Source of the DNA: Verrucomicrobiales bacterium
Lineage (GTDB): Bacteria > Verrucomicrobiota > Verrucomicrobiia > Verrucomicrobiales > DEV007
DNA length: 64,000 nt
Reading direction: 5' to 3'
Assembly (NCBI GenBank): GCA_012960505.1
Contig: DUBC01000052.1
Coordinates: forward strand, 1 to 64,000
Under the pieces are notes generated by a model that was not told the origin of the DNA, did no database searches, and worked only from the letters and a program-made list of their open reading frames with translations. The translations under genes and the position numbers were made by a program. Shown in pieces: positions 1 through 64,000 of the stretch. Position 1 is the stretch's first letter, and every line of letters starts with the position of its first letter.

Positions 1-389
1 CTTGGTTTTGAAGTTTTACGTTCTGGTCTCAGTGCCCGAGGCATGAAAACGACCCACGATGCAGGTCGCGTGATTGGTGCTAACCTTAATTCGAACGCTA
101 TTCCGGCCTCTACTTGATTTTGACTAAATTTAGACAATGAGTCTGCCAACTTTTTATGATCAAAAGCCAGACGACGCATGCCTTTAGTCATATCAACCAG
201 AACAAATTCACGATACCCCTTAGCCAAGTCATTGCGGTACCAGAAATGTGACTTGTCCTCGGACCACTGAGCATTGATACTACTCTTGTAAATGTTTCCG
301 ATTGTCGTGTCTATAAAACCAAAGCAGATTCCTAAAACTGTAAATATAATTAATAAGAATAAATGAAACAGAGAGTGGAATTTTTTCAT
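1..389 (-). CDS. S9-family (prolyl oligopeptidase / DPP IV-like) protein, N-terminal fragment
   Basis: This frame is open from an ATG at 389 leftwards to the window edge, so only about the first 129 residues are present. It begins with a basic/hydrophobic signal or anchor (MKKFHSLFHLFLLIIFTVLG). The mature part reads FWYRNDLAKGYREFVLVDM, then a run ending RRLAFDHKKLADSLSK. That pattern (W..D...FWYR, G.REFVLVD, AFDH..LA..LS) resembles the first propeller blades of exported S9 peptidases annotated with a DPP IV N-terminal domain. The catalytic alpha/beta-hydrolase domain would lie outside the window. The family call rests on recognition of this short stretch, so the reading frame is surer than the function. 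Confidence 0.6.
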   Translation of the reverse strand, partial: MKKFHSLFHLFLLIIFTVLGICFGFIDTTIGNIYKSSINAQWSEDKSHFWYRNDLAKGYREFVLVDMTKGMRRLAFDHKKLADSLSKFSQNQVEAGIAFELRLAPITRPASWVVFMPRALRPERKTSKP

Positions 390-497
390 TGATTACCAAG
401 CAAAAATGAGCTGAAAACATTTCTAGGGCAATTCCTAATCCTTAGACACATATTAAAAAATATTGTAATAAAAAAAACGCGCCACAGCGTATTACCT

Positions 498-3227
498 ATG
501 CATAAAATTTGCCTATACCATCTATTTATTACACTCATTGTAATTACTGTTACTTGGGTTCAAGCGGACACTTTCACCCAAGCAACTGCCGGTTCCGCGG
601 ATGAAAATTGGGATATGTTTGGGCAGGTGCTGGCAACGGGAGATTTCAATAACGATGGTTTTGATGATCTCGTGATCAGTGCTCCTTACGAAGACACCAA
701 TGGCGCAACTAATGGCGGAAGAATTTTTGTCTTCTACGGATCCTTGAACGGACTCCAGTATAGGCGTAATTCGGAAAACTTCACACAAAACTCCATCGAT
801 AACGCAACCAACGAGGACAACGATCGCTTCGGTTGGGCATTGGCGGTGGGGAATTTCAATGGTGATGAATATGAAGATCTGGCCGTGGGTGTCCCCTACG
901 AAGGCACGGGAGGAGAAGTCGACACCGGCATGGTGGCAATCCTCTTCGGTTCAGCACAGGGACTGCTTCCATCTAGCACTGAAGCCTTTACTCAGGATTC
1001 ACTGGTCAGCGCCAGCAATGAAGCTGGAGACCGAATGGGGTGGTCTTTGGCCGCAGGCAATTTCAACGGGGACAACTACGATGATCTTGCAGTGGGAATC
1101 CCTTATGAGAATACGGATGGGGCCGTGAATGCCGGACTCGTTGGCATTTTCTTCGGCTCTGCACAGGGCCTCCTTCCTTCTAATAGTGAAGCAATTACCC
1201 AGAATTCCCTCATTAATTCTACTAACGAGAAAAACGATTATTTTGGCTATGCGCTAGCGGCAGGAAATTTCAATGGTGATGCCTACGAAGACCTTGCAGT
1301 CGGTATTCCAGGTGAGGATACGGACGGGGCCGTGGACACGGGACTCGTCGGCATTTTCTTCGGCTCAGCACAGGGACTCATTCCATCCAATAGTCAAGCC
1401 TTTACTCAAAATTCGATTAATCGAGCACGTAATGAGGAGGGAGATCAACTTGGTAAAACGCTCGCGGTTGGAAACTTTAATAACGATCAATACGATGATT
1501 TAGCCATTGGAGTGTCTCAGGAAGACAGTGGTGAATCTGTTAATGCAGGATCCACCTACATCATGTATGGCTCGGGTAACGGCCTACTGCCTGCCAAAAG
1601 TGAGGTGCTTGGCCAAACAAAAGCCTACGATACCTCAGAGGCAAATGACCACGCGGGAAGCAGTCTTGCAACCGGTGATTTCGACGGGGACGGATTCGAC
1701 GACCTTATAATAGGCGTACCAAATGAGGACATCATCAACAGCAGTGAAAACTCTGGAACCATTCAGGCATTTTTCGGTTCTTCGGACGGACTACTAGAAG
1801 CGCTCGATCCTCACCGCTCTTACTGGGCTGGACAAATCAGTTTCGGAGGACTGGAAAATGCACAGGACACGTTCGGATTTGCTCTTGCCTCTGGCGACTT
1901 CGACAACAACGGAAAGGACGGCCTAGCCGTGGGAACCCCGGGGAAGACTGTCGATGACCGTGTAAGCTCAGGTGCCGTATACGTACAGGAAATCGATCCT
2001 GCTTTGCCCATGATTGATGCACGTGCCGCTATTGTCATGGATCGGAATACAGGAGAAATTCTGGGCAGCAAGATGCCAGACATGCGTCTGGCGATGGCAA
2101 GCACAACAAAAATCATGACTGCTCTTCTGGCAGTGGAAGCGATAGAGAACGGGGCCCTAAAACTTGGTGATCTATATACAATATCTGAAAACGCCGCCAA
2201 GGTGAACGGAACATGGGAAGATAAGGTTCGCATTACCGATCCAGGAGACACTACTTTCCTAAGGGGTGATCAAGTTGAGAGGACTGAATTTATACGAGTG
2301 AATGAGAAAATGCAGGAACAAGGAGGTAAGTCGGCAGAAGGTGACCCAGCCGACGATGGCAGGGGCTCGACTTTAGGGCTTTGGATCGGTGACCGAATAA
2401 GCCTGAGAGATCTCCTGTACGGGACCATGCTTCCTTCAGGAAACGACGCCGCTATCGCTGTGGCCGAAGCGGTCTCTGGCACGGAATCTTCCTTCGTGTT
2501 AGATATGAATTCCCGGGCTCTGCAGTTAGGGCTTAATCGCACAATTTTTCAATCACCACATGGTCGCGATCCGGAAACAATAAAACCTCTTTGCCCCGGA
2601 ATCACTTTCGAGAAATCCATCAACCTAGAGGATTCCCTTTGTAGACATTTTTCTACTGCACGTGATCTCGCAAGACTGGCGAAATTCGCCCTCAATAAAA
2701 AACTTTTCAGAGAAATCGTCCAAACACAGTCTTATGACACAAGAACCTGGGTGAACGAAGATCTTAATAATAAGAACAAGAATATAAAAAACTCTAATCG
2801 GCTAGCGGAATTCTATGAAGGTGTCTATGGTGTTAAAACCGGAACCACAGGAAATGCTGGAGAATGCCTAGTCTTTGCCGCTGAGCGCTCTGGGGTCGAT
2901 CTTGTGGGTGTGGTGCTTGGAGCAACTCGAAGCACCGGTAATCGCTATACCGACAGCACAACAATACTCGACTTTGTATTCGATCGTGCCATCGAGGTAC
3001 CGTTCAGGTTGAGCGTTAACGTCAGTCGCCTACCTTCCGGAGCCATCAATGAATTAAATATTTCATTCCCTACGAAGATTGGAAAGCGTTACAGAATCGA
3101 GAAATCCACGGACCTACGCGATTGGGAATCTCTTGAAACAGGAATCCAAGGTAACGGCAAAATTGAACGAAACTTCCCTGCTAACGGAGCCAAGTTTTTC
3201 ATTCGAGCTAGCGAGGAATTGAATTAA
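498..3227 (+). CDS. FG-GAP repeat protein fused to a D-alanyl-D-alanine carboxypeptidase (peptidase S11)
   Basis: This is a 909-aa exported protein with a signal peptide (about residues 1-23). Residues ~25-495 hold about seven FG-GAP/integrin-type blades, each with a DFNNDGFDDL- or NFNGDxYEDL-like calcium loop followed by a GxxxIFFGS strand. Residues ~505-840 form a serine D,D-peptidase domain with all three penicillin-binding motifs: SxxK as S535-T-T-K538, SxN as S647-G-N649 and KTG as K780-T-G782. The gap between SxxK and SxN is longer than is usual for DacA-type enzymes. The last ~50 residues form a beta module (IEKSTDLRDW) that recurs in other proteins of this window. The expected role is trimming peptidoglycan stem peptides from a surface- or periplasm-anchored protein, with the propeller acting in adhesion or scaffolding. 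The catalytic motifs are seen; the substrate is inferred from the family. Confidence 0.9.
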   Translation: MHKICLYHLFITLIVITVTWVQADTFTQATAGSADENWDMFGQVLATGDFNNDGFDDLVISAPYEDTNGATNGGRIFVFYGSLNGLQYRRNSENFTQNSIDNATNEDNDRFGWALAVGNFNGDEYEDLAVGVPYEGTGGEVDTGMVAILFGSAQGLLPSSTEAFTQDSLVSASNEAGDRMGWSLAAGNFNGDNYDDLAVGIPYENTDGAVNAGLVGIFFGSAQGLLPSNSEAITQNSLINSTNEKNDYFGYALAAGNFNGDAYEDLAVGIPGEDTDGAVDTGLVGIFFGSAQGLIPSNSQAFTQNSINRARNEEGDQLGKTLAVGNFNNDQYDDLAIGVSQEDSGESVNAGSTYIMYGSGNGLLPAKSEVLGQTKAYDTSEANDHAGSSLATGDFDGDGFDDLIIGVPNEDIINSSENSGTIQAFFGSSDGLLEALDPHRSYWAGQISFGGLENAQDTFGFALASGDFDNNGKDGLAVGTPGKTVDDRVSSGAVYVQEIDPALPMIDARAAIVMDRNTGEILGSKMPDMRLAMASTTKIMTALLAVEAIENGALKLGDLYTISENAAKVNGTWEDKVRITDPGDTTFLRGDQVERTEFIRVNEKMQEQGGKSAEGDPADDGRGSTLGLWIGDRISLRDLLYGTMLPSGNDAAIAVAEAVSGTESSFVLDMNSRALQLGLNRTIFQSPHGRDPETIKPLCPGITFEKSINLEDSLCRHFSTARDLARLAKFALNKKLFREIVQTQSYDTRTWVNEDLNNKNKNIKNSNRLAEFYEGVYGVKTGTTGNAGECLVFAAERSGVDLVGVVLGATRSTGNRYTDSTTILDFVFDRAIEVPFRLSVNVSRLPSGAINELNISFPTKIGKRYRIEKSTDLRDWESLETGIQGNGKIERNFPANGAKFFIRASEELN

Positions 3228-3409
3228 AGAGGCGAGGGCTGGACGGTCCATGTTGATCCAGCTCTTCTCGAAGGAGAGCACGTTAAATGATGTCACAGTG
3301 CTATGCTCCAATTGTCACAGGCTAATTCATAGTAAGAATCCAGCCTTATAGTTAGAGCAGGCGAAAGCATTATTTATAGAAACTCCCTAAGAACTTTTTT
3401 GTTGATCCG

Positions 3410-4468
3410 TCACTTGCCTAGTCGGGCTCCATATTCGTTTGTGGGATCGCGATACATCGAGTGAAGATGATTATGGGGGTCGCCTCCAAGGTCCTGGCCC
3501 GCATATTCGATAATGATGCTAGGGCCCTGGATCCGATAGGAAAAATCTCCCTTTTCAACAGAAGACCCCCACCAAGAAAATGACATTTTATCGATCTCAG
3601 AAGTAAGCTCCTCTATACGATGTTTATGATAAGGCTCCGGCAAATCACCAGCATAGACCCATATAACATCAAGCAGAGCCTCACGCTGAGCCTTATTAAA
3701 ATCCTTACATGAAACGCCGATAGATTTTGGAACAAATCCATCTTTGCCCGCAGCAGCTATTAGATTTGCTCGTTTCTTTCCAATAATGGCACTATTTTTT
3801 TGTGCATCGTTAAGGCTCTTGTAAAGCTTTAGGCCTAATGGAGCCTCATCTAACATAGGAACAACCATATTCTTACCAAGCTGAAACTCACGAGGCTGAG
3901 TCCCAATAAATGTGGGCGACATAGACATACGGTCACCATGGAATGCGAGATTAATTGCAATATGATGCCCATCAAATTGTAACCCCCAAGGCTTATTTGG
4001 AGAAGGCTTACCAAAAATTGCTAGCCAGTAATCTTCAGCACCAAATCCTGGTCGACGCTTTCCATTTCTAAGAAGACGATCATCGGCTAAAGGTATATTT
4101 ATTGCCTTTTTATAACCTTGTTCACTTAAAACTGTACTTAACAAATTAAGGGCAGCTTTTATTTGTGATTCATTCAAGTCACCTAACCTTACGCCACCTT
4201 GAGGGCCACGTGGTGGGACATTAGTCCACTTTGCTTTTTCTGAGCTGTCAAAAGGTAAGGCTGCTTGCGCTCTTAATTCTTTATTCAAAGATGCTAAAAA
4301 GGTATTGGCACTCTTAGCAAAAGATTCAGGTGTCCTCTCTGAGGCACTGTTTGGATTATAATTGGATAGAACTTTACTGGGCAGAGAAGGATAATTGCCA
4401 ACCGGTGCTGCTGATAATAATGAAGCGGTAAGTAGTATTGAACAAAAAACCAGAGAGGTAATTTTCAT
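3410..4468 (-). CDS. DUF3500 family secreted protein
   Basis: This 352-aa protein has a Sec signal peptide (cleavage near LLSA-AP, residue ~20). The body matches the DUF3500 pattern as I know it: WGLQFDGHHIAIN at residues 161-173, PTFIGTQPREF shortly after, and a His-rich C-terminal tail (DPHNHLHSMYRDPTNEYG). The conserved His and Asp residues could bind metal, but the biochemical function of the family is not established. It lies just downstream of the DUF1501 gene on the same strand (about 100 bp apart), so co-transcription is possible. The family call is fairly sure; the role is unknown. Confidence 0.75.
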   Translation of the reverse strand: MKITSLVFCSILLTASLLSAAPVGNYPSLPSKVLSNYNPNSASERTPESFAKSANTFLASLNKELRAQAALPFDSSEKAKWTNVPPRGPQGGVRLGDLNESQIKAALNLLSTVLSEQGYKKAINIPLADDRLLRNGKRRPGFGAEDYWLAIFGKPSPNKPWGLQFDGHHIAINLAFHGDRMSMSPTFIGTQPREFQLGKNMVVPMLDEAPLGLKLYKSLNDAQKNSAIIGKKRANLIAAAGKDGFVPKSIGVSCKDFNKAQREALLDVIWVYAGDLPEPYHKHRIEELTSEIDKMSFSWWGSSVEKGDFSYRIQGPSIIIEYAGQDLGGDPHNHLHSMYRDPTNEYGARLGK

Positions 4469-4572
4469 CTTGTTGGGATCATGCCTTGCTCATCAGAAAT
4501 GTAAACTTCAAAGATTAGGATCTGTTCTTCTTAAGCGACATTGTGGGAATTGCCTTAAAAATAATTAATGCT

Positions 4573-5982
4573 CTATGAATGTAGAAGCTCCCTGATCGGA
4601 GAACCGAATGGGAGGATTGGCTGAGGCCTGCCTCCATGATCCAAGAAGGTCTGGTCCTGATCAATTCCCATATGGAGTAGGATGCTGGCCCAGACATCGT
4701 TTGGGGTCATGGCTCTGGAAACAGGATGCTCGCCCTTATCGTTTGTCTCACCAATGACTTGGCCGGTTCGCATTCCTCCTCCACTTACCAGCATGGACAT
4801 TGCCCCGGGCCAGTGCCCTCGGCCAGGCTGTTTCACTTTAGTGTGCGTTCCTGAATTGGTTTCAATTTTGGGAGTTCTTCCAAATTCACCGGTCACTACA
4901 AGCATTACCCGACGGTCAAGGCCCCGGTCATATAGATCCTCAATCATTGCTGTGATTACCTTATCATATATAGGCAACCTGATCTTGGCTTCATCAAATA
5001 GATGGCAGTTAACAGCATGTGAATCCCAGTTATAAGTCCCATATTTGGGCATCTTGATACCCGAAACGTAGGGGTTCTCCATCACTATAGTGACGAACCG
5101 GGCACCAGCTTCAACGAGCCGCCTTGCCAAGATTGCTCTCTGCCCCCATGCATGCCGGCCGAAACGGTCTCGGATCGAATCACTTTCGAGAGAAAGATCA
5201 AAGGCATTACGGAAAGCTTTGGAAAAAAGCATATCCATTGCCTGCTTATTGAAATTATCCATTGATCCAAGAGCCTGGTTCGCATCAATGTCCCGTCTCA
5301 AATTATCGACCCCCTTAAGTAAGCTGACCCTGTCCTGTAACCGGTCCGCCATTACTTCATTCATTGAAAGGTTTTCAATCTTAAAGTCCTTCTCGTTCGG
5401 ATCACCGTTAACAATGAATGGAGTATTGTGGTTTCCCATCCAAGCCGCTCCAAGCGCAAATGTATCTATCTTGTGCCTTCCCTTTTTAATTAAGCCAATG
5501 TTCGTTGGGAGCCCGCCTTTGGCTGCTCCTTTTTCACGCAGTGCTGCTTCAATGAATGAAGTCATTGCAGGTGAATCATTGAGTGTTCCAGTTGGCTCCT
5601 TGGGTCGCCTAGCCGTCATGAACCGCTTATGGCCTCCGCCATGATCTGAAAAGGTGTGATGAACTGATCGAATAATATTATAACGGTCCGCACACTTTGC
5701 GTGCAGCGGCATTAATTCACAGACCTGAAGGTCTGGATTATTGGTTCGGATCGGAGAAAAGATGCCGCGGTACTCGGCCGGTGCATCAGGCTTCATGTCA
5801 TACATTTCCATGTGCGGAGGCCCTCCAGGCAACCACACAAAAATAACAGCCGGGTCCTCTTTCTCATTACTTTTGGTAGCCTTTGCCAAATCACCTAAAC
5901 CCAAACCACACAAAGAATAAGCGCCAAGCTCAAGGAATGACCGGCGAGTAGGGCCCGGACAACGTGAAGCAAAAAGTGACAT
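4573..5982 (-). CDS. DUF1501 domain protein (alkaline-phosphatase-superfamily fold), Tat-exported
   Basis: This 469-aa protein begins with a twin-arginine signal (TRRSFLELG, residues 12-20). It carries DUF1501 hallmarks: VWLPGGPPHMEMYDMKPDAP near the N-terminus, HHTFSDHGGGHKRF around residue 130, and GEFGRTPKIE plus GRGHWPGAMSMLVSGGG in the C-terminal third. DUF1501 proteins are sulfatase-like and very common in Planctomycetes and Verrucomicrobia. There they usually sit beside a DUF1549/DUF1553 (PSCyt/PSD) gene. No such partner is present here; the neighbours are DUF1080 and DUF3500 genes on the same strand. A catabolic role on complex sugars is inferred from context only. Confidence 0.88.
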   Translation of the reverse strand: MSLFASRCPGPTRRSFLELGAYSLCGLGLGDLAKATKSNEKEDPAVIFVWLPGGPPHMEMYDMKPDAPAEYRGIFSPIRTNNPDLQVCELMPLHAKCADRYNIIRSVHHTFSDHGGGHKRFMTARRPKEPTGTLNDSPAMTSFIEAALREKGAAKGGLPTNIGLIKKGRHKIDTFALGAAWMGNHNTPFIVNGDPNEKDFKIENLSMNEVMADRLQDRVSLLKGVDNLRRDIDANQALGSMDNFNKQAMDMLFSKAFRNAFDLSLESDSIRDRFGRHAWGQRAILARRLVEAGARFVTIVMENPYVSGIKMPKYGTYNWDSHAVNCHLFDEAKIRLPIYDKVITAMIEDLYDRGLDRRVMLVVTGEFGRTPKIETNSGTHTKVKQPGRGHWPGAMSMLVSGGGMRTGQVIGETNDKGEHPVSRAMTPNDVWASILLHMGIDQDQTFLDHGGRPQPILPFGSPIRELLHS

Positions 5983-6032
5983 AACGGAACTTAGTTCAAA
6001 TATAAGATCCTATAAGCTTGATATTTGTCAAT

Positions 6033-7307
6033 TTATAGGCTTTTTATGCGCACATTACGGAACTTAACAGGATCACTGTGACCTGCAAAACCGATGAACC
6101 CGGAACTACGCTTCACTCCCTTTGGGACCCGCTTCACCTTGCTCAGATCGATCTTACTGATGTCCTGATCTAGTATTGTCTTTCCATTCAGAATGACCTG
6201 GATGTGGCTTCCTTTGAAAATGATTTCCTGTTTGTTCCATTCCCCGACAGGAAGTAGTGCTCCGCGCTTTGCCGGAACCAATCCATACACAGAACCATGA
6301 AACTGATAAGGCTGTAATTTTTCGTACTTCTTGGCGGTATTATCAAGGACCTGAATTTCGTAAGCTTCCCAAGCAGGGTCACCCTTTCCAGGAGAACGGA
6401 CCGCGATGCCGTTGTTTCCACCTGGTGGCAGTTGAAATTCAAACCTAAAGGCAAAGTCACCGTATTCGTCCTTTGCGTAAAGTGTTCCTCCCTTTCCTTT
6501 CTTACACATGATAGCTCCGTCAACAACCTCATAATTATTAACTGCTCCTTGCCAACCTGTAAGATCCTTACCATTAAAAAGGGTCTGGAAACCTTCTTCT
6601 CCGCCTGATGTAATTTCTTTAATGAATACATTCTTCCAACGGATTTCTCCACCATGAGTCTGTAATTGGATTGGCCCCTTTTCGAAAATAGGAATCTTAC
6701 GATCAAAATAGTTTTCCATCACTACGTTATTAACAACTTTTTCCCCATTCAGATAAATAGTAACGCGCTCCCCGACCATGATGATACGGAACTTATTCCA
6801 CTCTCCGAACGGCTTATCCATTAGCTTGGATGGGTCCTTTCCGGGAGCACCTTTACTGTTATTCCATAAGCCCCCGGATCCCTTATCAGCACCAATGTTC
6901 CATTTGCCCCCGGCCTTAGTTGTGTCCCAAATCTGCACCTGAGGCACACCGCGCAGATAGATCCCGCTATCGGCTTTCGCAACGGTCTTGTATTCTAGCA
7001 AAAGCTCGAAATCTCCATAATCCTTAAGAGTCGTCAAATAAAGTCCCTTCCCATCATTAACCAACTCGCCATTCTCAACGCTCCAGTGAGCATTGATATC
7101 TTTCAGTGTATTTTCTTGATGCGCTTTGAGTTCCTCGGGGGACATCTTCCATAATGTTCTAGGGTCCTTGGTTCCATGGCCGAACCAACCTTCAAGATCT
7201 TTACCGTTAAATAAGGCCTTGAACCCTTCAGGAGGTTCGTTCTGTGCAATAGAAAGTTGAGATAACGAAATTAGGCAAATGGCAGTTGATAAAAATAAAT
7301 AGCGCAT
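6033..7307 (-). CDS. Secreted protein with two tandem DUF1080 (3-keto-disaccharide hydrolase-like) domains
   Basis: This is a 424-aa protein with a Sec signal peptide (residues 1-21). It contains two copies of the DUF1080 concanavalin-like fold. Copy 1 starts at GFKALFNGKDLEGWFG (residue ~27) and copy 2 at GFQTLFNGKDLTGWQG (residue ~238). Each continues with the family's D-F-x-L/F-R-x-E-F strand and a G-I-x-x-R block (SGIYLRG; NGIAVRSPG). Members are annotated as 3-keto-disaccharide hydrolases or sugar-binding domains. The stop lies 50 bp before the start of the DUF1501 gene, so the pair is probably one operon that also includes the DUF3500 gene. Internal duplication is visible from the repeated opening motif. 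Confidence 0.88.
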   Translation of the reverse strand: MRYLFLSTAICLISLSQLSIAQNEPPEGFKALFNGKDLEGWFGHGTKDPRTLWKMSPEELKAHQENTLKDINAHWSVENGELVNDGKGLYLTTLKDYGDFELLLEYKTVAKADSGIYLRGVPQVQIWDTTKAGGKWNIGADKGSGGLWNNSKGAPGKDPSKLMDKPFGEWNKFRIIMVGERVTIYLNGEKVVNNVVMENYFDRKIPIFEKGPIQLQTHGGEIRWKNVFIKEITSGGEEGFQTLFNGKDLTGWQGAVNNYEVVDGAIMCKKGKGGTLYAKDEYGDFAFRFEFQLPPGGNNGIAVRSPGKGDPAWEAYEIQVLDNTAKKYEKLQPYQFHGSVYGLVPAKRGALLPVGEWNKQEIIFKGSHIQVILNGKTILDQDISKIDLSKVKRVPKGVKRSSGFIGFAGHSDPVKFRNVRIKSL

Positions 7308-7499
7308 AGTAATTGATAGATTAATTGGGAAAGAATTGCTTGAAAATCAAAATGTAGTTTATAGGGCCAAGAATTACTATTCGGAAAAATAAGATAAAAG
7401 GAATAATTTTAAGCTAATAATTGATCAAAATACTATAATTATAATTATAATGCTCTTAATAATGAACTTTTACAAAATTGCTACAACAGTTAAAAACGA

Positions 7500-9374
7500 A
7501 TGATGACAACTATTAAATTATTTATTTATTTTTCCTTCTTCATGGTCATTTCATCCTTAGGTGTTTATGGACAAAACCTCACAGAAATTGAAGTTGAAAC
7601 ATCCTCAGATTTAAAAGTTTGGGAATCGCTTCCGCTACGAGAAATTCTGACAGCAGATGATAAACTTCTACACAGGACTGATAAAGACCAACAATGGTAT
7701 CGCTTAAAGATTAAGCGTGATGATGATGAGAAAAAGATAGTTTCAAGTGTTCCTCTGGAAGATGTGCCGGAAAATCTGATTAAAATTGCGGTTGATTTTA
7801 TCGCAGGTTCTACAGTATCCGAACTCGCTGAAGACTCTGCGGGCGATGACGGCAAAGGGTGGGGAGCTAATTCCGTGCTAGCAGACTATGCATACCCAAT
7901 CTACAATCCGGGAATTCTGGAAGGCCAAGAACCCGCATTTTATGAATTTGTTGTCGGCCAGCAAAAAGACGCTGCCGGTGATAGGAACGTCGGAGGTCCA
8001 CTTAGCCCGAATGGTCCGAATGAAGTCGGAAGTTGGACCGTTGACGGAAATGTATTTAAGGAAGGGTCGATTTTGGTTTCAGCAACTTCCCAAGTAGAAC
8101 CAATATCCTCATTTGCAACGGAGGGCAAAGCCAGGGTCGCCAAACTATTGGAAAGGGCAGGTACGACCAATGTTAAAGCCGTATGGTATGATGTAGGATA
8201 TATTGCGGGAGAAGATGCATCAGGAAAACTTATCGCAAGCTTAGGCAATGCACCTTTTAAGATTGATTCGACGCCAATTATTCAAATGCTTGCCAAAGGT
8301 ACCGACTCATACGAAAACATTTACACGCCGAAGGGGTCCTCTGGCCCTCAAATCGATGCTGAAAAACCTGAATTCTTTAATAGCTACGAAGAATTCAAAA
8401 AGTATTATCTGACTGACCCTCTAATGGTGGAATTACGTGACAGACGGGCTAAGGCTGCTATTCTCGATTGGGACATTGCTAATGGTAAACAACCTCCTCT
8501 GCTAAGTGTCATTCCTGGTCAACAACGACTGATAGGACAAAAGGAGCAAATTGATTCCTTTGACCTTAATTTGGATTTCGAGGATGAACAGGCAGGCAAA
8601 ATAGATGTGCTTATTCAACCCGCAGTAGGGGCAATCATTGTAGGAAGAGAGCTTGGACCTGTTATACTAACTCTTAACCATAAAGATGGTAAAAGTTCGG
8701 TTTACCTAGTTTGTGTAGTAGTTCGCGGTGATATAAACCCTGTTCAAATAGGAACTTGGACAAGTTGGACAAAGTGGTTTGCGGGTAATTGGAACGATCA
8801 AAGACTGTATTATCAGGTTTATGATGATCCAGAAATGTGTCCCGATGGGGCTTCAGGATGTGGGCCGACCGCTTGGGGAATGCTTTATGGTTGGTGGGAT
8901 CACAAGGGAGCGCCAGGCATCTATGGGAACCGCAGAATTGGTGATGCGCCACTTTCTGTGGATGAAAGGATAGAGTCCATGTACCGATACTTATTTGACG
9001 CAATGGACACCTGGTGCGTGCCTAATAGCTCTTCTGCTGCAACCAATCCGTGGGACATGCACGAAGGGCGGCGATGGGCCTCATACCGTAGTGTCAGCAT
9101 CAGCGCTTCATCAAGCTGGGGTGTTCCTTATGTTTCTACTGGACCATACAAAAAATCAAGAAATGCGATCAAGGATGGTTATCCGGCTATTCTGGGAATA
9201 GGATTCTACTCGCACTATGTGACTGCTTATGGGTATAAATATCGAAAGTACAGAGCATTAGGTATCACTTGGAAAATACAACGCAAGTTCAAATGTAATT
9301 GGGGGCATGGAGACGATTCCCCAAGGTGGCATAGCAACAAAAGTGTATGGTACGGCCAAAGAGTAGAACTATGA
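7500..9374 (+). CDS. Secreted papain-like cysteine peptidase candidate
   Basis: This 624-aa protein has a signal peptide (cleavage near VYGQ, ~25). Directly after it comes a beta module with the ETSSDLKVW motif that is found at the end of several other proteins here. The middle (~80-420) is unrecognised. The C-terminal ~190 residues look like a papain fold: SGCGPTAWGMLYGWW places a Cys nucleophile at C454, SHYVTAYGY gives H572, and CNWGHGDD gives N600. The order Cys-His-Asn and the GCGPTA oxyanion-type sequence match C39/C10-like peptidases. It could alternatively be a non-proteolytic transglutaminase- or amidase-like member. It is followed 34 bp later by the PHP gene on the same strand. Confidence 0.65.
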   Translation: MMTTIKLFIYFSFFMVISSLGVYGQNLTEIEVETSSDLKVWESLPLREILTADDKLLHRTDKDQQWYRLKIKRDDDEKKIVSSVPLEDVPENLIKIAVDFIAGSTVSELAEDSAGDDGKGWGANSVLADYAYPIYNPGILEGQEPAFYEFVVGQQKDAAGDRNVGGPLSPNGPNEVGSWTVDGNVFKEGSILVSATSQVEPISSFATEGKARVAKLLERAGTTNVKAVWYDVGYIAGEDASGKLIASLGNAPFKIDSTPIIQMLAKGTDSYENIYTPKGSSGPQIDAEKPEFFNSYEEFKKYYLTDPLMVELRDRRAKAAILDWDIANGKQPPLLSVIPGQQRLIGQKEQIDSFDLNLDFEDEQAGKIDVLIQPAVGAIIVGRELGPVILTLNHKDGKSSVYLVCVVVRGDINPVQIGTWTSWTKWFAGNWNDQRLYYQVYDDPEMCPDGASGCGPTAWGMLYGWWDHKGAPGIYGNRRIGDAPLSVDERIESMYRYLFDAMDTWCVPNSSSAATNPWDMHEGRRWASYRSVSISASSSWGVPYVSTGPYKKSRNAIKDGYPAILGIGFYSHYVTAYGYKYRKYRALGITWKIQRKFKCNWGHGDDSPRWHSNKSVWYGQRVEL

Positions 9375-9408
9375 TTTGAATGGCTCCTTAACGATTTAAT
9401 ATCATCTC

Positions 9409-10653
9409 ATGAAACTAGAGAAACAATTATTGCTTTTCCTATTAAGTGTATTCTATCTGAATATCCTTACTGCAAATTCAGCTGAAAAACAATTGTGGTT
9501 CAAGGGCAATACCCACACCCATTCATTATGGAGTGATGGAAATGATTTTCCCGAAATGATTGCTAAATTTTACAAGGATAATAGTTATCATTTTTTGGTC
9601 CTATCAGATCATAACGTACTTAGTAGGGGTGAAAAGTGGATGAATGTGGGTGCAATTGAAAAGAGAAGAAGAACGCTCGGTGTCGCAACATTAAAAAAAT
9701 ATATAAGTACCTTTGGTCAGGACTGGGTAGAGGTGCGCGGAGAAGATAAAAAACAAGAAGTTCGGCTGAAGACTCTGAAGGAAATCCGTCCCAAATTTGA
9801 AAGGGGGGGAGACTTTATTTTTATCGAAGGAGAGGAAATCACCAATAGTTTTGGTGGATCTCCAGTCCATACAAACGGCATGAATCTCAAAGAGCGCATC
9901 GTTCCAAAAAAAGGAACTTCACTCCGCGACACGATGCGAAACAATATCATTGCAGTGAGGGAGCAATCCCTTCGCCTTAAAAAACCGATGCTTTCTCACT
10001 TAAATCATCCAAATTTTGGTTGGTCAATTACAGCTAAGGATCTTGCTCATGTCTTGGAAGAAAAATTCTTTGAAGTATACAATGGTCATCCCGGGATCAA
10101 TCATCTTGGAGACGCAAAGAGACCCGGGGATGAAAAGATATGGGACATTGCAAATACCATACGTCTTGCAACGCTAAAGTCCGATCCGCTCTTTGGAATC
10201 TCCTCTGACGACTCACACAACTATCATGGAGGTGATGTCAAACCCGGGAGAGGCTGGGTCATGGTTCAAGCCTCATCACTTGAGGAAGACTCTATCGTAA
10301 AATCAATGGATTCTGGAAATTTTTATGGTTCGAGCGGAGTACATTTCAAAAATCTCTTGAGGGACCAGAAAAAAGGAACTCTCGAATTTGAAATTGAAGC
10401 GGGTGCTGGTGCAGAATATGTGACAAAGATAATTGGAACCCGTAAAGGAAATGAAAATAAACCGGATCTGGTCGGAGAAACCCTAGCGACTATTAAAGGA
10501 AAGAAGGTCAAATATAAGCTCATGGATAATGAGTGGTATTTCCGAGCCACGGTCACTTCCAGTACAAACCATCCTCTTCCATCTTTCAATGGACAAAAGG
10601 AACAGGCATGGACTCAGCCGATCTGGGATTCTTCAGCTATTAGAAAAAAGTGA
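9409..10653 (+). CDS. Secreted PHP-domain phosphoesterase/metal-dependent hydrolase
   Basis: This 414-aa protein has a Sec signal (residues 1-24). The PHP motif I is clear: GNTHTHSLWSDG, with H36 and H38. The second metal-binding motif is SDHN (D67, H68). Further ligands are likely in SHLNHPNFGW and GISSDDSHNYHGG. Exported PHP proteins of this type are predicted metal-dependent phosphoesterases; the substrate is unknown. The gene lies 34 bp after the papain-like gene and is probably co-transcribed with it. The start ATG is directly followed by a good signal peptide, which supports the chosen start. Confidence 0.85.
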   Translation: MKLEKQLLLFLLSVFYLNILTANSAEKQLWFKGNTHTHSLWSDGNDFPEMIAKFYKDNSYHFLVLSDHNVLSRGEKWMNVGAIEKRRRTLGVATLKKYISTFGQDWVEVRGEDKKQEVRLKTLKEIRPKFERGGDFIFIEGEEITNSFGGSPVHTNGMNLKERIVPKKGTSLRDTMRNNIIAVREQSLRLKKPMLSHLNHPNFGWSITAKDLAHVLEEKFFEVYNGHPGINHLGDAKRPGDEKIWDIANTIRLATLKSDPLFGISSDDSHNYHGGDVKPGRGWVMVQASSLEEDSIVKSMDSGNFYGSSGVHFKNLLRDQKKGTLEFEIEAGAGAEYVTKIIGTRKGNENKPDLVGETLATIKGKKVKYKLMDNEWYFRATVTSSTNHPLPSFNGQKEQAWTQPIWDSSAIRKK

Positions 10654-10760
10654 TTTTTGAGAGGTTACTTTTCCCTAGCAAAATACTATTTTCACTCAAA
10701 TTAATTAGAAATTCATAGTTTTTTCTTGAATAGAAAAGTCTTTTCGAGAGACTAGATTTT

Positions 10761-12080
10761 ATGAAGAGAAGAAATTTCCTTAAAACCTCAGCGGCCAGCG
10801 CATTGGCTGCACCAACTATAGTACCTTCCTCGGTCCTAGGAGCCAACGCTCCAAGTAATCGTATTACCCTCGGCCTCATTGGTTGTGGCGGTCAAGGCAC
10901 AGGTGACCTGCGGAACCTAATGAATAAGAGTGGTACTCAGGCCATCGCCGTTTGTGACCCTGACAAGAATAACATGAACCGAGCCAAGGATCATATAACT
11001 AAGCAATACGCAAAACAGACAGAGAGCGGCGAGTACAAAGGATGTGAAACGTTTTCAGACTATCGTGACCTATGTGCGATGAAAGAACTCGACGCAATCA
11101 TTGTAGGTACGCCGGATCACTGGCACGCATTGGCAACACTCGAAGCGCTTCGAAACAAGAAAGATGTCTATTGTGAAAAGCCAATCACTCACCTCTTTGC
11201 TGAGGGTCAGGCCGTGTATAAAGAAGCTGCAAAACAAAAAGCAATATTTCAGGTAGGATCACAACAACGCTCAAGTTCTCGTATGCGGGTCGCTGCCGAA
11301 GCCGTCATGAATGGAGTCCTTGGAAAAATCAAGGAAGTCAAAGTTGGTCTACCCACAGGTGGTGGAACTGATGAAGACGGTAAAGTGGCTCAAGAAATTC
11401 CTGGTCATCTTGATTATGACCTCTGGTGCGGACCGAGCCGCTTACTTCCGTACAATTCGAAACGTCTTCACTGGAACTGGCGCTGGTGCCTCGATTATGG
11501 TGGCGGACAGTTAATGGATTGGATCGGACACCACAATGACATTGCTCACTGGGGATTGGAGATGGACAAGAGTGGTCCAATCAAAATCGAAGCCAAAGGA
11601 TTCCGTTACCATGGCAAGGGTATGTATGACCAACCTCTCGATTACACTGTCGTATCTGAATATGCTGGAGGGTACACAGTGACTCTTTCTAACAAACACA
11701 AGATGGCAGGCGGTCGAAACATGGGCACCGAATGGCACGGTGAGAACGGTTGGATCTATGTCGACCGTGGCAGAATTGAGGCTTCAGATAATCTTAAGGA
11801 ATTCATAAGGGAAAGCAATGATCGTGGACCTAAGAAGGCTTATAAGTCTGAGGGTGGACATCACCAAAACTTCATTACAGGCGTCAAGACTAGAAAAGAA
11901 TGCATCTGTCCTGCTGAAACCGGACACCGTTCAGCTACTCCGGGCCATATCGGATACCTTTCTGACAAGCTCGGTCGCGCAATCAAATGGGATCCGAAAA
12001 AAGAGCAGGTCATTGGAGATCCTGAAGCCGAAAAGCTATTAAAAACAGTCAATTATAGAGGAGACTGGAAGTTCGGCTAA
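10761..12080 (+). CDS. Gfo/Idh/MocA family NAD(P)-dependent oxidoreductase, Tat-exported
   Basis: This 439-aa protein begins with a textbook twin-arginine leader (MKRRNFLKTSAASALAAP). A Rossmann fold follows (TLGLIGCGGQGTGDL at about residues 36-50). The EKPITH motif near residue 138 is the conserved Lys region of the Gfo/Idh/MocA family. Motifs typical of the exported Planctomycete/Verrucomicrobia clade are present (GTPDHWHA; GGGQLMDWIGHHNDIAHWG). It should oxidise or reduce a sugar or polyol in the periplasm with a pre-bound cofactor; the substrate is unknown. A strong intrinsic terminator follows 31 bp after the stop. Confidence 0.92.
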   Translation: MKRRNFLKTSAASALAAPTIVPSSVLGANAPSNRITLGLIGCGGQGTGDLRNLMNKSGTQAIAVCDPDKNNMNRAKDHITKQYAKQTESGEYKGCETFSDYRDLCAMKELDAIIVGTPDHWHALATLEALRNKKDVYCEKPITHLFAEGQAVYKEAAKQKAIFQVGSQQRSSSRMRVAAEAVMNGVLGKIKEVKVGLPTGGGTDEDGKVAQEIPGHLDYDLWCGPSRLLPYNSKRLHWNWRWCLDYGGGQLMDWIGHHNDIAHWGLEMDKSGPIKIEAKGFRYHGKGMYDQPLDYTVVSEYAGGYTVTLSNKHKMAGGRNMGTEWHGENGWIYVDRGRIEASDNLKEFIRESNDRGPKKAYKSEGGHHQNFITGVKTRKECICPAETGHRSATPGHIGYLSDKLGRAIKWDPKKEQVIGDPEAEKLLKTVNYRGDWKFG

Positions 12081-12110
12081 GGTACCTATATCATTATCCT
12101 TAAATAACAA

Positions 12111-12144
12111 GGGCCCGTCATGTTAGTAGATGACGGGCCCTTTT
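12111..12144 (+). terminator. Rho-independent terminator after the Gfo/Idh/MocA gene
   Basis: A perfect 11-bp stem (GGGCCCGTCAT / ATGACGGGCCC) encloses an 8-nt loop and is followed directly by TTTT. The stem is G+C-rich at its base. It sits 31 bp after the stop at 12080, as expected for an intrinsic terminator. It would also separate that gene from the decayed DUF1080 fragment that follows. Confidence 0.9.
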
Positions 12145-12163
12145 AGTTAAAAAGAACAGTACC

Positions 12164-12290
12164 TTATTTATTCCAACCGTTCTCCTTAATAAGTGCTTTC
12201 ATGGCTCCAGCACTAGGGAGATCAGCAAGCAAGCAAAATTTTGTGATCCCATTAATCTTAAGGGCTTATATTTTCCTTTTTTAGTGATTA
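12164..12290 (-). pseudogene. Decayed 3' fragment of a DUF1080 gene (second copy of the end of 17353-18504)
   Basis: Read on the minus strand, this stretch encodes MKALIKENGWNK-stop, nearly identical to the C-terminus MKAVIEENGWNK-stop of the intact DUF1080 gene at 17353. Further upstream it keeps the CACAAAATTTTG (HKIL) block. A +4-nt insertion from a repeated CAAG unit shifts the frame there. It then jumps to ACTAAAAAAGGAAAA and TTAAGATTAATGG, which match intact-gene positions ~17572-17615. About 140 bp of the intact sequence is therefore missing in between. No complete reading frame survives. It lies in the same orientation as the intact gene, on the other side of the 5-kb CotH gene. Confidence 0.85.
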
Positions 12291-12324
12291 CGTAAACATT
12301 ACAATAAATACGATACTTGGTTAA

Positions 12325-15300
12325 ATGAAGTTGTTCGCTCTCATTTTAATTCTCTCTGCCCTGTGCCGAATCGGAATCACTGTAGTTGACGCTCAGTCTA
12401 CTGAACATACTGCTTACCAGATTAAGAACGGAATCGTTGGGAATCAGGAATTTGGTGGAGCGCTCGGGATGGACTTTATTGTCAACAGCGAAATCACCGT
12501 GAACAAGCTTGGGGCATTCGACAGCGGTTCTGATGGAATCAGTATGCCTGTCATCGTGCAACTTTGGTCCCGTAGCGATGGTGGCAGCCCAAACAACCCG
12601 AACGATGATACCAGCAAAGATTTAATGGTATCAGTAACGTTCACCCCTGGCGATGATGGCCATGCTGTAAAAGGAAGCAGGTTCAAGGATCTTGATTCTC
12701 CAGTAGTGCTTTCGAATGGGGCTTACACAATTGTTGCCTATGGTTACGGTTCCAAAGAACCCAATTACAATCTAGGCGGTTCTCAGGGAGAACCAAGAGG
12801 CTTAACGACAGTTGATGTGCAGGAGATCACCTTTGTCGGGTCGTCCCGGTATGGATCATTGGCTGAAAATGGATTGTTCCCGGACACACCGGACAACGGA
12901 CCAGCTAACCGATACGGCGCAGGAACGTTCACTTTCCTAGTAAATGACGGAGACAATGACGGAGATGGCATGCAGGATAATTGGGAGGATTCTAATGGAC
13001 TGGACAGGAACGATCCCAACGATGCTGACGGGAATCCCGACAATGATGGACTCACTAACTTGCAGGAGTTCGAACATGGAACTGATCCGAACAGTTCTGA
13101 TTCCGATTCGGATAGTTTGCCTGACGATGTGGAGACAAACTCCGGCATCTGGGTGAATTCAGAGGACACCGGTACTGATCCAAACATGTCCGATACCGAT
13201 GGAGACGGGTTATCGGACGGGGTTGAACACAATACCGGGACCTGGGCCGGGCCTTTTGATTCTGGGACTAATCCGAATGTGTCTGACAGTGACGGGGACG
13301 GGATCATTGATGGAACAGAGAACCCAGAACTTGCTTTCCTGGGAACTAACCAACCGGGAACTGATCCGAATAAATCAGATAGCGACGGGGACGGCCACAG
13401 TGACGGCAAAGAGGTGTCCGTCGGTAGCGACCCGACTGACTCGAAAGTTATGCCTGCGGCAACGGAAACATCAAATGCTATCGTGATCAACGAGGTTCAT
13501 TACGATCCAAAAGTTGCCAACCTGCCTGCAGAATTCATCGAAATTCATAACCAGAGTAATGAGGCTGTAAATCTGATGAATTGGAAGTTTACTCAAGCCA
13601 TAGATTTCACCTTTCCTGACGTTTTGCTTCATGCGGGCGAGTATTTGGTCGTTGCTCAGAATCCGGACACGATACTTGCTGAATATGGAACCAATTCGCT
13701 GGGCCCTTGGCAGGGCAAGCTGTCCAATGAAGGCGAAAGAATTGTGCTTGAGAATGCGGCGGGTAAGAAGATCGATGAAGTTGATTACGGGGTGAACTTT
13801 CCGTGGCCTACTGCGGCTCAGGGTGAAGGACCATCGATGGAATTGATACACCCTTCACTGGATAACGATCTCGGGGGTTCCTGGCGCAGTGCGTCGACGG
13901 GCTACAGTGGAACACAGCAAACTTTTGTTCCTCCGAACGACGTGGGTTGGAGGTTCCGCAATGGACGAACTTGGCCTAGCGTGGATGTTAACGATCGGAA
14001 GTGGTTTGAAAATGGTTACCAGGAAACTAATGATGGCCAGTGGATCGACGGACACACTCCGATCGGATTCGGTGACGGCGATGATGTTACTGTTATCAGT
14101 GATATGAAGTCAGGTTATATCAGTGCATTTTTACGTTACGAGTTCAGTTTGTCACCTGACAATGCTAGCCTAAGTAGCTTAGTCTTGCGTGCTTATTTTG
14201 ACGACGGATGTGTGGTTTACATCAATGGGAAAGAAGTGCAGCGGTTCTCACTCTCTAACGGTAACATCCCCTTCCCGCCTCCTTCTGGATTTGCTAAAAA
14301 TCACGAGGCATCTTGGGAGGAGGTTGTACTTACCGGGACCGCTTCTTACTTGCTTCCTGGCACCAACACTCTGGCCATTCAATTCATTAATTCATCAATC
14401 GGGAGCAGCGACGTTTCAATAGACGCTGAACTGCGCACGCCTCCTTCTGGTGTGCATGAGTTGAGGGATCCGAGTCCAGGGGAGCCAAACGCGGTTTTTG
14501 CGTTCAGCGCACCTCCACAAATTCGTCAGGTTAAGCACACACCAAAGATTCCCGTATCCGGTCAGAAGACGGTGGTCACTGCAAAGATCAGTGACTCTGA
14601 CAGCGTCAAGTCAGTAACACTCCAGTATCAGATTGTTAGTCCCGGAAGCTACATCCGTCTGACCGATGCGAAATATGAATCGGAGTGGACTGATTTAGTA
14701 ATGCTTGATAATGGTTTGGGCAGTGATGAGGTCGTGGGAGATTCCCGTTATACAGCCGTTATCCCAGGCGAATTGCAGAAGCACCGCCAATTAATTCGTT
14801 ACCGAATCAGTGCCGTTGACGGATTAGGTGCGCATGTCCAGGTTCCGTATGACGATGACCCGCAACCGAACTTCGCTTACTTCTGCTACGATGGCGTACC
14901 TCCATGGACAGCGGCGAATCGACCCGGAGTGACTCCTAAAGTGACATTTAGCAGTGAATTGCTAGAAAAAATTCCCATTTATCATCTCATTGCAACCGGT
15001 CCCGATATTGCCAGCTGCCAGTTCAATCAGAGTTCCCGTAACACCCGGTTTTTAGGAACAATGGTCTATGAAGATGAAATCTATGATCATATGGAGTTCA
15101 ATATCCGTGGTCAGTATTCAACCTACCGGACGGGCAAAAACAAATGGCATTTCCGTTTCAAGCGTGGACATCACTTTCAGGCCCGAGATAATTTCGGAAA
15201 GAAATACAAGAGCCGCAGAAAGAATATCAAGGCCAATGGAGGCACCGCCCCTTGGACTTACGTGAACCGGGGGATGGCCGGAGTTGATGAGTGCCTCTCA

Positions 15301-17316
15301 TACCGACTTTTTGAGTTGGCCGGGGTTCCTTCGAGCAGGACCAACTACTTTCATTTTCGAGTCATCGACAATGTCACCGAGGCAAATCCGAACAATCAAT
15401 ACGACGGAGACTTGTGGGGCCTCTACTTCAGCATCGAAGTGCCTAACGGTCGCTTCCTTGAAGACCGCAATTTGCCTGACGGTAACGTATACAAGCTGGA
15501 GGCTCCTCTCCTGCAACACAATCAAGGTGCTGATGAACCGACCGGACCAGACGACGTGAACGAAATTCGTAGGAACATGACCACTTCCCGCTCTGAGAAA
15601 TGGTGGAGGGACAACGTCGATCACATTACCTATGGGCGGTATAAGGGCGTGGCCGAAGCCGTTACCCATTACGACCAGCGCGAAAGTCAGCAGGGTTATT
15701 ATTACCACAACCCTGAAACTAATCAGTGGGTCCTGATACCGTGGGATCTCGACACCATGTTTCAATTGACGCACAAATATTATACATGGGACAGATTCCG
15801 GCTCTGCATAAGTTCCCGCTATACGAAGAACTTTCTTGAAGCAAAAAACGAGCAAAGAGAAATTCTTGACCTGCTGTTTAATGAAAAAGCAGTCAACACC
15901 GTCATGAGTGAGTTCATTGATATCATCAACACTCCGGGACAGGCATTGACTTGGTCGGACGTCGATCAGTTTGTTTGGAATTATAACCCGAGGACTCCCA
16001 GTTTTTTTAAGGGATCCTACAATCGGAAGACTGGGAGTTCGGACCCAGCAAGTGTTAGATATACAAGGACGCTGATCTCCGCGGATCACGAAGGGCAGAT
16101 GGATTACATGCGAAAGTTCATGCAACCTGACGGGCACGGTTATGATAGACTTGTCTCGGAAGCGTCCGATACTCGAATCCCAAACAAACCCGAAATCACT
16201 TATACGGGGTCGGCAGGGTTCCCGGTCAACGATTTACGTTTTAGCTCCAGCGCGTTCCGAGACCCGAACGGCAATTCAACGTTTGGAGCTATGGCGTGGC
16301 GTGTCGCTGAGGTATCGGATCCCTCCGCGCCGGGTCACGATCCGGTTAACGTTCAGCCCTACGAGGTGAATGTTTCCTGGGAGAGTGGTGAACAGACAGT
16401 ATTTGGTGCCGGCGTCATTGTGCCCTCAAGCATGATTGCTGCGGACCGCACCTACCGAGCTCGTGTACGCCACAGAGACAGTAGTGGCCGTTGGAGCCAC
16501 TGGTCAGAACCTCTGGAGTTCACTGCCACGTTACCTGACATCAAAGCCTACCTCGAAGGGCTGGTCATCAGCGAAATCATGTATAACCCGGCAACCGGAG
16601 AAGATTTGGAGTTTATCGAAATTATGAATGTTGGTCCGGACACACTTAACCTAAGTGATTTAAGATTTACCAAGGGTATCGATTTTGATTTTTCTGATTC
16701 CTTAATAACTGACATTGCTCCCGGAGCACGGGTTCTAGTAGTGCGTAATCTCGCGACCTTCGAGGCTCAATACGGAGCCGGGCTTCCAGTCGTCGGCGAA
16801 TACATCTCCTCGATTTCAGCAAATCTCAGTAATGGTGGCGAAAGGATCAAACTTTCATTCGGTGCCGGCAGCCCAATACGTGATTTCAGTTATGACGACG
16901 AACATCCTTGGCCGAGTTCTCCGGACGGCGACGGACCGAGCCTGGTGCTCATTGCTCCTGAGCAGAACCCGGATCACGGCAACCCAGTGAACTGGCGAGC
17001 CAGTGCGGTGGCCGGAGGAAACCCCGGCACGTCGGATATGATTCCATTTCTCGGTGAAGACCCACTAGGTTACGCATTGGCTTCTTCTCCAATAATATCC
17101 GTTGCCGATGGTGTGATTATCCTAAGTTGTGCTCGGGTTGTCGGTAGCGACGATGCGAAGATTATCGCCGAATGGTCATCGGACATGAAAAACTGGACCA
17201 GTGATGGGCTAATTTTCGCCGGGTCCTTGTCTGATGGTGATGGTAATGCTTTGCTTACTTGGCACCTCCCAGCTGGCAAGAGCACCTTCGCCCGTTTGCG
17301 GGTCATTATCCGATAA
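12325..17316 (+). CDS. CotH kinase-family protein with lamin-tail domains and calcium-binding repeats, secreted
   Basis: This is a 1663-aa exported protein with a signal peptide (~1-24). Residues ~205-375 are Asp-rich thrombospondin type 3-like calcium repeats (DxDGDGxxDG units). A lamin-tail domain starts near 385 (IVINEVHYDP), followed by a galactose-binding-like jelly roll (FDDGCVVYINGKEV). The CotH kinase-like domain spans about 883-1250, with G-N-V-Y-K at ~1053-1057 and the metal-binding WDLD at 1140-1143. A second lamin-tail domain starts at 1413 (LVISEIMYNP). The C-terminus has the EWSSDMKNW beta module. CotH proteins phosphorylate spore-coat or surface proteins in the known cases; here the target is unknown. 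Copies of a DUF1080 3' end flank the gene on both sides. Confidence 0.88.
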   Translation: MKLFALILILSALCRIGITVVDAQSTEHTAYQIKNGIVGNQEFGGALGMDFIVNSEITVNKLGAFDSGSDGISMPVIVQLWSRSDGGSPNNPNDDTSKDLMVSVTFTPGDDGHAVKGSRFKDLDSPVVLSNGAYTIVAYGYGSKEPNYNLGGSQGEPRGLTTVDVQEITFVGSSRYGSLAENGLFPDTPDNGPANRYGAGTFTFLVNDGDNDGDGMQDNWEDSNGLDRNDPNDADGNPDNDGLTNLQEFEHGTDPNSSDSDSDSLPDDVETNSGIWVNSEDTGTDPNMSDTDGDGLSDGVEHNTGTWAGPFDSGTNPNVSDSDGDGIIDGTENPELAFLGTNQPGTDPNKSDSDGDGHSDGKEVSVGSDPTDSKVMPAATETSNAIVINEVHYDPKVANLPAEFIEIHNQSNEAVNLMNWKFTQAIDFTFPDVLLHAGEYLVVAQNPDTILAEYGTNSLGPWQGKLSNEGERIVLENAAGKKIDEVDYGVNFPWPTAAQGEGPSMELIHPSLDNDLGGSWRSASTGYSGTQQTFVPPNDVGWRFRNGRTWPSVDVNDRKWFENGYQETNDGQWIDGHTPIGFGDGDDVTVISDMKSGYISAFLRYEFSLSPDNASLSSLVLRAYFDDGCVVYINGKEVQRFSLSNGNIPFPPPSGFAKNHEASWEEVVLTGTASYLLPGTNTLAIQFINSSIGSSDVSIDAELRTPPSGVHELRDPSPGEPNAVFAFSAPPQIRQVKHTPKIPVSGQKTVVTAKISDSDSVKSVTLQYQIVSPGSYIRLTDAKYESEWTDLVMLDNGLGSDEVVGDSRYTAVIPGELQKHRQLIRYRISAVDGLGAHVQVPYDDDPQPNFAYFCYDGVPPWTAANRPGVTPKVTFSSELLEKIPIYHLIATGPDIASCQFNQSSRNTRFLGTMVYEDEIYDHMEFNIRGQYSTYRTGKNKWHFRFKRGHHFQARDNFGKKYKSRRKNIKANGGTAPWTYVNRGMAGVDECLSYRLFELAGVPSSRTNYFHFRVIDNVTEANPNNQYDGDLWGLYFSIEVPNGRFLEDRNLPDGNVYKLEAPLLQHNQGADEPTGPDDVNEIRRNMTTSRSEKWWRDNVDHITYGRYKGVAEAVTHYDQRESQQGYYYHNPETNQWVLIPWDLDTMFQLTHKYYTWDRFRLCISSRYTKNFLEAKNEQREILDLLFNEKAVNTVMSEFIDIINTPGQALTWSDVDQFVWNYNPRTPSFFKGSYNRKTGSSDPASVRYTRTLISADHEGQMDYMRKFMQPDGHGYDRLVSEASDTRIPNKPEITYTGSAGFPVNDLRFSSSAFRDPNGNSTFGAMAWRVAEVSDPSAPGHDPVNVQPYEVNVSWESGEQTVFGAGVIVPSSMIAADRTYRARVRHRDSSGRWSHWSEPLEFTATLPDIKAYLEGLVISEIMYNPATGEDLEFIEIMNVGPDTLNLSDLRFTKGIDFDFSDSLITDIAPGARVLVVRNLATFEAQYGAGLPVVGEYISSISANLSNGGERIKLSFGAGSPIRDFSYDDEHPWPSSPDGDGPSLVLIAPEQNPDHGNPVNWRASAVAGGNPGTSDMIPFLGEDPLGYALASSPIISVADGVIILSCARVVGSDDAKIIAEWSSDMKNWTSDGLIFAGSLSDGDGNALLTWHLPAGKSTFARLRVIIR

Positions 17317-17352
17317 GCAGTTTCAGACGAACAGTGGCTGCGTCGAAGTCCT

Positions 17353-18504
17353 TCATTTGTTCCAGCCGTTCTCCTCAATGACAGCTTTCATAGCTACAAT
17401 ACCAGGATGATCGGTAGGCAAAATTTTGTGCTTCACTAGATATTTTACAGCATTGTTTACCTGCATGAAGTCGCCCTTGCGGCCGTCTGGTTTTTCTTCG
17501 ACCTCGTTGACAAATTGCTCACCAAGTTCTACGGCCTCAGCATAGGTCGCTGCATTGTTCTCATAATACAGAGATTCCATTAATCTTAAGAGCTTCTCTT
17601 TTCCTTTTTTAGTTGCCGCGTCTTTGCGAATCTTAGCAGCAATTTCTGCCCTCTTTTTCTTAGTTGCATCGGGAGAGAGTTTACCGTCCGTACCGCCTTC
17701 GATAGGTCTGCTACGCAACTGGCGATACCAAATATTGCGAAACCTCACAGGGTTGCCGTGATCTTGTAACTTAAGCGGTCCATTCAGGGGAAAGGCCTTG
17801 GCGCGTGATCGGCCTCGATGGCCTCCTCCTCCTTCCAGAGGAGTCGAATCCTGAACAACTACCCCATTAATCAATACCGTCACGGATCCATCATCGAGAA
17901 CCTTACCGTCCTTAAGTATGGGCCGGCGAAAGATAATATCATAACTCTGCCACTTGCCTGGAGCATTCAAGGAATTAGCCATTGGAGGCATGACGCCATA
18001 AATGGATCCGGCAAACCCGTCAGGATACGTTGGGTTATCGTAATTATCCAAAACCTGTACCTCGGTCTGACCCATCAAAAATACACCGCTATTACCTCGT
18101 CCCTGACTGTTGCCGGCAACTTTGACTGGTGCGGACCACTCAACATGTAATTGGCAGTCAGCAAATTCTGCCTTTGATTTGATCGTTCCAGCACCACCCA
18201 CAGAGATGAGTGCACCGTCCTGGACTTTCCAATCCTTTTTGCGTTTTGAATTTTCATGGGTCCAATTTTTCTTGAAAGACTCCGAAGATCCATCAAAAAG
18301 AATTACCGCGTCAGAAGGTGCTCCACCCGGAGCCTTACCTGGTTCGACCCTTGGCGGCTGAGGTCTGTTATTATCATGGATGGCCCACGGATGTGTATCA
18401 TCGGGGGGATCACCGTAAAACTGCGCTGCAGCAAAAGGAACAGAAAGGAACAGAAAAAGTACTATTCTTACTATTTGTCGAAGATGTTTAAGGTTTGAAT
18501 TCAT
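17353..18504 (-). CDS. Secreted DUF1080 (3-keto-disaccharide hydrolase-like) protein
   Basis: This 383-aa protein has a Sec signal (cleavage near AAAQ, ~28). The DUF1080 fold runs from about residue 60 (AVILFDGSSESFKKNW) to ~265, including SGVFLMGQTEVQVLDNYDNP and FRNIWYRQL. A ~115-residue helical C-terminal extension follows, rich in Lys and Glu, ending HPGIVAMKAVIEENGWNK. It is convergent with the CotH gene (36 bp between stops). A degenerate copy of its 3' end lies at 12164-12290. It probably acts outside the cytoplasm on disaccharides; the reaction is inferred from the family annotation only. Confidence 0.87.
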   Translation of the reverse strand: MNSNLKHLRQIVRIVLFLFLSVPFAAAQFYGDPPDDTHPWAIHDNNRPQPPRVEPGKAPGGAPSDAVILFDGSSESFKKNWTHENSKRKKDWKVQDGALISVGGAGTIKSKAEFADCQLHVEWSAPVKVAGNSQGRGNSGVFLMGQTEVQVLDNYDNPTYPDGFAGSIYGVMPPMANSLNAPGKWQSYDIIFRRPILKDGKVLDDGSVTVLINGVVVQDSTPLEGGGGHRGRSRAKAFPLNGPLKLQDHGNPVRFRNIWYRQLRSRPIEGGTDGKLSPDATKKKRAEIAAKIRKDAATKKGKEKLLRLMESLYYENNAATYAEAVELGEQFVNEVEEKPDGRKGDFMQVNNAVKYLVKHKILPTDHPGIVAMKAVIEENGWNK

Positions 18505-18751
18505 GGTTTTGGTTTAAACGATAAAATTGTTCCTAGCAAGTTAACCCTCAAATATCGGAAAAAATAAAGCTCTCTGAATTACGGTCCCTAACAAATAGCG
18601 GTAAAAATAGGAATTTTCCCAGTTCGAATGTGGCGTGTATATTTTTTAGTTAAAGGAGCGTTTGATTCTGGCCTTTTGAGGCGTTTTATCTTTGTTCTAA
18701 AGACCCTATACTGCAATAATATCGACTCATTACATTAAAGCTTTTAACAAC

Positions 18752-19813
18752 ATGATCAGAAAAACTCTCTCTGCTGCGATCGCAGCTTTTTTTACCATAT
18801 CCACTTCATCAGCCGCTGATACTCTTATGCTCAAAGGCAAATCAGGCCCAGGGAAAGGAAAGCACGTAGTTATTGTGACTGGTGACGAAGAATACCGTTC
18901 CGAGGAATCTGGTCCGATGCTTGGCAAAATTCTTTCTCAAAAGCACGGATTTGATTGCACTATAATATTTTCTTGGACTGATAATTATATTGATCCTAAT
19001 AACCAGAAAGGTCTTCGTGGATTAAAGGCACTTGATAGTGCGGACCTAATGATAATTGGGACAAGATTCCGTCAGCCTAACGCCGAAGAAGCTACACATA
19101 TTACCAAGTTTCTTAATGCCGGAAAACCGGTCATCGGATTCAGGACCGCAACGCATGCTTTTAACGGTGGCAATAAGTTTGGAACGGGAAATGGTGCAAT
19201 TGGTTTTGGAGCATTCGGACGAAAGGTTCTCGGTGAACAATGGATCAGCCATCATGGTGGACATAAAAGAGAAGGTGCGCGGGGAGTCATTGAGAAAAAG
19301 AACAAGGACCATGCAGTTCTCAATGGCGTGTCCGATGTCTTTGCTCCTTCCGACGTTTATGGCGTAAGGAACCTGACCGAAACAGATACTATATTATTGC
19401 GTGGCGCGGTTACAAAAACATTGGATCCAAAATCAGAAAATATTTCGGGAGGAAAAAATGATCCTATGCAGGCACTCGCATGGCTCCATCCATATCTTGC
19501 ACCTGACGGAAAAACCAAGGGCAATTCATTCTGCACAACTGCTGGTGCCTCATGCGATTTTGTGAGCGATGGGCTCCGTCGTATTGTTGTCAATGCTACC
19601 TACCACCTCACAGGTTTAACGGTACCAGCGAAAGCCGATGTCGACTATGTAGATCCATTTTTCCCTAGTTTTTATGGTTTCATTAGAGACAAGAACTGGT
19701 TCAAGGGACTAGACATGCAGTCAGAGGATTATGGTCTAGGAAAGACCCCTCATGCGTCTGATCCTTCAGGAAGTCCTGCATGGCCTCACCGTGCAACTCC
19801 CAAAAAGAGTTGA
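18752..19813 (+). CDS. ThuA-like domain protein, secreted
   Basis: This 353-aa protein has a signal peptide (residues 1-21). It shows the ThuA/trehalose-utilisation class I glutamine-amidotransferase-like fold: VIVTGDEEYRSEESGPMLGK at the N-terminus, then DSADLMIIGTRFR, then GKPVIGFRTATHAF. Later blocks include HHGGHKREGARG and MQALAWLHPYL. ThuA-like proteins are common beside sugar-oxidoreductase and DUF1080 genes in this phylum and probably act in sugar catabolism; the reaction is unknown. It stands alone on its strand with 247 bp of upstream non-coding sequence. Confidence 0.87.
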   Translation: MIRKTLSAAIAAFFTISTSSAADTLMLKGKSGPGKGKHVVIVTGDEEYRSEESGPMLGKILSQKHGFDCTIIFSWTDNYIDPNNQKGLRGLKALDSADLMIIGTRFRQPNAEEATHITKFLNAGKPVIGFRTATHAFNGGNKFGTGNGAIGFGAFGRKVLGEQWISHHGGHKREGARGVIEKKNKDHAVLNGVSDVFAPSDVYGVRNLTETDTILLRGAVTKTLDPKSENISGGKNDPMQALAWLHPYLAPDGKTKGNSFCTTAGASCDFVSDGLRRIVVNATYHLTGLTVPAKADVDYVDPFFPSFYGFIRDKNWFKGLDMQSEDYGLGKTPHASDPSGSPAWPHRATPKKS

Positions 19814-19834
19814 ACTAAGGCCCGGTTCTTAAAT

Positions 19835-20860
19835 TCAATTTAAATCCAAAAGAAATTCGATGTGCGCATGCACGATTTGTCCCATCGTGGATGCTTTATC
19901 AAATACGGAAGATTTATAATGCTCGGCTAACTCTGATCGTAGCTGTTCAACCTTTCCCGATGACGAAAGTTGTTCTTCCGACATTAGTCTAAGGAGAGAT
20001 CCTATCCGAAGTTTCGCACTTTTGTATCTCCGTGAAATGAGTGTTCTTTCCTCTTTCTGGTATTGCTCGATAGTTGTCTGGTTTAATAAATTCATAACCA
20101 TTTCAACGATCGGATAATTATCGGCAAAAAACTGTGCCAGATATATTTTGCGGCGACCTTCGTATGATTGTTGGTCAAAATCAATGGGCCTTACCCTGTA
20201 CTGAATCTCTTCAAAGTCGGGAGTAACATCAACGACATAATTAACTGCTCTCATGTCACCCAGTAATCGTACAAAACAACGCTCGTTGAACTTCACAAAT
20301 TCTTTGGCTACCCGAACTTCATTAATCTCATCACGCTGTAACCAATCTCGCAAAAATACATTCCCAGGAAGACCTGCAATGTGTTCTTCTATTAATGTGC
20401 CGCCATTGACCAGATAATTGATCCTAGTCGGAGATAAAATATGCTCAAGCTCCAGACCATAGAGTCGAGACGCGTCTGCTACCTTAACGTAATAGTGATC
20501 AAAATTATCATTGTAACGGTTAATGATCCGGATCCTGAAAGGTCGCGAATTGCCAAAAACACCAAAATCTATTCTCTCAACATCCAAATGCTTGATCTTG
20601 TTTGAATCACCACCCATTTTAAGATCAGCATAGATTTTAGTCAGTTTTGGTCTGAGTTCAGCCATCTCATCAGGCTGATACATCAAGGTTTGCCAATTCG
20701 TTTCGGATCCATCAGGAGATTCATATGGGATCGCTTCACTGAATCGATGAAGATCGTTGTATATTTTGGGTATAGTATCTATGTAGCGGCTATGCTTGAT
20801 CAGATAAGCCTCCAGTTCAGAACTTACAGGATACGCAATTTTCTTCTTTGAAATTTCCAT
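19835..20860 (-). CDS. Uncharacterised protein with APH/kinase-like motifs
   Basis: This 341-aa protein has no signal peptide. I do not recognise the family, but the order of motifs resembles an aminoglycoside-phosphotransferase-type kinase fold. It has an acceptable lysine (HYYVKVADA, K126), an Ile/Glu hinge-like stretch (GTLIEEHIAGLPGNVF, 154-169), a catalytic-loop-like GDMRAVNYVV (D202, N207) and a metal-loop-like RPIDFDQ (D227). The C-terminal third is helical. No classical Gly-rich loop is evident. It follows the small membrane-protein gene by 19 bp on the same strand, so the two probably work together. The kinase call is inference from motif spacing. Confidence 0.5.
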   Translation of the reverse strand: MEISKKKIAYPVSSELEAYLIKHSRYIDTIPKIYNDLHRFSEAIPYESPDGSETNWQTLMYQPDEMAELRPKLTKIYADLKMGGDSNKIKHLDVERIDFGVFGNSRPFRIRIINRYNDNFDHYYVKVADASRLYGLELEHILSPTRINYLVNGGTLIEEHIAGLPGNVFLRDWLQRDEINEVRVAKEFVKFNERCFVRLLGDMRAVNYVVDVTPDFEEIQYRVRPIDFDQQSYEGRRKIYLAQFFADNYPIVEMVMNLLNQTTIEQYQKEERTLISRRYKSAKLRIGSLLRLMSEEQLSSSGKVEQLRSELAEHYKSSVFDKASTMGQIVHAHIEFLLDLN

Positions 20861-20879
20861 CTATCCAAAACGAATGGTG

Positions 20880-21404
20880 TTATTGCTGCGGATCCTCTGA
20901 TTCTTCCTTTTTATCTTTTGGTTCTTTGGCTTGATCCATGCGTCCTTCAATCGCGCGTTTGAGATAAGGCAAACGATCCACTGTGATTGGAGCAAGTGCA
21001 ACGAACACCTTGCCTCCCCCCTGACATTGTATTTCCAGAGTTTTCATGTCTTCAGTAACAATTGCATTATCAATTTCAGTCCAATATATGACCTGAAGAT
21101 TTTTACTGGGAAGCCAGAAAGGAAATAATTCAATACCTAGAGGCGTAAGAATAATAAAAGCGTGCCTGACGCAATTTACTGCAACCCAAATACAAATTAG
21201 ACTCAAACAGAACAGTATAATAGTAATTATAAATCGAATTGAAACTTCATTAATTGCCTGACCCTTAAGAGCGGTATTCGACCACCACATCCAGAATGTA
21301 ATGCACAAGGAAGTTCCACCAAAAGCAACGAATGTCAGCGCTTGGCGTGCGCGGGTGAAGCGGAGCTCTTTTTCTGGTTCAGTTATTTTGCGTGGTTTGC
21401 CCAA
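20880..21404 (-). CDS. Small membrane protein, two TM segments, PH-like cytoplasmic part
   Basis: This 174-aa protein is unrecognised by name. Two hydrophobic hairpin segments lie at about residues 25-45 and 55-80. A beta-rich stretch follows (IILTPLGIELFPFW, VIYWTEIDNAIV), like the bacterial PH-type domains seen in YdbT-like membrane proteins. The tail is charged and Lys/Glu-rich. The start at 21404 is TTG; no ATG lies nearby in frame, so the true start is uncertain. The gene is directly upstream of the kinase-like gene and probably co-transcribed. Confidence 0.6.
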   Translation of the reverse strand: MGKPRKITEPEKELRFTRARQALTFVAFGGTSLCITFWMWWSNTALKGQAINEVSIRFIITIILFCLSLICIWVAVNCVRHAFIILTPLGIELFPFWLPSKNLQVIYWTEIDNAIVTEDMKTLEIQCQGGGKVFVALAPITVDRLPYLKRAIEGRMDQAKEPKDKKEESEDPQQ

Positions 21405-21528
21405 GGTAATGAAATCAGCAAAACGATATCAACAGAATCTGATCAATGCCATTATCATTCACAAAAGAACTTACTAGCAGTGCAGAAACTTTAGTTTTTT
21501 GCACTGTTAAGGGAAAAGAAAGGTTATT

Positions 21529-22614
21529 CTAATTTCCCTCTGCCTTCTGGGGCGCCTTAACATTCAGGTCCTGCTTTGAATTAATGGTCGAACCATCGAT
21601 GGCATGTAGGCCCAACAAAGACATAGCAAGATTACCAGCGTCTCCGTTACGAATTGGTTGCAGGCCATCAGATTCATACTTTGGATTCTTGTCCCCGGGA
21701 TCCTTCCGGCTAGAAGGGTTGATCTTGTACAGCTCATTGCCAGGAGATACATCAGGGCCCCAAACGTAAAATGGGATAGTGTAATTCAATTTTTCATCAG
21801 ACTTAGTGTGTGTCTTCGTTCGCAATCTTCCACCATGGTCAGCTGTGATTATCAAGGCGGTTTTGCCTTTCATTTGTTCGTTAGTATCAATGAAATCAAA
21901 TAATTTTCCTATAATCCAATTCATCTTAGAAACTGCAGAGATGTAAACAGACTTTGGCTGGATGTCCCACCCATTAGCATGACCAGCAGTGTCCGGGTCA
22001 CGCAAATGCAACATGCTAAAACCATAAGGAGTCTTGGCGAGAGATTCGGTGAAGGATTTGATAAGCTCTTCTGTTTTCGCATTAAAATGGTAATGATCTA
22101 TTTTATCTTTACCATTATCCTCACCCTGTGTGTCAGCTCTGCCGATCCGATCATTATAACTTAAATCGTAGAGAACAAATTTTCCCTTGCTGCTAAAAAG
22201 AGCCGTCTTTAATCCTTGATCATGAGCAACGTCAAAGGCGCTGACAATGTAAGCTTTTTTGTTTCTATGAAGTATTTGGCCGATCTTTGGGGTGCTGTTT
22301 TCGATCCAGGCGTGTCCCGCTTCACCCAAGACCCCACGTCCTGTCAGCATGCATGTATGGTTTGGCAGCGTGACGGTATAATTAAAGTCAGTCCTTGCGT
22401 TATGGGTATGCGCGCCTTCCTTTATTATCCGGTAAAAATTGGGAGCCCATTTTTCACCTAGGAATTCAACCGCATCCGGCCTTAATCCGTCACAACTGAT
22501 TAAGATTACATGTTCGGTCTTATTTTTGTCTTGGGAAAAAGAACACAACAGGCCGAAACAAAATAAATAAAACGTCAATAATTGACGAAAAAACTTTGGG
22601 GGATGGTTTCTCAC
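21529..22614 (-). CDS. Secreted type I phosphodiesterase/nucleotide pyrophosphatase-like (alkaline phosphatase superfamily)
   Basis: This 361-aa protein has a signal peptide (about residues 1-26). Alkaline-phosphatase-superfamily metal motifs are visible: ILISCDGLRPDAV, the Thr-nucleophile region NYTVTLPNHTCMLTGR, LRDPDTAGHANGWD and TADHGG. This pattern fits nucleotide pyrophosphatase/phosphodiesterase-like enzymes acting on phosphodiesters outside the cytoplasm. The start is a GTG at 22614, 44 bp after the glutaredoxin gene stop. The order proS-glutaredoxin-phosphodiesterase on one strand suggests a shared transcript. Confidence 0.88.
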   Translation of the reverse strand: MRNHPPKFFRQLLTFYLFCFGLLCSFSQDKNKTEHVILISCDGLRPDAVEFLGEKWAPNFYRIIKEGAHTHNARTDFNYTVTLPNHTCMLTGRGVLGEAGHAWIENSTPKIGQILHRNKKAYIVSAFDVAHDQGLKTALFSSKGKFVLYDLSYNDRIGRADTQGEDNGKDKIDHYHFNAKTEELIKSFTESLAKTPYGFSMLHLRDPDTAGHANGWDIQPKSVYISAVSKMNWIIGKLFDFIDTNEQMKGKTALIITADHGGRLRTKTHTKSDEKLNYTIPFYVWGPDVSPGNELYKINPSSRKDPGDKNPKYESDGLQPIRNGDAGNLAMSLLGLHAIDGSTINSKQDLNVKAPQKAEGN

Positions 22615-22658
22615 AGGGAATTAATATGAAGGTTATTTGAATAAATAAAATAAAAATA

Positions 22659-22931
22659 TTAATCAGGTTCTAGACCACATGTTTGCAGAAAAATTTCAAG
22701 CTCTTCGATCCCAAAATCAGAAAGGATTTTATCTACCATCCCTTCCATGTGAAAACGCAAACTGGGAGCAAAATTTTGCCCAGTGATTCGAATCATTTCT
22801 TCGAATTTCGCATCATCATCAATGACATCATATTCGCGGTACCTATATCCTTTCTGATCGAGCCAGGCGATAACAGCGACGCACCAAGGACAGCCGGGCT
22901 TAACATAAAGATCAATGTTCGGGTCGGACAT
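22659..22931 (-). CDS. Glutaredoxin
   Basis: This 90-aa protein is the usual size of a glutaredoxin. It has the dithiol active site C14-P-W-C17 in YVKPGCPWCVAVIAWL. It would reduce protein or glutathione mixed disulfides in the cytoplasm. The usual T-V-P cis-proline segment is represented only loosely by NFAPSLRF, which is atypical and may mean altered substrate binding. It starts 12 bp after the proS stop, consistent with co-transcription. Confidence 0.85.
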   Translation of the reverse strand: MSDPNIDLYVKPGCPWCVAVIAWLDQKGYRYREYDVIDDDAKFEEMIRITGQNFAPSLRFHMEGMVDKILSDFGIEELEIFLQTCGLEPD

Positions 22932-22943
22932 TATCTACATTAT

Positions 22944-24479
22944 CTAATACGCCTTTGAAAAGACTATCCTGCGTGAACTCGGTTGACCTGTCAGAATGCA
23001 GGTCCCCTCCTCGGCATATTGTTCTCCATGAGGAATGCATCGGATAGTAACCTTATATTCTTTCGCAATCTTTTCTTCGTCTTCATTTGATCCTGCCCAA
23101 TGACACAAGGCGAAACCTCCATGAATTTCCGGTTTTCCAGTATTCGAAGGGGTAAAAAATTCTATGAATTCCTCCATACTATCAATTCTTTTCATGTTGT
23201 CTTCTTTGAGACGGGTCGCGCGCTCTAAGAGTGAGGACTGGATATCTTCGAGTACCTTTGCTACTTCCTGAAGAAATTCTTCATTAGGTATAAATTCTTT
23301 ATCCTTAGGTGATCGATCACGACGGGTAACCGCTACGCTTCCTTTTTCAATGTCACGGGGGCCAATCTCAACACGTAAAGGTACACCTTTTTTAATCCAT
23401 TCCCAGTTCTTCGCGCCGCCCTGCATGTCTCTTTTGTCAATCTCAACCCGAATAGGTAATTCTCCATAACTAGAGGAGCTGAGTGATTTTGCGAGACTTT
23501 CGGCAGCAATTATAACTGCATCACGATTTTCTTCCTTAGGAATTACAGGCAAAATAACAACCTGAGTCGGAGCAACCATTGGAGGAATTATGACCCCATC
23601 ATCATCACCATGCGCCATGACCAAAGTGCCTACTAAGCGTGTGCTAACGCCCCAGCTAGTGGTCCATCCAAATTGCTTTGTGCCATCACGGCCAGCAAAA
23701 CTAATGTCTGACGCTTTACTGAAATTCTGTCCAAGAAAATGGGAAGTTCCTGCCTGAATTGATTTTTTGTCTTGAACCATAGCCTCAATGCAAAGGGTCC
23801 GGTCAGCGCCAGGGAACCTTTCATTTTCTGTTTTTTCACCAGTGATGACAGGTATGGCTAAATGTTCACGCGCAAACTTCTCATAAATGTCCAGAATTTT
23901 TTCGGTTTCCTCCCAAGCCTCATCAGACGTTTCGTGAACCGTATGTCCTTCCTGCCACAGAAATTCAGCTGTCCGTAAAAACAACCTCGGCCGCATTTCC
24001 CATCGCATGACATTGGCCCACTGATTAATTAATAATGGTAAATCCCTGTAACTCTCTATCCACCGAGCAAAGGCTGCCCCTATTATGGTTTCTGAAGTTG
24101 GACGAATAATGAAAGGTTCTGACAGCTCACCAGTAGGCACCAGCTTGGTCTTTCCACTTTCATCCTTTTGAGCTTCGAGCCGATGATGTGTTACAACAGC
24201 ACATTCCGTAGCAAAGCCTTCAGCATGTTCCGCCTCCTTTTCCAAATAGGAGAGCGGAATAAGAAGGGGGAAATATGCATTTTTATGACCCGTTGCCTTA
24301 AACATTGAGTCTAGCTGACTTTGGATTTGTTCCCATAAACCGTATCCCCATGGCTTAATGACCATGCAACCACGAACTTCTGAATTCTCTGCGAGATCAG
24401 CTGCCCTTACGACTTGTTGATACCACTCGGGAAAATCTTCTTGCCGGCTCGGACTGATGGCATTTTGAGGTTTGGCCAT
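22944..24479 (-). CDS. proS: Prolyl-tRNA synthetase, archaeal/eukaryotic-like (type 3) class IIa
   Basis: This 511-aa enzyme charges tRNA-Pro with proline in the cytoplasm. It lacks the inserted editing domain of the classic ~570-aa bacterial form and has the short ProS type 3 layout. Motif 2 and its surroundings are clear: FIIRPTSETIIGAAFARWI, then INQWANVMRWEMRPRLFLRT, and GHTVHET. The anticodon-binding domain follows, with a C-terminal Cys-containing zinc-like region ending SSRRIVFSKAY. I chose the ATG at 24479 (MAKPQNAISPSRQEDFPEWY) because the family normally starts just before this block. The 39 extra residues reachable from 24596 overlap the divergent gene's promoter and look non-coding. 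Confidence 0.93.
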   Translation of the reverse strand: MAKPQNAISPSRQEDFPEWYQQVVRAADLAENSEVRGCMVIKPWGYGLWEQIQSQLDSMFKATGHKNAYFPLLIPLSYLEKEAEHAEGFATECAVVTHHRLEAQKDESGKTKLVPTGELSEPFIIRPTSETIIGAAFARWIESYRDLPLLINQWANVMRWEMRPRLFLRTAEFLWQEGHTVHETSDEAWEETEKILDIYEKFAREHLAIPVITGEKTENERFPGADRTLCIEAMVQDKKSIQAGTSHFLGQNFSKASDISFAGRDGTKQFGWTTSWGVSTRLVGTLVMAHGDDDGVIIPPMVAPTQVVILPVIPKEENRDAVIIAAESLAKSLSSSSYGELPIRVEIDKRDMQGGAKNWEWIKKGVPLRVEIGPRDIEKGSVAVTRRDRSPKDKEFIPNEEFLQEVAKVLEDIQSSLLERATRLKEDNMKRIDSMEEFIEFFTPSNTGKPEIHGGFALCHWAGSNEDEEKIAKEYKVTIRCIPHGEQYAEEGTCILTGQPSSRRIVFSKAY

Positions 24480-24572
24480 AATTTTAGCCCATATGTTCGT
24501 CTCGAGATTGAGATTTGCAAATTCTTGCAACTTTGCTTGATGGAATTTTTGATATTTGACACGATAGAACAC

Positions 24573-25388
24573 ATGAAAAATCAAACCCGCCGTCATTTTT
24601 TAAGGCACTCCTCAATTGGAGCCGCGGCAATTGCTGCTTCCTCATCCAAACTATTTGCTAACTTCGCTGATTCGGAAGAGGGCTTTATAGATCTATTTGA
24701 TGGGAAAACGTTGAACGGATGGCACAAAAATCCTCAGAGGATAGGACATGGGACTGGAGGCGTTTGGAAAGTTGAGGATGGAAGTATCACTGGCGAACAA
24801 GATCCCCCGGGCTCAGGAAATGGAGGAATTTTACTCACTGATGCTAAATTCGGTGACTTTGAACTTAGACTTGATATTAAACCTGACTGGGGAGTTTGTA
24901 GCGGTCTATTTCTTAGAGGCAATGATAAGGGCCAATGCTTCCAAATGATGGTCGATTATCATGATGCGGGCAATATAGGACACATTTATGGAGAAGGAAC
25001 CGGAGGTTTTAATACTCGGCCATTCGATATTGATGGGAAAATGAAAGATGGAAAACTGATTGGTCTTAAGCCGAAACCAAAAGGAGAAAAACCAAAAATT
25101 AATTATTCTATTTCCGGTGAAAAGTTTTGCTCACTATATAATGTAAATGATTGGAACAAGGTCAGAGTCAAATGTGTTGGGAAGCATCCAAAAATCGAAA
25201 CTTGGATCAATAATGAAAAAGTTTGTGAATTTGATGCGGCTAGCTACACAGGCTCAGGATTTGACCGTGAAAAAATAGCACAAACTCTTGGAACTAAAGG
25301 AAGCATTGCAGTGCAGGTTCACGGTGGCGGTAGCTGGCCGAAAGGCGCCAAATGTAAGTGGCGCAATATTCGTATCAAAGAACTGTAA
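24573..25388 (+). CDS. DUF1080 (3-keto-disaccharide hydrolase-like) protein, Tat-exported
   Basis: This protein of about 271 aa starts at the ATG at 24573, which gives a twin-arginine leader (TRRHFLRHSSIGAAAIAASS). The upstream in-frame extension to 24414 would run into proS and is not credible. The DUF1080 fold is clear: GFIDLFDGKTLNGWHK, FGDFELRLDIKPDWGVCSGL, FLRGNDKGQC, and a terminal WRNIRIKEL. It is divergent from proS across a 93-bp gap and convergent with the M20 peptidase gene. It is one of four separate DUF1080 genes or gene remnants in the window. Confidence 0.88.
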   Translation: MKNQTRRHFLRHSSIGAAAIAASSSKLFANFADSEEGFIDLFDGKTLNGWHKNPQRIGHGTGGVWKVEDGSITGEQDPPGSGNGGILLTDAKFGDFELRLDIKPDWGVCSGLFLRGNDKGQCFQMMVDYHDAGNIGHIYGEGTGGFNTRPFDIDGKMKDGKLIGLKPKPKGEKPKINYSISGEKFCSLYNVNDWNKVRVKCVGKHPKIETWINNEKVCEFDAASYTGSGFDREKIAQTLGTKGSIAVQVHGGGSWPKGAKCKWRNIRIKEL

Positions 25389-25408
25389 AATCCTTTAGGT
25401 TCTAAGGT

Positions 25409-26575
25409 TCAAGCCTTGGCACGTTCAAGAAATTCCTTATAGAACAACGCACCCGCCGCTAGATCCGTCTCTTTGATCCATTCGTCAGCAGTATGTGCCT
25501 GGTCAATGTGCCCGGGCCCAGCTGCAACGGCTGGTATTCCTCCTTCCGCAGATAAGACAGCAGCATCACAGAACCAGGGAGCACCAACTAATTTAGGTTC
25601 ATTCGATAAATCGAATAACCCTTTAATAAAAGGGTTATCGGCTGGAGTATTAAGTGGTTCACATCGGAGCTTGATGTCTATTTTAATTTCATTGAGCTTA
25701 TGATTTCGAAGAAAATTTTTAAACAAATTTAGAGCATCTTCTCCTCTCAGTTGAGGCGTTAAGCGAAAATCAATTTCAATCGTACACTCTTCTGAAACAA
25801 TGTTGGTGCGGGTTCCTCCTGCAATGACTCCAATGTTGATTGTGGGATAGCCAAGCAATTCATCAAAATATTCACTACTTGAAAGATCCGATCGAAAATC
25901 ACTTTCTAATAGTCTTATCAGTTCAACCATTTTACTTATAGCACTATCACCCTGCTCAGGCATTGACCCATGCGCGGCTTGACCCATTGATGTGATTTTT
26001 AACCATAGAGTGCCCTTGTGCCTGTAGACCAAATCATTTCCAGTAGGTTCACCAACTAGAGCAAAGTCATATTCGCTACCATATTTTTTCGCAAAGTGCC
26101 TTGAGCCGGGCTGACCCGTTTCCTCGCCCATGAATCCTGCAAACGTAACTCCAATGTCCAAGTCTCTAATCTTTTCAGAACCTATTTCGGACAATGCCCA
26201 AAGCATTGCCGCTAAAGTTCCTTTTGTGTCCGAGGCCCCTCGGCCGTAAATTTTACCGTCGCTCCGTTGCCCACCAAAGGGGTCCACTGTCATGCCTCCG
26301 ACTCCAACTGTGTCAAGGTGCGGCCCAAGTAAAATCTGCGGCTTTTCTTCAAAACCTGGAAATCGGCCTATCACGTTTGGCCTGTCTGGTTCGACTTCAT
26401 CGTACCAAACTTCAGCGCCAATTTTCTTCAAAAAATTGCCAACTGCTCTGGCCATTTCAAGTTCTCCAGTATTTTCCAGCTCTGTGCCTGGATCACCATC
26501 AGGATTGACGCTTGGAATCCTGATAAATGATGAAAGAAGCTTATTTAGCGTTGTCGGATCTGTCCGATTCTCCAT
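25409..26575 (-). CDS. M20 family metallopeptidase (ArgE/DapE/CPG2-like deacylase)
   Basis: This 388-aa cytoplasmic enzyme has the binuclear-zinc motifs of family M20: GPHLDTVGVGGM (His and Asp ligands), GRGASDTKGTLAAM, the catalytic Glu pair in FAGFMGEETGQPGSRHF, and a terminal GPGHIDQAHTADEWI His ligand. The dimerisation insert (HKGTLWLKI ... AHGSMPEQGDSAI) is also present. Such enzymes hydrolyse N-acyl amino acids, for example N-acetylornithine or N-succinyl-diaminopimelate. The exact substrate cannot be read from sequence, so no gene symbol is given. Confidence 0.9.
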   Translation of the reverse strand: MENRTDPTTLNKLLSSFIRIPSVNPDGDPGTELENTGELEMARAVGNFLKKIGAEVWYDEVEPDRPNVIGRFPGFEEKPQILLGPHLDTVGVGGMTVDPFGGQRSDGKIYGRGASDTKGTLAAMLWALSEIGSEKIRDLDIGVTFAGFMGEETGQPGSRHFAKKYGSEYDFALVGEPTGNDLVYRHKGTLWLKITSMGQAAHGSMPEQGDSAISKMVELIRLLESDFRSDLSSSEYFDELLGYPTINIGVIAGGTRTNIVSEECTIEIDFRLTPQLRGEDALNLFKNFLRNHKLNEIKIDIKLRCEPLNTPADNPFIKGLFDLSNEPKLVGAPWFCDAAVLSAEGGIPAVAAGPGHIDQAHTADEWIKETDLAAGALFYKEFLERAKA

Positions 26576-26911
26576 TCCTCTGACTTTCAGTTTTTTCTTA
26601 TCCTATCTTGGTTTAAAAAAGGCTCCAAACTATTAAAGATACTTCCTATTATCAGGGCCAAAGAGGGTCTGATGGAACAAAATTATATATTTTTTAGCTA
26701 ATTTCAGTTTCTCTCTGAAAAAAGCTCTAACGGGTATTTATTAAGGAAATCTTAATCATTGATATTAAAAAAATGAAAACATTGTTTCTTTTTTGTATTC
26801 AAAGAAGGTTTTGATTTATTGAAATAGGCAAAAATCATTGACATTACGGTCAGAAATAGGCATTAATACTCTTCCCTTAATACATCCCCCCTATAGAAAA
26901 AAATTTAAATC
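26576..26911. other. 336-bp A+T-rich intergenic region
   Basis: The region lies between two divergently transcribed genes. It is A+T-rich, with poly-A/T runs, and shows no convincing ORF, tRNA or long hairpin. The only site I would name is the promoter-like TTGACA listed separately, which would drive the proline-rich membrane protein gene. Confidence 0.5.
26838..26867 (+). promoter_or_regulatory. Possible sigma-70-type promoter upstream of the Pro/Ala-rich membrane protein
   Basis: A perfect -35 hexamer TTGACA (26838-26843) is followed after 17-18 bp by CATTAA/ATTAAT, a weak -10 match. The site lies about 45 bp before the ATG at 26912. The spacing is right but the -10 is poor, so this is only a candidate. 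Confidence 0.35.
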
Positions 26912-27616
26912 ATGAGCGAAGAAAATCCTCAAGCCCCAGCACCAGAAGATAAATCATCTTCCGTTCCTTTAAAAAAAGAGACCACACGTGTCACTCTTAA
27001 AGCATCCGAGGGTGCAGCTCCGCCACCGCCGGCCCCTGCAGCTCCTAAGCCTGCAGCTCCAGCACAAGCAACTCAACCATTAGCTCCGGCTCCACCTTCA
27101 AGCGCAAAAACAGTTCCATTGAGTCCTGCGCCAGCAGCTTCGAGCCCCGCAACGCAATCCGCTCCACCTCAAGCCACTGTCAAACTTCAACCATCGCAGC
27201 CGGGTGCTGCAAGTACACCAGGTGGACTAGTGGCACCTATTTCAACTGGAAAACTTTCTGCTAGCTTGGATGATGATGGCGAAGAGACCGGCGTCACTCC
27301 ACTCGCGTGGGTTTGCGTCGGTTTAGCTTTTGTTGTACTTTTGATAGAAGCAGCAAGTTCTCCAATCTTGTCTCAACAGACCCTAGCAGATGAAAAAGCA
27401 GGCAATAAATCATGGGGAATTCCTTACAATGATTATGATCGTAAATACAATCCACAGGTAGACAATAAGGAGAACAAAGAAGCGAAAACTTTCAAGTTCA
27501 CTAAATATAATAAGAATAATAAGAAAGTCGCTCCTAAGAATCTGTTTCCTGCAGAATACAAAAGAAAATTGCCCACCAAAGAGTATGATGCTTACAGGGG
27601 TGAACAGAATAATTAA
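26912..27616 (+). CDS. Pro/Ala-rich single-pass membrane protein of unknown function
   Basis: This 234-aa protein has a low-complexity N-terminal half (~10-110) rich in Pro, Ala, Ser and Gln, presumably disordered and cytoplasmic. One transmembrane helix follows (TPLAWVCVGLAFVVLLIEAA, ~130-150), then a charged, Lys/Asn-rich extracytoplasmic tail (DYDRKYNPQVDNKENKEAK). I do not recognise a domain. It is the first gene on its strand before a 23-codon hydrophobic ORF and trxA. The architecture would fit an envelope scaffold protein, but nothing in the sequence shows a function. Confidence 0.7.
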   Translation: MSEENPQAPAPEDKSSSVPLKKETTRVTLKASEGAAPPPPAPAAPKPAAPAQATQPLAPAPPSSAKTVPLSPAPAASSPATQSAPPQATVKLQPSQPGAASTPGGLVAPISTGKLSASLDDDGEETGVTPLAWVCVGLAFVVLLIEAASSPILSQQTLADEKAGNKSWGIPYNDYDRKYNPQVDNKENKEAKTFKFTKYNKNNKKVAPKNLFPAEYKRKLPTKEYDAYRGEQNN

Positions 27617-27657
27617 GGTCTAACTTTTCATTATCGTATTTAAACATTTTTATACCA

Positions 27658-27729
27658 ATGCCAGCAGCAATCATTCTTACACTTGTTTCTATTGTAGTTC
27701 TTGCCCTTGAATACTTGGCCAGGGCCTAA
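27658..27729 (+). CDS. Possible 23-aa hydrophobic microprotein
   Basis: ATG at 27658 to TAA at 27729 encodes a single hydrophobic helix (MPAAIILTLVSIVVLALEYL, then ARA). It lies between the Pro-rich membrane protein and trxA on the same strand, 23 bp before the trxA start. There is no clear Shine-Dalgarno sequence. The composition, with clean start and stop flanking a TM-like segment, is suggestive. A chance ORF of this length is also easy to obtain. Confidence 0.3.
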   Translation: MPAAIILTLVSIVVLALEYLARA

Positions 27730-27752
27730 GCTTTTTTTCATCTATAGGAAAA

Positions 27753-28076
27753 ATGGCAGGAGTTATTTCGATTACCCAGGAAAACTTCGAATCTGAGGTC
27801 AAGCAAAGCGATGTCCCGGTCCTCGTGGATTTCTGGGCAGAGTGGTGTGGACCATGCAAAATGCTTGGCCCAATCCTTGATGAATTAGCCGATGAAAAAG
27901 GTGATTCGTGTAAAATCACAAAAGTGAATATCGATGATTGTCGTGATCTCGCTGTGACTTATAACGTGAAATCGATACCTATGATGCTTTTTTTCAAGGA
28001 CGGCGAAGTTAAAGATGAGGTTATTGGACTCATTAATAAAGAGGCTATTTCCTCTAAATTGGACGCAATTTCCTAG
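27753..28076 (+). CDS. trxA: Thioredoxin
   Basis: This 107-aa protein has canonical thioredoxin length and the active site W-C32-G-P-C35-K in FWAEWCGPCKMLGP. The cis-proline is in VKSIPMMLFFKDG. It reduces cytoplasmic disulfides using thioredoxin reductase, which is not in this window. It precedes lpxC-fabZ by 132 bp on the same strand. Confidence 0.95.
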   Translation: MAGVISITQENFESEVKQSDVPVLVDFWAEWCGPCKMLGPILDELADEKGDSCKITKVNIDDCRDLAVTYNVKSIPMMLFFKDGEVKDEVIGLINKEAISSKLDAIS

Positions 28077-28208
28077 TTTTTCGTGTAACTTGCACGAAAA
28101 TTTCTACAGGTATTATTATCTGCTTAATAATAAAGCGATTAGTCTGTGTCTGGGCAGGTTTTTCCTTCCCAAGACCCAAATACTTGCTTAGCTGAAATCC
28201 GAGATCCT

Positions 28209-29522
28209 ATGTCTATTCCATACCAACGCACTCTTGTCTCAAGCGCTTCGCTCGAAGGCACTTCGCTTCACACGGGTGAAAAAGTGACACTGACTATGAA
28301 GCCGGCTCCTGTCAATCATGGCATTGTGTTCCGCCGTATCGATTTAGATGATAAGCCTTTCATCCCTGCGATCGTTGACAACGTACAACAAGTTGAGCGG
28401 GCAACGACCTTGGCCGTCGGCTCTGTCAAAGTACATACGGTAGAACATGTGATAAGTGCGCTAGCAGGAATGGGCATTGATAATGCAATCATTGAGATGG
28501 ATGCCAATGAACCCCCAATCGGCGACGGTTCATCAGCACCATACGTTAACTGTATACGTGAAGCAGGAACAGAAGAACAGGATCAGCTGGCAAGCGTATT
28601 CGAAATTCGTGAACCCATTCATATGGAAAATGAAAATGGTTCCATCATCACCATTCTACCAAGCAAGTCATTCCGTGTATCCTGCACGCATGCTGGTGAG
28701 GGAGGAAGGATGACCCAGTATTTTTCAACTGAGATTACTCCTGAAATTTATGAAAAAGAAATTGCTCCTGCCCGCACATTTGTATTTTACGAAGATGTTG
28801 AGCCTTTGTTGGAAAAAGGACTGATCAAAGGCGGGTCACTAGAAAATGCTGTTGTTATAAGAGACGAATCCATACTGAGTAAAGAACCTCTCCGGTTCCA
28901 AGAAGAATTCGCAAGACACAAAATTCTCGACTTGATCGGGGATCTCATGCTCTCCGGTAAACGTATCATGGGACACGTCCTCTGCGTAAAGCCAGGTCAT
29001 GCGCCAAATACCCAAATGGCAGTCCAATTAAAAAAGGCATTTGGCGAAGTCATGTCACTGACGCCTCAAGTTAATATTCCTACAGGTGAAGGCGCCTTGG
29101 ACATTAATGAGGTAATGAAAATTTTACCTCACCGTTATCCTTTCCTATTACTGGATAGAATTATCAAATTTGAAGGCGATAACAAATGCACGGGAATCAA
29201 ATCTGTTACAATAAATGAACCATTCTTCCAAGGCCACTTCCCAAATCATCCGGTAATGCCTGGAGTATTACAATTAGAAGCGATGGCACAACTGGCAAGC
29301 ATCATGCTGCTCCGAAAACCTGAAAATCAGGGTAAGATAGGTTATTTTTTGAGCGCCGATAAAGTAAAATTCCGCAAACCTGTAATGCCGGGCGATACAC
29401 TTTTTATTGAAGGTGAAGTCTTAAAAATAAAAAGTAGTGTTGCGCAGGCAAAGTGTCGTTGCTTTGTCAATGAGGCTCTAGTTTCAGAAGCGGAGCTTAA
29501 ATTCAGTTTGATTTCTCGCTAA
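28209..29522 (+). CDS. lpxC-fabZ: Bifunctional LpxC-FabZ: UDP-3-O-acyl-GlcNAc deacetylase / 3-hydroxyacyl-ACP dehydratase
   Basis: This 437-aa fusion carries out the committed step of lipid A synthesis and fatty-acid dehydration. Residues ~1-285 are LpxC, with zinc and active-site motifs HTVEHVISALAGMGIDN, NEPPIGDGSSAPYV and ARHKILDLIGD. Residues ~300-437 are FabZ (hot-dog fold), with LPHRYPFLLLDRI and GHFPNHPVMPGVLQLEAMAQ carrying the catalytic His and Glu. I start at ATG 28209 (MSIPYQRTL) because LpxC proteins begin just before QRTL. A GTG at 28146 would add 21 unlike residues. lpxA follows after 76 bp. The fusion is known from Bacteroidota and related lineages. Confidence 0.93.
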   Translation: MSIPYQRTLVSSASLEGTSLHTGEKVTLTMKPAPVNHGIVFRRIDLDDKPFIPAIVDNVQQVERATTLAVGSVKVHTVEHVISALAGMGIDNAIIEMDANEPPIGDGSSAPYVNCIREAGTEEQDQLASVFEIREPIHMENENGSIITILPSKSFRVSCTHAGEGGRMTQYFSTEITPEIYEKEIAPARTFVFYEDVEPLLEKGLIKGGSLENAVVIRDESILSKEPLRFQEEFARHKILDLIGDLMLSGKRIMGHVLCVKPGHAPNTQMAVQLKKAFGEVMSLTPQVNIPTGEGALDINEVMKILPHRYPFLLLDRIIKFEGDNKCTGIKSVTINEPFFQGHFPNHPVMPGVLQLEAMAQLASIMLLRKPENQGKIGYFLSADKVKFRKPVMPGDTLFIEGEVLKIKSSVAQAKCRCFVNEALVSEAELKFSLISR

Positions 29523-29598
29523 TTTTTTATCTGTTACTATCTATGCAAGCATTGTGATACCAGCTTGCGATTTGGTCCTAAATGGATGATCTTATGCA

Positions 29599-30387
29599 GT
29601 GCCGAATGTTGACATTCATCCCACTACAATAATTGATCCGGGAGCGATAATTGGTGATGAAACCAAAATCGGTCCATATTGCGTCATAAGAGAAGGTGTA
29701 AAAATCGGGCGTGGTTGTATTCTACACGATCATGTTTCCATTGAAGGGGCTACCATTATAGGTGATCAGAATACCTTTCATCCTCATTCTGTGATCGGAG
29801 GCCAAAGCCAAGATCTAAAATATTCAGGCGAACCAACGCACTTAGAAATCGGTAATCAAAATACTTTCCGAGAATTTGTTACTGTTAATAAAGGCACGGA
29901 TCCCGGTAGTAAAACTCAAGTTGGGAACCATGGAACTTTTTTAGCTTATTCGCACATCGCTCATGATTGTGTTGTCGGTGACCATGTTGTTTTTTCCAAT
30001 AACGGAACCCTTGCAGGTCATGTTCAGATGGGTGACTATGCGATTCTTGGTGGATTAACTGCCGTTCATCAATTCTGTCGTATCGGTTCTCATGCAATCA
30101 CAGGTGGTTGTTCAAAAATTGTTCAGGACGTTCCTCCTTTCATGATCGCTGATGGTAATCCAGCGAAAATTCGAAGCATTAATGCTATTGGCTTGCAGAG
30201 GCGTGGCTTTGCTGATGAAGAAATACGATCTCTCAAAGAGGCATATAAAACTATTTTCTTGAGAAAAATGACAGTCTCAGACGCATTAGAAGAACTGAAA
30301 AATAATTCTGCTGAGCTGGCCAGTGAACATCCTGTGAATATCCTAATCACATTCATAGAATCCAGTGAACGGGGCATCATCCACTAA
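29599..30387 (+). CDS. lpxA: UDP-N-acetylglucosamine O-acyltransferase LpxA
   Basis: This 262-aa left-handed beta-helix acyltransferase has regular hexapeptide repeats (IHPTTIIDPGAIIGDETKIG). The catalytic-His block is YSHIAHDCVVGDHV, and the C-terminal region begins PPFMIADGNPAKIRSINAIG, which is diagnostic for LpxA. It transfers 3-hydroxyacyl from ACP to UDP-GlcNAc, the first lipid A step. The start is GTG at 29599, because the next in-frame codons upstream reach a stop without an ATG. With lpxC-fabZ directly upstream this forms a lipid A synthesis unit; lpxD and lpxB are elsewhere. Confidence 0.95.
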   Translation: MPNVDIHPTTIIDPGAIIGDETKIGPYCVIREGVKIGRGCILHDHVSIEGATIIGDQNTFHPHSVIGGQSQDLKYSGEPTHLEIGNQNTFREFVTVNKGTDPGSKTQVGNHGTFLAYSHIAHDCVVGDHVVFSNNGTLAGHVQMGDYAILGGLTAVHQFCRIGSHAITGGCSKIVQDVPPFMIADGNPAKIRSINAIGLQRRGFADEEIRSLKEAYKTIFLRKMTVSDALEELKNNSAELASEHPVNILITFIESSERGIIH

Positions 30388-30405
30388 AATAGTTGATAAA
30401 TAAAA

Positions 30406-30714
30406 GTGAAGCCCAGTATCAATCGACTTCGGCTTATTGGCTACATTGAAGGTATCTCTTTCCTGGTGCTTCTCTTATTTGCCATGCCAATGAAATACAT
30501 GGCTGGAAAACCATCAATCGTGATGTGGTGTGGTTGGATTCATGGAGTGCTTTTTATTTTGTTTTGTTTCGTATTGCTCGAAACTAAAATAAAAATGCAT
30601 TGGAAAATTAAGACTGCAGTTGTTCCTTTTATTGCAGCACTTGTCCCTTGCGGACCATTCCTTATCGATCGTTGGTTAAAGGATTCTGATCGGAATCGTT
30701 CTTGGGGCTCTTAA
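30406..30714 (+). CDS. DUF3817 family small membrane protein
   Basis: This 102-aa protein has three predicted TM segments. It opens with the DUF3817 signature RLIGYIEGISFLVLLLFAMP, then MKYMAGKPSIVMWCGWIHG. The function of the family is unknown. It starts with GTG 18 bp after lpxA and probably shares its transcript. Its stop overlaps the end of the convergent DUF1802 gene by 4 bp. Confidence 0.8.
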   Translation: MKPSINRLRLIGYIEGISFLVLLLFAMPMKYMAGKPSIVMWCGWIHGVLFILFCFVLLETKIKMHWKIKTAVVPFIAALVPCGPFLIDRWLKDSDRNRSWGS

Positions 30715-31304
30715 GTTTTCAGTTCGTTGTGTTTGTCTAGGATATTTACTATCTTCTGTTTCAATTCACCAAATTCAAAGTCATTTAATACTGAGACGCT
30801 TCTTCTTTCCTGATCCTCTGTGAACATAGGCAAATTAACCCACGAACGACAGCCCCCATACTTTTTTTCATAAGGTATTTTCAGAATGTCCTCAAATCGA
30901 AACGCCCTGATAAGGGCTGCACTAATTGAGGACTGGTCATCTTTTTCTTTCCCCCAATTATATCTATCTAAGATTATTTGCTCATCCCAAATGTGGTATT
31001 CATTAAGTGCTTCTATACTTTTCCATTGAGATAAATGCCAAATCGAATCGATTCTTGCCCAGTACTGAATTGGTATTATTTCTCCGATCTGATATTCTGT
31101 TTTGGGCCTGACTGATTTTTCAGAATCAATACGAACTCTTTCTTCTTGTTCGTGAAAGCGTGTAGGAAACAATGCAAATTTTTCGTGTTCAAATCGAAAG
31201 CCTTTCTTCCCCTCGTGAATTCCCCCTTTGCGCAATATCAAACTTTGTTTTCCGCAGCCAAGCGTATCGCATATGATCGACCATTCTTTAAAAGCCACAT
31301 TCAT
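30711..31304 (-). CDS. DUF1802 family protein
   Basis: This 197-aa protein carries the DUF1802 pattern: AFKEWSIICDTLGCGKQSLI, LRKGGIHEGKKGF and LFPTRFHEQ. The family is widespread in bacteria and archaea and has no known function. I chose ATG 31304 (MNVAFKEW) because an AGGAG ribosome-binding site sits 5 nt upstream. Longer alternatives start at 31319 or 31355. The 3' end overlaps DUF3817 by 4 bp in convergent orientation. Confidence 0.78.
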   Translation of the reverse strand: MNVAFKEWSIICDTLGCGKQSLILRKGGIHEGKKGFRFEHEKFALFPTRFHEQEERVRIDSEKSVRPKTEYQIGEIIPIQYWARIDSIWHLSQWKSIEALNEYHIWDEQIILDRYNWGKEKDDQSSISAALIRAFRFEDILKIPYEKKYGGCRSWVNLPMFTEDQERRSVSVLNDFEFGELKQKIVNILDKHNELKT

Positions 31305-31542
31305 TAATTCTCCTGACATTGCCCAAAGAATGTTACTTAATGGCAATGCATGCAAGGAATTGAATATTTGTTTTAGGCCGCTTCTCCGAGATTATTTGTA
31401 ACTTTATTTTTACTGATCTTCGCGATCCTCTCAGATTATCAGCCCCGATAAGTACGAACTTGTGGCTATTTCTTGTATTTACACTGTTTTACTGGTATTT
31501 TCTCATCAATAGCTCCCCTCAAAAATATACCCCCCATTTTCC

Positions 31543-34500
31543 ATGCATTTTTCTCTGCTCACCAATTTAGGTGTTACTCTACTCGTTTCTTTAATTTTAG
31601 CCGTCACTGCAGATGCTGAGCGCGTCACTTTTAGTGAGATTCACTACGCCCCAAAAAATGATACGCCTGAATACATAGAACTGTTTAATAATTCCGGTTC
31701 CGCTGTTGATTTTGCATGCTGGGAATTTTCGGATGGTATCGATTATAAATTTCCTGACTTTTCAGCATCATCTCCACAGCAAACATTCATGTGCGCTTTC
31801 GAGCGCGTATTGGTCACAAATGTTGATGAGAAAACATTTCGCGAAAATTATACTGTGCCTGGGGATGTTAAAATATTCGGCCCCTATACTGGTTCTTTGA
31901 GTAATGCGGGAGAAGCACTAGAGCTGAGAGATAAAAATGGCGTTATGGTCTGCCGTGTCCGATATAATGATCGGGGCACCTGGCCTGTCGCTGCTGATGG
32001 TGCTGGTCATTCATTACGTTTAATCAACAAGTATCTTAGTTGCTCAAAATTTGATAATTGGGCTGCAAGTGCATCTCCAGGGGGCACACCAGGAGCGGCC
32101 CCGGCAGGTTCGGACGGGCAACGGTTTTCAAATCCATCAGTGGATCTTGCGACTTCTTTTCCGATCGTCAGTCTTGGAGATGAATGGAAATATGATGCTT
32201 CTGGAAATGATCTTGGTAGCGGATGGAAAGAATTAGAATATGACGATTCATCATGGTCCAGTGGTGGTGGAATTTTTGGTCGTGAAACCGCTTCACGTAT
32301 AGCAGCGATGCCTGAGCCCAAAATTCAAACTGTATGGAATGAGCGTATTTCAACTCATTATATGAGGAAACAATTCGACTGGGCTGGAGGAACAGGGGCT
32401 GCTTTCTTTTCAATGGATGCGATGCTCGATGACGGATTAATTATTTATTTGAACGGAAAAGAAATCGGACGCCATCGCATGCCCGCCGGAGATATTAACT
32501 ATCAGACCAATGCATCCTCAGTACCTTCATCACTTGAGGCAAAGATCGAAGAAAGAATCATTGAGTCCGACATAAGTGGTCTGCTGATAAATGGCGAAAA
32601 TACACTAGCTGTAGAGGTTCATAATAATAGTCGTAACAGCTCGGACCTTGTGTTTGGTCCGATCATTCGGGTTTCAGGTGCAGGGGGTGCCGCCATTATC
32701 AATGAAGTGAAGATCGGAGGTGATGGTGATGGATTTATCGAATTTTACAATTCCTCTGACAAAGAAATCAATTTACAGGGATATCATCTTAGTGATGATA
32801 TCAATAATCTTATAAAATTTACCATCGGCGCTAATGCTAACATCTTAGCCTCGGGCTTCACGACCATTGGCTTTAAAGAAGCGGGGTTCACCGTGGGTGG
32901 TGAAACAAAAATTTATCTGAGTTCTCCCGGTGCCGTTACAACACTTGATGCGTTCGAAGCTACGCTCGGAGCCGATGGTCGTTCCGTTGGAAGAAAACCA
33001 GCCGGTGGATCTGATTGGTTTGTTTTTTCTGACCCGACCCCAGGCGCTGCTAATATAGACAGCAGCGATCTTGCTGGATTGCTTGATCTCAATGAAATCC
33101 ACTTTGATGCAGAAGGAAATGTAGATTGGGTTGAACTTTCTGCTGACAGTGATGCCGCTATTCCGGTTGAAGGCCTATCTTTAACTTCCAAGATTGATTT
33201 TTCAGATGCGGTCCCTTTATCGGGTTCTGTTTCAGGTAATTCTCCAAAGAGCTGGAATGTTAATTTTTCACCCGAAAACACAAATGAAATTCAGGTCTAT
33301 CTAATCACTTCAGGAGGAACTGTGCTGGCAGCAAATTCTTTCCGTGTTCGCAATGGAGTAGAAAGCTATCAAAGTGATCCCCCCGGAAAGGAATGGTTTC
33401 GGGGTACTGGCAATACTAAAAATGCGGCTAACGAGCCAGTCAGGGAAACAAGTATCATCATCAACGAAATAATGTCCGATCCTCCAAGTGATGAAAGGAA
33501 CGGTGAATTTATAGAGCTGTATAATAGGGGCAATAAGGCCGTTGATCTTAGTGGTTGGGAATTTGTTGAGGGCATTAGTTTTACTTTCCCGGCCGGTACA
33601 AGCATTGAGTCTGGAGCTCATTTGGTAGTCGCTGCTAACAAAAATTGGATCAAATCTAATTACGGAGATGTTCCAGTAATAGGAAACTATGAAAACAACT
33701 TGGCGAATGAAGGTGAACTTCTGAGGCTCGAGGACAGTGACGGAAATTTGGCTGATGAAGTGAACTACAAGGTTGGTGGAGATTGGCCACAATGGACAAA
33801 TGGTGATGGAAGTAGTATGGAGCTCATTCATCCGTTTGCCGATAATGATCTTCCTAGTTCTTGGAAAGATAGTGATGAAAGTCAGAAAACAAGTTTTGAG
33901 AAATACAGCTTCACGGGCATCTATCACCACCTTTCGGTTCCGCGTCTGGATAAAGAATTGTGGATCCATCTTGTCGGAGACGCACATGTTGTTCTTAAAG
34001 ATATTGAGCTTCTCAGAGGGGGGCAGGATATCATGCAAAATGCCGCCAAACGTACAACGAGCGGTCGAGGTGAGACTGGATGGTTGACTCAGGGAACGCA
34101 TCATGCCAGTTATTTTGAAAATGGTGAATTTCACCTGATTTCTGACGGACACGGTGACAATCGCGCAAACAAAGCTGAAATTCAGGTTAATGCATTAACA
34201 CGTAATGATGAGCTGACTCTTAAGTTCAAAGCCCGTTGGGTTAAGGGCAAGCCCAGAGTCATTTTCAAAACATTCGAAGACAGCTTTGTTTCTACTTATA
34301 GATTGCCTATCCCTAATGATCTTGGCAGTCCCGGTAAAGCAAATGGATCATTGCGTTCTTCGGCGCCGCCTGCCTTAGGCCATTTATCACACAGTCCAGC
34401 AGTCCCTACTAGCAAGGAGCCTGTTACCGTTTCTGCTAAGATATCCGGAGCAGCAGATTCTGTTAAACTCATGTATCGTCAGGACTCAGCAACAAATGAC

Positions 34501-37500
34501 AGGGACTGGAAATCTCTCACCATGAATGACAATGGTTCGGGTGCGGACTCTCGTGCTGGTGATGGAACATGGTCTGCACAAATTTTAGATCAGGGCATCG
34601 ATAATCGAATCGTACAGTTCTATGTCCTTGCAAAAAATGGTGATCAAGAAGTTACTCTTCCTGCCCGTGCTCCGGAAATACCAGCAATGTATGTTGTCGA
34701 TGATGCCGAAATTGATACTGATGTGACGAGCTACCGAGTAGTGGTTTCTGCTTATGACCTTCGCTCTATGACGAGTGGAAGCAGCGCAGCCTGGGAATGG
34801 AAATTTCCAAATCTATCTAATCATTATAAAAAGATGACCCTCATCGTTGATGAAAAAGAAATATTTTATAATTGTGAAATCCGGTCCTCGGGTAGTCCCT
34901 GGCATGCTGGAAGCCGATCCAGTTTTAGGCAGCGCGGCAAATTTAAATTGCCTCTAGACAAACGACTCCGCGGTCTTTCAAAATTTGCGTGGGATAATAC
35001 CCCAGCAGCAGAAGGTGCGGCTAACATATTTAATAACAAAGTCCCAAGATACATGCTTTACCTGATGGGGCATGAAGTGAACGAAAACGAATTTGCTTCA
35101 ATGATTGAAAATGGAGGAACACCAAAACACTCGGTCGAATTCTTTGAGCCTGTTGGTAATGATTTTCTGGAGAGAAACTTTGGGGATAACGGTCCGCAAG
35201 GAGAACTTTACCGGCAAGATGATATATTTTTCTTTGATGATAATTACAGCAAAGACCAAATCACTAATCGTTACTGGTGGTACGCTGGTGATGACTGGCC
35301 GGGTCCAGGAAGATATCACAGCCAGTGGCTAAAGCGTTCGAGGGAAACAGATTATGATTACACAGCTTTAATCAACCTACTTAAAACAGTAAAGAACTCC
35401 AACGGATACACTGAAGAGGAAATAAATCGCCTCGTTGACGCGAGAAGAATATGCATGATGGCTGCTGTGAGAGGCTACATCGGGGACTGGGATTCTTTCA
35501 CATTGCGGCGACCCAAGAACAGTTTCTTTTACAGGGGCCCGGGAGATGGAAAATTTCATTTCTTCTTCCATGACTCTGACTTGGCTTTTCAAAATACTGG
35601 AGAAATGATTTTCAGTGGGGGAAATGAATTCTCAGCTTGGCTTCGAAAGCCCTATAACCGGCGTATTTTCCGATACTATCTAACAGAAATTTTAGATAAA
35701 TTTCAGGCCAATGGGTCACGTGTAGATGCTTGGTTCGACTGTGAACAGGCAGTTTCCAGCACCTATAATCCGAATCAGAACAAATATATCGGTTGGGACA
35801 GTGGCAGGCGCAATCGTATTTTGAGCGAACTTTCAAATGGGCATACCAAAAAACTGGATGTCGGCCCAATTGCCAATACAGCTAATGATACTATAACAAT
35901 TACCGGAGAAGCTGGATATAGGGTCTGGGAGGTTGCTGTAGAAAACCACTCCGAAGGTCAATTCAGCTGGATCGATGAAACAACTTGGAAAATTGAAGGG
36001 GTTTCCTTAAGTAACGGATCAAACTCATTCCGAGTCATCGCATTGGATGATGATGGCAAGCCTGCACATGGAGAAGAAACAGATACCTTTACGGTAAACA
36101 AAACCAATAATGCAGCTCCGCACATAGTCCTTGATTTGAATCCTGGTTCTGGAAACGTCGAGCTGTCCAGGACTCTTGTCCTTGATGCGAGTGAAAGTTA
36201 CGATCCAGAAGGTGATGCCCTATCATTTGTCTGGAACGCTTCGTCAGAAAGTGTCGTTTTAACAACGGATGGCCCGACCGCAGTTATCAGTTTTGCTACT
36301 CCTGGACTCTATGAAATATCATTAGCGGTAACAGATCAGAAAGACAAAAAATCCACAATTTCAAAAGAAATATCTGTTTTTGGGCCTAAGGGATTTTCAG
36401 CATTCAATGATGTTTGGATTGCTCCATGGATCCAAGAACATGACATGGAGCAAAAGGATAATTACTCGCCTGGGGCCTGGTGGTCTCTCAGTGAATCACT
36501 AGGAAAATTAGTTATTCAATTGCCGGATGATAAGTCCTACCCGTTAGGATTACCCCCCGGCATTGCTGACTCAAAGAGTTACATCCAGTTAGATCATACT
36601 TGGCAATATAGCGATGCAAATATCGACTATATGTCCGAATTTGCGAAAGTGGACTTTGACGATTCGTCCTGGAAAACAGGCAGGGGTATGTTTGGAAAAG
36701 ATTCTGGAACCATACCCGAGCCAGGTATAAATACTCCACTTCAGAGCAATGCAGCAGAGAACTTGGTAAGTTATTACTTTAGAACAGAATTTGAATTCTC
36801 TGATGATCCGGTCGGGGCAAAAATTGATCTCCGCGCTGTCATAGATGATGGAGCTAGATTTTGGCTCAATGACATTGAAATTGATCGCGTCCGGTTACCC
36901 AATGGTCAGATAGAACATGGTACCGGAGCAAGTAGTAATACTGCCTCGAGAGATGAAAAACAATCACGGCAAGTAGGTATTTATGATGGTACCGGATCCT
37001 TAGTGAATGGAAAAAATATACTAGCCGTTGATCTTCATAACCGTAACGCTAGAAGCTCTGACTATCTGTTTGCCGCAGAACTTGATATCACAGCTCAGCC
37101 AATCACCGAAGGCGGTAATCTGGATGGAACTACACACCCCTGGCTTAAACGAGATCTGCCAACTCGTTCCGATTGGGCATTACAAACTGATCTCGAGCTA
37201 TGGAATCTCCAATTTGATGAATTTATGGCTGGGCTAATGATCGAAGTAGATGAATCCGCAAAGCGTTCACGTTATGCATTTGGTTATAAAGACGGAAGAC
37301 GTTTAGCAATCACTAAAATTACCTCTTCTGGGAGTGCTGGAACAGTACATAGTGTTCCATTTTCTTCATCTGATGATGTTGTTATAAGAATACGCCGCGC
37401 AGAAAATCGGCTCTTTTTTGAAAGATCTCCCGAGTCTGGGATTTGGGAAATTATTCATCATCTTGATCTTCAGCCTAATTGGGAATCGGTACATGGTGGA

Positions 37501-38469
37501 ATATTCACAAGCACAGAAGCCGCGCGCAGCTTGAAGGTTAGCTTTGACTATATGATGCTGGTTTCTCCAGAAGAATCTTCACCTTCTAGTGGAGATATAA
37601 TTGTTTCAGAAGCGATGTATAACCCCTTAGAGGGTTCTGATTATGAATTTATTGAACTTTATAATGCGGGGCAAAATTCTGTCGATCTAACTGGTTTTTC
37701 ACTCCCTCAAGGTAACCCTGTTAATGAATTTATCTTCCCTGAAAGATCGATAGCTGCTGGTGAATATCTTCTAATTGTAGCTAATCGTGAATCTTTTTTA
37801 AGTAAGTATGGTCAGCAGATTAATGCCCAGATAGTGGGGAATTGGTCTGGTGGTAAGTTAAATAATAATGGCGAAGAGATTATGCTTTTGGATAGAGATG
37901 GAAATCTTGTCACAAGCTTCATCTATAACAATAATGATCCTTGGCCCACTCAGCCTGATGAAGATGGTTATTCTCTTGTCTTATTAAATCCATTATTGGG
38001 AAATACAAGCGATGGCTCTCTGTGGACATCAAGTGCTGCAATTGGTGGATCACCAGGAAAGGCTGAAACAATAAACGAAGCATTTGCTTCTTGGATGGAG
38101 GCTCGAGAAGAAACTAATCCATTAGATATTAAGGGGGGTGATTTACTCAATAATCTTCTTACTTATGCTTTTGGAATTGATCTCATTAATGAAAAAACCC
38201 AAAGCGGAATTCCTTCCTTAGACATAGTGGAATTAGAAGGGAAACAGTACTTCGCCCTTGAGTATCGGGAAAGAAAAGATGCACTAGGTATGGAGTTTAT
38301 CATTGAAACGAGTAATGATTTAATCACTTGGTCACAGGATCAGAACAGTGCGGTCGAAATTTCTAGAGCTGCGGATGGTGATGGTGCTGAACGAATTATT
38401 TTACGCTCCAAGGATGCTATAAATAATACAGATTTAGGGTTTTTGCGGGTGCGTGTCCTTTCGCCCTAA
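31543..38469 (+). CDS. Giant secreted CotH-like/lamin-tail domain protein
   Basis: This 2308-aa protein has a signal peptide (~1-26). Lamin-tail domains begin near 27 (VTFSEIHYAP), ~384 (AAIINEVKIGG), ~637 (IIINEIMSDPPSDE) and ~2019 (IIVSEAMYNP). Two jelly-roll modules of the DDSSW...DDG...LNxxEI type lie at ~208-380 and ~1685-1855. A divergent CotH kinase-like domain spans about 1063-1390, with HDSDLAF near 1344 at the metal-binding site. A PKD-like Ig domain lies at ~1526-1610. The C-terminus has the ETSNDLITW beta module. It is probably a surface- or matrix-bound modifying enzyme. It is clearly related in layout to the 1663-aa CotH protein at 12325 but much longer. Confidence 0.85.
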   Translation: MHFSLLTNLGVTLLVSLILAVTADAERVTFSEIHYAPKNDTPEYIELFNNSGSAVDFACWEFSDGIDYKFPDFSASSPQQTFMCAFERVLVTNVDEKTFRENYTVPGDVKIFGPYTGSLSNAGEALELRDKNGVMVCRVRYNDRGTWPVAADGAGHSLRLINKYLSCSKFDNWAASASPGGTPGAAPAGSDGQRFSNPSVDLATSFPIVSLGDEWKYDASGNDLGSGWKELEYDDSSWSSGGGIFGRETASRIAAMPEPKIQTVWNERISTHYMRKQFDWAGGTGAAFFSMDAMLDDGLIIYLNGKEIGRHRMPAGDINYQTNASSVPSSLEAKIEERIIESDISGLLINGENTLAVEVHNNSRNSSDLVFGPIIRVSGAGGAAIINEVKIGGDGDGFIEFYNSSDKEINLQGYHLSDDINNLIKFTIGANANILASGFTTIGFKEAGFTVGGETKIYLSSPGAVTTLDAFEATLGADGRSVGRKPAGGSDWFVFSDPTPGAANIDSSDLAGLLDLNEIHFDAEGNVDWVELSADSDAAIPVEGLSLTSKIDFSDAVPLSGSVSGNSPKSWNVNFSPENTNEIQVYLITSGGTVLAANSFRVRNGVESYQSDPPGKEWFRGTGNTKNAANEPVRETSIIINEIMSDPPSDERNGEFIELYNRGNKAVDLSGWEFVEGISFTFPAGTSIESGAHLVVAANKNWIKSNYGDVPVIGNYENNLANEGELLRLEDSDGNLADEVNYKVGGDWPQWTNGDGSSMELIHPFADNDLPSSWKDSDESQKTSFEKYSFTGIYHHLSVPRLDKELWIHLVGDAHVVLKDIELLRGGQDIMQNAAKRTTSGRGETGWLTQGTHHASYFENGEFHLISDGHGDNRANKAEIQVNALTRNDELTLKFKARWVKGKPRVIFKTFEDSFVSTYRLPIPNDLGSPGKANGSLRSSAPPALGHLSHSPAVPTSKEPVTVSAKISGAADSVKLMYRQDSATNDRDWKSLTMNDNGSGADSRAGDGTWSAQILDQGIDNRIVQFYVLAKNGDQEVTLPARAPEIPAMYVVDDAEIDTDVTSYRVVVSAYDLRSMTSGSSAAWEWKFPNLSNHYKKMTLIVDEKEIFYNCEIRSSGSPWHAGSRSSFRQRGKFKLPLDKRLRGLSKFAWDNTPAAEGAANIFNNKVPRYMLYLMGHEVNENEFASMIENGGTPKHSVEFFEPVGNDFLERNFGDNGPQGELYRQDDIFFFDDNYSKDQITNRYWWYAGDDWPGPGRYHSQWLKRSRETDYDYTALINLLKTVKNSNGYTEEEINRLVDARRICMMAAVRGYIGDWDSFTLRRPKNSFFYRGPGDGKFHFFFHDSDLAFQNTGEMIFSGGNEFSAWLRKPYNRRIFRYYLTEILDKFQANGSRVDAWFDCEQAVSSTYNPNQNKYIGWDSGRRNRILSELSNGHTKKLDVGPIANTANDTITITGEAGYRVWEVAVENHSEGQFSWIDETTWKIEGVSLSNGSNSFRVIALDDDGKPAHGEETDTFTVNKTNNAAPHIVLDLNPGSGNVELSRTLVLDASESYDPEGDALSFVWNASSESVVLTTDGPTAVISFATPGLYEISLAVTDQKDKKSTISKEISVFGPKGFSAFNDVWIAPWIQEHDMEQKDNYSPGAWWSLSESLGKLVIQLPDDKSYPLGLPPGIADSKSYIQLDHTWQYSDANIDYMSEFAKVDFDDSSWKTGRGMFGKDSGTIPEPGINTPLQSNAAENLVSYYFRTEFEFSDDPVGAKIDLRAVIDDGARFWLNDIEIDRVRLPNGQIEHGTGASSNTASRDEKQSRQVGIYDGTGSLVNGKNILAVDLHNRNARSSDYLFAAELDITAQPITEGGNLDGTTHPWLKRDLPTRSDWALQTDLELWNLQFDEFMAGLMIEVDESAKRSRYAFGYKDGRRLAITKITSSGSAGTVHSVPFSSSDDVVIRIRRAENRLFFERSPESGIWEIIHHLDLQPNWESVHGGIFTSTEAARSLKVSFDYMMLVSPEESSPSSGDIIVSEAMYNPLEGSDYEFIELYNAGQNSVDLTGFSLPQGNPVNEFIFPERSIAAGEYLLIVANRESFLSKYGQQINAQIVGNWSGGKLNNNGEEIMLLDRDGNLVTSFIYNNNDPWPTQPDEDGYSLVLLNPLLGNTSDGSLWTSSAAIGGSPGKAETINEAFASWMEAREETNPLDIKGGDLLNNLLTYAFGIDLINEKTQSGIPSLDIVELEGKQYFALEYRERKDALGMEFIIETSNDLITWSQDQNSAVEISRAADGDGAERIILRSKDAINNTDLGFLRVRVLSP

Positions 38470-38472
38470 TAC

Positions 38473-38507
38473 AAAATGATTCCAAAACCGAATCATTTTG
38501 GGATTTT
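38473..38507 (+). terminator. Possible terminator after the giant CotH-like gene
   Basis: A perfect 10-bp inverted repeat (AAAATGATTC / GAATCATTTT) with a 7-nt loop starts 4 bp after the stop codon and is followed by GGGATTTT. The stem is A+T-rich and the T-tract short, so termination efficiency is doubtful. Confidence 0.5.
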
Positions 38508-38560
38508 AAATGCATCTCGTTGACTAGGTGAAATGTTTTGGTAGTGTCATAAGACCTTTC

Positions 38561-38599
38561 GCGCTGGTGAGCTTTTTATGTTTTTCGTCTCACCTGCGC
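38561..38599 (+). other. Stable hairpin upstream of tRNA-His
   Basis: Two 11-nt arms (GCGCTGGTGAG / CTCACCTGCGC, one T-T mismatch) enclose a T-rich 17-nt loop. The hairpin ends 25 bp before the tRNA. It could be a bidirectional terminator, a processing signal or part of a small RNA. No poly-T tract follows on the plus strand. Confidence 0.45.
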
Positions 38600-38624
38600 G
38601 GAAATTATAGAAATCATTTGAAAT

Positions 38625-38701
38625 GGTGACCGTAGCTCAGTTGGTAGAGCCCCGGTTTGTGGTATCGGTTGTCGCGGGTTCAAGTCCCGTCGGTCACCCC
38701 A
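38625..38701 (+). tRNA. tRNA-His (anticodon GTG)
   Basis: The cloverleaf folds cleanly. The acceptor GTGACCG pairs with CGGTCAC, the D arm is GCTC...GAGC, the anticodon stem CCGGT/ATCGG holds loop TTGTGGT (anticodon GTG), and the T arm contains GGGTTCAAGTCCC. The extra 5' G (38625), opposite discriminator C73, is the G-1 identity element of tRNA-His. The CCA tail is encoded (38699-38701). It lies 57 bp upstream of rnc. Confidence 0.96.
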
Positions 38702-38758
38702 TTTGATTTCTGAATCTGATATTTTTTATTTTTTAAAAAAGTATGTTTAATCGCGCAG

Positions 38759-39457
38759 ATGGATTCTATAGAGAAACGAATAGGTTACAGTTTTGAAAAT
38801 CCTGAGTTTCTCTCTGAGGCTTTAACACACCCAAGTCTGGCTTATGAAAACCAGGATAGTGGTTCGGACAATCAACGATTAGAGTTTCTTGGAGACGCGG
38901 TTTTGCAACTTGTACTGACCCATGAATTATTTTCAATGTTTCCTGATTTTTCCGAAGGTCATTTGACCAAATTAAGGTCTCGTTTGGTTTCCACTAAAGC
39001 TTTGGAAGAATATGCGCTAGGAATTGATCTTGGTACTTTTGTTTTACTTGGTAAAGGTGAAGAGCGTACGGGTGGCAGAAGCCGTAGGGGCGTCTTAGCT
39101 GATGCTTTTGAGGCTCTCATTGGTGCTGTTTATTTGGACAACGGATTTGATTCAGCTAAGAAGTTTATACTAGACTCTTGCAAAATAAAATTTGCTCAAA
39201 TTGTTGCCGAGCCCATAGAGAAAAACCCAAAAGGTGAATTACAGGAAGTTCTCCAAAAAATATCTCAATTTGCTCCCACTTATCACGTTTTGAACCAGGA
39301 AGGTCCGGATCACAACTGTTCATTTGAAACTGAAGTACAGTGGAATAGTATAGTCCTTGGCGCCGGTAAGGGTAAAAACAAAAAAGAATCTGAGCGATCC
39401 GCAGCTCAAAATGCCCTCGAAAAATCCCTGTGGGTAAACACAAACAATTGTGAGTAA
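38759..39457 (+). CDS. rnc: Ribonuclease III
   Basis: This 232-aa endoribonuclease cleaves double-stranded RNA in rRNA processing and decay. The RNase III signature LEFLGDAVLQLVLTHELF and the second acidic block GVLADAFEALIGAVYLD (Asp/Glu metal ligands) lie in the N-terminal domain. A C-terminal dsRBD runs from NPKGELQEVLQ to AAQNALEKSL. Length is normal for the family. It is the only protein gene directly downstream of tRNA-His. Confidence 0.96.
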   Translation: MDSIEKRIGYSFENPEFLSEALTHPSLAYENQDSGSDNQRLEFLGDAVLQLVLTHELFSMFPDFSEGHLTKLRSRLVSTKALEEYALGIDLGTFVLLGKGEERTGGRSRRGVLADAFEALIGAVYLDNGFDSAKKFILDSCKIKFAQIVAEPIEKNPKGELQEVLQKISQFAPTYHVLNQEGPDHNCSFETEVQWNSIVLGAGKGKNKKESERSAAQNALEKSLWVNTNNCE

Positions 39458-39513
39458 CTTGTTAATTGGTATTCCCAAAACCAATTGTTCCGGTTGCGAA
39501 TAAACTGGATCTT

Positions 39514-39588
39514 ATGTCTGTAAGTTTATTTATAGGAACATATTCACTGGTGTGGCTTGCTTATTGGGGCCTTATTCACTATGTGTGA
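39514..39588 (+). CDS. Possible 24-aa hydrophobic microprotein
   Basis: ATG 39514 to TGA 39588 encodes a Trp/Tyr-rich hydrophobic peptide (MSVSLFIGTYSLVWLAYWGL, then IHYV), a single TM-like helix. It sits 56 bp after rnc, in front of the A+T-rich region described next. There is no clear ribosome-binding site. It resembles the 23-aa hydrophobic ORF at 27658 only in size and character. Confidence 0.25.
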   Translation: MSVSLFIGTYSLVWLAYWGLIHYV

Positions 39589-39599
39589 ATAGTAATCCG

Positions 39600-39745
39600 G
39601 TACTGTGGAACACGCTTTTTTCACCTGTGGAATATCCTTTTCACGCTTTGTTAACATCTAGAAGAAGAAGAAGAAATTATATCCCTTTAAATTAATTTTA
39701 ATAGAGTGTTGTGAAAACTATATAAAAACAGTTCTCTCTTTCTAC
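39600..39745. other. Candidate replication-origin-like region (DnaA-box-like sites, AAG trios, A+T-rich stretch)
   Basis: Two DnaA-box-like 9-mers in the same orientation, TGTGGAACA (39604-39612) and TGTGGAATA (39626-39634), start 22 bp apart. Each is one mismatch from TGTGGAAAA. They are followed by TAG(AAG)4 (39659-39673), which fits the DnaA-trio pattern. A run of A+T-rich sequence follows (39674-39706). Two parS sites lie 1.9 and 2.8 kb to the right, in and beside mnmG. The order box-trio-A+T-rich fits a DnaA origin, but no consensus TTATCCACA is present here. This is a hypothesis. Confidence 0.35.
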
Positions 39746-39761
39746 AATAATTTGTTTCTTT

Positions 39762-40532
39762 ATGATAATAGCCAGAGGACTCGTTGCTTTATTTCTTATT
39801 CCACTAGTTGGTCTTCTCCATTTTTTATTAGCTACACAGTTTGAGATTTACGAGCACAGACCCATTTGGGGTGCTGTTGTAGTATTAGCTTCATTGATAG
39901 TTCTTGGTAGATTATTAATGAGAGCTACCAACAATCACAAAACACTCACTGTGCTAAATTTGTTGGGCTGGGTTCTAGCACTGGCCCTATTTTGGTGGAT
40001 TGAAGTTTTCACACACTACCCCCCACTTAAAGTAAATCACAAATTGGGTCAGAAAATTAACTGGTCCAACGGAGAAAATCTCCAAGACAGTCAAGGGAAT
40101 TCATTCAATATAGATTCCCAACTCAATAAAACAAATCAAACGCTATTGGTTTTTTATAGAGGGCATTGGTGACCCTATTGTGTTGCTGAGCTCGTGAAGC
40201 TAGAAAACAAAATAGACCAACTCAAGTCAATGGATGTACAGGTGGTTGCTATTTCAAAAAGCGATCCACAGGATTCTCAAAAAACAAAAAATAAAACAAA
40301 GGGATTCTTTACCTTCGTTTCTGATCCCAGTGGATCTTTTATTAATAGTCTTGGATTATTAGATAAGGGGGGAAATCCTTTTACCGGCGACGACTCTGCA
40401 CGAATTAGTAAAATGTTAGTTAATAAAGAAAAGAAGATATTGTGGGTTAGATTCACTGAAAACAATAGAGTTAGAATTAAATCAAGTAACCTAATTTCTG
40501 AATTAATCGAAGGGATAAATAAATATAAATAA
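39762..40532 (+). CDS. Probable selenoprotein: membrane-anchored redoxin (AhpC/TSA-like) with UxxC active site
   Basis: A single 256-residue product is obtained if the in-frame TGA at 40170-40172 is read as selenocysteine (U137). Residues 1-~95 hold three TM segments. A linker leads to a thioredoxin-fold redoxin domain (~110-256) with LLVFYRGHW-U-PYCVAELVKL. Peroxiredoxin-like family members have FYRG-x-W-C-P-x-C here, so TGA replaces exactly the redox Cys, and the second Cys is C140. The downstream frame continues the fold (VVAISKSDPQD, FTFVSDPSGSFI) without another break. A SECIS-like hairpin follows the TGA. Terminating at the TGA would give a 136-aa membrane stub. The alternative explanation, a recent nonsense mutation or sequencing error, is less likely but not excluded. 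Confidence 0.8.
40175..40215 (+). promoter_or_regulatory. SECIS-like hairpin directly after the in-frame TGA
   Basis: The lower stem pairs 40175-40184 (CTATTGTGTT) with 40206-40215 (AACAAAATAG): nine pairs and one G-A mismatch. A 5-nt bulge on the 3' side separates it from an upper GCT/AGC stem, closed by a 10-nt loop that starts with G (40188-40197). The apical loop begins 15 nt after the TGA, within the distance usual for bacterial SECIS elements. Folding was done by eye, without energy calculation. Confidence 0.55.
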
Positions 40533-40547
40533 CTTAAAACCAACGAG

Positions 40548-42434
40548 TTACAATTTACTTTTGCTTATCCAAATAGTCAACACAGCTATATCCGCCGGAG
40601 TTATTCCACTAACACGAGAGGCTTGACCCAATGTTTTCGGTTTAATTTTGTTGAGACGAATAACAGCTTCTTTTTTTAAACCATTAATTAAATTATAATC
40701 GAGCCCATCAGGAATGGACGCCCCCTCCATATTTTCTGCTCGTGCAATCATTTGTTCTTGGCGCGCAATGTATCCAGCATTTTTACATTCTATTTCAACC
40801 AACCCCCAAACCTCACTGCTAAACAAAGATAGTAAATCTCCAGGCAATTTACTTAATTCATTTCCTGGTTTGCGAAACCATACATTTATCTTTAAACCCT
40901 CATGGTTTTTCTTATGAGCTAAGTCTAAAGCAACATTGTAATCTTCTTTTTTCTGCTTTGCTCTCTTTAGTCTTTCCCCTTTTACTAAACCACAATTCGA
41001 AGCCCATTCAGTTAGCCTAAGATCGGCATTATCTTGTCTTAATAAAAGTCTGTATTCTGCCCGGCTAGTGAACATCCTATAAGGCTCAGTTACTCCACGA
41101 GTTACCAAATCATCAATCATTACACCAATATATGATTTGGATCTTGATAATATCAGCGGCTCTTTGCACTGACACTTAAGCGCCGCGTTAGCACCAGCAA
41201 GCAAACCTTGTGCCGCCGCCTCTTCATAACCAGAGGTACCATTAATTTGACCGGCAAAATAAAGACCCCCGATAATCTTTGTTTCTAGTGTTGGCTGAAG
41301 TTGTGTTGGTGGGCAGAAGTCATACTCCACAGCATATCCGGGGCGTATAATTTCTGCATTCTCTAATCCCTTAATGGATCGTATAAATTCATATTGTATG
41401 GAATATGGTAAAGATGTGGATACACCATTCACATAATATTCATTTGTTTGTCGACCCTCTGGTTCTAGAAAGACCTGATGACGTTCTCGATCTGCAAATC
41501 TTACAACCTTATCTTCTATGGATGGGCAATATCTTGGTCCAACACCCTCAATAATCCCACTATGCATCGGTGATTGATCCAAATTGGATCGAATTAAATC
41601 ATGCGTGGATCCATTTGTATATGTTATCCAACAAGGTAATTGTTCCACGTGGAACATCGGATCTGACCAATTATTTAGGGTGAAAGTATTTGAACCGGAT
41701 AAAGATCCATTATCTTTAACAATTGTATCCGCAAGAAAACTAAACTTTGGTGGAGGTTCATCACCATCTTGCCTCTCACAAAGATCAGTATTAATAGATC
41801 TGCCATTCAAGCGACAGGGGGTCCCTGTTTTAAACCGTTCAATCTCGATACCCAAATCCCTCAGAGAATCTGAAAGTGTTGAAATACCATCACCCATCCT
41901 GCCACCAGCTTGATTTTGTTTACCCACATGCATCAAACCACGCATAAACGTTCCAGAACTAATTATGATTGATTTGGTATGATATTCAACACCAAGATTA
42001 GTACGGATTCCATAAACCACATCATTTTTAATCAAAAGATTTGCTACATTACCCTGGTGTAAATCCAAACCATCCTGACATTCCAATTCAAATTTTATTC
42101 TAAATTGGTAAGCTTTTTTGTCACATTGCGCCCTTGGTGCTCGTACACTTGGTCCCTTAGATGCATTCAACATCCTAAACTGAATACCAGTTGCATCAGT
42201 GTTCAGCCCCATTAATCCGCCTAGCGCATCAATTTCTCGAACCATATGCCCTTTACCCAACCCCCCAATAGCGGGGTTACATGACATCTGTCCAATAGTA
42301 TCAAGATTCTGAGTAATAATGGCAACGTCGCACCCCATGCGGGCCGCAGCCATTCCCGCCTCGACGCCAGCGTGACCCGCACCAATAACAAGAACGTGAT
42401 ATTTTTTGGGATAGATGAAATTACTCAAAATCAA
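40548..42434 (-). CDS. mnmG: tRNA uridine-5-carboxymethylaminomethyl modification enzyme MnmG (GidA)
   Basis: This 628-aa FAD enzyme works with MnmE to install the cmnm5 group at the wobble uridine of certain tRNAs. The N-terminal dinucleotide fold is clear (YHVLVIGAGHAGVEAGMAAA). Family blocks such as NPAIGGLGKGHMVREIDALG, GTFMRGLMHVG and ITYTNGSTHDLIRSNL are all present. The start must be a non-ATG codon: TTG at 42434, or TTG at 42428. A perfect parS palindrome is embedded in the coding sequence at 41641-41656 (codons for MFHVEQ), and a second lies 80 bp upstream of the gene. It is convergent with the selenoprotein gene (15-bp gap). Confidence 0.95.
   Translation of the reverse strand: MILSNFIYPKKYHVLVIGAGHAGVEAGMAAARMGCDVAIITQNLDTIGQMSCNPAIGGLGKGHMVREIDALGGLMGLNTDATGIQFRMLNASKGPSVRAPRAQCDKKAYQFRIKFELECQDGLDLHQGNVANLLIKNDVVYGIRTNLGVEYHTKSIIISSGTFMRGLMHVGKQNQAGGRMGDGISTLSDSLRDLGIEIERFKTGTPCRLNGRSINTDLCERQDGDEPPPKFSFLADTIVKDNGSLSGSNTFTLNNWSDPMFHVEQLPCWITYTNGSTHDLIRSNLDQSPMHSGIIEGVGPRYCPSIEDKVVRFADRERHQVFLEPEGRQTNEYYVNGVSTSLPYSIQYEFIRSIKGLENAEIIRPGYAVEYDFCPPTQLQPTLETKIIGGLYFAGQINGTSGYEEAAAQGLLAGANAALKCQCKEPLILSRSKSYIGVMIDDLVTRGVTEPYRMFTSRAEYRLLLRQDNADLRLTEWASNCGLVKGERLKRAKQKKEDYNVALDLAHKKNHEGLKINVWFRKPGNELSKLPGDLLSLFSSEVWGLVEIECKNAGYIARQEQMIARAENMEGASIPDGLDYNLINGLKKEAVIRLNKIKPKTLGQASRVSGITPADIAVLTIWISKSKL
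41641..41656. promoter_or_regulatory. parS: parS site (ParB/Spo0J centromere) inside mnmG
   Basis: This is a perfect 16-bp palindrome TGTTCCACGTGGAACA, a standard ParB-binding parS sequence. It lies in the mnmG coding region, where on the minus strand it encodes part of PMFHVEQ. A second identical copy is at 42514-42529. Two exact copies of a 16-mer within 0.9 kb are not expected by chance. Confidence 0.88.
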
Positions 42435-42513
42435 TATTTGTTAATTGTTTAAATTTTGATTCGAAGAAGTTCGAAAGCAACGCCTTTTCGATAATTACCC
42501 AACGAAAACAGAA

Positions 42514-42529
42514 TGTTCCACGTGGAACA
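42514..42529. promoter_or_regulatory. parS: parS site in the mnmG upstream region
   Basis: This is a perfect 16-bp palindrome TGTTCCACGTGGAACA, identical to the site inside mnmG, 873 bp away. It sits in the 301-bp A+T-rich region between mnmG and the DUF6580-like gene. parS clusters mark the origin-proximal part of bacterial chromosomes. The rest of this intergenic region shows no gene. Confidence 0.9.
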
Positions 42530-42735
42530 CAAAAACGCCGGAAATTATTTTTGGAATAATAAACAAGAAAAACAAACATTATATTTTTGTAAACACATGG
42601 TTATTAGGTGATTACAACCCTAACACAAACACAGTAAACTTAATAATCACCAACCAATTTTTATTCATTAAAAGCGACAATTTTTACAACCCGCTCTAGC
42701 GGGAAGCAAAAAATGAGATACTTTTCTATTAAAAG

Positions 42736-43323
42736 ATGTTCAAGCGTACTTCATTAATCTTATTAGTTCTAATCCTGTTCGTTGTTGTTCGAGTAGTCCC
42801 CGCCTACTTCGGTCAAACAACGGCAACAGCATTTGCCAACATTTCACCCCTAGCAGCACTAGCTTTATGTGGCGGCATGATGCTACCAACGAGAATAGCT
42901 TTCATACTTACTTTTGGAATTTTTATTACAAGTGACATTATGCTCAATCTTAAATATGAGCAGCCAATCATAAATTACCATTCGCTTTTTCTTTTAGCTG
43001 TATTCGCTGCTATTTTCACTTGTGGATACTTGCTGAGAAAACACAGGAAAATTAATATTCTGTTAGGCTCAACCATTGCGTCCAGCATTCTTTTTTATAT
43101 TCTTATGAATACAGTATCTTTTTTCATTGATCCGCATTATTCCAAAAATATAACAGGTTGGTTTCAAGCGAACACAACGGGCCTTCCAGGATATCCTCCG
43201 GCTTGGTTATTCGGCATTCGGACACTGATTAGCAATTCAATATTTGCACTAGTCTTTTACTTTGTCTTAAGCCTCAAATCTGACAGATTAATTGAAGAGC
43301 CCCACCTTTCTCAAACCACCTAG
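42736..43323 (+). CDS. DUF6580-like multi-pass membrane protein (possible ECF-type transport component)
   Basis: This 195-aa protein has about five TM helices. The segment FANISPLAALALCGGMMLP resembles the DUF6580 / ECF substrate-binding subunit pattern (N-x-S-P-x-x-A-x-x-L-x-x-G). Later TM segments contain a conserved-looking SDIMLN. It may bind a vitamin or cofactor precursor, but nothing confirms this. It ends 14 bp before pdhA and is probably the first gene of that transcript. Confidence 0.65.
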   Translation: MFKRTSLILLVLILFVVVRVVPAYFGQTTATAFANISPLAALALCGGMMLPTRIAFILTFGIFITSDIMLNLKYEQPIINYHSLFLLAVFAAIFTCGYLLRKHRKINILLGSTIASSILFYILMNTVSFFIDPHYSKNITGWFQANTTGLPGYPPAWLFGIRTLISNSIFALVFYFVLSLKSDRLIEEPHLSQTT

Positions 43324-43337
43324 ATTCTTTGCAAACA

Positions 43338-44411
43338 ATGCTAGAACAAATTGAGTCTCATAAATATAGCGAACTAGAAGTGAACAAGTCACTTTCTGAT
43401 GAGGATAAGATAGAATTTTTACGCCAGATGGTGCGTATTCGACGCTTTGAAGAGGCATCCTTAAAGTACTATAATCTGGGAAAGATGGGTGGATTCTTGC
43501 ATCTATATATAGGTCAGGAATCAATCGCAGTTGGCACAGCATCCTTATGTGGTGACAATGATCATATGATCACAGCTTATCGCGATCATGGGCATGCGCT
43601 TGCTGTTGGGATGTCTATGAATGAATGCATGGCTGAGCTTTATGGAAAAAAAACAGGATGCTCAAAAGGAAAGGGAGGATCGATGCATTTTTTTGCACCT
43701 GATAAAAATTTTTGGGGCGGACATGGAATCGTCGCAGGCCAAACACCGCTTGGGCTGGGATTAGCATATGGACTCAAATATAACGGAGAGAAAGGAGCTG
43801 CCCTTTGTTTCTTGGGAGATGGCGCGGTCAACCAAGGCTCTTTCCATGAATCTCTTAACTTGGCTCAGTTGTGGGAGTTACCGGTAATCTATATCATTGA
43901 AAACAATGGATATTCGATGGGAACTAGCCAACAGCGTTCGTCCGCTTTTAATAACTGTCTAGCAGGAAGAGGAGACGCATACGGAATAGAATGGGATGTT
44001 GGCAAAGGGAACGATATTTATGAGGTCAGAGCCAAAACTAAAGAAGCGATGGACAGGGCACACAACGACTCACAGCCCACAATATTAGAATTTGATACTT
44101 GTCGATACCAGGGACATTCGGTAGCAGATGCTAATGCCAAAAAGTACCGCTCCCCAGAGGATATAGACTATTACAAAGAAAATTATGACCCAATTAGCGT
44201 TTGGAAAAAACGTCTTTTTAAGGAGAGCGTCATTGATGAAAACGGCTATAAAGAACTAGATGATGCAGCAAAGAGCGAAGCTAAGGAATCAGCAACTTTT
44301 GCTGAAGAAAGTGATTTTCCTGATCTTTCAGAAATAACGGATGATGTTTATTATGAGGTGGATAATCAAACAGAATCAGGAAAACAGGGAAAATATTTTT
44401 TTCATGATTAA
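43338..44411 (+). CDS. pdhA: Pyruvate dehydrogenase E1 component, alpha subunit
   Basis: This 357-aa protein is the thiamine-diphosphate-binding half of E1, which decarboxylates pyruvate and acetylates the lipoyl group of E2. The TPP motif GDGAVNQGSFHESLNLA...ENN is present, as are GGFLHLYIGQESIAVG and HGIVAGQTPLGLG. I start at ATG 43338 (MLEQIESHKY) rather than the TTG 9 nt upstream. It is directly followed by pdhB and pdhC. Confidence 0.93.
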   Translation: MLEQIESHKYSELEVNKSLSDEDKIEFLRQMVRIRRFEEASLKYYNLGKMGGFLHLYIGQESIAVGTASLCGDNDHMITAYRDHGHALAVGMSMNECMAELYGKKTGCSKGKGGSMHFFAPDKNFWGGHGIVAGQTPLGLGLAYGLKYNGEKGAALCFLGDGAVNQGSFHESLNLAQLWELPVIYIIENNGYSMGTSQQRSSAFNNCLAGRGDAYGIEWDVGKGNDIYEVRAKTKEAMDRAHNDSQPTILEFDTCRYQGHSVADANAKKYRSPEDIDYYKENYDPISVWKKRLFKESVIDENGYKELDDAAKSEAKESATFAEESDFPDLSEITDDVYYEVDNQTESGKQGKYFFHD

Positions 44412-44456
44412 AATCCATTTTGCTCGATAGCAAATTAGATTAAAGAAACTAATAAT

Positions 44457-45440
44457 ATGGCTTTAACATTATACCGCCAAGCACTTAACAGGGCACTTGA
44501 TGAAGAGCTAGCCAATGACGAACAGGTTGTCATTATTGGTGAAGAAGTGGCAGAATATAACGGTGCTTATAAAGTTACTGATGGATTATGGAAAAAATGG
44601 GGGGATAAGAGAGTAGTTGATACACCCATATCAGAAGCGGGATTTATAGGCATGGGAATAGGAGCTTCCATGTTGGGAGTTCGACCCGTCATGGAACTAA
44701 TGTTTTTTAGTTTTGCATACGTTGCTTTGGATCAAATGATTAATAACGCTGCGTGCATTCGATACATGTCCGGTGGTTCAATAAATTGTCCAATTGTTGT
44801 TAGAGGCCCTTCAAATGGTGGCACGAGTGTTGGCGCGACACATTCACACACGCCCGAAAACCTGTTTGCCAATGTGCCCGGGCTTAAGGTTGTAGCTCCA
44901 GCAACAGCCCATGATGCGTATGGTCTAATGAAATCAGCGATTCGGGACAATGATCCGGTCTATGTAATGGAAAACACATTGCTTTATGGAGACTCTGCCG
45001 CCGCTTCGGATTTGTCAGATGAAGAGTTCACTGTACCGATTGGCTCTGCAGAGGTTAAGAAAGAGGGAACGGATGTTAGCTTAATTGCTCATGGCCGTTC
45101 AGTCATTGTTGCTCTTGAGGCAGCAAAACAATTAGGTGAGGAGAAAGGCATTAATGCAGAGGTAGTTGATTTGCGTTCGATTAGACCTCTCGATGAAGAA
45201 ACAATTTTAAAGTCTGTGGAAAAAACCAACCGCGCTGTATTAATTGACGAAAATAAACCATTTTGTGGAGTCAGTTCACAAATTGCGGCCACTATTCAGG
45301 AAAAGGCATTTGATAGTTTAGATGCTCCCGTTTTAAGAGTTACCTCAATCGATGCTCCAGCAATTTACAGCCCACCTCTCGAGAAAGAACAAATTCCAAA
45401 TGTTAGCCGAGTAGTTGATATGGTTCAGAAGCTCGGCTAA
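44457..45440 (+). CDS. pdhB: Pyruvate dehydrogenase E1 component, beta subunit
   Basis: This 327-aa protein is the beta subunit of the heterotetrameric E1. Typical sequences are IIGEEVAEYNGAYKVTDGL, VVDTPISEAGFIGMGIGASM and the C-terminal transketolase-like GVSSQIAATIQE. It forms part of the active site with PdhA. It lies 45 bp after pdhA and 29 bp before pdhC, so the three genes are one operon. Confidence 0.94.
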   Translation: MALTLYRQALNRALDEELANDEQVVIIGEEVAEYNGAYKVTDGLWKKWGDKRVVDTPISEAGFIGMGIGASMLGVRPVMELMFFSFAYVALDQMINNAACIRYMSGGSINCPIVVRGPSNGGTSVGATHSHTPENLFANVPGLKVVAPATAHDAYGLMKSAIRDNDPVYVMENTLLYGDSAAASDLSDEEFTVPIGSAEVKKEGTDVSLIAHGRSVIVALEAAKQLGEEKGINAEVVDLRSIRPLDEETILKSVEKTNRAVLIDENKPFCGVSSQIAATIQEKAFDSLDAPVLRVTSIDAPAIYSPPLEKEQIPNVSRVVDMVQKLG

Positions 45441-45469
45441 AACTTCAAAGAATACCAAAAGACAATAAC

Positions 45470-46717
45470 ATGCCCGATTTTGTTCAAATGCCTCAACTGA
45501 GTGATACAATGAAGGAAGGCACTGTTGTTAAATGGCTGGTCAAGGTTGGCGACAAAGTCGATGTGTCTGATCCCTTAGCCGAAATAGAGACAGATAAAGC
45601 AACGATGGAAATGGTTGCTTTTGATGAAGGAATAGTTGGTGCTATTTACATAGAGGAAGGAACCACAGCACCACTGGGTGAAGTTTTAGCTGTGATTGTA
45701 GAGGAAGGTGAAGAGGTTCCTGATAAACCGGCCGCCATTGCGACATCAGAATCTGAGCCCGAAAAACCAGAAGAGCCCAAAGAGAATCAAGATCAGAACG
45801 CTACAATCAAATCTGAAGAAGAGAAACCTGAGCCCGCGGTAAGCGATGAGAGAATTAAAGCTTCTCCCTTGGCAAAAAAAATAGCCAGCTCTAAAGGCAT
45901 TAATTTATCTGAAGTGAAAGGTACGGGACCAGGTGGTAGAATTGTAAAAAAAGATTTAGAAAATCATAAAGTCCCAGGAAGCCCCACAGCCGTATCGATC
46001 CCTAAAAGATCACAACCTTTAACAAGTGAAGATCAAAGAATTCCTCTTACGGGAATGCGCAATATTATTGCCCAACGATTGCTCGAATCTAAGACGCAGA
46101 TTCCACATTTTTATCTTAACGTTGAATTTGATGCCGCTCCCCTAATGAATCTTAGAAAGCAGGCAAATTCCGCTGCAGAAGAAGGTGATAATAAATTTAC
46201 AGTAAATGATTTTATTCTTAAAGCGGTGGCAAATGCCGCGGCCTCTGTGCCTGAAGTTAATTCCTCCTTTGATGGAGACGCTATTATTCAGTATGGATCC
46301 GTTAATCTTTCTGTGGCGATTGCTGTGGAAGATGGATTAGTCACACCCGTAATACGTGATGCTCAACAAAAGAGTCTTCTCGAGATTAGCTTGGCAGTAA
46401 AAGATTTAGCTGAGAGGGCACGCGCTAAAAAACTCTCCCCTGATGAATTTGCTGGAGGAACCATAACAGTTTCTAACTTAGGCGCTTATGGAATCGATAG
46501 CTTTGATGCCATCATTAATCCTCCCCAAGCTGCGATCCTTTCTATTGGTAGTATCAAGAGCATGCCGGCAGTTGATGAAGAAGGGAACCTCGTAGCTGGT
46601 CTGCGGATGAAAGTCGGCATGAGCTGCGATCATCGAGTGGTTGATGGTGCGGTAGGCGCAAAGTATCTCACAGAGCTCAAAAGACGCATCGAAAATCCGG
46701 CCAGTATGCTAATTTAG
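45470..46717 (+). CDS. pdhC: Pyruvate dehydrogenase E2: dihydrolipoamide acetyltransferase
   Basis: This 415-aa E2 has one lipoyl domain (lipoyl-Lys K43 in EIETDKATMEM), a Pro/Glu-rich linker and a peripheral subunit-binding domain (ASPLAKKIASSKGINLSEVK, ~130-165). The catalytic acetyltransferase domain ends with DHRVVDGA (catalytic H388, D392). It transfers the acetyl group from lipoamide to CoA. No E3 (lpd) gene follows; the next gene is recG on the other strand. Confidence 0.94.
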   Translation: MPDFVQMPQLSDTMKEGTVVKWLVKVGDKVDVSDPLAEIETDKATMEMVAFDEGIVGAIYIEEGTTAPLGEVLAVIVEEGEEVPDKPAAIATSESEPEKPEEPKENQDQNATIKSEEEKPEPAVSDERIKASPLAKKIASSKGINLSEVKGTGPGGRIVKKDLENHKVPGSPTAVSIPKRSQPLTSEDQRIPLTGMRNIIAQRLLESKTQIPHFYLNVEFDAAPLMNLRKQANSAAEEGDNKFTVNDFILKAVANAAASVPEVNSSFDGDAIIQYGSVNLSVAIAVEDGLVTPVIRDAQQKSLLEISLAVKDLAERARAKKLSPDEFAGGTITVSNLGAYGIDSFDAIINPPQAAILSIGSIKSMPAVDEEGNLVAGLRMKVGMSCDHRVVDGAVGAKYLTELKRRIENPASMLI

Positions 46718-46854
46718 GATTAGCCCATTAGTGATTATCCAAATTGGATTAAAGAGACCGAAGGAAATTTAGAACCAAAGAACGCTCTTTCTTAGAAAGT
46801 CTTGAATATGTTTTTTTGGCAGAAAGGCCCTCTCCACCATAAACCAAAAACTCG

Positions 46855-48915
46855 CTAAGCGACAACCCCATCATTATCATCATCGAGCATAATCAGAGTC
46901 CTCAAATGAAGATTTTCAGGGTTTTCTATATTAGGATCTAACTTGATTAATGCAGAAGAAAGGGACCGAGATTGTTTTACCAGTTCCGTTTCTGTGATCA
47001 GATCACCGAGCTTGAGTCTATCAATACCGCTCTGTGCCTTGCCGAGCAATTCTCCTGGTCCTCGGAGTTTAAGATCTGTTTCAGCGATGACAAACCCGTC
47101 TGAGCTTTCTTCGAGGGCCTTGAGTTTTTGTTTTGAATCGTCAGTTACTTTATCGGTCATGAGGACACAATAACTGTTGTGCTTTCCTCTTCCGATCCTT
47201 CCCCTGAGTTGATGGAGTTGTGCCAACCCAAATCTTTCAGCATCAAAGACATACATAATTGTAGCATTAGGAACATCAACACCCACTTCTATCACGGTAG
47301 TGGAAATGAGAACATGGATAGCGCCGCTTCTAAAACGATCCATGATAGAATCTTTTTCATCAGGAGCAATCCTGCCATGTAATAGTTCACACTTGAAAGG
47401 TGATAAGTTTTCTGACCACTTTTGAAATTCACCTTCGACAGAGCCAACCTTAATTTTTTCTGAATCTTCTATCAGAGGATAAACGATATAGGCTTGTCGC
47501 CCTTCACCGAGTTTAGTTTTGAGGAACTTCACTGAATCGGAGAGGTGCTTCTTTGATTGCCGGACATATGTATTAATTTTGCCCCGCCCAGGTGGCAGTT
47601 CATCTATTACAGAAACATCCAAATCGCCGTACACAGTGAGTGTTAAGGTGCGGGGAATTGGGGTAGCCGTCATTACAAGGACATCAGGACAGGATCCCTT
47701 ATTAATTAATTTTTGTCTCTGACTCACACCAAATTTATGCTGTTCATCAATGACTACAAGACCGAGGTTTTCACTATTTGATGAATCATACAAAAGGGCA
47801 TGCGTGCCGACAATAACACCGGGCGAATTTTGTTCAAAAAGAGGCAAATCAGAGCCTGTTTTCTTTTTTGCAGTACATAAACCAACATTAATTCCAAGCG
47901 GTTCCAACCATTGGGAAAGCACAGCATGATGTTGTTCGGCCAATATTTGGGTTGGAGCCATGAGCGCGGCCTCAGAACCTGCTTCTACGGCGAGCAAAAT
48001 AGCACAAACTGCTACAAGAGTTTTTCCGGATCCAACGTCTCCCTGGAGGAGTCTGTTCATTGGTTTTGTTGAAGCAAGATCAGAGCGTATTTCATCCACG
48101 CAACGAGACTGTGCAGCAGTCATCTCAAAGGGCAGTGAGGAAAGCAAATTTGATAGCAATTTTCCAGGGCCACAATTTGCGGATCCGGGCAACGCATTAT
48201 GTTGTGCTTTTCTGTAAGCAACATTGAGCTGCAAAATAAAAAATTCCTCGCAAGCTAATGCGCGCCTTGCTTCAGCCAGCTCATTATCTGAGGCCGGGAA
48301 GTGAATGGCACCAAGAGCTTTAATCCTTGGCATTTCTACAAAGTCATTGGGAGGTAATATTTCTGGAAAACCGTTCCCTTCTATATTTTCAACAATGTTG
48401 AAAAGAGCTTCACGCAAGGGCCTTTGGCTTATACCGCTTGAGAGTGGATATATAGGCGTAATACGTTCAAGATGAATGCCCGAGTTTGTGTTGTTGGTTT
48501 CAACAATTTCAAATTCCGGATGATCAATTATTAGCCGTTTCCCGCTTTTTTTAACCTTTCCGTACACTATAATTTTCTGACCTACCATGATTATCTTGTG
48601 AATGAAAACCATGTTAAACCAACGCAATGTAATTTGGTTTAACCCTGCCCCCTCTGAGTCACTTATTAGAGCTTCAAAAAATCGGCGCCTTCCATAGAAC
48701 TTTCTTGAAGAATCAATTACCTCACCCTTAAAACATATTGGAGACTCAGTAGCCTCATGAGGAAATTCATCGAACCGTTCACGGTTTTCGTATCTCTTTG
48801 GATAATGTGAAAGCAGATCATTTACTTTCGTATATCCAATCTTTGTAAGATTCTTAAGAAGCTTTTTATCCAGTGAAGCTATTTCAGCGATAGGAGTTTC
48901 TGCGGTGAAAGACAT
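46855..48915 (-). CDS. recG: ATP-dependent DNA helicase RecG
   Basis: This 686-aa branch-migration helicase rescues stalled forks. It has an N-terminal wedge/OB domain, then helicase motifs: Walker A LLQGDVGSGKTLVAVCA, the RecG-type box VIDEQHKFGVSQR, MTATPIPRTL, and C-terminal TTVIEVGVDVPNA and HQLRGRIGRG. Length is normal. It begins 8 bp after the recJ stop, forming a recJ-recG recombination/repair pair. Confidence 0.96.
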   Translation of the reverse strand: MSFTAETPIAEIASLDKKLLKNLTKIGYTKVNDLLSHYPKRYENRERFDEFPHEATESPICFKGEVIDSSRKFYGRRRFFEALISDSEGAGLNQITLRWFNMVFIHKIIMVGQKIIVYGKVKKSGKRLIIDHPEFEIVETNNTNSGIHLERITPIYPLSSGISQRPLREALFNIVENIEGNGFPEILPPNDFVEMPRIKALGAIHFPASDNELAEARRALACEEFFILQLNVAYRKAQHNALPGSANCGPGKLLSNLLSSLPFEMTAAQSRCVDEIRSDLASTKPMNRLLQGDVGSGKTLVAVCAILLAVEAGSEAALMAPTQILAEQHHAVLSQWLEPLGINVGLCTAKKKTGSDLPLFEQNSPGVIVGTHALLYDSSNSENLGLVVIDEQHKFGVSQRQKLINKGSCPDVLVMTATPIPRTLTLTVYGDLDVSVIDELPPGRGKINTYVRQSKKHLSDSVKFLKTKLGEGRQAYIVYPLIEDSEKIKVGSVEGEFQKWSENLSPFKCELLHGRIAPDEKDSIMDRFRSGAIHVLISTTVIEVGVDVPNATIMYVFDAERFGLAQLHQLRGRIGRGKHNSYCVLMTDKVTDDSKQKLKALEESSDGFVIAETDLKLRGPGELLGKAQSGIDRLKLGDLITETELVKQSRSLSSALIKLDPNIENPENLHLRTLIMLDDDNDGVVA

Positions 48916-48923
48916 GCAGTGGT

Positions 48924-50645
48924 TTAACTAATGGTCGAACGAATGGCTTTAATATTCATTTGTATACTGATCTTTCCTCTGAAATCATTTCGCAGAATCG
49001 TGAAAGCAATATCCCAGGGAGGTTTAGGAAGATCATAGTCAGTTCCATTGAAATAAATAGCATCACAAATAGATTCACGTTGACGCAAAGTTATTCTAAT
49101 ATGTTTCTCCTTAAGAATTCTTGGCTCGGAGGTTGGAGTGACTCCGCGGCAGAATAGTAAAGGTTCAGGATTTTCGCACCCGAAGGGTTCAAGTTTTATG
49201 TAATGATCGAGTAAATCCAGATGTAATTCACTAAGGGGACATTCGGCGTCTAACCTCAGTTTTGGGGCAAGGCAATCCTGATCACTATTTGAAGAAACAT
49301 GAGCACAAAGATGATCATGGAATGCCTTTATTTGATCCTCATGAATTGAAATTCCTGCAGCCATTTGATGACCACCACCAGATAATAGGAATTGACGACC
49401 ACTATTGATGACATCTATTAATGAAATTCCTTCAATGCTTCTGCCGCTCCCCTTTCCAATACCATCCTCATCAATAGCAACGACAAATACAGGGCGATGA
49501 ATTTTTTTCGAAATGCGAGATGCTACGATACCAACGACACCAGGGTGCCATTCTTGTTTTCCTAGGACGAGCCCCATATTATTTGTTCCGAACTGACCAC
49601 TATCAATCATTTCAAAGGCTTCTGCAGTGGTCCTCCGTTCCAGATCTTGTCTTTGACGATTTCGTTCCTCCAATTCGTCAGCCATTCTCATAGCTTTAGC
49701 CGAATCAACGCACAGGAGTAATTCAAGAGCCTTTTCTGCAGTATCGATTCTTCCTGCCGCATTTAAGCGTGGTCCGATACGGAAACCAATGTCCATTGCA
49801 CTGTAAGGGGGACGAATATTAGCTAATTCGATGAGTGCAGCAAGTCCAGCATTTTTGGTTCTACCCAGTTCAACTAATCCACGCTTTACCAAGGCACGGT
49901 TTTCATCAGTTAATGGGACCAGATCTGATACCGTTCCGACAGCAACCAGATCAAGAAATTCTCGCAAATCAAATTCCTCTAATGGCCGGCGCTTCAAGAG
50001 AGCGTGGGCAAGTTTAAATACAATACCAACACTACAAAGATAATCATAACTGTAGTCTGAAAGATCCCTCGTGGCCTTAGGATTGACCAGAGCACAACAG
50101 TCAGGCACGCCTAAGGGCGAAGCTTCATGATGATCTAAAATAACAGTTTCAACATTCTTTTCATTGAGCCACGAAATTTCTTCATTTGATGTTGTTCCGC
50201 AGTCGACAGCTATAATTAAAGACGGTGAACATTCATCCAAACAACGAGTCAATGCATTTACAGAAAGCCCATATCCTTCTTTGATTCTATGAGGCAAGAA
50301 AGGTATCGACTCGTTCCCATATGCCAAAAGAATTTTTTTGAGCAGTGTTAATGAAGTGACGCCATCAACATCATAATCCCCGTAAATGACAATGGACTCT
50401 TTTTTGTCTATTGCCTGAAGGACACGATCAACAGCCGCATGCATGTTCGGTATCTCAAAGGGGTCACTGAGCGTATTAAGTTTTGGATTCAAATATGCAT
50501 GGCTATCAGTGATGGAATTAATGCCACGGACATTCAAAATGGCCTTGATGACAGAGGGCATGTCATTATTTGGAATACCAGTATTATTAGAATCCGGAAG
50601 GATCCACTTACGAGCATCAAGTTTATCCGTGTTCTGTTGTGACAC
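48924..50645 (-). CDS. recJ: Single-stranded-DNA-specific exonuclease RecJ
   Basis: This 573-aa DHH-family 5'-3' exonuclease acts in recombination and mismatch repair. The DHH phosphoesterase motifs IVIYGDYDVDGVTSLTLL, IAVDCGTTS and VILDHHEAS (DHH) are present. The DHHA1 domain carries GGGHQMAAGISI, and an OB-like C-terminal domain follows. The start is GTG at 50645. recG follows after 8 bp; the thioredoxin-like gene precedes it by 22 bp. Confidence 0.95.
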   Translation of the reverse strand: MSQQNTDKLDARKWILPDSNNTGIPNNDMPSVIKAILNVRGINSITDSHAYLNPKLNTLSDPFEIPNMHAAVDRVLQAIDKKESIVIYGDYDVDGVTSLTLLKKILLAYGNESIPFLPHRIKEGYGLSVNALTRCLDECSPSLIIAVDCGTTSNEEISWLNEKNVETVILDHHEASPLGVPDCCALVNPKATRDLSDYSYDYLCSVGIVFKLAHALLKRRPLEEFDLREFLDLVAVGTVSDLVPLTDENRALVKRGLVELGRTKNAGLAALIELANIRPPYSAMDIGFRIGPRLNAAGRIDTAEKALELLLCVDSAKAMRMADELEERNRQRQDLERRTTAEAFEMIDSGQFGTNNMGLVLGKQEWHPGVVGIVASRISKKIHRPVFVVAIDEDGIGKGSGRSIEGISLIDVINSGRQFLLSGGGHQMAAGISIHEDQIKAFHDHLCAHVSSNSDQDCLAPKLRLDAECPLSELHLDLLDHYIKLEPFGCENPEPLLFCRGVTPTSEPRILKEKHIRITLRQRESICDAIYFNGTDYDLPKPPWDIAFTILRNDFRGKISIQMNIKAIRSTIS

Positions 50646-50667
50646 TTAGCGTTTTAGCTTTGAGAAG

Positions 50668-51246
50668 TTAATTCTTGGGCTTGTTTTCTTTAGAACCTAT
50701 TAGCTTTTGAAATTCTTGGAGAGGCGAATCAGGACCAATATATTGTGTGCCCCCTTTATAACTCTGCGCCAAGATTAAGCCCCGACTATCGAGCACAGCC
50801 AAGCTAGGCACGCCCCGCCCTGATACTTCTTTGAGAAACCTTAAGTTTGTCAAATCTTCAAATCGGATAGCAGGCCAAGGCATTTTTTGTTCTACCATGT
50901 AATCGAGCATTTCCTTTTCCGAATCATCGAGGCTCACAAAAATAACTTCGAAATTTGCGGCTTCCTTTTTTGCTTTGGTGTAAAACTTAATTAACTCAGG
51001 AGTGAATTTAAGGCAATTCGGACTCCAATTCGCAGAATAGTAAAAAAGGAAATGATCAATGGCTTTCTCAGGGTCGAGCGCATGGCGTTGGAAAGAACCT
51101 TGATTAACGGAAACAAGCTTACCCGCAAGTTCTTTAGCGATGATCACGGCCTCAGATATCTTTGGATTCTTCTTTTCAGTCTGCGCGATAGAATTTCCGA
51201 TCAATGCTAGCAGAATGATAATGGTGTTTGTTACCGTCTTATTCAT
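50668..51246 (-). CDS. Secreted thioredoxin/TlpA-like protein with SxxC active site
   Basis: This 192-aa protein has a signal peptide (~1-21) and a tryparedoxin/TlpA-like fold. The expected WCxxC is W74-S75-P-N-C78: the N-terminal, nucleophilic Cys is Ser. Fold landmarks remain (FLFYYSANWSPNCLKFTPEL, VIFVSLDDSEKEM, GRGVPSLAVLD with the cis-proline). Without the first Cys it should not act as a dithiol oxidoreductase. It could bind thiols, act as a monothiol partner or have another role. It probably belongs to a permease-thioredoxin-recJ-recG transcript. Confidence 0.85.
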   Translation of the reverse strand: MNKTVTNTIIILLALIGNSIAQTEKKNPKISEAVIIAKELAGKLVSVNQGSFQRHALDPEKAIDHFLFYYSANWSPNCLKFTPELIKFYTKAKKEAANFEVIFVSLDDSEKEMLDYMVEQKMPWPAIRFEDLTNLRFLKEVSGRGVPSLAVLDSRGLILAQSYKGGTQYIGPDSPLQEFQKLIGSKENKPKN

Positions 51247-51286
51247 ATGTAGAAACTTTGATTATATTTAAATTAATTTTAGAGGT

Positions 51287-52639
51287 CTAACCTTTTTCGT
51301 TCTCTGGCTGCTGATATGAATTACGGACAAGAAAATAAAAAATAATGCCGATAAAGACTGTTCCTAGACCCCACAACGATTCTATGGGTCGGTTTTCTAT
51401 CAACCGCCATTCCACATAAAAGGCCATGCATAAAAATAAAATTGGAGTCAGCGGGTAGCCGAGACAGCGATAGGGCCGATCCATGTTAGGTTGCTTAAGT
51501 CTTAACCATATGACCCCGGCAACTGCGGCAGAAAGTGACAGGTTCAATACAAATTCCAAGTAGACGATGATTTGATCAGGATCGACGCTCAAAAGCATAA
51601 CGAACGCGATGCAGGACTGAAATAGCACTGAATTTACAGGAATTTTGCTCTTATTGGTCTTGGCAAAGAAACGCAATTTGCCATAATCTTGACCGATCAT
51701 TTGCGTTACACGGGGTCCGGCCCAAGTCATTGCGCTGACAGCAGAAATTAATCCGAACGCGATGAGTCCGCCGATGAGGTTCCCGCCTGACTGACCGAAA
51801 ATGTACCTTGCCGCAATGAGTCCGATTTCTTCCTTACCAACCATCTCGCTTTTCGGCGTACTGACGATAAATGCAATATTGATAAGCAAGTAAAGAAGCA
51901 GAACTGAAATGGTACCGATAAGCAATGCTCTGGGTATGTTCTTGGAAGGATTTTTGATCTCACCTGCTACGTAAGTTGCCGCGTTCCAGCCAGCAAATGC
52001 ATAATTTACGTAGAACAAGGCAACCGCGAAACCAGAGCTCATAATAATATCTTTTTCTACGTCAAAAGGACCAGGAGAAAAGTCCCAGGAGCCCGCATCG
52101 CCCATTGTAATTCCACACACTGCAAGCAAAAGTACTAAGCCAAATTTGAGAGCTGTCATAATGATCTGGAATGTACCTCCCACTTTTAGTTTGAGGAGAT
52201 GCACTGAGGTCACTGTGACAAGCATTATGACGGCAGGAATTTTTCCTGATTCATCACCGATTCCTGTCGACTGCACAAAGTAAGTTCCAAAAATCCCACA
52301 GGCGGCAGCGATGGGTGCCGCGAACCCAACAGTCACTGAAATCCAGCCCGCCAGAAAACCAGCACTTGGATGATAAACTGATGAAAGGAGATGATATTCT
52401 CCTCCACAGCGTGGCTTGCTTGCTACTAGCTCCCCATAGCATAGGGCTCCGCAAATGGCATAGATTCCACCGATGACCCAAAGAAGCAGAATAGAAAAAT
52501 TGCTTGAGATATCGGTGAGTTGATAACCTAGGCTAGTGAAGACCCCGATCCCAACCATGTTTCCGATCACAATGGCCGCAGCGGCAGGCCAGCCTGGAGC
52601 CTGCTCTGAAACTGTTTCATTTGGAATGGTATTTGCCAT
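51287..52639 (-). CDS. APC-superfamily amino acid permease
   Basis: This 450-aa protein has 12 predicted TM helices. The first helix shows the APC signature AAAIVIGNMVGIGVFTSLGY, and a further family block is CYGELVASKPRCGGEYHLLS. YVNYAFAGWNAATYVAGE covers TM6-7. It likely imports an amino acid or amine across the inner membrane; the substrate cannot be assigned. It ends 40 bp before the thioredoxin-like gene on the same strand. Confidence 0.9.
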   Translation of the reverse strand: MANTIPNETVSEQAPGWPAAAAIVIGNMVGIGVFTSLGYQLTDISSNFSILLLWVIGGIYAICGALCYGELVASKPRCGGEYHLLSSVYHPSAGFLAGWISVTVGFAAPIAAACGIFGTYFVQSTGIGDESGKIPAVIMLVTVTSVHLLKLKVGGTFQIIMTALKFGLVLLLAVCGITMGDAGSWDFSPGPFDVEKDIIMSSGFAVALFYVNYAFAGWNAATYVAGEIKNPSKNIPRALLIGTISVLLLYLLINIAFIVSTPKSEMVGKEEIGLIAARYIFGQSGGNLIGGLIAFGLISAVSAMTWAGPRVTQMIGQDYGKLRFFAKTNKSKIPVNSVLFQSCIAFVMLLSVDPDQIIVYLEFVLNLSLSAAVAGVIWLRLKQPNMDRPYRCLGYPLTPILFLCMAFYVEWRLIENRPIESLWGLGTVFIGIIFYFLVRNSYQQPENEKG

Positions 52640-52748
52640 ATTTGCTGGTCCGCGAATCTAAACTAGTACTGAGAGTGCAACGAAGTCTTTACCAAAAGTT
52701 ATGTGGATTACTCTCGCATCATTGATTTAAAGAGCCTTATCTTAGGGT

Positions 52749-54104
52749 ATGATGATGCGGATAATTACATTTTTCATTATTAATTTGGTTTTTCTATCAA
52801 TTTCTGGATTAGCAGAAAACGCTGAACATTGGCCGAGGCTAAGAGGACCTCAGGCCAATGGATTACCAATTAAACAGAACCAAAAAGACTTACCTATTAA
52901 ATGGTCAAAGACGGAGAATGTTTTATGGAAAAGAGCAGTGCCCGGAATGGGTTGGTCATCACCTGTGATCTGGGGGGACAAGGTATTTGTTACTAGTGTC
53001 GTTAATGATAAGGCCGAGGAAAATGTAAAGCCCAAGGCCGGACTTTACCTGGGCAGGGGCCGTCGAGGCATACCATCCGGAAAGCATCACTGGATGGTCT
53101 ATTGTATTAATCTGCAGACCGGTAAGGTACTATGGGAAAATGAAGCGCACACCGGCGAACCTCCAGTGGGCCGGCACCCAAAGAGCACCTACGCGGCCGA
53201 GACTCCTGTCACTGATGGGAAAAGACTATATGTTCTCTTTGGGGATCTTGGCCTTTGGTGCTATGACCTCAATGGGAAAATTTTATGGAAACATAAAATA
53301 ACTCCTAAAAAAACCATGTTTGATTATGGCGCTGCGGCTTCACCGGTCGTTCATAAGAACCAAGTATTTTATGTCTATGATAATCATGAGCAATCCTACA
53401 TTGCATCATTGGATGCAGAAAAGGGTACGGAAAATTGGCGAGTGATGAGGAAAGAGAAAAGTACCTGGGCAACTCCTCTGATTTGGCAGACCAAGGACCG
53501 GACCGAGATTGTCGTTCCCGGGAAGAAAAAAATACTCTCCTATGGCCTGGACGGAAAATTACTTTGGGAGCTCTCAGGCAGGATGTCCAATCTAGTCATT
53601 CCTTCACCCTTTGTGATTGATGGCCTTCTATATGTGACATCAGGCTACTTCGCGGATCCTCACCGCCCCGTCTACGCGATCAGGCCCGGCGCTTCTGGAG
53701 ACATCTCTCTCAAAGAGGATCAGAACTCTAACGATTTCATTCAGTGGTACCAGCCAAAGGGCGGCCCGTATAACACGACTCCCGTCGTATACAATGATAT
53801 CTATTACCTGCTCCTCGATCAGGGCATGATATCCACTTATGATGCTAAGACCGGCACCAAATTTTATGACCGGGTACGCTTTCCAAGAGGAGCTTCATTC
53901 ATCTCGTCTCCCTGGGCCTATAAGGATAAAGTTTTTTGCCTTGCTGAAAATGGCAAGACCTATGTTTTGAAGGCCGGGAAGGAATTTGAGATTATGCACG
54001 TGAATGACCTTAATGATTTGTGCATGGCCTGCCCGGCAATGAGTGATGGGAAACTTTTAATTCGTACACAGGGCTCAATTTACTGCATTTCTGGGCAGAA
54101 ATAA
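52749..54104 (+). CDS. Secreted PQQ-like beta-propeller (BamB-fold) protein
   Basis: This 451-aa protein has a signal peptide (~1-22) and a first-blade motif WPRLRGPQANGLP that is common in the Planctomycete/Verrucomicrobia PQQ-like repeat family. Repeated K/V-L-W-x-x/G-K-x-L-W strands follow (TGKVLWENEAHTGEP, NGKILWKHK, DGKLLWELSG). No enzymatic residues are recognisable. It may be a binding or scaffold propeller rather than a quinoprotein dehydrogenase. The sulfatase gene follows after 31 bp. Confidence 0.87.
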   Translation: MMMRIITFFIINLVFLSISGLAENAEHWPRLRGPQANGLPIKQNQKDLPIKWSKTENVLWKRAVPGMGWSSPVIWGDKVFVTSVVNDKAEENVKPKAGLYLGRGRRGIPSGKHHWMVYCINLQTGKVLWENEAHTGEPPVGRHPKSTYAAETPVTDGKRLYVLFGDLGLWCYDLNGKILWKHKITPKKTMFDYGAAASPVVHKNQVFYVYDNHEQSYIASLDAEKGTENWRVMRKEKSTWATPLIWQTKDRTEIVVPGKKKILSYGLDGKLLWELSGRMSNLVIPSPFVIDGLLYVTSGYFADPHRPVYAIRPGASGDISLKEDQNSNDFIQWYQPKGGPYNTTPVVYNDIYYLLLDQGMISTYDAKTGTKFYDRVRFPRGASFISSPWAYKDKVFCLAENGKTYVLKAGKEFEIMHVNDLNDLCMACPAMSDGKLLIRTQGSIYCISGQK

Positions 54105-54135
54105 TAGGCTTAAAGGTCACTACATTAGCTGGGGG

Positions 54136-55464
54136 ATGAACATATTAAGGGTATTAATCATACTATATTTAGCTGCTTTTCCTGATTATGGGCAGTCTGC
54201 AGACGCGGAAAATAACAGGCCCAATATCGTTATTCTTGTTGCTGACGATTTGGGTTGGGCTGATGTCGGTTATCACGATTCATCGATAAGGACCCCAAAC
54301 ATTGATCGGCTTCAGAGCCGGGGCGTGGAGCTAGATTTCTACTATGTGGCTCCCATGTGTACTCCGACCAGGACAGCGCTTTTGACCGGACGTTACTGGT
54401 CACGATTTGGTAATACCAAGCCCAGTAACGAGCGGGTCCTCCCATGGGACACTATGACATTGGCAAGGGCACTCAAGGGTGCCGGTTATCGAACTGCGAT
54501 CAGTGGAAAGTGGCACCTGGGTTCGAAACCTGAATGGGGTCCCCTCAAATTTGGTTTTGACCAGTCCTACGGATCATTGGCGGGTGGAATTAATCCATGG
54601 AATCACCTCTACAAGCATGGTCCATACACCAAGACCTGGCACAGAAATGACAATCTCATTGAGGAAGAGGGGCACGTGACGGACCTCCTGATCAGCGAAG
54701 CGGTCCGTTTTATCAAAGAAAAAAAGAATGATCCATTTTTTCTGTATGTGCCATTCACTGCCGTCCATACCCCATTCGATGAGCCTCCCAAATGGCTTGG
54801 AAGAGTCGATCATATCGAACCTGAACGCCGACAATATGTGGCATCTGCAGAGCACATGGACGATGGGATCGGCCAAATTCTTGAAACCCTTGATCAGGAG
54901 GGGAAGACTGAAAATACCCTTGTTATTTTCTTCTCGGACAACGGAGGCACGAACGGGGATGACAGTTCACGCTATCCTGATACCAAGCCTAAGGGTAAGA
55001 TCAAGGGGCTCAATACCCCACTTAAAGGCTGGAAAAAACAGGTCTATGAAGGAGGAATCAGGGTCCCCGCCATCGCTCACTGGCCGGGAAAATTGAGTCC
55101 GGGCAAAGTTAGTCATCCAACGCATGTCGTGGACTGGATGCCTACCATTTGCGCTCTGGCAAGGTGTAAGTTTGAGAAGGATCTCAGGTGGGACGGTATG
55201 AATCTTTGGCCTCTCTTAAATGGAAAAGATAAGAAAAAAAATCCAGATAGGATCCTTTACTGTAAGGGCGTTAACGGGACCAGTTCGGCTCTGCACAGAT
55301 GGCCCTGGAAGCTGATCATGGACAAGGATAAAGCACAATTATTTAATCTCAATGTGGATCCCACAGAGAAGAAGGACCTTGCTCAAGTACACCCTGATAA
55401 GGTCAGAGAGCTCTTAAAAATCCTAGAATTGCAGGCCTCAATGGACAATGACAGTCTCCCCTGA
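54136..55464 (+). CDS. Secreted arylsulfatase-like sulfatase
   Basis: This 442-aa protein has a signal peptide (~1-22). The family signature is present: VILVADDLGWADVGYHD with metal-binding D37-D38, and the formylglycine-type motif C75-T-P-T-R79 in MCTPTRTALLTGRY, so Cys is the modified residue. GKWHLG, FFSDNGG and a C-terminal DPTEKKDLA are also typical. It should remove sulfate esters from polysaccharides or glycans. The maturing enzyme is not in the window. It is probably co-transcribed with the PQQ-like gene. Confidence 0.93.
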   Translation: MNILRVLIILYLAAFPDYGQSADAENNRPNIVILVADDLGWADVGYHDSSIRTPNIDRLQSRGVELDFYYVAPMCTPTRTALLTGRYWSRFGNTKPSNERVLPWDTMTLARALKGAGYRTAISGKWHLGSKPEWGPLKFGFDQSYGSLAGGINPWNHLYKHGPYTKTWHRNDNLIEEEGHVTDLLISEAVRFIKEKKNDPFFLYVPFTAVHTPFDEPPKWLGRVDHIEPERRQYVASAEHMDDGIGQILETLDQEGKTENTLVIFFSDNGGTNGDDSSRYPDTKPKGKIKGLNTPLKGWKKQVYEGGIRVPAIAHWPGKLSPGKVSHPTHVVDWMPTICALARCKFEKDLRWDGMNLWPLLNGKDKKKNPDRILYCKGVNGTSSALHRWPWKLIMDKDKAQLFNLNVDPTEKKDLAQVHPDKVRELLKILELQASMDNDSLP

Positions 55465-55655
55465 ACGATTATAAATTTCAGGAATTTTTGTAATAGATAA
55501 AGGGTTTTAAAACGTGTTAGAATAAGAGGACAAAATGAATCTCGAGCCCTTAGTGGGGCTGAGCATTCTATCTTAAAAATCTGAAAATGAAGAAACGCGC
55601 GCGGACCTTTTGCGGCGGAACCGACAACGAGCTAATCTTTCACGATAGTTGAAAA

Positions 55656-57017
55656 ATGACCGCAAGCGTCCTCATGAGTGCAAATCTAAAATTAGGTCTC
55701 TGGCTCTTTGTTCTGACATTCATTGTCCGGTCAATTCACCCTGCAAATGCCTTTGAGACTATCACCTTTTCTTCTTCTGATGGTCTGGAAATCACGGCAG
55801 ATGAATATCTTGTTGATGATGATCCTAACCGCCCGTGCATCGTCCTCTTCCATCAGTCCAGATGGAGCCGTGGCGAGTATCGGGAAACGGCACCTCGATT
55901 AAACAAGCTCGGCTTTAATTGCCTGGCAGTCGATCAGCGTTCCGGTGACACCATTAACGGCGTAATCAATGAGAGCACGGTGCGCGCCGCGAGCGCTGGA
56001 CTTGGGATTGCATGGCTTGATGCCATTCCGGACATGGAGTCAGCTATCGCGTGGACAAGAGAACGTCACCCCGAAGCTCCCGTGATCGGTTGGGGAAGTT
56101 CATATTCGGCTTCTCTAATCATCAAACTCTCCGGCGAGCAGGAAGATCTGGTCGATGGGATTCTATCATTTTCACCGGGTGAATATTTTTCACCTTCTAA
56201 TCTCATCCGCACCAGCGCAACTGGAGTTAAAGTACCCGTCTTTATCACTTCGGCACGCAATGAGGAGAACAGGTGGAAGAAGATTTTTAACGTCATTCCG
56301 TCACTGGATAAGGTGACGTTCATTCCCAAAACTTCGGGCAATCATGGTTCACGATCGCTGTGGCCGCAGTTTACTGACAGTGACAATTACTGGGACGCGG
56401 TCGAGAAGTTCCTTGCTCGGTGGACCCCCCTGCCATCACTAAAACTTTCACCTGATACTCGGGCCCCGAATGCGAACATTAGTCTGCACCCCAAATCACA
56501 TGCCCCTCATGTCATCGAAGTCTCCGAAGATCTTGAGCGTTGGGTCACACTAGGTGTATTGTCGAGGACTTCCACTCTTGACGGCAAACCCTCACCCAGG
56601 CATCAGCTTTACTTCCGGTTGCAACAGATCACCGAGGAGAATTCTGGAACTGCTGATGTTATCGCAGTAAGCGTATCAGCTAATCCTAGAGGATATGAAT
56701 TTTCGGTCGAGATCTCCAGTCCGAGCACAGGGCGTGATCATTATGTAGACTGGTGGGAAGTGCTCACTGAAGACGGGAATCTTCTCTACCGCCAAATTAT
56801 AAATCACAGTGAAACAGACGATCAATCCTTCATCAGCTCAGGCGAACCGATTGATATTAATCCTCATCAGAACGTTTGGGTTCGAGCTCACATGAACACG
56901 AGCGGATTTGGGGGTCAGGCTTTTCTTGGGAACGGCGCTTCAGGGTTCAAAGCCACGCAACTTCCTTTTCAATTTGCACCATGGATAGCCGCTTCCAAAC
57001 CGCTTCCAGATCTTTGA
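55656..57017 (+). CDS. Secreted alpha/beta-hydrolase (dienelactone hydrolase-like)
   Basis: This 453-aa protein has a signal peptide when started at 55656 or, with a neater leader, at the ATG at 55674. The fold begins DPNRPCIVLFHQSRWSRGEY. The nucleophile elbow reads GWGSSYSAS, giving S149 as likely nucleophile in G-S-S-Y-S, where the last Gly is replaced by Ser. GNHGSRSLW supplies a His. After the hydrolase domain (~260) there is an EVSEDLERW beta module and a further beta-rich C-terminal domain. The substrate is unknown. Confidence 0.75.
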   Translation: MTASVLMSANLKLGLWLFVLTFIVRSIHPANAFETITFSSSDGLEITADEYLVDDDPNRPCIVLFHQSRWSRGEYRETAPRLNKLGFNCLAVDQRSGDTINGVINESTVRAASAGLGIAWLDAIPDMESAIAWTRERHPEAPVIGWGSSYSASLIIKLSGEQEDLVDGILSFSPGEYFSPSNLIRTSATGVKVPVFITSARNEENRWKKIFNVIPSLDKVTFIPKTSGNHGSRSLWPQFTDSDNYWDAVEKFLARWTPLPSLKLSPDTRAPNANISLHPKSHAPHVIEVSEDLERWVTLGVLSRTSTLDGKPSPRHQLYFRLQQITEENSGTADVIAVSVSANPRGYEFSVEISSPSTGRDHYVDWWEVLTEDGNLLYRQIINHSETDDQSFISSGEPIDINPHQNVWVRAHMNTSGFGGQAFLGNGASGFKATQLPFQFAPWIAASKPLPDL

Positions 57018-57124
57018 GATCTCATTGATTGACTGATCGAAAACGATTTTATGAATTCCTTTGGTCATATTTTCTTTCTAATCAAATCTGAGTATCCTAT
57101 ACTAACAATTTAAACAAAGAAAAA

Positions 57125-57676
57125 ATGAATTTTACGCTAATATTAGTTATTTCAATGTTGATCATCATGTTTGGAACGGTGATCTTTTTCTTTTCCCGGT
57201 ACCAGAAATGTCCTTCGGACAAGATCCTGGTCATTTATGGAAAAACTGCTAGGGGGCGATCTTCTATATGCCTTCATGGCGGCGCTGCCTTTATCTGGCC
57301 GGTCATTCAGTCCTTTGAGTACTTGGATCTGACTCCTATTAAACTTGATATCAAGGAGCAAAAATTTTCACAATCTGACGGGACAACAATCAAATTACCG
57401 GCCCGATGTACCGTTGGTATATCAACGGAACCAGGAGTCATGTCAAATGCAGCTGAACGGTTACTTGGGCAACAACTAGAATCGGTTAAGGATCTGGCTG
57501 AAGATATTATCCAAAGCAGTATCACTCATGTGATGGATCGAACCGAAACAATAAGCAGTAATTCTGCAAAGATTGAAGCCATTGATGCTATTGATGCTCG
57601 GGCCGCACTAGAGTTGACAAAAGTGGGATTAAAGATCATATCGATGGAACTGAGGATGAGGCTAATCGAATCATGA
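57125..57676 (+). pseudogene. Truncated flotillin-like (SPFH/band 7) protein
   Basis: The 183 residues match the N-terminal part of bacterial flotillins: a TM helix, then YQKCPSDKILVIYGKTARGR, HGGAAFIWPVIQ, YLDLTPIKLDI and VGISTEPGVMSNAAERLLG. Flotillins usually run to ~450-550 residues with a long coiled coil after the SPFH domain. Here the reading frame stops at the point (LKIISMELRMR) where the usual LINVNVTDI strand should be. The 3' end overlaps the convergent metallopeptidase gene by 6 bp. It is probably a broken gene, though a short SPFH protein cannot be excluded. Confidence 0.6.
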
Positions 57677-58816
57677 TTTTTCAGGAAAGTGCTTTTGATG
57701 GAGACGTTCCCAGTAACTGGACCAGTATTTATCGTAGTAATCGAGTGCCGCTTCCCGGATGTGGGGCAAATCAGTAACTTTGGGTGCATTGGCAGCATCA
57801 AAGTCTTTTAGGTGTCCCCTCCCTGCCCTTTTTCTCGGTGAAATAAACCGCCACGAATTGTTACCAAGGACCTCTTCACATACTTTTGCTAAACCAGGAT
57901 CATATCCTTGAATCCCTATCCTAGTATGTATGTGGTTATGATCATGATCCATGATCCTATTGGTATTATACCAGCACTGGACACCCTCTGCCCAGTACTC
58001 AGCATGGTTTCTCGAAGCGTAACATTGCTTGGACCCGCCAAAAACGATGAGCACATCATCCTTGGAGGTGACTTTGATTTTGGCATTGGTGGGCTTGCCG
58101 TTAACCAGTATGTCTCCTTCATCGAGGCATTTCTCCAGCAGATCACGCGATTGATCAGGAAACGACTTAATCAAAGAATCGAGTAAACTGACCGGCTCAT
58201 TGCCTTTAACTCGTCTGAACCGTTGAGCGGCTTTGCCATCGTTCCAAATACTACGGGCCTTTGCTTTTGCAAAAGCCTCGTGAACTTTCTTTTGTAGAGT
58301 AGCGTCGAAGCCGGCGCCCTGGATGACATGGCCAAATTCATGAATGAGGATACTCTCATTCTGCATTCCACCTTCAAATTCCAACACATCTTCTTCAGCA
58401 AAGAGGACAACGGGCCTACCGTCTATGTGCCGAAGAAAGCCCCGCTGACGCCAATTATAAAAGTCGAGCTCTTTGCCCGTTTTGTTGGTAACAAATTGAG
58501 GAATTTCTGAAGTGAGCTCATCCTTACCGACCAGAATGCATAATACGTTTCTTTGGCGGATCCTTTCAGCAACCTCATCATTGATGGTGCCCATAATATG
58601 GTTAAATAGGTACCCAGTCTCCAAAATGGCTACATCTGAAACCTTAACGGACGTCGCTATTAATATGTTTTGAACAAGTAATGATTTTTTAAAGAACTTG
58701 GAATCTAAGCTGTAAGTTTTTTGCTGTTCAGCATTTAAGGGCTTGATTTGATTTAATGCAGACCCAGGGACGGAAAGGATCATAAGGGAAAATGTAAGAA
58801 CAATTAGAGTACGCAT
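57671..58816 (-). CDS. Secreted zinc metallopeptidase-like protein (HExxH)
   Basis: This 381-aa protein has a signal peptide (~1-20). The zinc-peptidase helix is ILIHEFGHVIQGAGF (H159, E160, H163). A likely third ligand lies in NHAEYWAEGVQCWY (E273 or E277), as in gluzincin-type enzymes. I do not recognise a named family. A partial, decayed copy of residues ~1-142 exists at 59330-59922, so the gene was duplicated. Between the two copies lies a 117-bp tandem repeat. Confidence 0.75.
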   Translation of the reverse strand: MRTLIVLTFSLMILSVPGSALNQIKPLNAEQQKTYSLDSKFFKKSLLVQNILIATSVKVSDVAILETGYLFNHIMGTINDEVAERIRQRNVLCILVGKDELTSEIPQFVTNKTGKELDFYNWRQRGFLRHIDGRPVVLFAEEDVLEFEGGMQNESILIHEFGHVIQGAGFDATLQKKVHEAFAKAKARSIWNDGKAAQRFRRVKGNEPVSLLDSLIKSFPDQSRDLLEKCLDEGDILVNGKPTNAKIKVTSKDDVLIVFGGSKQCYASRNHAEYWAEGVQCWYNTNRIMDHDHNHIHTRIGIQGYDPGLAKVCEEVLGNNSWRFISPRKRAGRGHLKDFDAANAPKVTDLPHIREAALDYYDKYWSSYWERLHQKHFPEKS

Positions 58817-58977
58817 GATGGGTTAGTGATTCGTGTTTATCTAAATATTGAATAAGAGCCAAGAGGTAATTTCAGAGCCAACTCAGTTTCATAGAAAATG
58901 TTCTCATACTTTATTAGCAAGACGGATGAAATTAGAAGATTCGTTAGACTGAGTATTGATGGACGGGAATCGATAAA

Positions 58978-59260
58978 TTATCGATAAAGATGCATGATTT
59001 ATGGATGTATGATTACCATAGAAAGAGAATATGAATAAAGGCCGTAATATTATCGATAAAGATGGATTAATATCGATGAACCAAGATCGATGGAATATCG
59101 ATAAACATGCATGATTTATGGATGAACTATCACCATGGAAAGAGAATGTGGATAAGGGCCGTAATATTATCGATAAAGATGGATTAATACCGATGAGTCA
59201 AGATTGATGGATTATCGATAAATATGCAGGAATTATGGATCAAGATGCATTTTTATCCAT
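58978..59260. repeat. 117-bp tandem repeat with TATCGATAA palindromes
   Basis: Two full units and a partial third repeat with a period of exactly 117 bp, for example TCGATAAAGATGCATGA at 58981, its variant at 59098 and a third at 59215. TATCGATAA occurs five times, at 58979, 59051, 59096, 59168 and 59213, so spacing alternates 72 and 45 bp. All reading frames hold stops, so it is not coding. One exact DnaA-box sequence TGTGGATAA lies at 59147-59155. The whole 423-bp gap 58817-59239 has no gene. Confidence 0.85.
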
Positions 59261-59329
59261 ATAAGAAACCACATAATAGAATTGTAGTAATCGCCGGACA
59301 ATAAATAGTTTTAAATCAGCTCTGGCATT

Positions 59330-59922
59330 GGCCTTCAACCGTTCACGAGATAATGGTCTACCAGTTAAATCGGGAAGAATGGTGGTGTTTGGGTCAATTT
59401 CCATATCGTGATAAAGCGTGACCATTACTTCGCTCATGTGAACTGGGCGGTCATCTTCTTCCGCAAAGAGCATCACAGGCTTGCCGCCTATGTGACGCAG
59501 AAAACCGCGTTGCCGCCAGTTGTAGAAGTCTAATTCCTTACCAGTTTTGATAGTAGTAAATTGAGGAATATCTGATGTCAGTTCATCTTTGCCGACAAGG
59601 ATATATAAAACGTGACGACTGCAGATTCTTTCTGCAACCTTGGGATTGATGCTGCGCATCATATGATCGAATAGGTAGGCGGACTCGAGAATGGCCAGAT
59701 CTGAAATCCGATTTGAGGTAGCAATTAGGATGTCCTGAACCAAAATGGTTTTTCGAAAATTTTTCGATCTAAAGCGTAGATCAGTGCTTGGTCTGCAAAA
59801 AAAAGAATAACTTTCGGCAAAGCAAATCCTTTTGGCAGCAAAGCTGTGCAAAAAATGCAGACCACCAAACATAGACATCGGAACCGTAAAAAGCCCATGC
59901 GCATGAAAAACAAGCTGTGCAT
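59330..59922 (-). pseudogene. Mosaic pseudogene: metallopeptidase N-terminus joined to a DUF1501 C-terminus
   Basis: From 59922 leftwards the sequence copies the N-terminal ~142 residues of the metallopeptidase at 57671-58816: ILIATSNRISDLAILESAYL and DFYNWRQRGFLRHIGGKP. At about 59455 it switches into a copy of the DUF1501 C-terminus from 61045-62400 (DRPVHMSEVMVTLYHDMEID). A 1-nt deletion near 59750 and a 2-nt deletion near 59355 break the frames. A long open frame across 59240-60142 exists but is only partly homologous. The junction lies in a short shared CTTC-C-GC sequence, which suggests recombination at microhomology. Confidence 0.85.
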
Positions 59923-59939
59923 TCCTATAATTTCCTAGC

Positions 59940-60908
59940 TTACTGCAATTCACGCACCCGATAAAAGAGTCTCTCTGGCAAAGGTGACGGTAAACTGATG
60001 TCCCGGTATTCCATAATTTTCCCCGTAGAGATGACCCCATCATCGAGCTCGAGCCACTCACCATCGAGCTCAAGGTTACGATCCACCGCATAATTTTTCC
60101 CCTCAGTAGCCGTCCATTGGAACACGATCTCGTTGTTTTCACTATCGGTGTCGGGAACTAATGCAATATCGGTAATCTGAAAGATGCGGGTTTCCCCAAT
60201 TCCTTGATCCATGAGATCGATGACTTGCTGTGGCGAAACTGCATAGTCCAGAAAAATAACTTCGTCGATGGACCCCTGAAAAGCACGCCCACCGCCGTTC
60301 CAACCTCCTAATCGGCCGGCCCCGAGGACAATCGGATTTCCGCCCCAACTGTGTTCGACGTCAATAACCCCATCGATATAGAACTTTAGTGTGTCGTCGA
60401 TACTACTGTAAACGGCCGCTGAATGATGCCAGACATTGATCGAAGTAGCATCGAATGTTGAGTTGCTATGTCGGTCGTTGCCCCCGGGATTGGAATGAAT
60501 GGAGAATCCTAAACGGTTGTCGGGATAGAGTTGATGGTGCAGAAAACCGGTGTTCCAATTGTCAACATTGTAAAGAACCCGCCACAGGCCAACTCGACCG
60601 GTCACCTTGAACCACGCGGCTACGGTTACTTCGTCGTGTGTTCCTAGGTCGGGAATTGTTACGTAGGAGGCATCATTGCCAGCAAAAACCAGAGCCCCGC
60701 CAAACATCCCGTCACCAGCAGTAACGCCAAAGATCGTGCCATCCAAATCCTGTCCCGAATTGTCGGTTGCTGTCCCGTCGTCAAAGGAATAGGCGGCGAT
60801 GATTGTATCTGCAGCGGCGTGCTGTATAAGAACGGCAAGAATCATGGCCGAAAGAATTGAGCTTATCAGTATTTCCACTTTTAATTTCATAATCATAATC
60901 ATAATCAT
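59940..60908 (-). CDS. Secreted LamG/concanavalin-like jelly-roll protein
   Basis: This 322-aa protein has a signal peptide (VEILISSILSAMILAVLIQH region). A LamG-like fold follows: IIAAYSFDDGTATDNSGQDL, then VTIPDLGTHDEVTVAAWF, VYSSIDDTLKFYIDGV and IDEVIFLDYAVS. The last ~50 residues are the Trp beta module (NLELDGEWLEL...RLFYRVREL). It probably binds carbohydrate or protein outside the cell. The start is ambiguous: four in-frame Met codons lie in a CATAAT hexamer repeat, with the MKLKVEI start at 60890 being the most natural. Confidence 0.75.
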   Translation of the reverse strand: MIMIMIMKLKVEILISSILSAMILAVLIQHAAADTIIAAYSFDDGTATDNSGQDLDGTIFGVTAGDGMFGGALVFAGNDASYVTIPDLGTHDEVTVAAWFKVTGRVGLWRVLYNVDNWNTGFLHHQLYPDNRLGFSIHSNPGGNDRHSNSTFDATSINVWHHSAAVYSSIDDTLKFYIDGVIDVEHSWGGNPIVLGAGRLGGWNGGGRAFQGSIDEVIFLDYAVSPQQVIDLMDQGIGETRIFQITDIALVPDTDSENNEIVFQWTATEGKNYAVDRNLELDGEWLELDDGVISTGKIMEYRDISLPSPLPERLFYRVRELQ

Positions 60909-60911
60909 AAT
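60888..60911 (-). repeat. CATAAT hexanucleotide repeat spanning the start of the LamG-like gene
   Basis: Four perfect copies of CATAAT (minus strand ATTATG) encode Met-Ile pairs. Each copy offers an in-frame ATG, so unit gain or loss would not shift the frame. It would change the distance between promoter, ribosome-binding site and start. Confidence 0.8.
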
Positions 60912-61044
60912 AGTAGTGGTGGTGTTTCTCCGCTGTCAATTCTCATTGGATACCAAGGTTCTTGGCAATTTGCCCACTCTTAAAAACCTCTATTATAACA
61001 GACCTAAAGTATCAATGCCCACCGCGCTCACCACAAAAACTTCC

Positions 61045-62400
61045 TTAAGTTAACTCGGGCAGAGGCCTCCAACCGTCCACGAGATAATGAGGTCTACCAG
61101 TTAAATCAGGAAGAGTAGTAGTGTTTGGGTCAATTCCCATATTGTGATAAAGCGTGGCCATTACTTCGCCCATGTGAACTGGGCGGTCATCTGCTTCCGC
61201 TGCTATTTTGTCCGTAGAGCCGATAATTTTTCCTGTCGGCATTCCTCCACCTGCGAGGAGTGCACATGAAACATTAGGCCAGTGGTCGCGTCCGGCATTT
61301 TTATTGAGTTTGGGCGTTCTTCCAAACTCGCCCCAGGCGCACACAGTCACATCTTTGTCCATTCCTCTCTCATGCAAATCCTCTATGAGCGCACTGAGAC
61401 CTTGATCAAAAATCGGAGCATGTTCTTTCATGCCTTTAGTATTATTAGAATGAAAATCCCAGCGACCAAAATTAAGGGTAACGCATCGTGCCCCAGCTTC
61501 GACTAAGCGCCGAGCAATCAGGAAATGTTCATTGTTCTTTGGAGCGCCATCACCAACATTCTTAGGATCCCCTTTCCCATAACGTTCGCGGATCTTTAGA
61601 TCTTCTTTTTCGATATTAAGAGCATTGGCCAGGCGACTCGAAGTGAGCAGACTGAACGCTTGTTGCGTAAAACCATCGAGTCCTTCTATCTTGCCGGTTG
61701 CATCCAGATCCCTACGCATTTGATCGAATGAGTGGAGAAGATTCTTGCGCTGAGAAAGCCTTTTCGTGGTTATACCGTTCAGAACCATATCCTTCATTCC
61801 GGGGCCAGAAGGTCGGAACGGGCTGTGCTGAACTCCCAAATATCCGGGCATCCCTGAAGAACCGTAAGGAGGATGCCCAGCCTTTGGCGCCAAACCAATG
61901 AATGGAGGCGTTCTGGGGTCAGAAGCCCCCATCAAACGTGATAGGGCTGATCCGATAGAAGGCCATCCACCGGGGGGCTGTCCTTTAGAGTTAAGGGTAG
62001 AGCCTTTCCTGCCAGTATAACACATGAAAGAGTCATGGCTGCCGTTTGGAGCCCCAATGACTGAACGGATAGCAACGCACTTATCCATGATTTTGGCCAT
62101 GCGGGGCATGAGTTCGCCAATCTGTATTCCATCAACGTTTGTTGGAATAGCTCCTAAATCTCCACGATATTCTGAAGGAGCGTCAGGCTTGGGATCCCAC
62201 AAATCCTGATGCGGAGGCGCGCCGGCCATATAAATCATAATTAGGGCTTTATGAGAGGATTTCCCACTATTTACCGTTTCAGCTTGAAGTAATTGAGGTA
62301 GTGAGAGCCCACCCATTCCGATACTGCCAATGCTCAGAAAATCACGACGGGATATGCCGTCACAAAGGTTACCTTTGGAATTACCGTAAACCTTAAGCAT
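61045..62400 (-). CDS. DUF1501 domain protein, Tat-exported
   Basis: This 451-aa protein has a twin-arginine leader (SRRDFLSIGSIGMGGLSLP, ~17-35). DUF1501 motifs are clear: MIYMAGAPPHQDLWDPKPDA, GSHDSFMCYTGRKGS, WGEFGRTPKLN and GRDHWPNVSCALLAGGG. It ends HYLVDGWRPLPELT. It is less like the DUF1501 protein at 4573 in its N-terminal half. A piece of its 3' end is copied into the mosaic pseudogene at 59330. No DUF1549/DUF1553 partner gene adjoins it. Confidence 0.92.
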   Translation of the reverse strand: MLKVYGNSKGNLCDGISRRDFLSIGSIGMGGLSLPQLLQAETVNSGKSSHKALIMIYMAGAPPHQDLWDPKPDAPSEYRGDLGAIPTNVDGIQIGELMPRMAKIMDKCVAIRSVIGAPNGSHDSFMCYTGRKGSTLNSKGQPPGGWPSIGSALSRLMGASDPRTPPFIGLAPKAGHPPYGSSGMPGYLGVQHSPFRPSGPGMKDMVLNGITTKRLSQRKNLLHSFDQMRRDLDATGKIEGLDGFTQQAFSLLTSSRLANALNIEKEDLKIRERYGKGDPKNVGDGAPKNNEHFLIARRLVEAGARCVTLNFGRWDFHSNNTKGMKEHAPIFDQGLSALIEDLHERGMDKDVTVCAWGEFGRTPKLNKNAGRDHWPNVSCALLAGGGMPTGKIIGSTDKIAAEADDRPVHMGEVMATLYHNMGIDPNTTTLPDLTGRPHYLVDGWRPLPELT

Positions 62401-62630
62401 TGTTTAAACTAACATGTTTATAATAGTATAAGTCAATTGATCTAAAATATTTTATTATGCCGTTACCTTCAGCGGACATTGTATTTGACTCTCTTAAAAA
62501 AGATGATTATCAAAAAAACTAAAAAAATAATGATAGGAACGTTGTTTCAATCAATGTTTATAATAAAAATATCGATTTAGGGAACTTTTTATATGCGGTT
62601 AATTTTCATATTCATAGAGAGAAAAGCAGC

Positions 62631-64000
62631 ATGAATGCAGACCCCCCCACAATAAATTCGACAGAGTCAAAATCACTGAAAGGATTTTGGGCTCTTTTCT
62701 TGGTCCAGTATCAGGGAGCTTTCAGCGATAACCTATTCAAGTTTCTTGTAATTTTTTCCAGCATTAACAGTTTAGGCACTGAACTAGACACGGAAAGAGA
62801 CTTCCGTTTGTTTCTGATCGTGGCGGTTTTTGCTTTGCCGTTCATCTTCTTTTCAATGGCTGCAGGATGTCTAGCGGACCGGTATTCGAAGGGAAGAGTC
62901 ATCACATGGACCAAGGGGCTTGAAATTGGAATTATGATCGTGGGGGTCTTTGCTCTTAAATCCGGAGAGTTTTATTACATGTTGGGAGTGATCCTTCTAA
63001 TGAGCATCCAGAGCGCGATTTTCAGCCCTGCTAAATATGCTTCATTGCCGGAATTGCTGCCAAACGAAAAATTAAGCTGGGGCAATGGTGTAATTGGTTT
63101 AGGCACATTTGGCGGTATCATTGCCGGAGGAACAGTGGCTGGCTTACTGTCTTCTTGGTTCAAAGATGATGTGTGGCAGTGCGGAGGGATACTTATCATT
63201 CTTGCAGTGGCCGGTGCCATAGTCTCACGGTGGATTACACGTCACCCGGCAGCCAACCCCGGTAAACGGATTAAAATTAATTTTATAGGTGATTTAATTT
63301 ACAATCTTAGGGAAGCAGGAAAGAACAGAATACTAGGGCTGGCCATTATGGGTAGCATTTACTTTTGGTTAGTCGCTGCGCTCTATGAACCGACGTTAGT
63401 TGTTTTTGGTAAAGATCTTGAACTGACGGATTTTCAGATCAGCCTAATGCGTGCGTGTCTAGCAATTGGTATTTCCATAGGTAGTGTTTCGGCCGGGTAC
63501 CTTTCGCAAAACAAAGTGGAATATGGTTTGATACCATTGGGTTCATTAGGACTTGCGATCTGCTCAATTGTTTTAGGTTTTTTCGAACTTCATTTTATCC
63601 AGATAAGTTTTTTACTGGTATGCTTAGGTATTTCAGGGGGCTTTTTTAATGTTCCGGTCAGCGCCCTCATTCAAAAGCTTCCAGACAAAAAGAACAAAGG
63701 CTCCGTCATTGCGGCCAATGGTTGGCTCAGTGCTGTGGCAATGGGCTTCGCAGCATTGATTTTTTATCTGTTCAAAATTCAACTTGGAATCGATGCCAAA
63801 GCGATGTTTTGGGTCATTGGCTTGACCACAATTGCGGGAACGATTTATGCAATCTGGTTAGTGCCTGATTCGCTAGCAAGGTTCGCTCTATGGGCACTAA
63901 CCAATACGCTTTATCGGGTCAAGGTCCTAGGAAGAAATAACTTACCAGAGAGAGGAGGAGCACTTCTTGTTTCTAATCATATATCGTTAGCGGATGCACT
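62631..64000 (+). CDS. MFS transporter fused to PlsC-type acyltransferase (LplT/Aas-like), 3' end outside window
   Basis: This frame is open from ATG 62631 to the window end (at least 456 codons). Residues ~15-420 form an MFS transporter with FWALFLVQYQGAFSDNLFKF and a GCLADRYSKGRV loop typical of lysophospholipid transporters (LplT). From ~435 a PlsC acyltransferase begins (LGRNNLPERGGALLVSNHIS), with the HX4D motif at H450-D455 just before the edge. Full-length proteins of this type continue with an acyl-ACP synthetase domain and recycle lysophosphatidylethanolamine at the inner membrane. Whether that domain is present cannot be seen. Confidence 0.85.
   Translation, partial: MNADPPTINSTESKSLKGFWALFLVQYQGAFSDNLFKFLVIFSSINSLGTELDTERDFRLFLIVAVFALPFIFFSMAAGCLADRYSKGRVITWTKGLEIGIMIVGVFALKSGEFYYMLGVILLMSIQSAIFSPAKYASLPELLPNEKLSWGNGVIGLGTFGGIIAGGTVAGLLSSWFKDDVWQCGGILIILAVAGAIVSRWITRHPAANPGKRIKINFIGDLIYNLREAGKNRILGLAIMGSIYFWLVAALYEPTLVVFGKDLELTDFQISLMRACLAIGISIGSVSAGYLSQNKVEYGLIPLGSLGLAICSIVLGFFELHFIQISFLLVCLGISGGFFNVPVSALIQKLPDKKNKGSVIAANGWLSAVAMGFAALIFYLFKIQLGIDAKAMFWVIGLTTIAGTIYAIWLVPDSLARFALWALTNTLYRVKVLGRNNLPERGGALLVSNHISLADA

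Follow-up and report, generated by a model that had tools for sequence, protein, structure and literature searches.

The locus

The window analysed here is a stretch of 64,000 nucleotides from a Verrucomicrobiales bacterium (contig DUBC01000052.1, positions 1 to 64,000), whose draft genome comprises 4.01 Mb in 56 contigs and is 94% complete. At 39762-40532 it holds one reading frame, running from an ATG at 39762 to a TAA at 40530-40532 (256 codons plus the stop), with a TGA at 40170-40172 as its sole interruption. This TGA lies in the context RGHW-TGA-PYC and, read as selenocysteine (Sec), gives the motif W-U-P-Y-C. Mechanical open reading frame (ORF) finding cuts the frame into pieces of 136 and 112 residues. 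A sequence-only reading made earlier had described a single frame broken only by this TGA and had predicted that gene callers would split the gene, and both statements hold. The features of the locus, with the evidence for each, are as follows.

39762..40532, + strand: probable coding sequence of a membrane-anchored selenoprotein of 256 residues with Sec137 counted, ending in TAA (one frame with one TGA; homologues of equal length and layout)
39765..39842, + strand: predicted transmembrane (TM) helix 1, residues 2-27 (AlphaFold model, pLDDT 95-97)
39864..39923, + strand: predicted TM helix 2, residues 35-54 (AlphaFold model)
39936..40010, + strand: predicted TM helix 3, residues 59-83; the preceding TM2-TM3 loop is K/R-rich and probably cytoplasmic (AlphaFold model; loop charge counts)
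40080..40439, + strand: AhpC/TSA (redoxin) domain, residues 107-226 (PF00578; best Foldseek match Bcp4, 3hjp)
40170..40172, + strand: TGA codon of putative selenocysteine 137, the U of UxxC (28 full-length members with TGA and one with Cys; Sec machinery in the genome)
40175..40215, + strand: SECIS-like hairpin; its core, 40188-40202, is conserved, and CGUGA at 40193-40197 forms the apical loop (fold; pair counts; synonymous-recoding test)
40179..40181, + strand: Cys140 codon TGT, the C of UxxC (invariant in 29 of 29; profile alignment with the Bcp peroxidatic Cys and the second Cys of the ResA CxxC)
40401..40403, + strand: Arg214, corresponding in position to the conserved peroxiredoxin Arg and probably catalytic (at least 90% conserved; aligned to the R of KRAVF in 2cx3)

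The gene order rnc, anchored selenoprotein gene, mnmG, DUF6580, pdhA, pdhB is kept within the genus and partly in two more genera, and outside these the gene is found in varied contexts. Across the family neighbourhoods we found no conserved operon partner that would name a substrate or electron donor beyond this local synteny. Upstream of rnc, at 31543-38469, the window encodes a protein of 2308 aa, conserved in the genus, that has CotH and PKD domains and four Lamin Tail Domains.

A redoxin domain behind three predicted membrane helices

Two Pfam models match across the TGA, PF00578 with the TGA read as Cys (5.9e-17, 62.2 bits against a gathering score of 26) and PF08534, Redoxin (1.1e-14, 54.9 bits against 26.6), and both are matched by all 29 family members. 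Foldseek matches are peroxiredoxins, Bcp4 (3hjp) being first with an E value of 3.4e-10. The protein thus combines Pfam scores above gathering with a peroxiredoxin fold, on which we base its placement in the AhpC/TSA-redoxin superfamily. The earlier suggestion of an AhpC/TSA-like redoxin that keeps its fold past the TGA and retains C140 is borne out by the PF00578 match and by the invariance of this Cys.

AlphaFold, run on the family alignment, returned a model with mean pLDDT 95.3 and pTM 0.89, in which three N-terminal helices, also seen as transmembrane segments in the sequence-only reading, precede a redoxin domain that starts after residue 100. A Pfam search with residues 1-97 gave zero matches, and in a viral fold library the one clear hit was an ordinary peroxiredoxin, with none to the anchor. 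Averaged over the 29 members, the TM2-TM3 loop carries 4.3 K+R residues, as against 1.4 in the TM1-TM2 loop. Under the positive-inside rule this bias, together with the predicted model, indicates that the redoxin domain probably faces the periplasm.

Distribution of the family and selection on it

Within 289 genomes of the same order we identified 28 full-length members, that of the window included, with TGA at the identical codon, spread over nine genera and three families, a recurrence well outside chance; relatives are 22-65% identical. Two further TGA forms come from another order of the same class. The sole full-length member with Cys in place of Sec is L033, so that at the redox-Cys position the homologues hold UGA or Cys, one of the marks by which a selenoprotein is recognized. 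The member genomes are draft assemblies. With the TGA read as Cys, 11 alignment columns are invariant, including F131, R133, G134, W136, C/U137, P138 and C140, and the family has a C-terminal signature of its own, ENxRVRP. Scanning GTDB contigs with the single protein returned only two distant soluble Cys homologues because that scan needs exact peptide words.

A redoxin-domain tree of 55 rows unites the anchored forms in one supported group (96/93), and most soluble Cys relatives fall in a separate one. L033 is nested inside the anchored group, which points to its origin by a change from Sec to Cys. On either side of the TGA the anchored family has dN/dS values of about 0.05-0.28, which indicate purifying selection; frequent lesions in the homologues, named earlier as an outcome that would speak for a pseudogene, are absent from it.

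Several relatives depart from the common layout. L035, L036 and L040, of genus g11, have 50-70 poorly conserved residues inserted after the third helix, ahead of the redoxin domain. In one genome a second Sec paralogue, a soluble and apparently secreted redoxin with TGA in SADW-U-PFC (L109, G148:C448, + strand), occurs beside the anchored form. A soluble Cys homologue (L058, G433:C86, - strand) has a TAG just after CPFCKK, possibly a lesion or an assembly error.

A conserved hairpin downstream of the TGA

The sequence-only reading had placed a SECIS-like hairpin 3 nt past the TGA. The segment 40170-40220 does fold, with an energy of -10.4 kcal/mol (z -2.5 relative to dinucleotide-shuffled sequences), and its outermost pair lies at 40175, two to three bases past the TGA. 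Among the TGA forms the hairpin takes two shapes. In subgroup A (16 sequences) it reads GAGCU-loop-AGCUC or near it, and the 12 sequences of subgroup B have CUGCAA-GGU-UUGCAG, displaced three bases downstream; the encoded residues differ along with this shift (ELVKL versus ELQGLQ). The apical loop is GGU in subgroup B and several members of A and CGUGA in the window, giving a stem-loop immediately 3' of the UGA with a G-bearing apical loop, as bacterial Sec insertion would require. Against this, the window's copy of the hairpin is missing a core pair and has CGUGA in place of a GGU loop.

Base pairing is maintained in 94 of 112 cells in subgroup A (83.9%) and in all 72 in subgroup B (100%), compared with 7-49% at slid control positions. 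Pairs in which both bases changed number three in A and one in B, and there are compensatory synonymous changes of Leu and Gln codons (CTG/CAG to TTG/CAA). When codons were recoded synonymously with each protein kept, 72.5 +/- 3.6 paired cells were expected in A against the 94 observed (z 6.0), and 47.9 +/- 3.6 in B against the 72 observed (z 6.7). The hairpin is conserved beyond what the protein requires. A sliding fold test was strongest just past the TGA (Stouffer -5.9 to -6.4) and gave about -3.0 to +1.4 elsewhere, excepting a test segment that still overlapped the hairpin. The signal is absent from the soluble Cys homologues (Stouffer -1.2, versus -6.4 in the TGA forms), and in L033, the anchored Cys form, the hairpin is lost (z +0.9).

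Selenocysteine machinery of the genome

A search of the same genome for selA, selB, selD and tRNA-Sec had been proposed earlier as a check, and all four are present, the complete set that we looked for in a selenoprotein-making genome. SelB scores 324.6 bits; tRNA-Sec, with anticodon TCA (UCA), scores 61.2 bits, above the Rfam cut-off; selA (474 bits) lies 1.5 kb downstream of tRNA-Sec; and selD itself has the classic active site CGUAAK, with U encoded by TGA. Every genome of the order with the TGA form has selA, as compared with 93 of 289 genomes overall. The hypergeometric probability is 1.7e-16 for 29 of 29, a value that ignores kinship and counts as its 29th genome (G218) a partial match whose TGA position is unchecked.

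The same genome contains three more AhpC/TSA-family frames with TGA at redox positions. One is an AhpC-like peroxiredoxin in which TGA stands for the peroxidatic residue, DFTFVUPSE (L144, G000:C14:19898-20296, - strand). Another frame resembles PrxQ, seems to carry a signal peptide and has its TGA where the peroxidatic residue belongs, ANTGGUTAQ (L145, G000:C36:922-1290, - strand). The last is TlpA/ResA-like, with UGPC (TGA) and a long Glu run near its C-terminus (L146, G000:C13:56658-56912, + strand).

Relation to known redoxins and selenoproteins

The anchored family shares features with two groups of redoxins. In profile alignments C140 falls on the Bcp peroxidatic Cys, R214 coincides with the peroxiredoxin Arg (that of 2cx3), and U137/C140 superimpose exactly on the CxxC of ResA (3c71, 3.8e-15); the residues so matched are the catalytic ones in Bcp and ResA. 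Like Bcp/PrxQ, the family has the peroxiredoxin fold (3hjp, 5epf), Cys140 at the peroxidatic position and a retained Arg214. It differs in its TM anchor, Bcp/PrxQ peroxiredoxins being soluble, and in its active site, which is RxxxUxxC rather than PxxxTxxC: R133, invariant in 29 members, replaces the Pro and U137 the Thr of the strict motif. ResA/TlpA proteins are membrane-anchored, extracytoplasmic redoxins whose CxxC occupies the corresponding position. A single TM segment anchors ResA, whereas here there are three helices, and Sec replaces the first Cys. The ResA match also stops at about residue 199, and the Bcp match extends to the C-terminus.

The window protein stays below the cut-off of every NCBIfam model, scoring 19.3 against 170 for ResA and 16 against 230 for TlpA. 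The best match is the SelL-related redox protein model NF040769, at 35.5 bits against a cut-off of 120, covering only residues 107-200 and falling short of membership; all 29 members match this model at E 0.001.

UxxC selenoproteins of the Prx-like thiol:disulfide oxidoreductase type are already known (PMC13188914 Table 1; PMC2398784; PMC1088965). The Prx-like selenoproteins (PF00578, UxxC/UxxU; Prx-like 1 of the GOS survey) resemble the anchored family in the AhpC/TSA fold, the UxxC and the bacterial UGA with SECIS, and the window protein, a PF00578 domain with UxxC, has their defining features. The survey passages available to us make no mention of a membrane anchor, and the conserved three-helix N-terminus and ENxRVRP set the present family apart by description only; the two may overlap. 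Similarly, a Redoxin family selenoprotein listed in PMC13188914 and PMC9312934 (PF08534, UxxC) shares the Pfam domain, found in 29 of 29 members, and the motif; an anchor is not described in the parts of those papers at hand, and it too is set apart by description only. In the portions of the open-licence literature searched we found no membrane-anchored redoxin selenoprotein. The catalytic kind is known, but the subfamily with the anchor looks undescribed, as do its distribution and its SECIS series, the published representatives (WP_010940744.1 for the Prx-like group) having been compared by their partial descriptions only.

Discussion

We consider it likely that the locus is an intact gene for a membrane-anchored, periplasm-facing UxxC selenoprotein redoxin, whose Sec137-Cys140 couple would act on peroxide or disulfide. 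The sequence-only reading had proposed a membrane selenoprotein peroxidase or reductase. The shared TGA, the Sec machinery, the hairpin and the model support the first part, a membrane selenoprotein, and the activity itself is something that we infer from the protein's anatomy.

A dead gene, in which mutation or sequencing error turned a Cys codon into TGA, might seem natural, as TGA is one base from TGT and TGC and gene callers would split the gene. An error is ruled out because independent genomes have the same TGA. The pseudogene is refuted by the TGA shared among 28 members and by purifying selection that continues downstream of it, and the Sec machinery and conserved hairpin also count against it; we regard this reading as extremely improbable. 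An in-frame TGA is by itself no proof of Sec, and the codon could be read otherwise, by stop readthrough or under a reassigned code. However, TGA is the ordinary stop of 10 of the 31 long ORFs of the window, so we reject an altered genetic code. The tRNA-Sec with its TCA anticodon, the placement of the TGA where relatives carry the redox Cys and the three further frames with TGA at redox positions also argue against other readings of UGA, which we consider very improbable.

The alternative of greater weight concerns function. The same selenoprotein could be a ResA/TlpA-like thiol-disulfide reductase of periplasmic proteins, for instance apocytochromes or other redoxins, without action on peroxides. 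The exact superposition of U137/C140 on the ResA CxxC is consistent with this, as is the match of 21 of the 29 members to the ResA model at E 0.001, and UxxC is called a thioredoxin-type motif in the Sargasso paper, in the part on Prx-like selenoproteins (PMC1088965). Counter to this, Bcp/PrxQ peroxiredoxins are the top matches in both the profile and the fold searches, the peroxiredoxin Arg position is kept, and the gene has no conserved neighbour of any kind beyond local synteny. We view a pure reductase as a real contender, with a chance somewhat short of even.

For the UxxC redoxin acting on peroxide or disulfide, we envisage the following mechanism. The ribosome would read the UGA as Sec by means of SelB, tRNA-Sec and the downstream hairpin, and the three helices, as predicted by the model and the charge bias, would anchor the peroxiredoxin-fold domain on the periplasmic side. 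Sec137, located where the domain's first helix starts, would most likely be the nucleophile that attacks the substrate on the outer side of the membrane, Cys140, one turn further on, may resolve this Sec as a selenenylsulfide, and Arg214 may help to polarise the substrate. A periplasmic thiol donor would then reset the couple. When selenium is short, translation would presumably stop at the UGA and yield no more than a 136-residue product made up of the anchor and a truncated domain.

With this family the bacterial selenoproteome would gain a UxxC enzyme that is membrane-anchored and probably periplasmic. Given that ordinary gene callers split or truncate the gene, annotations of the phylum are likely to lack an entire subfamily of membrane redox enzymes. 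The 28 Sec forms and the one nested, hairpin-less Cys form also provide a clean natural series on how a SECIS moves with protein sequence. More speculatively, and on balance rather doubtfully, the protein may be a Sec redoxin that three helices hold to the periplasmic surface of the inner membrane and that reduces lipid or periplasmic hydroperoxides. If so, selenium-using bacteria of this phylum would possess a counterpart of the membrane-protecting selenoperoxidases.
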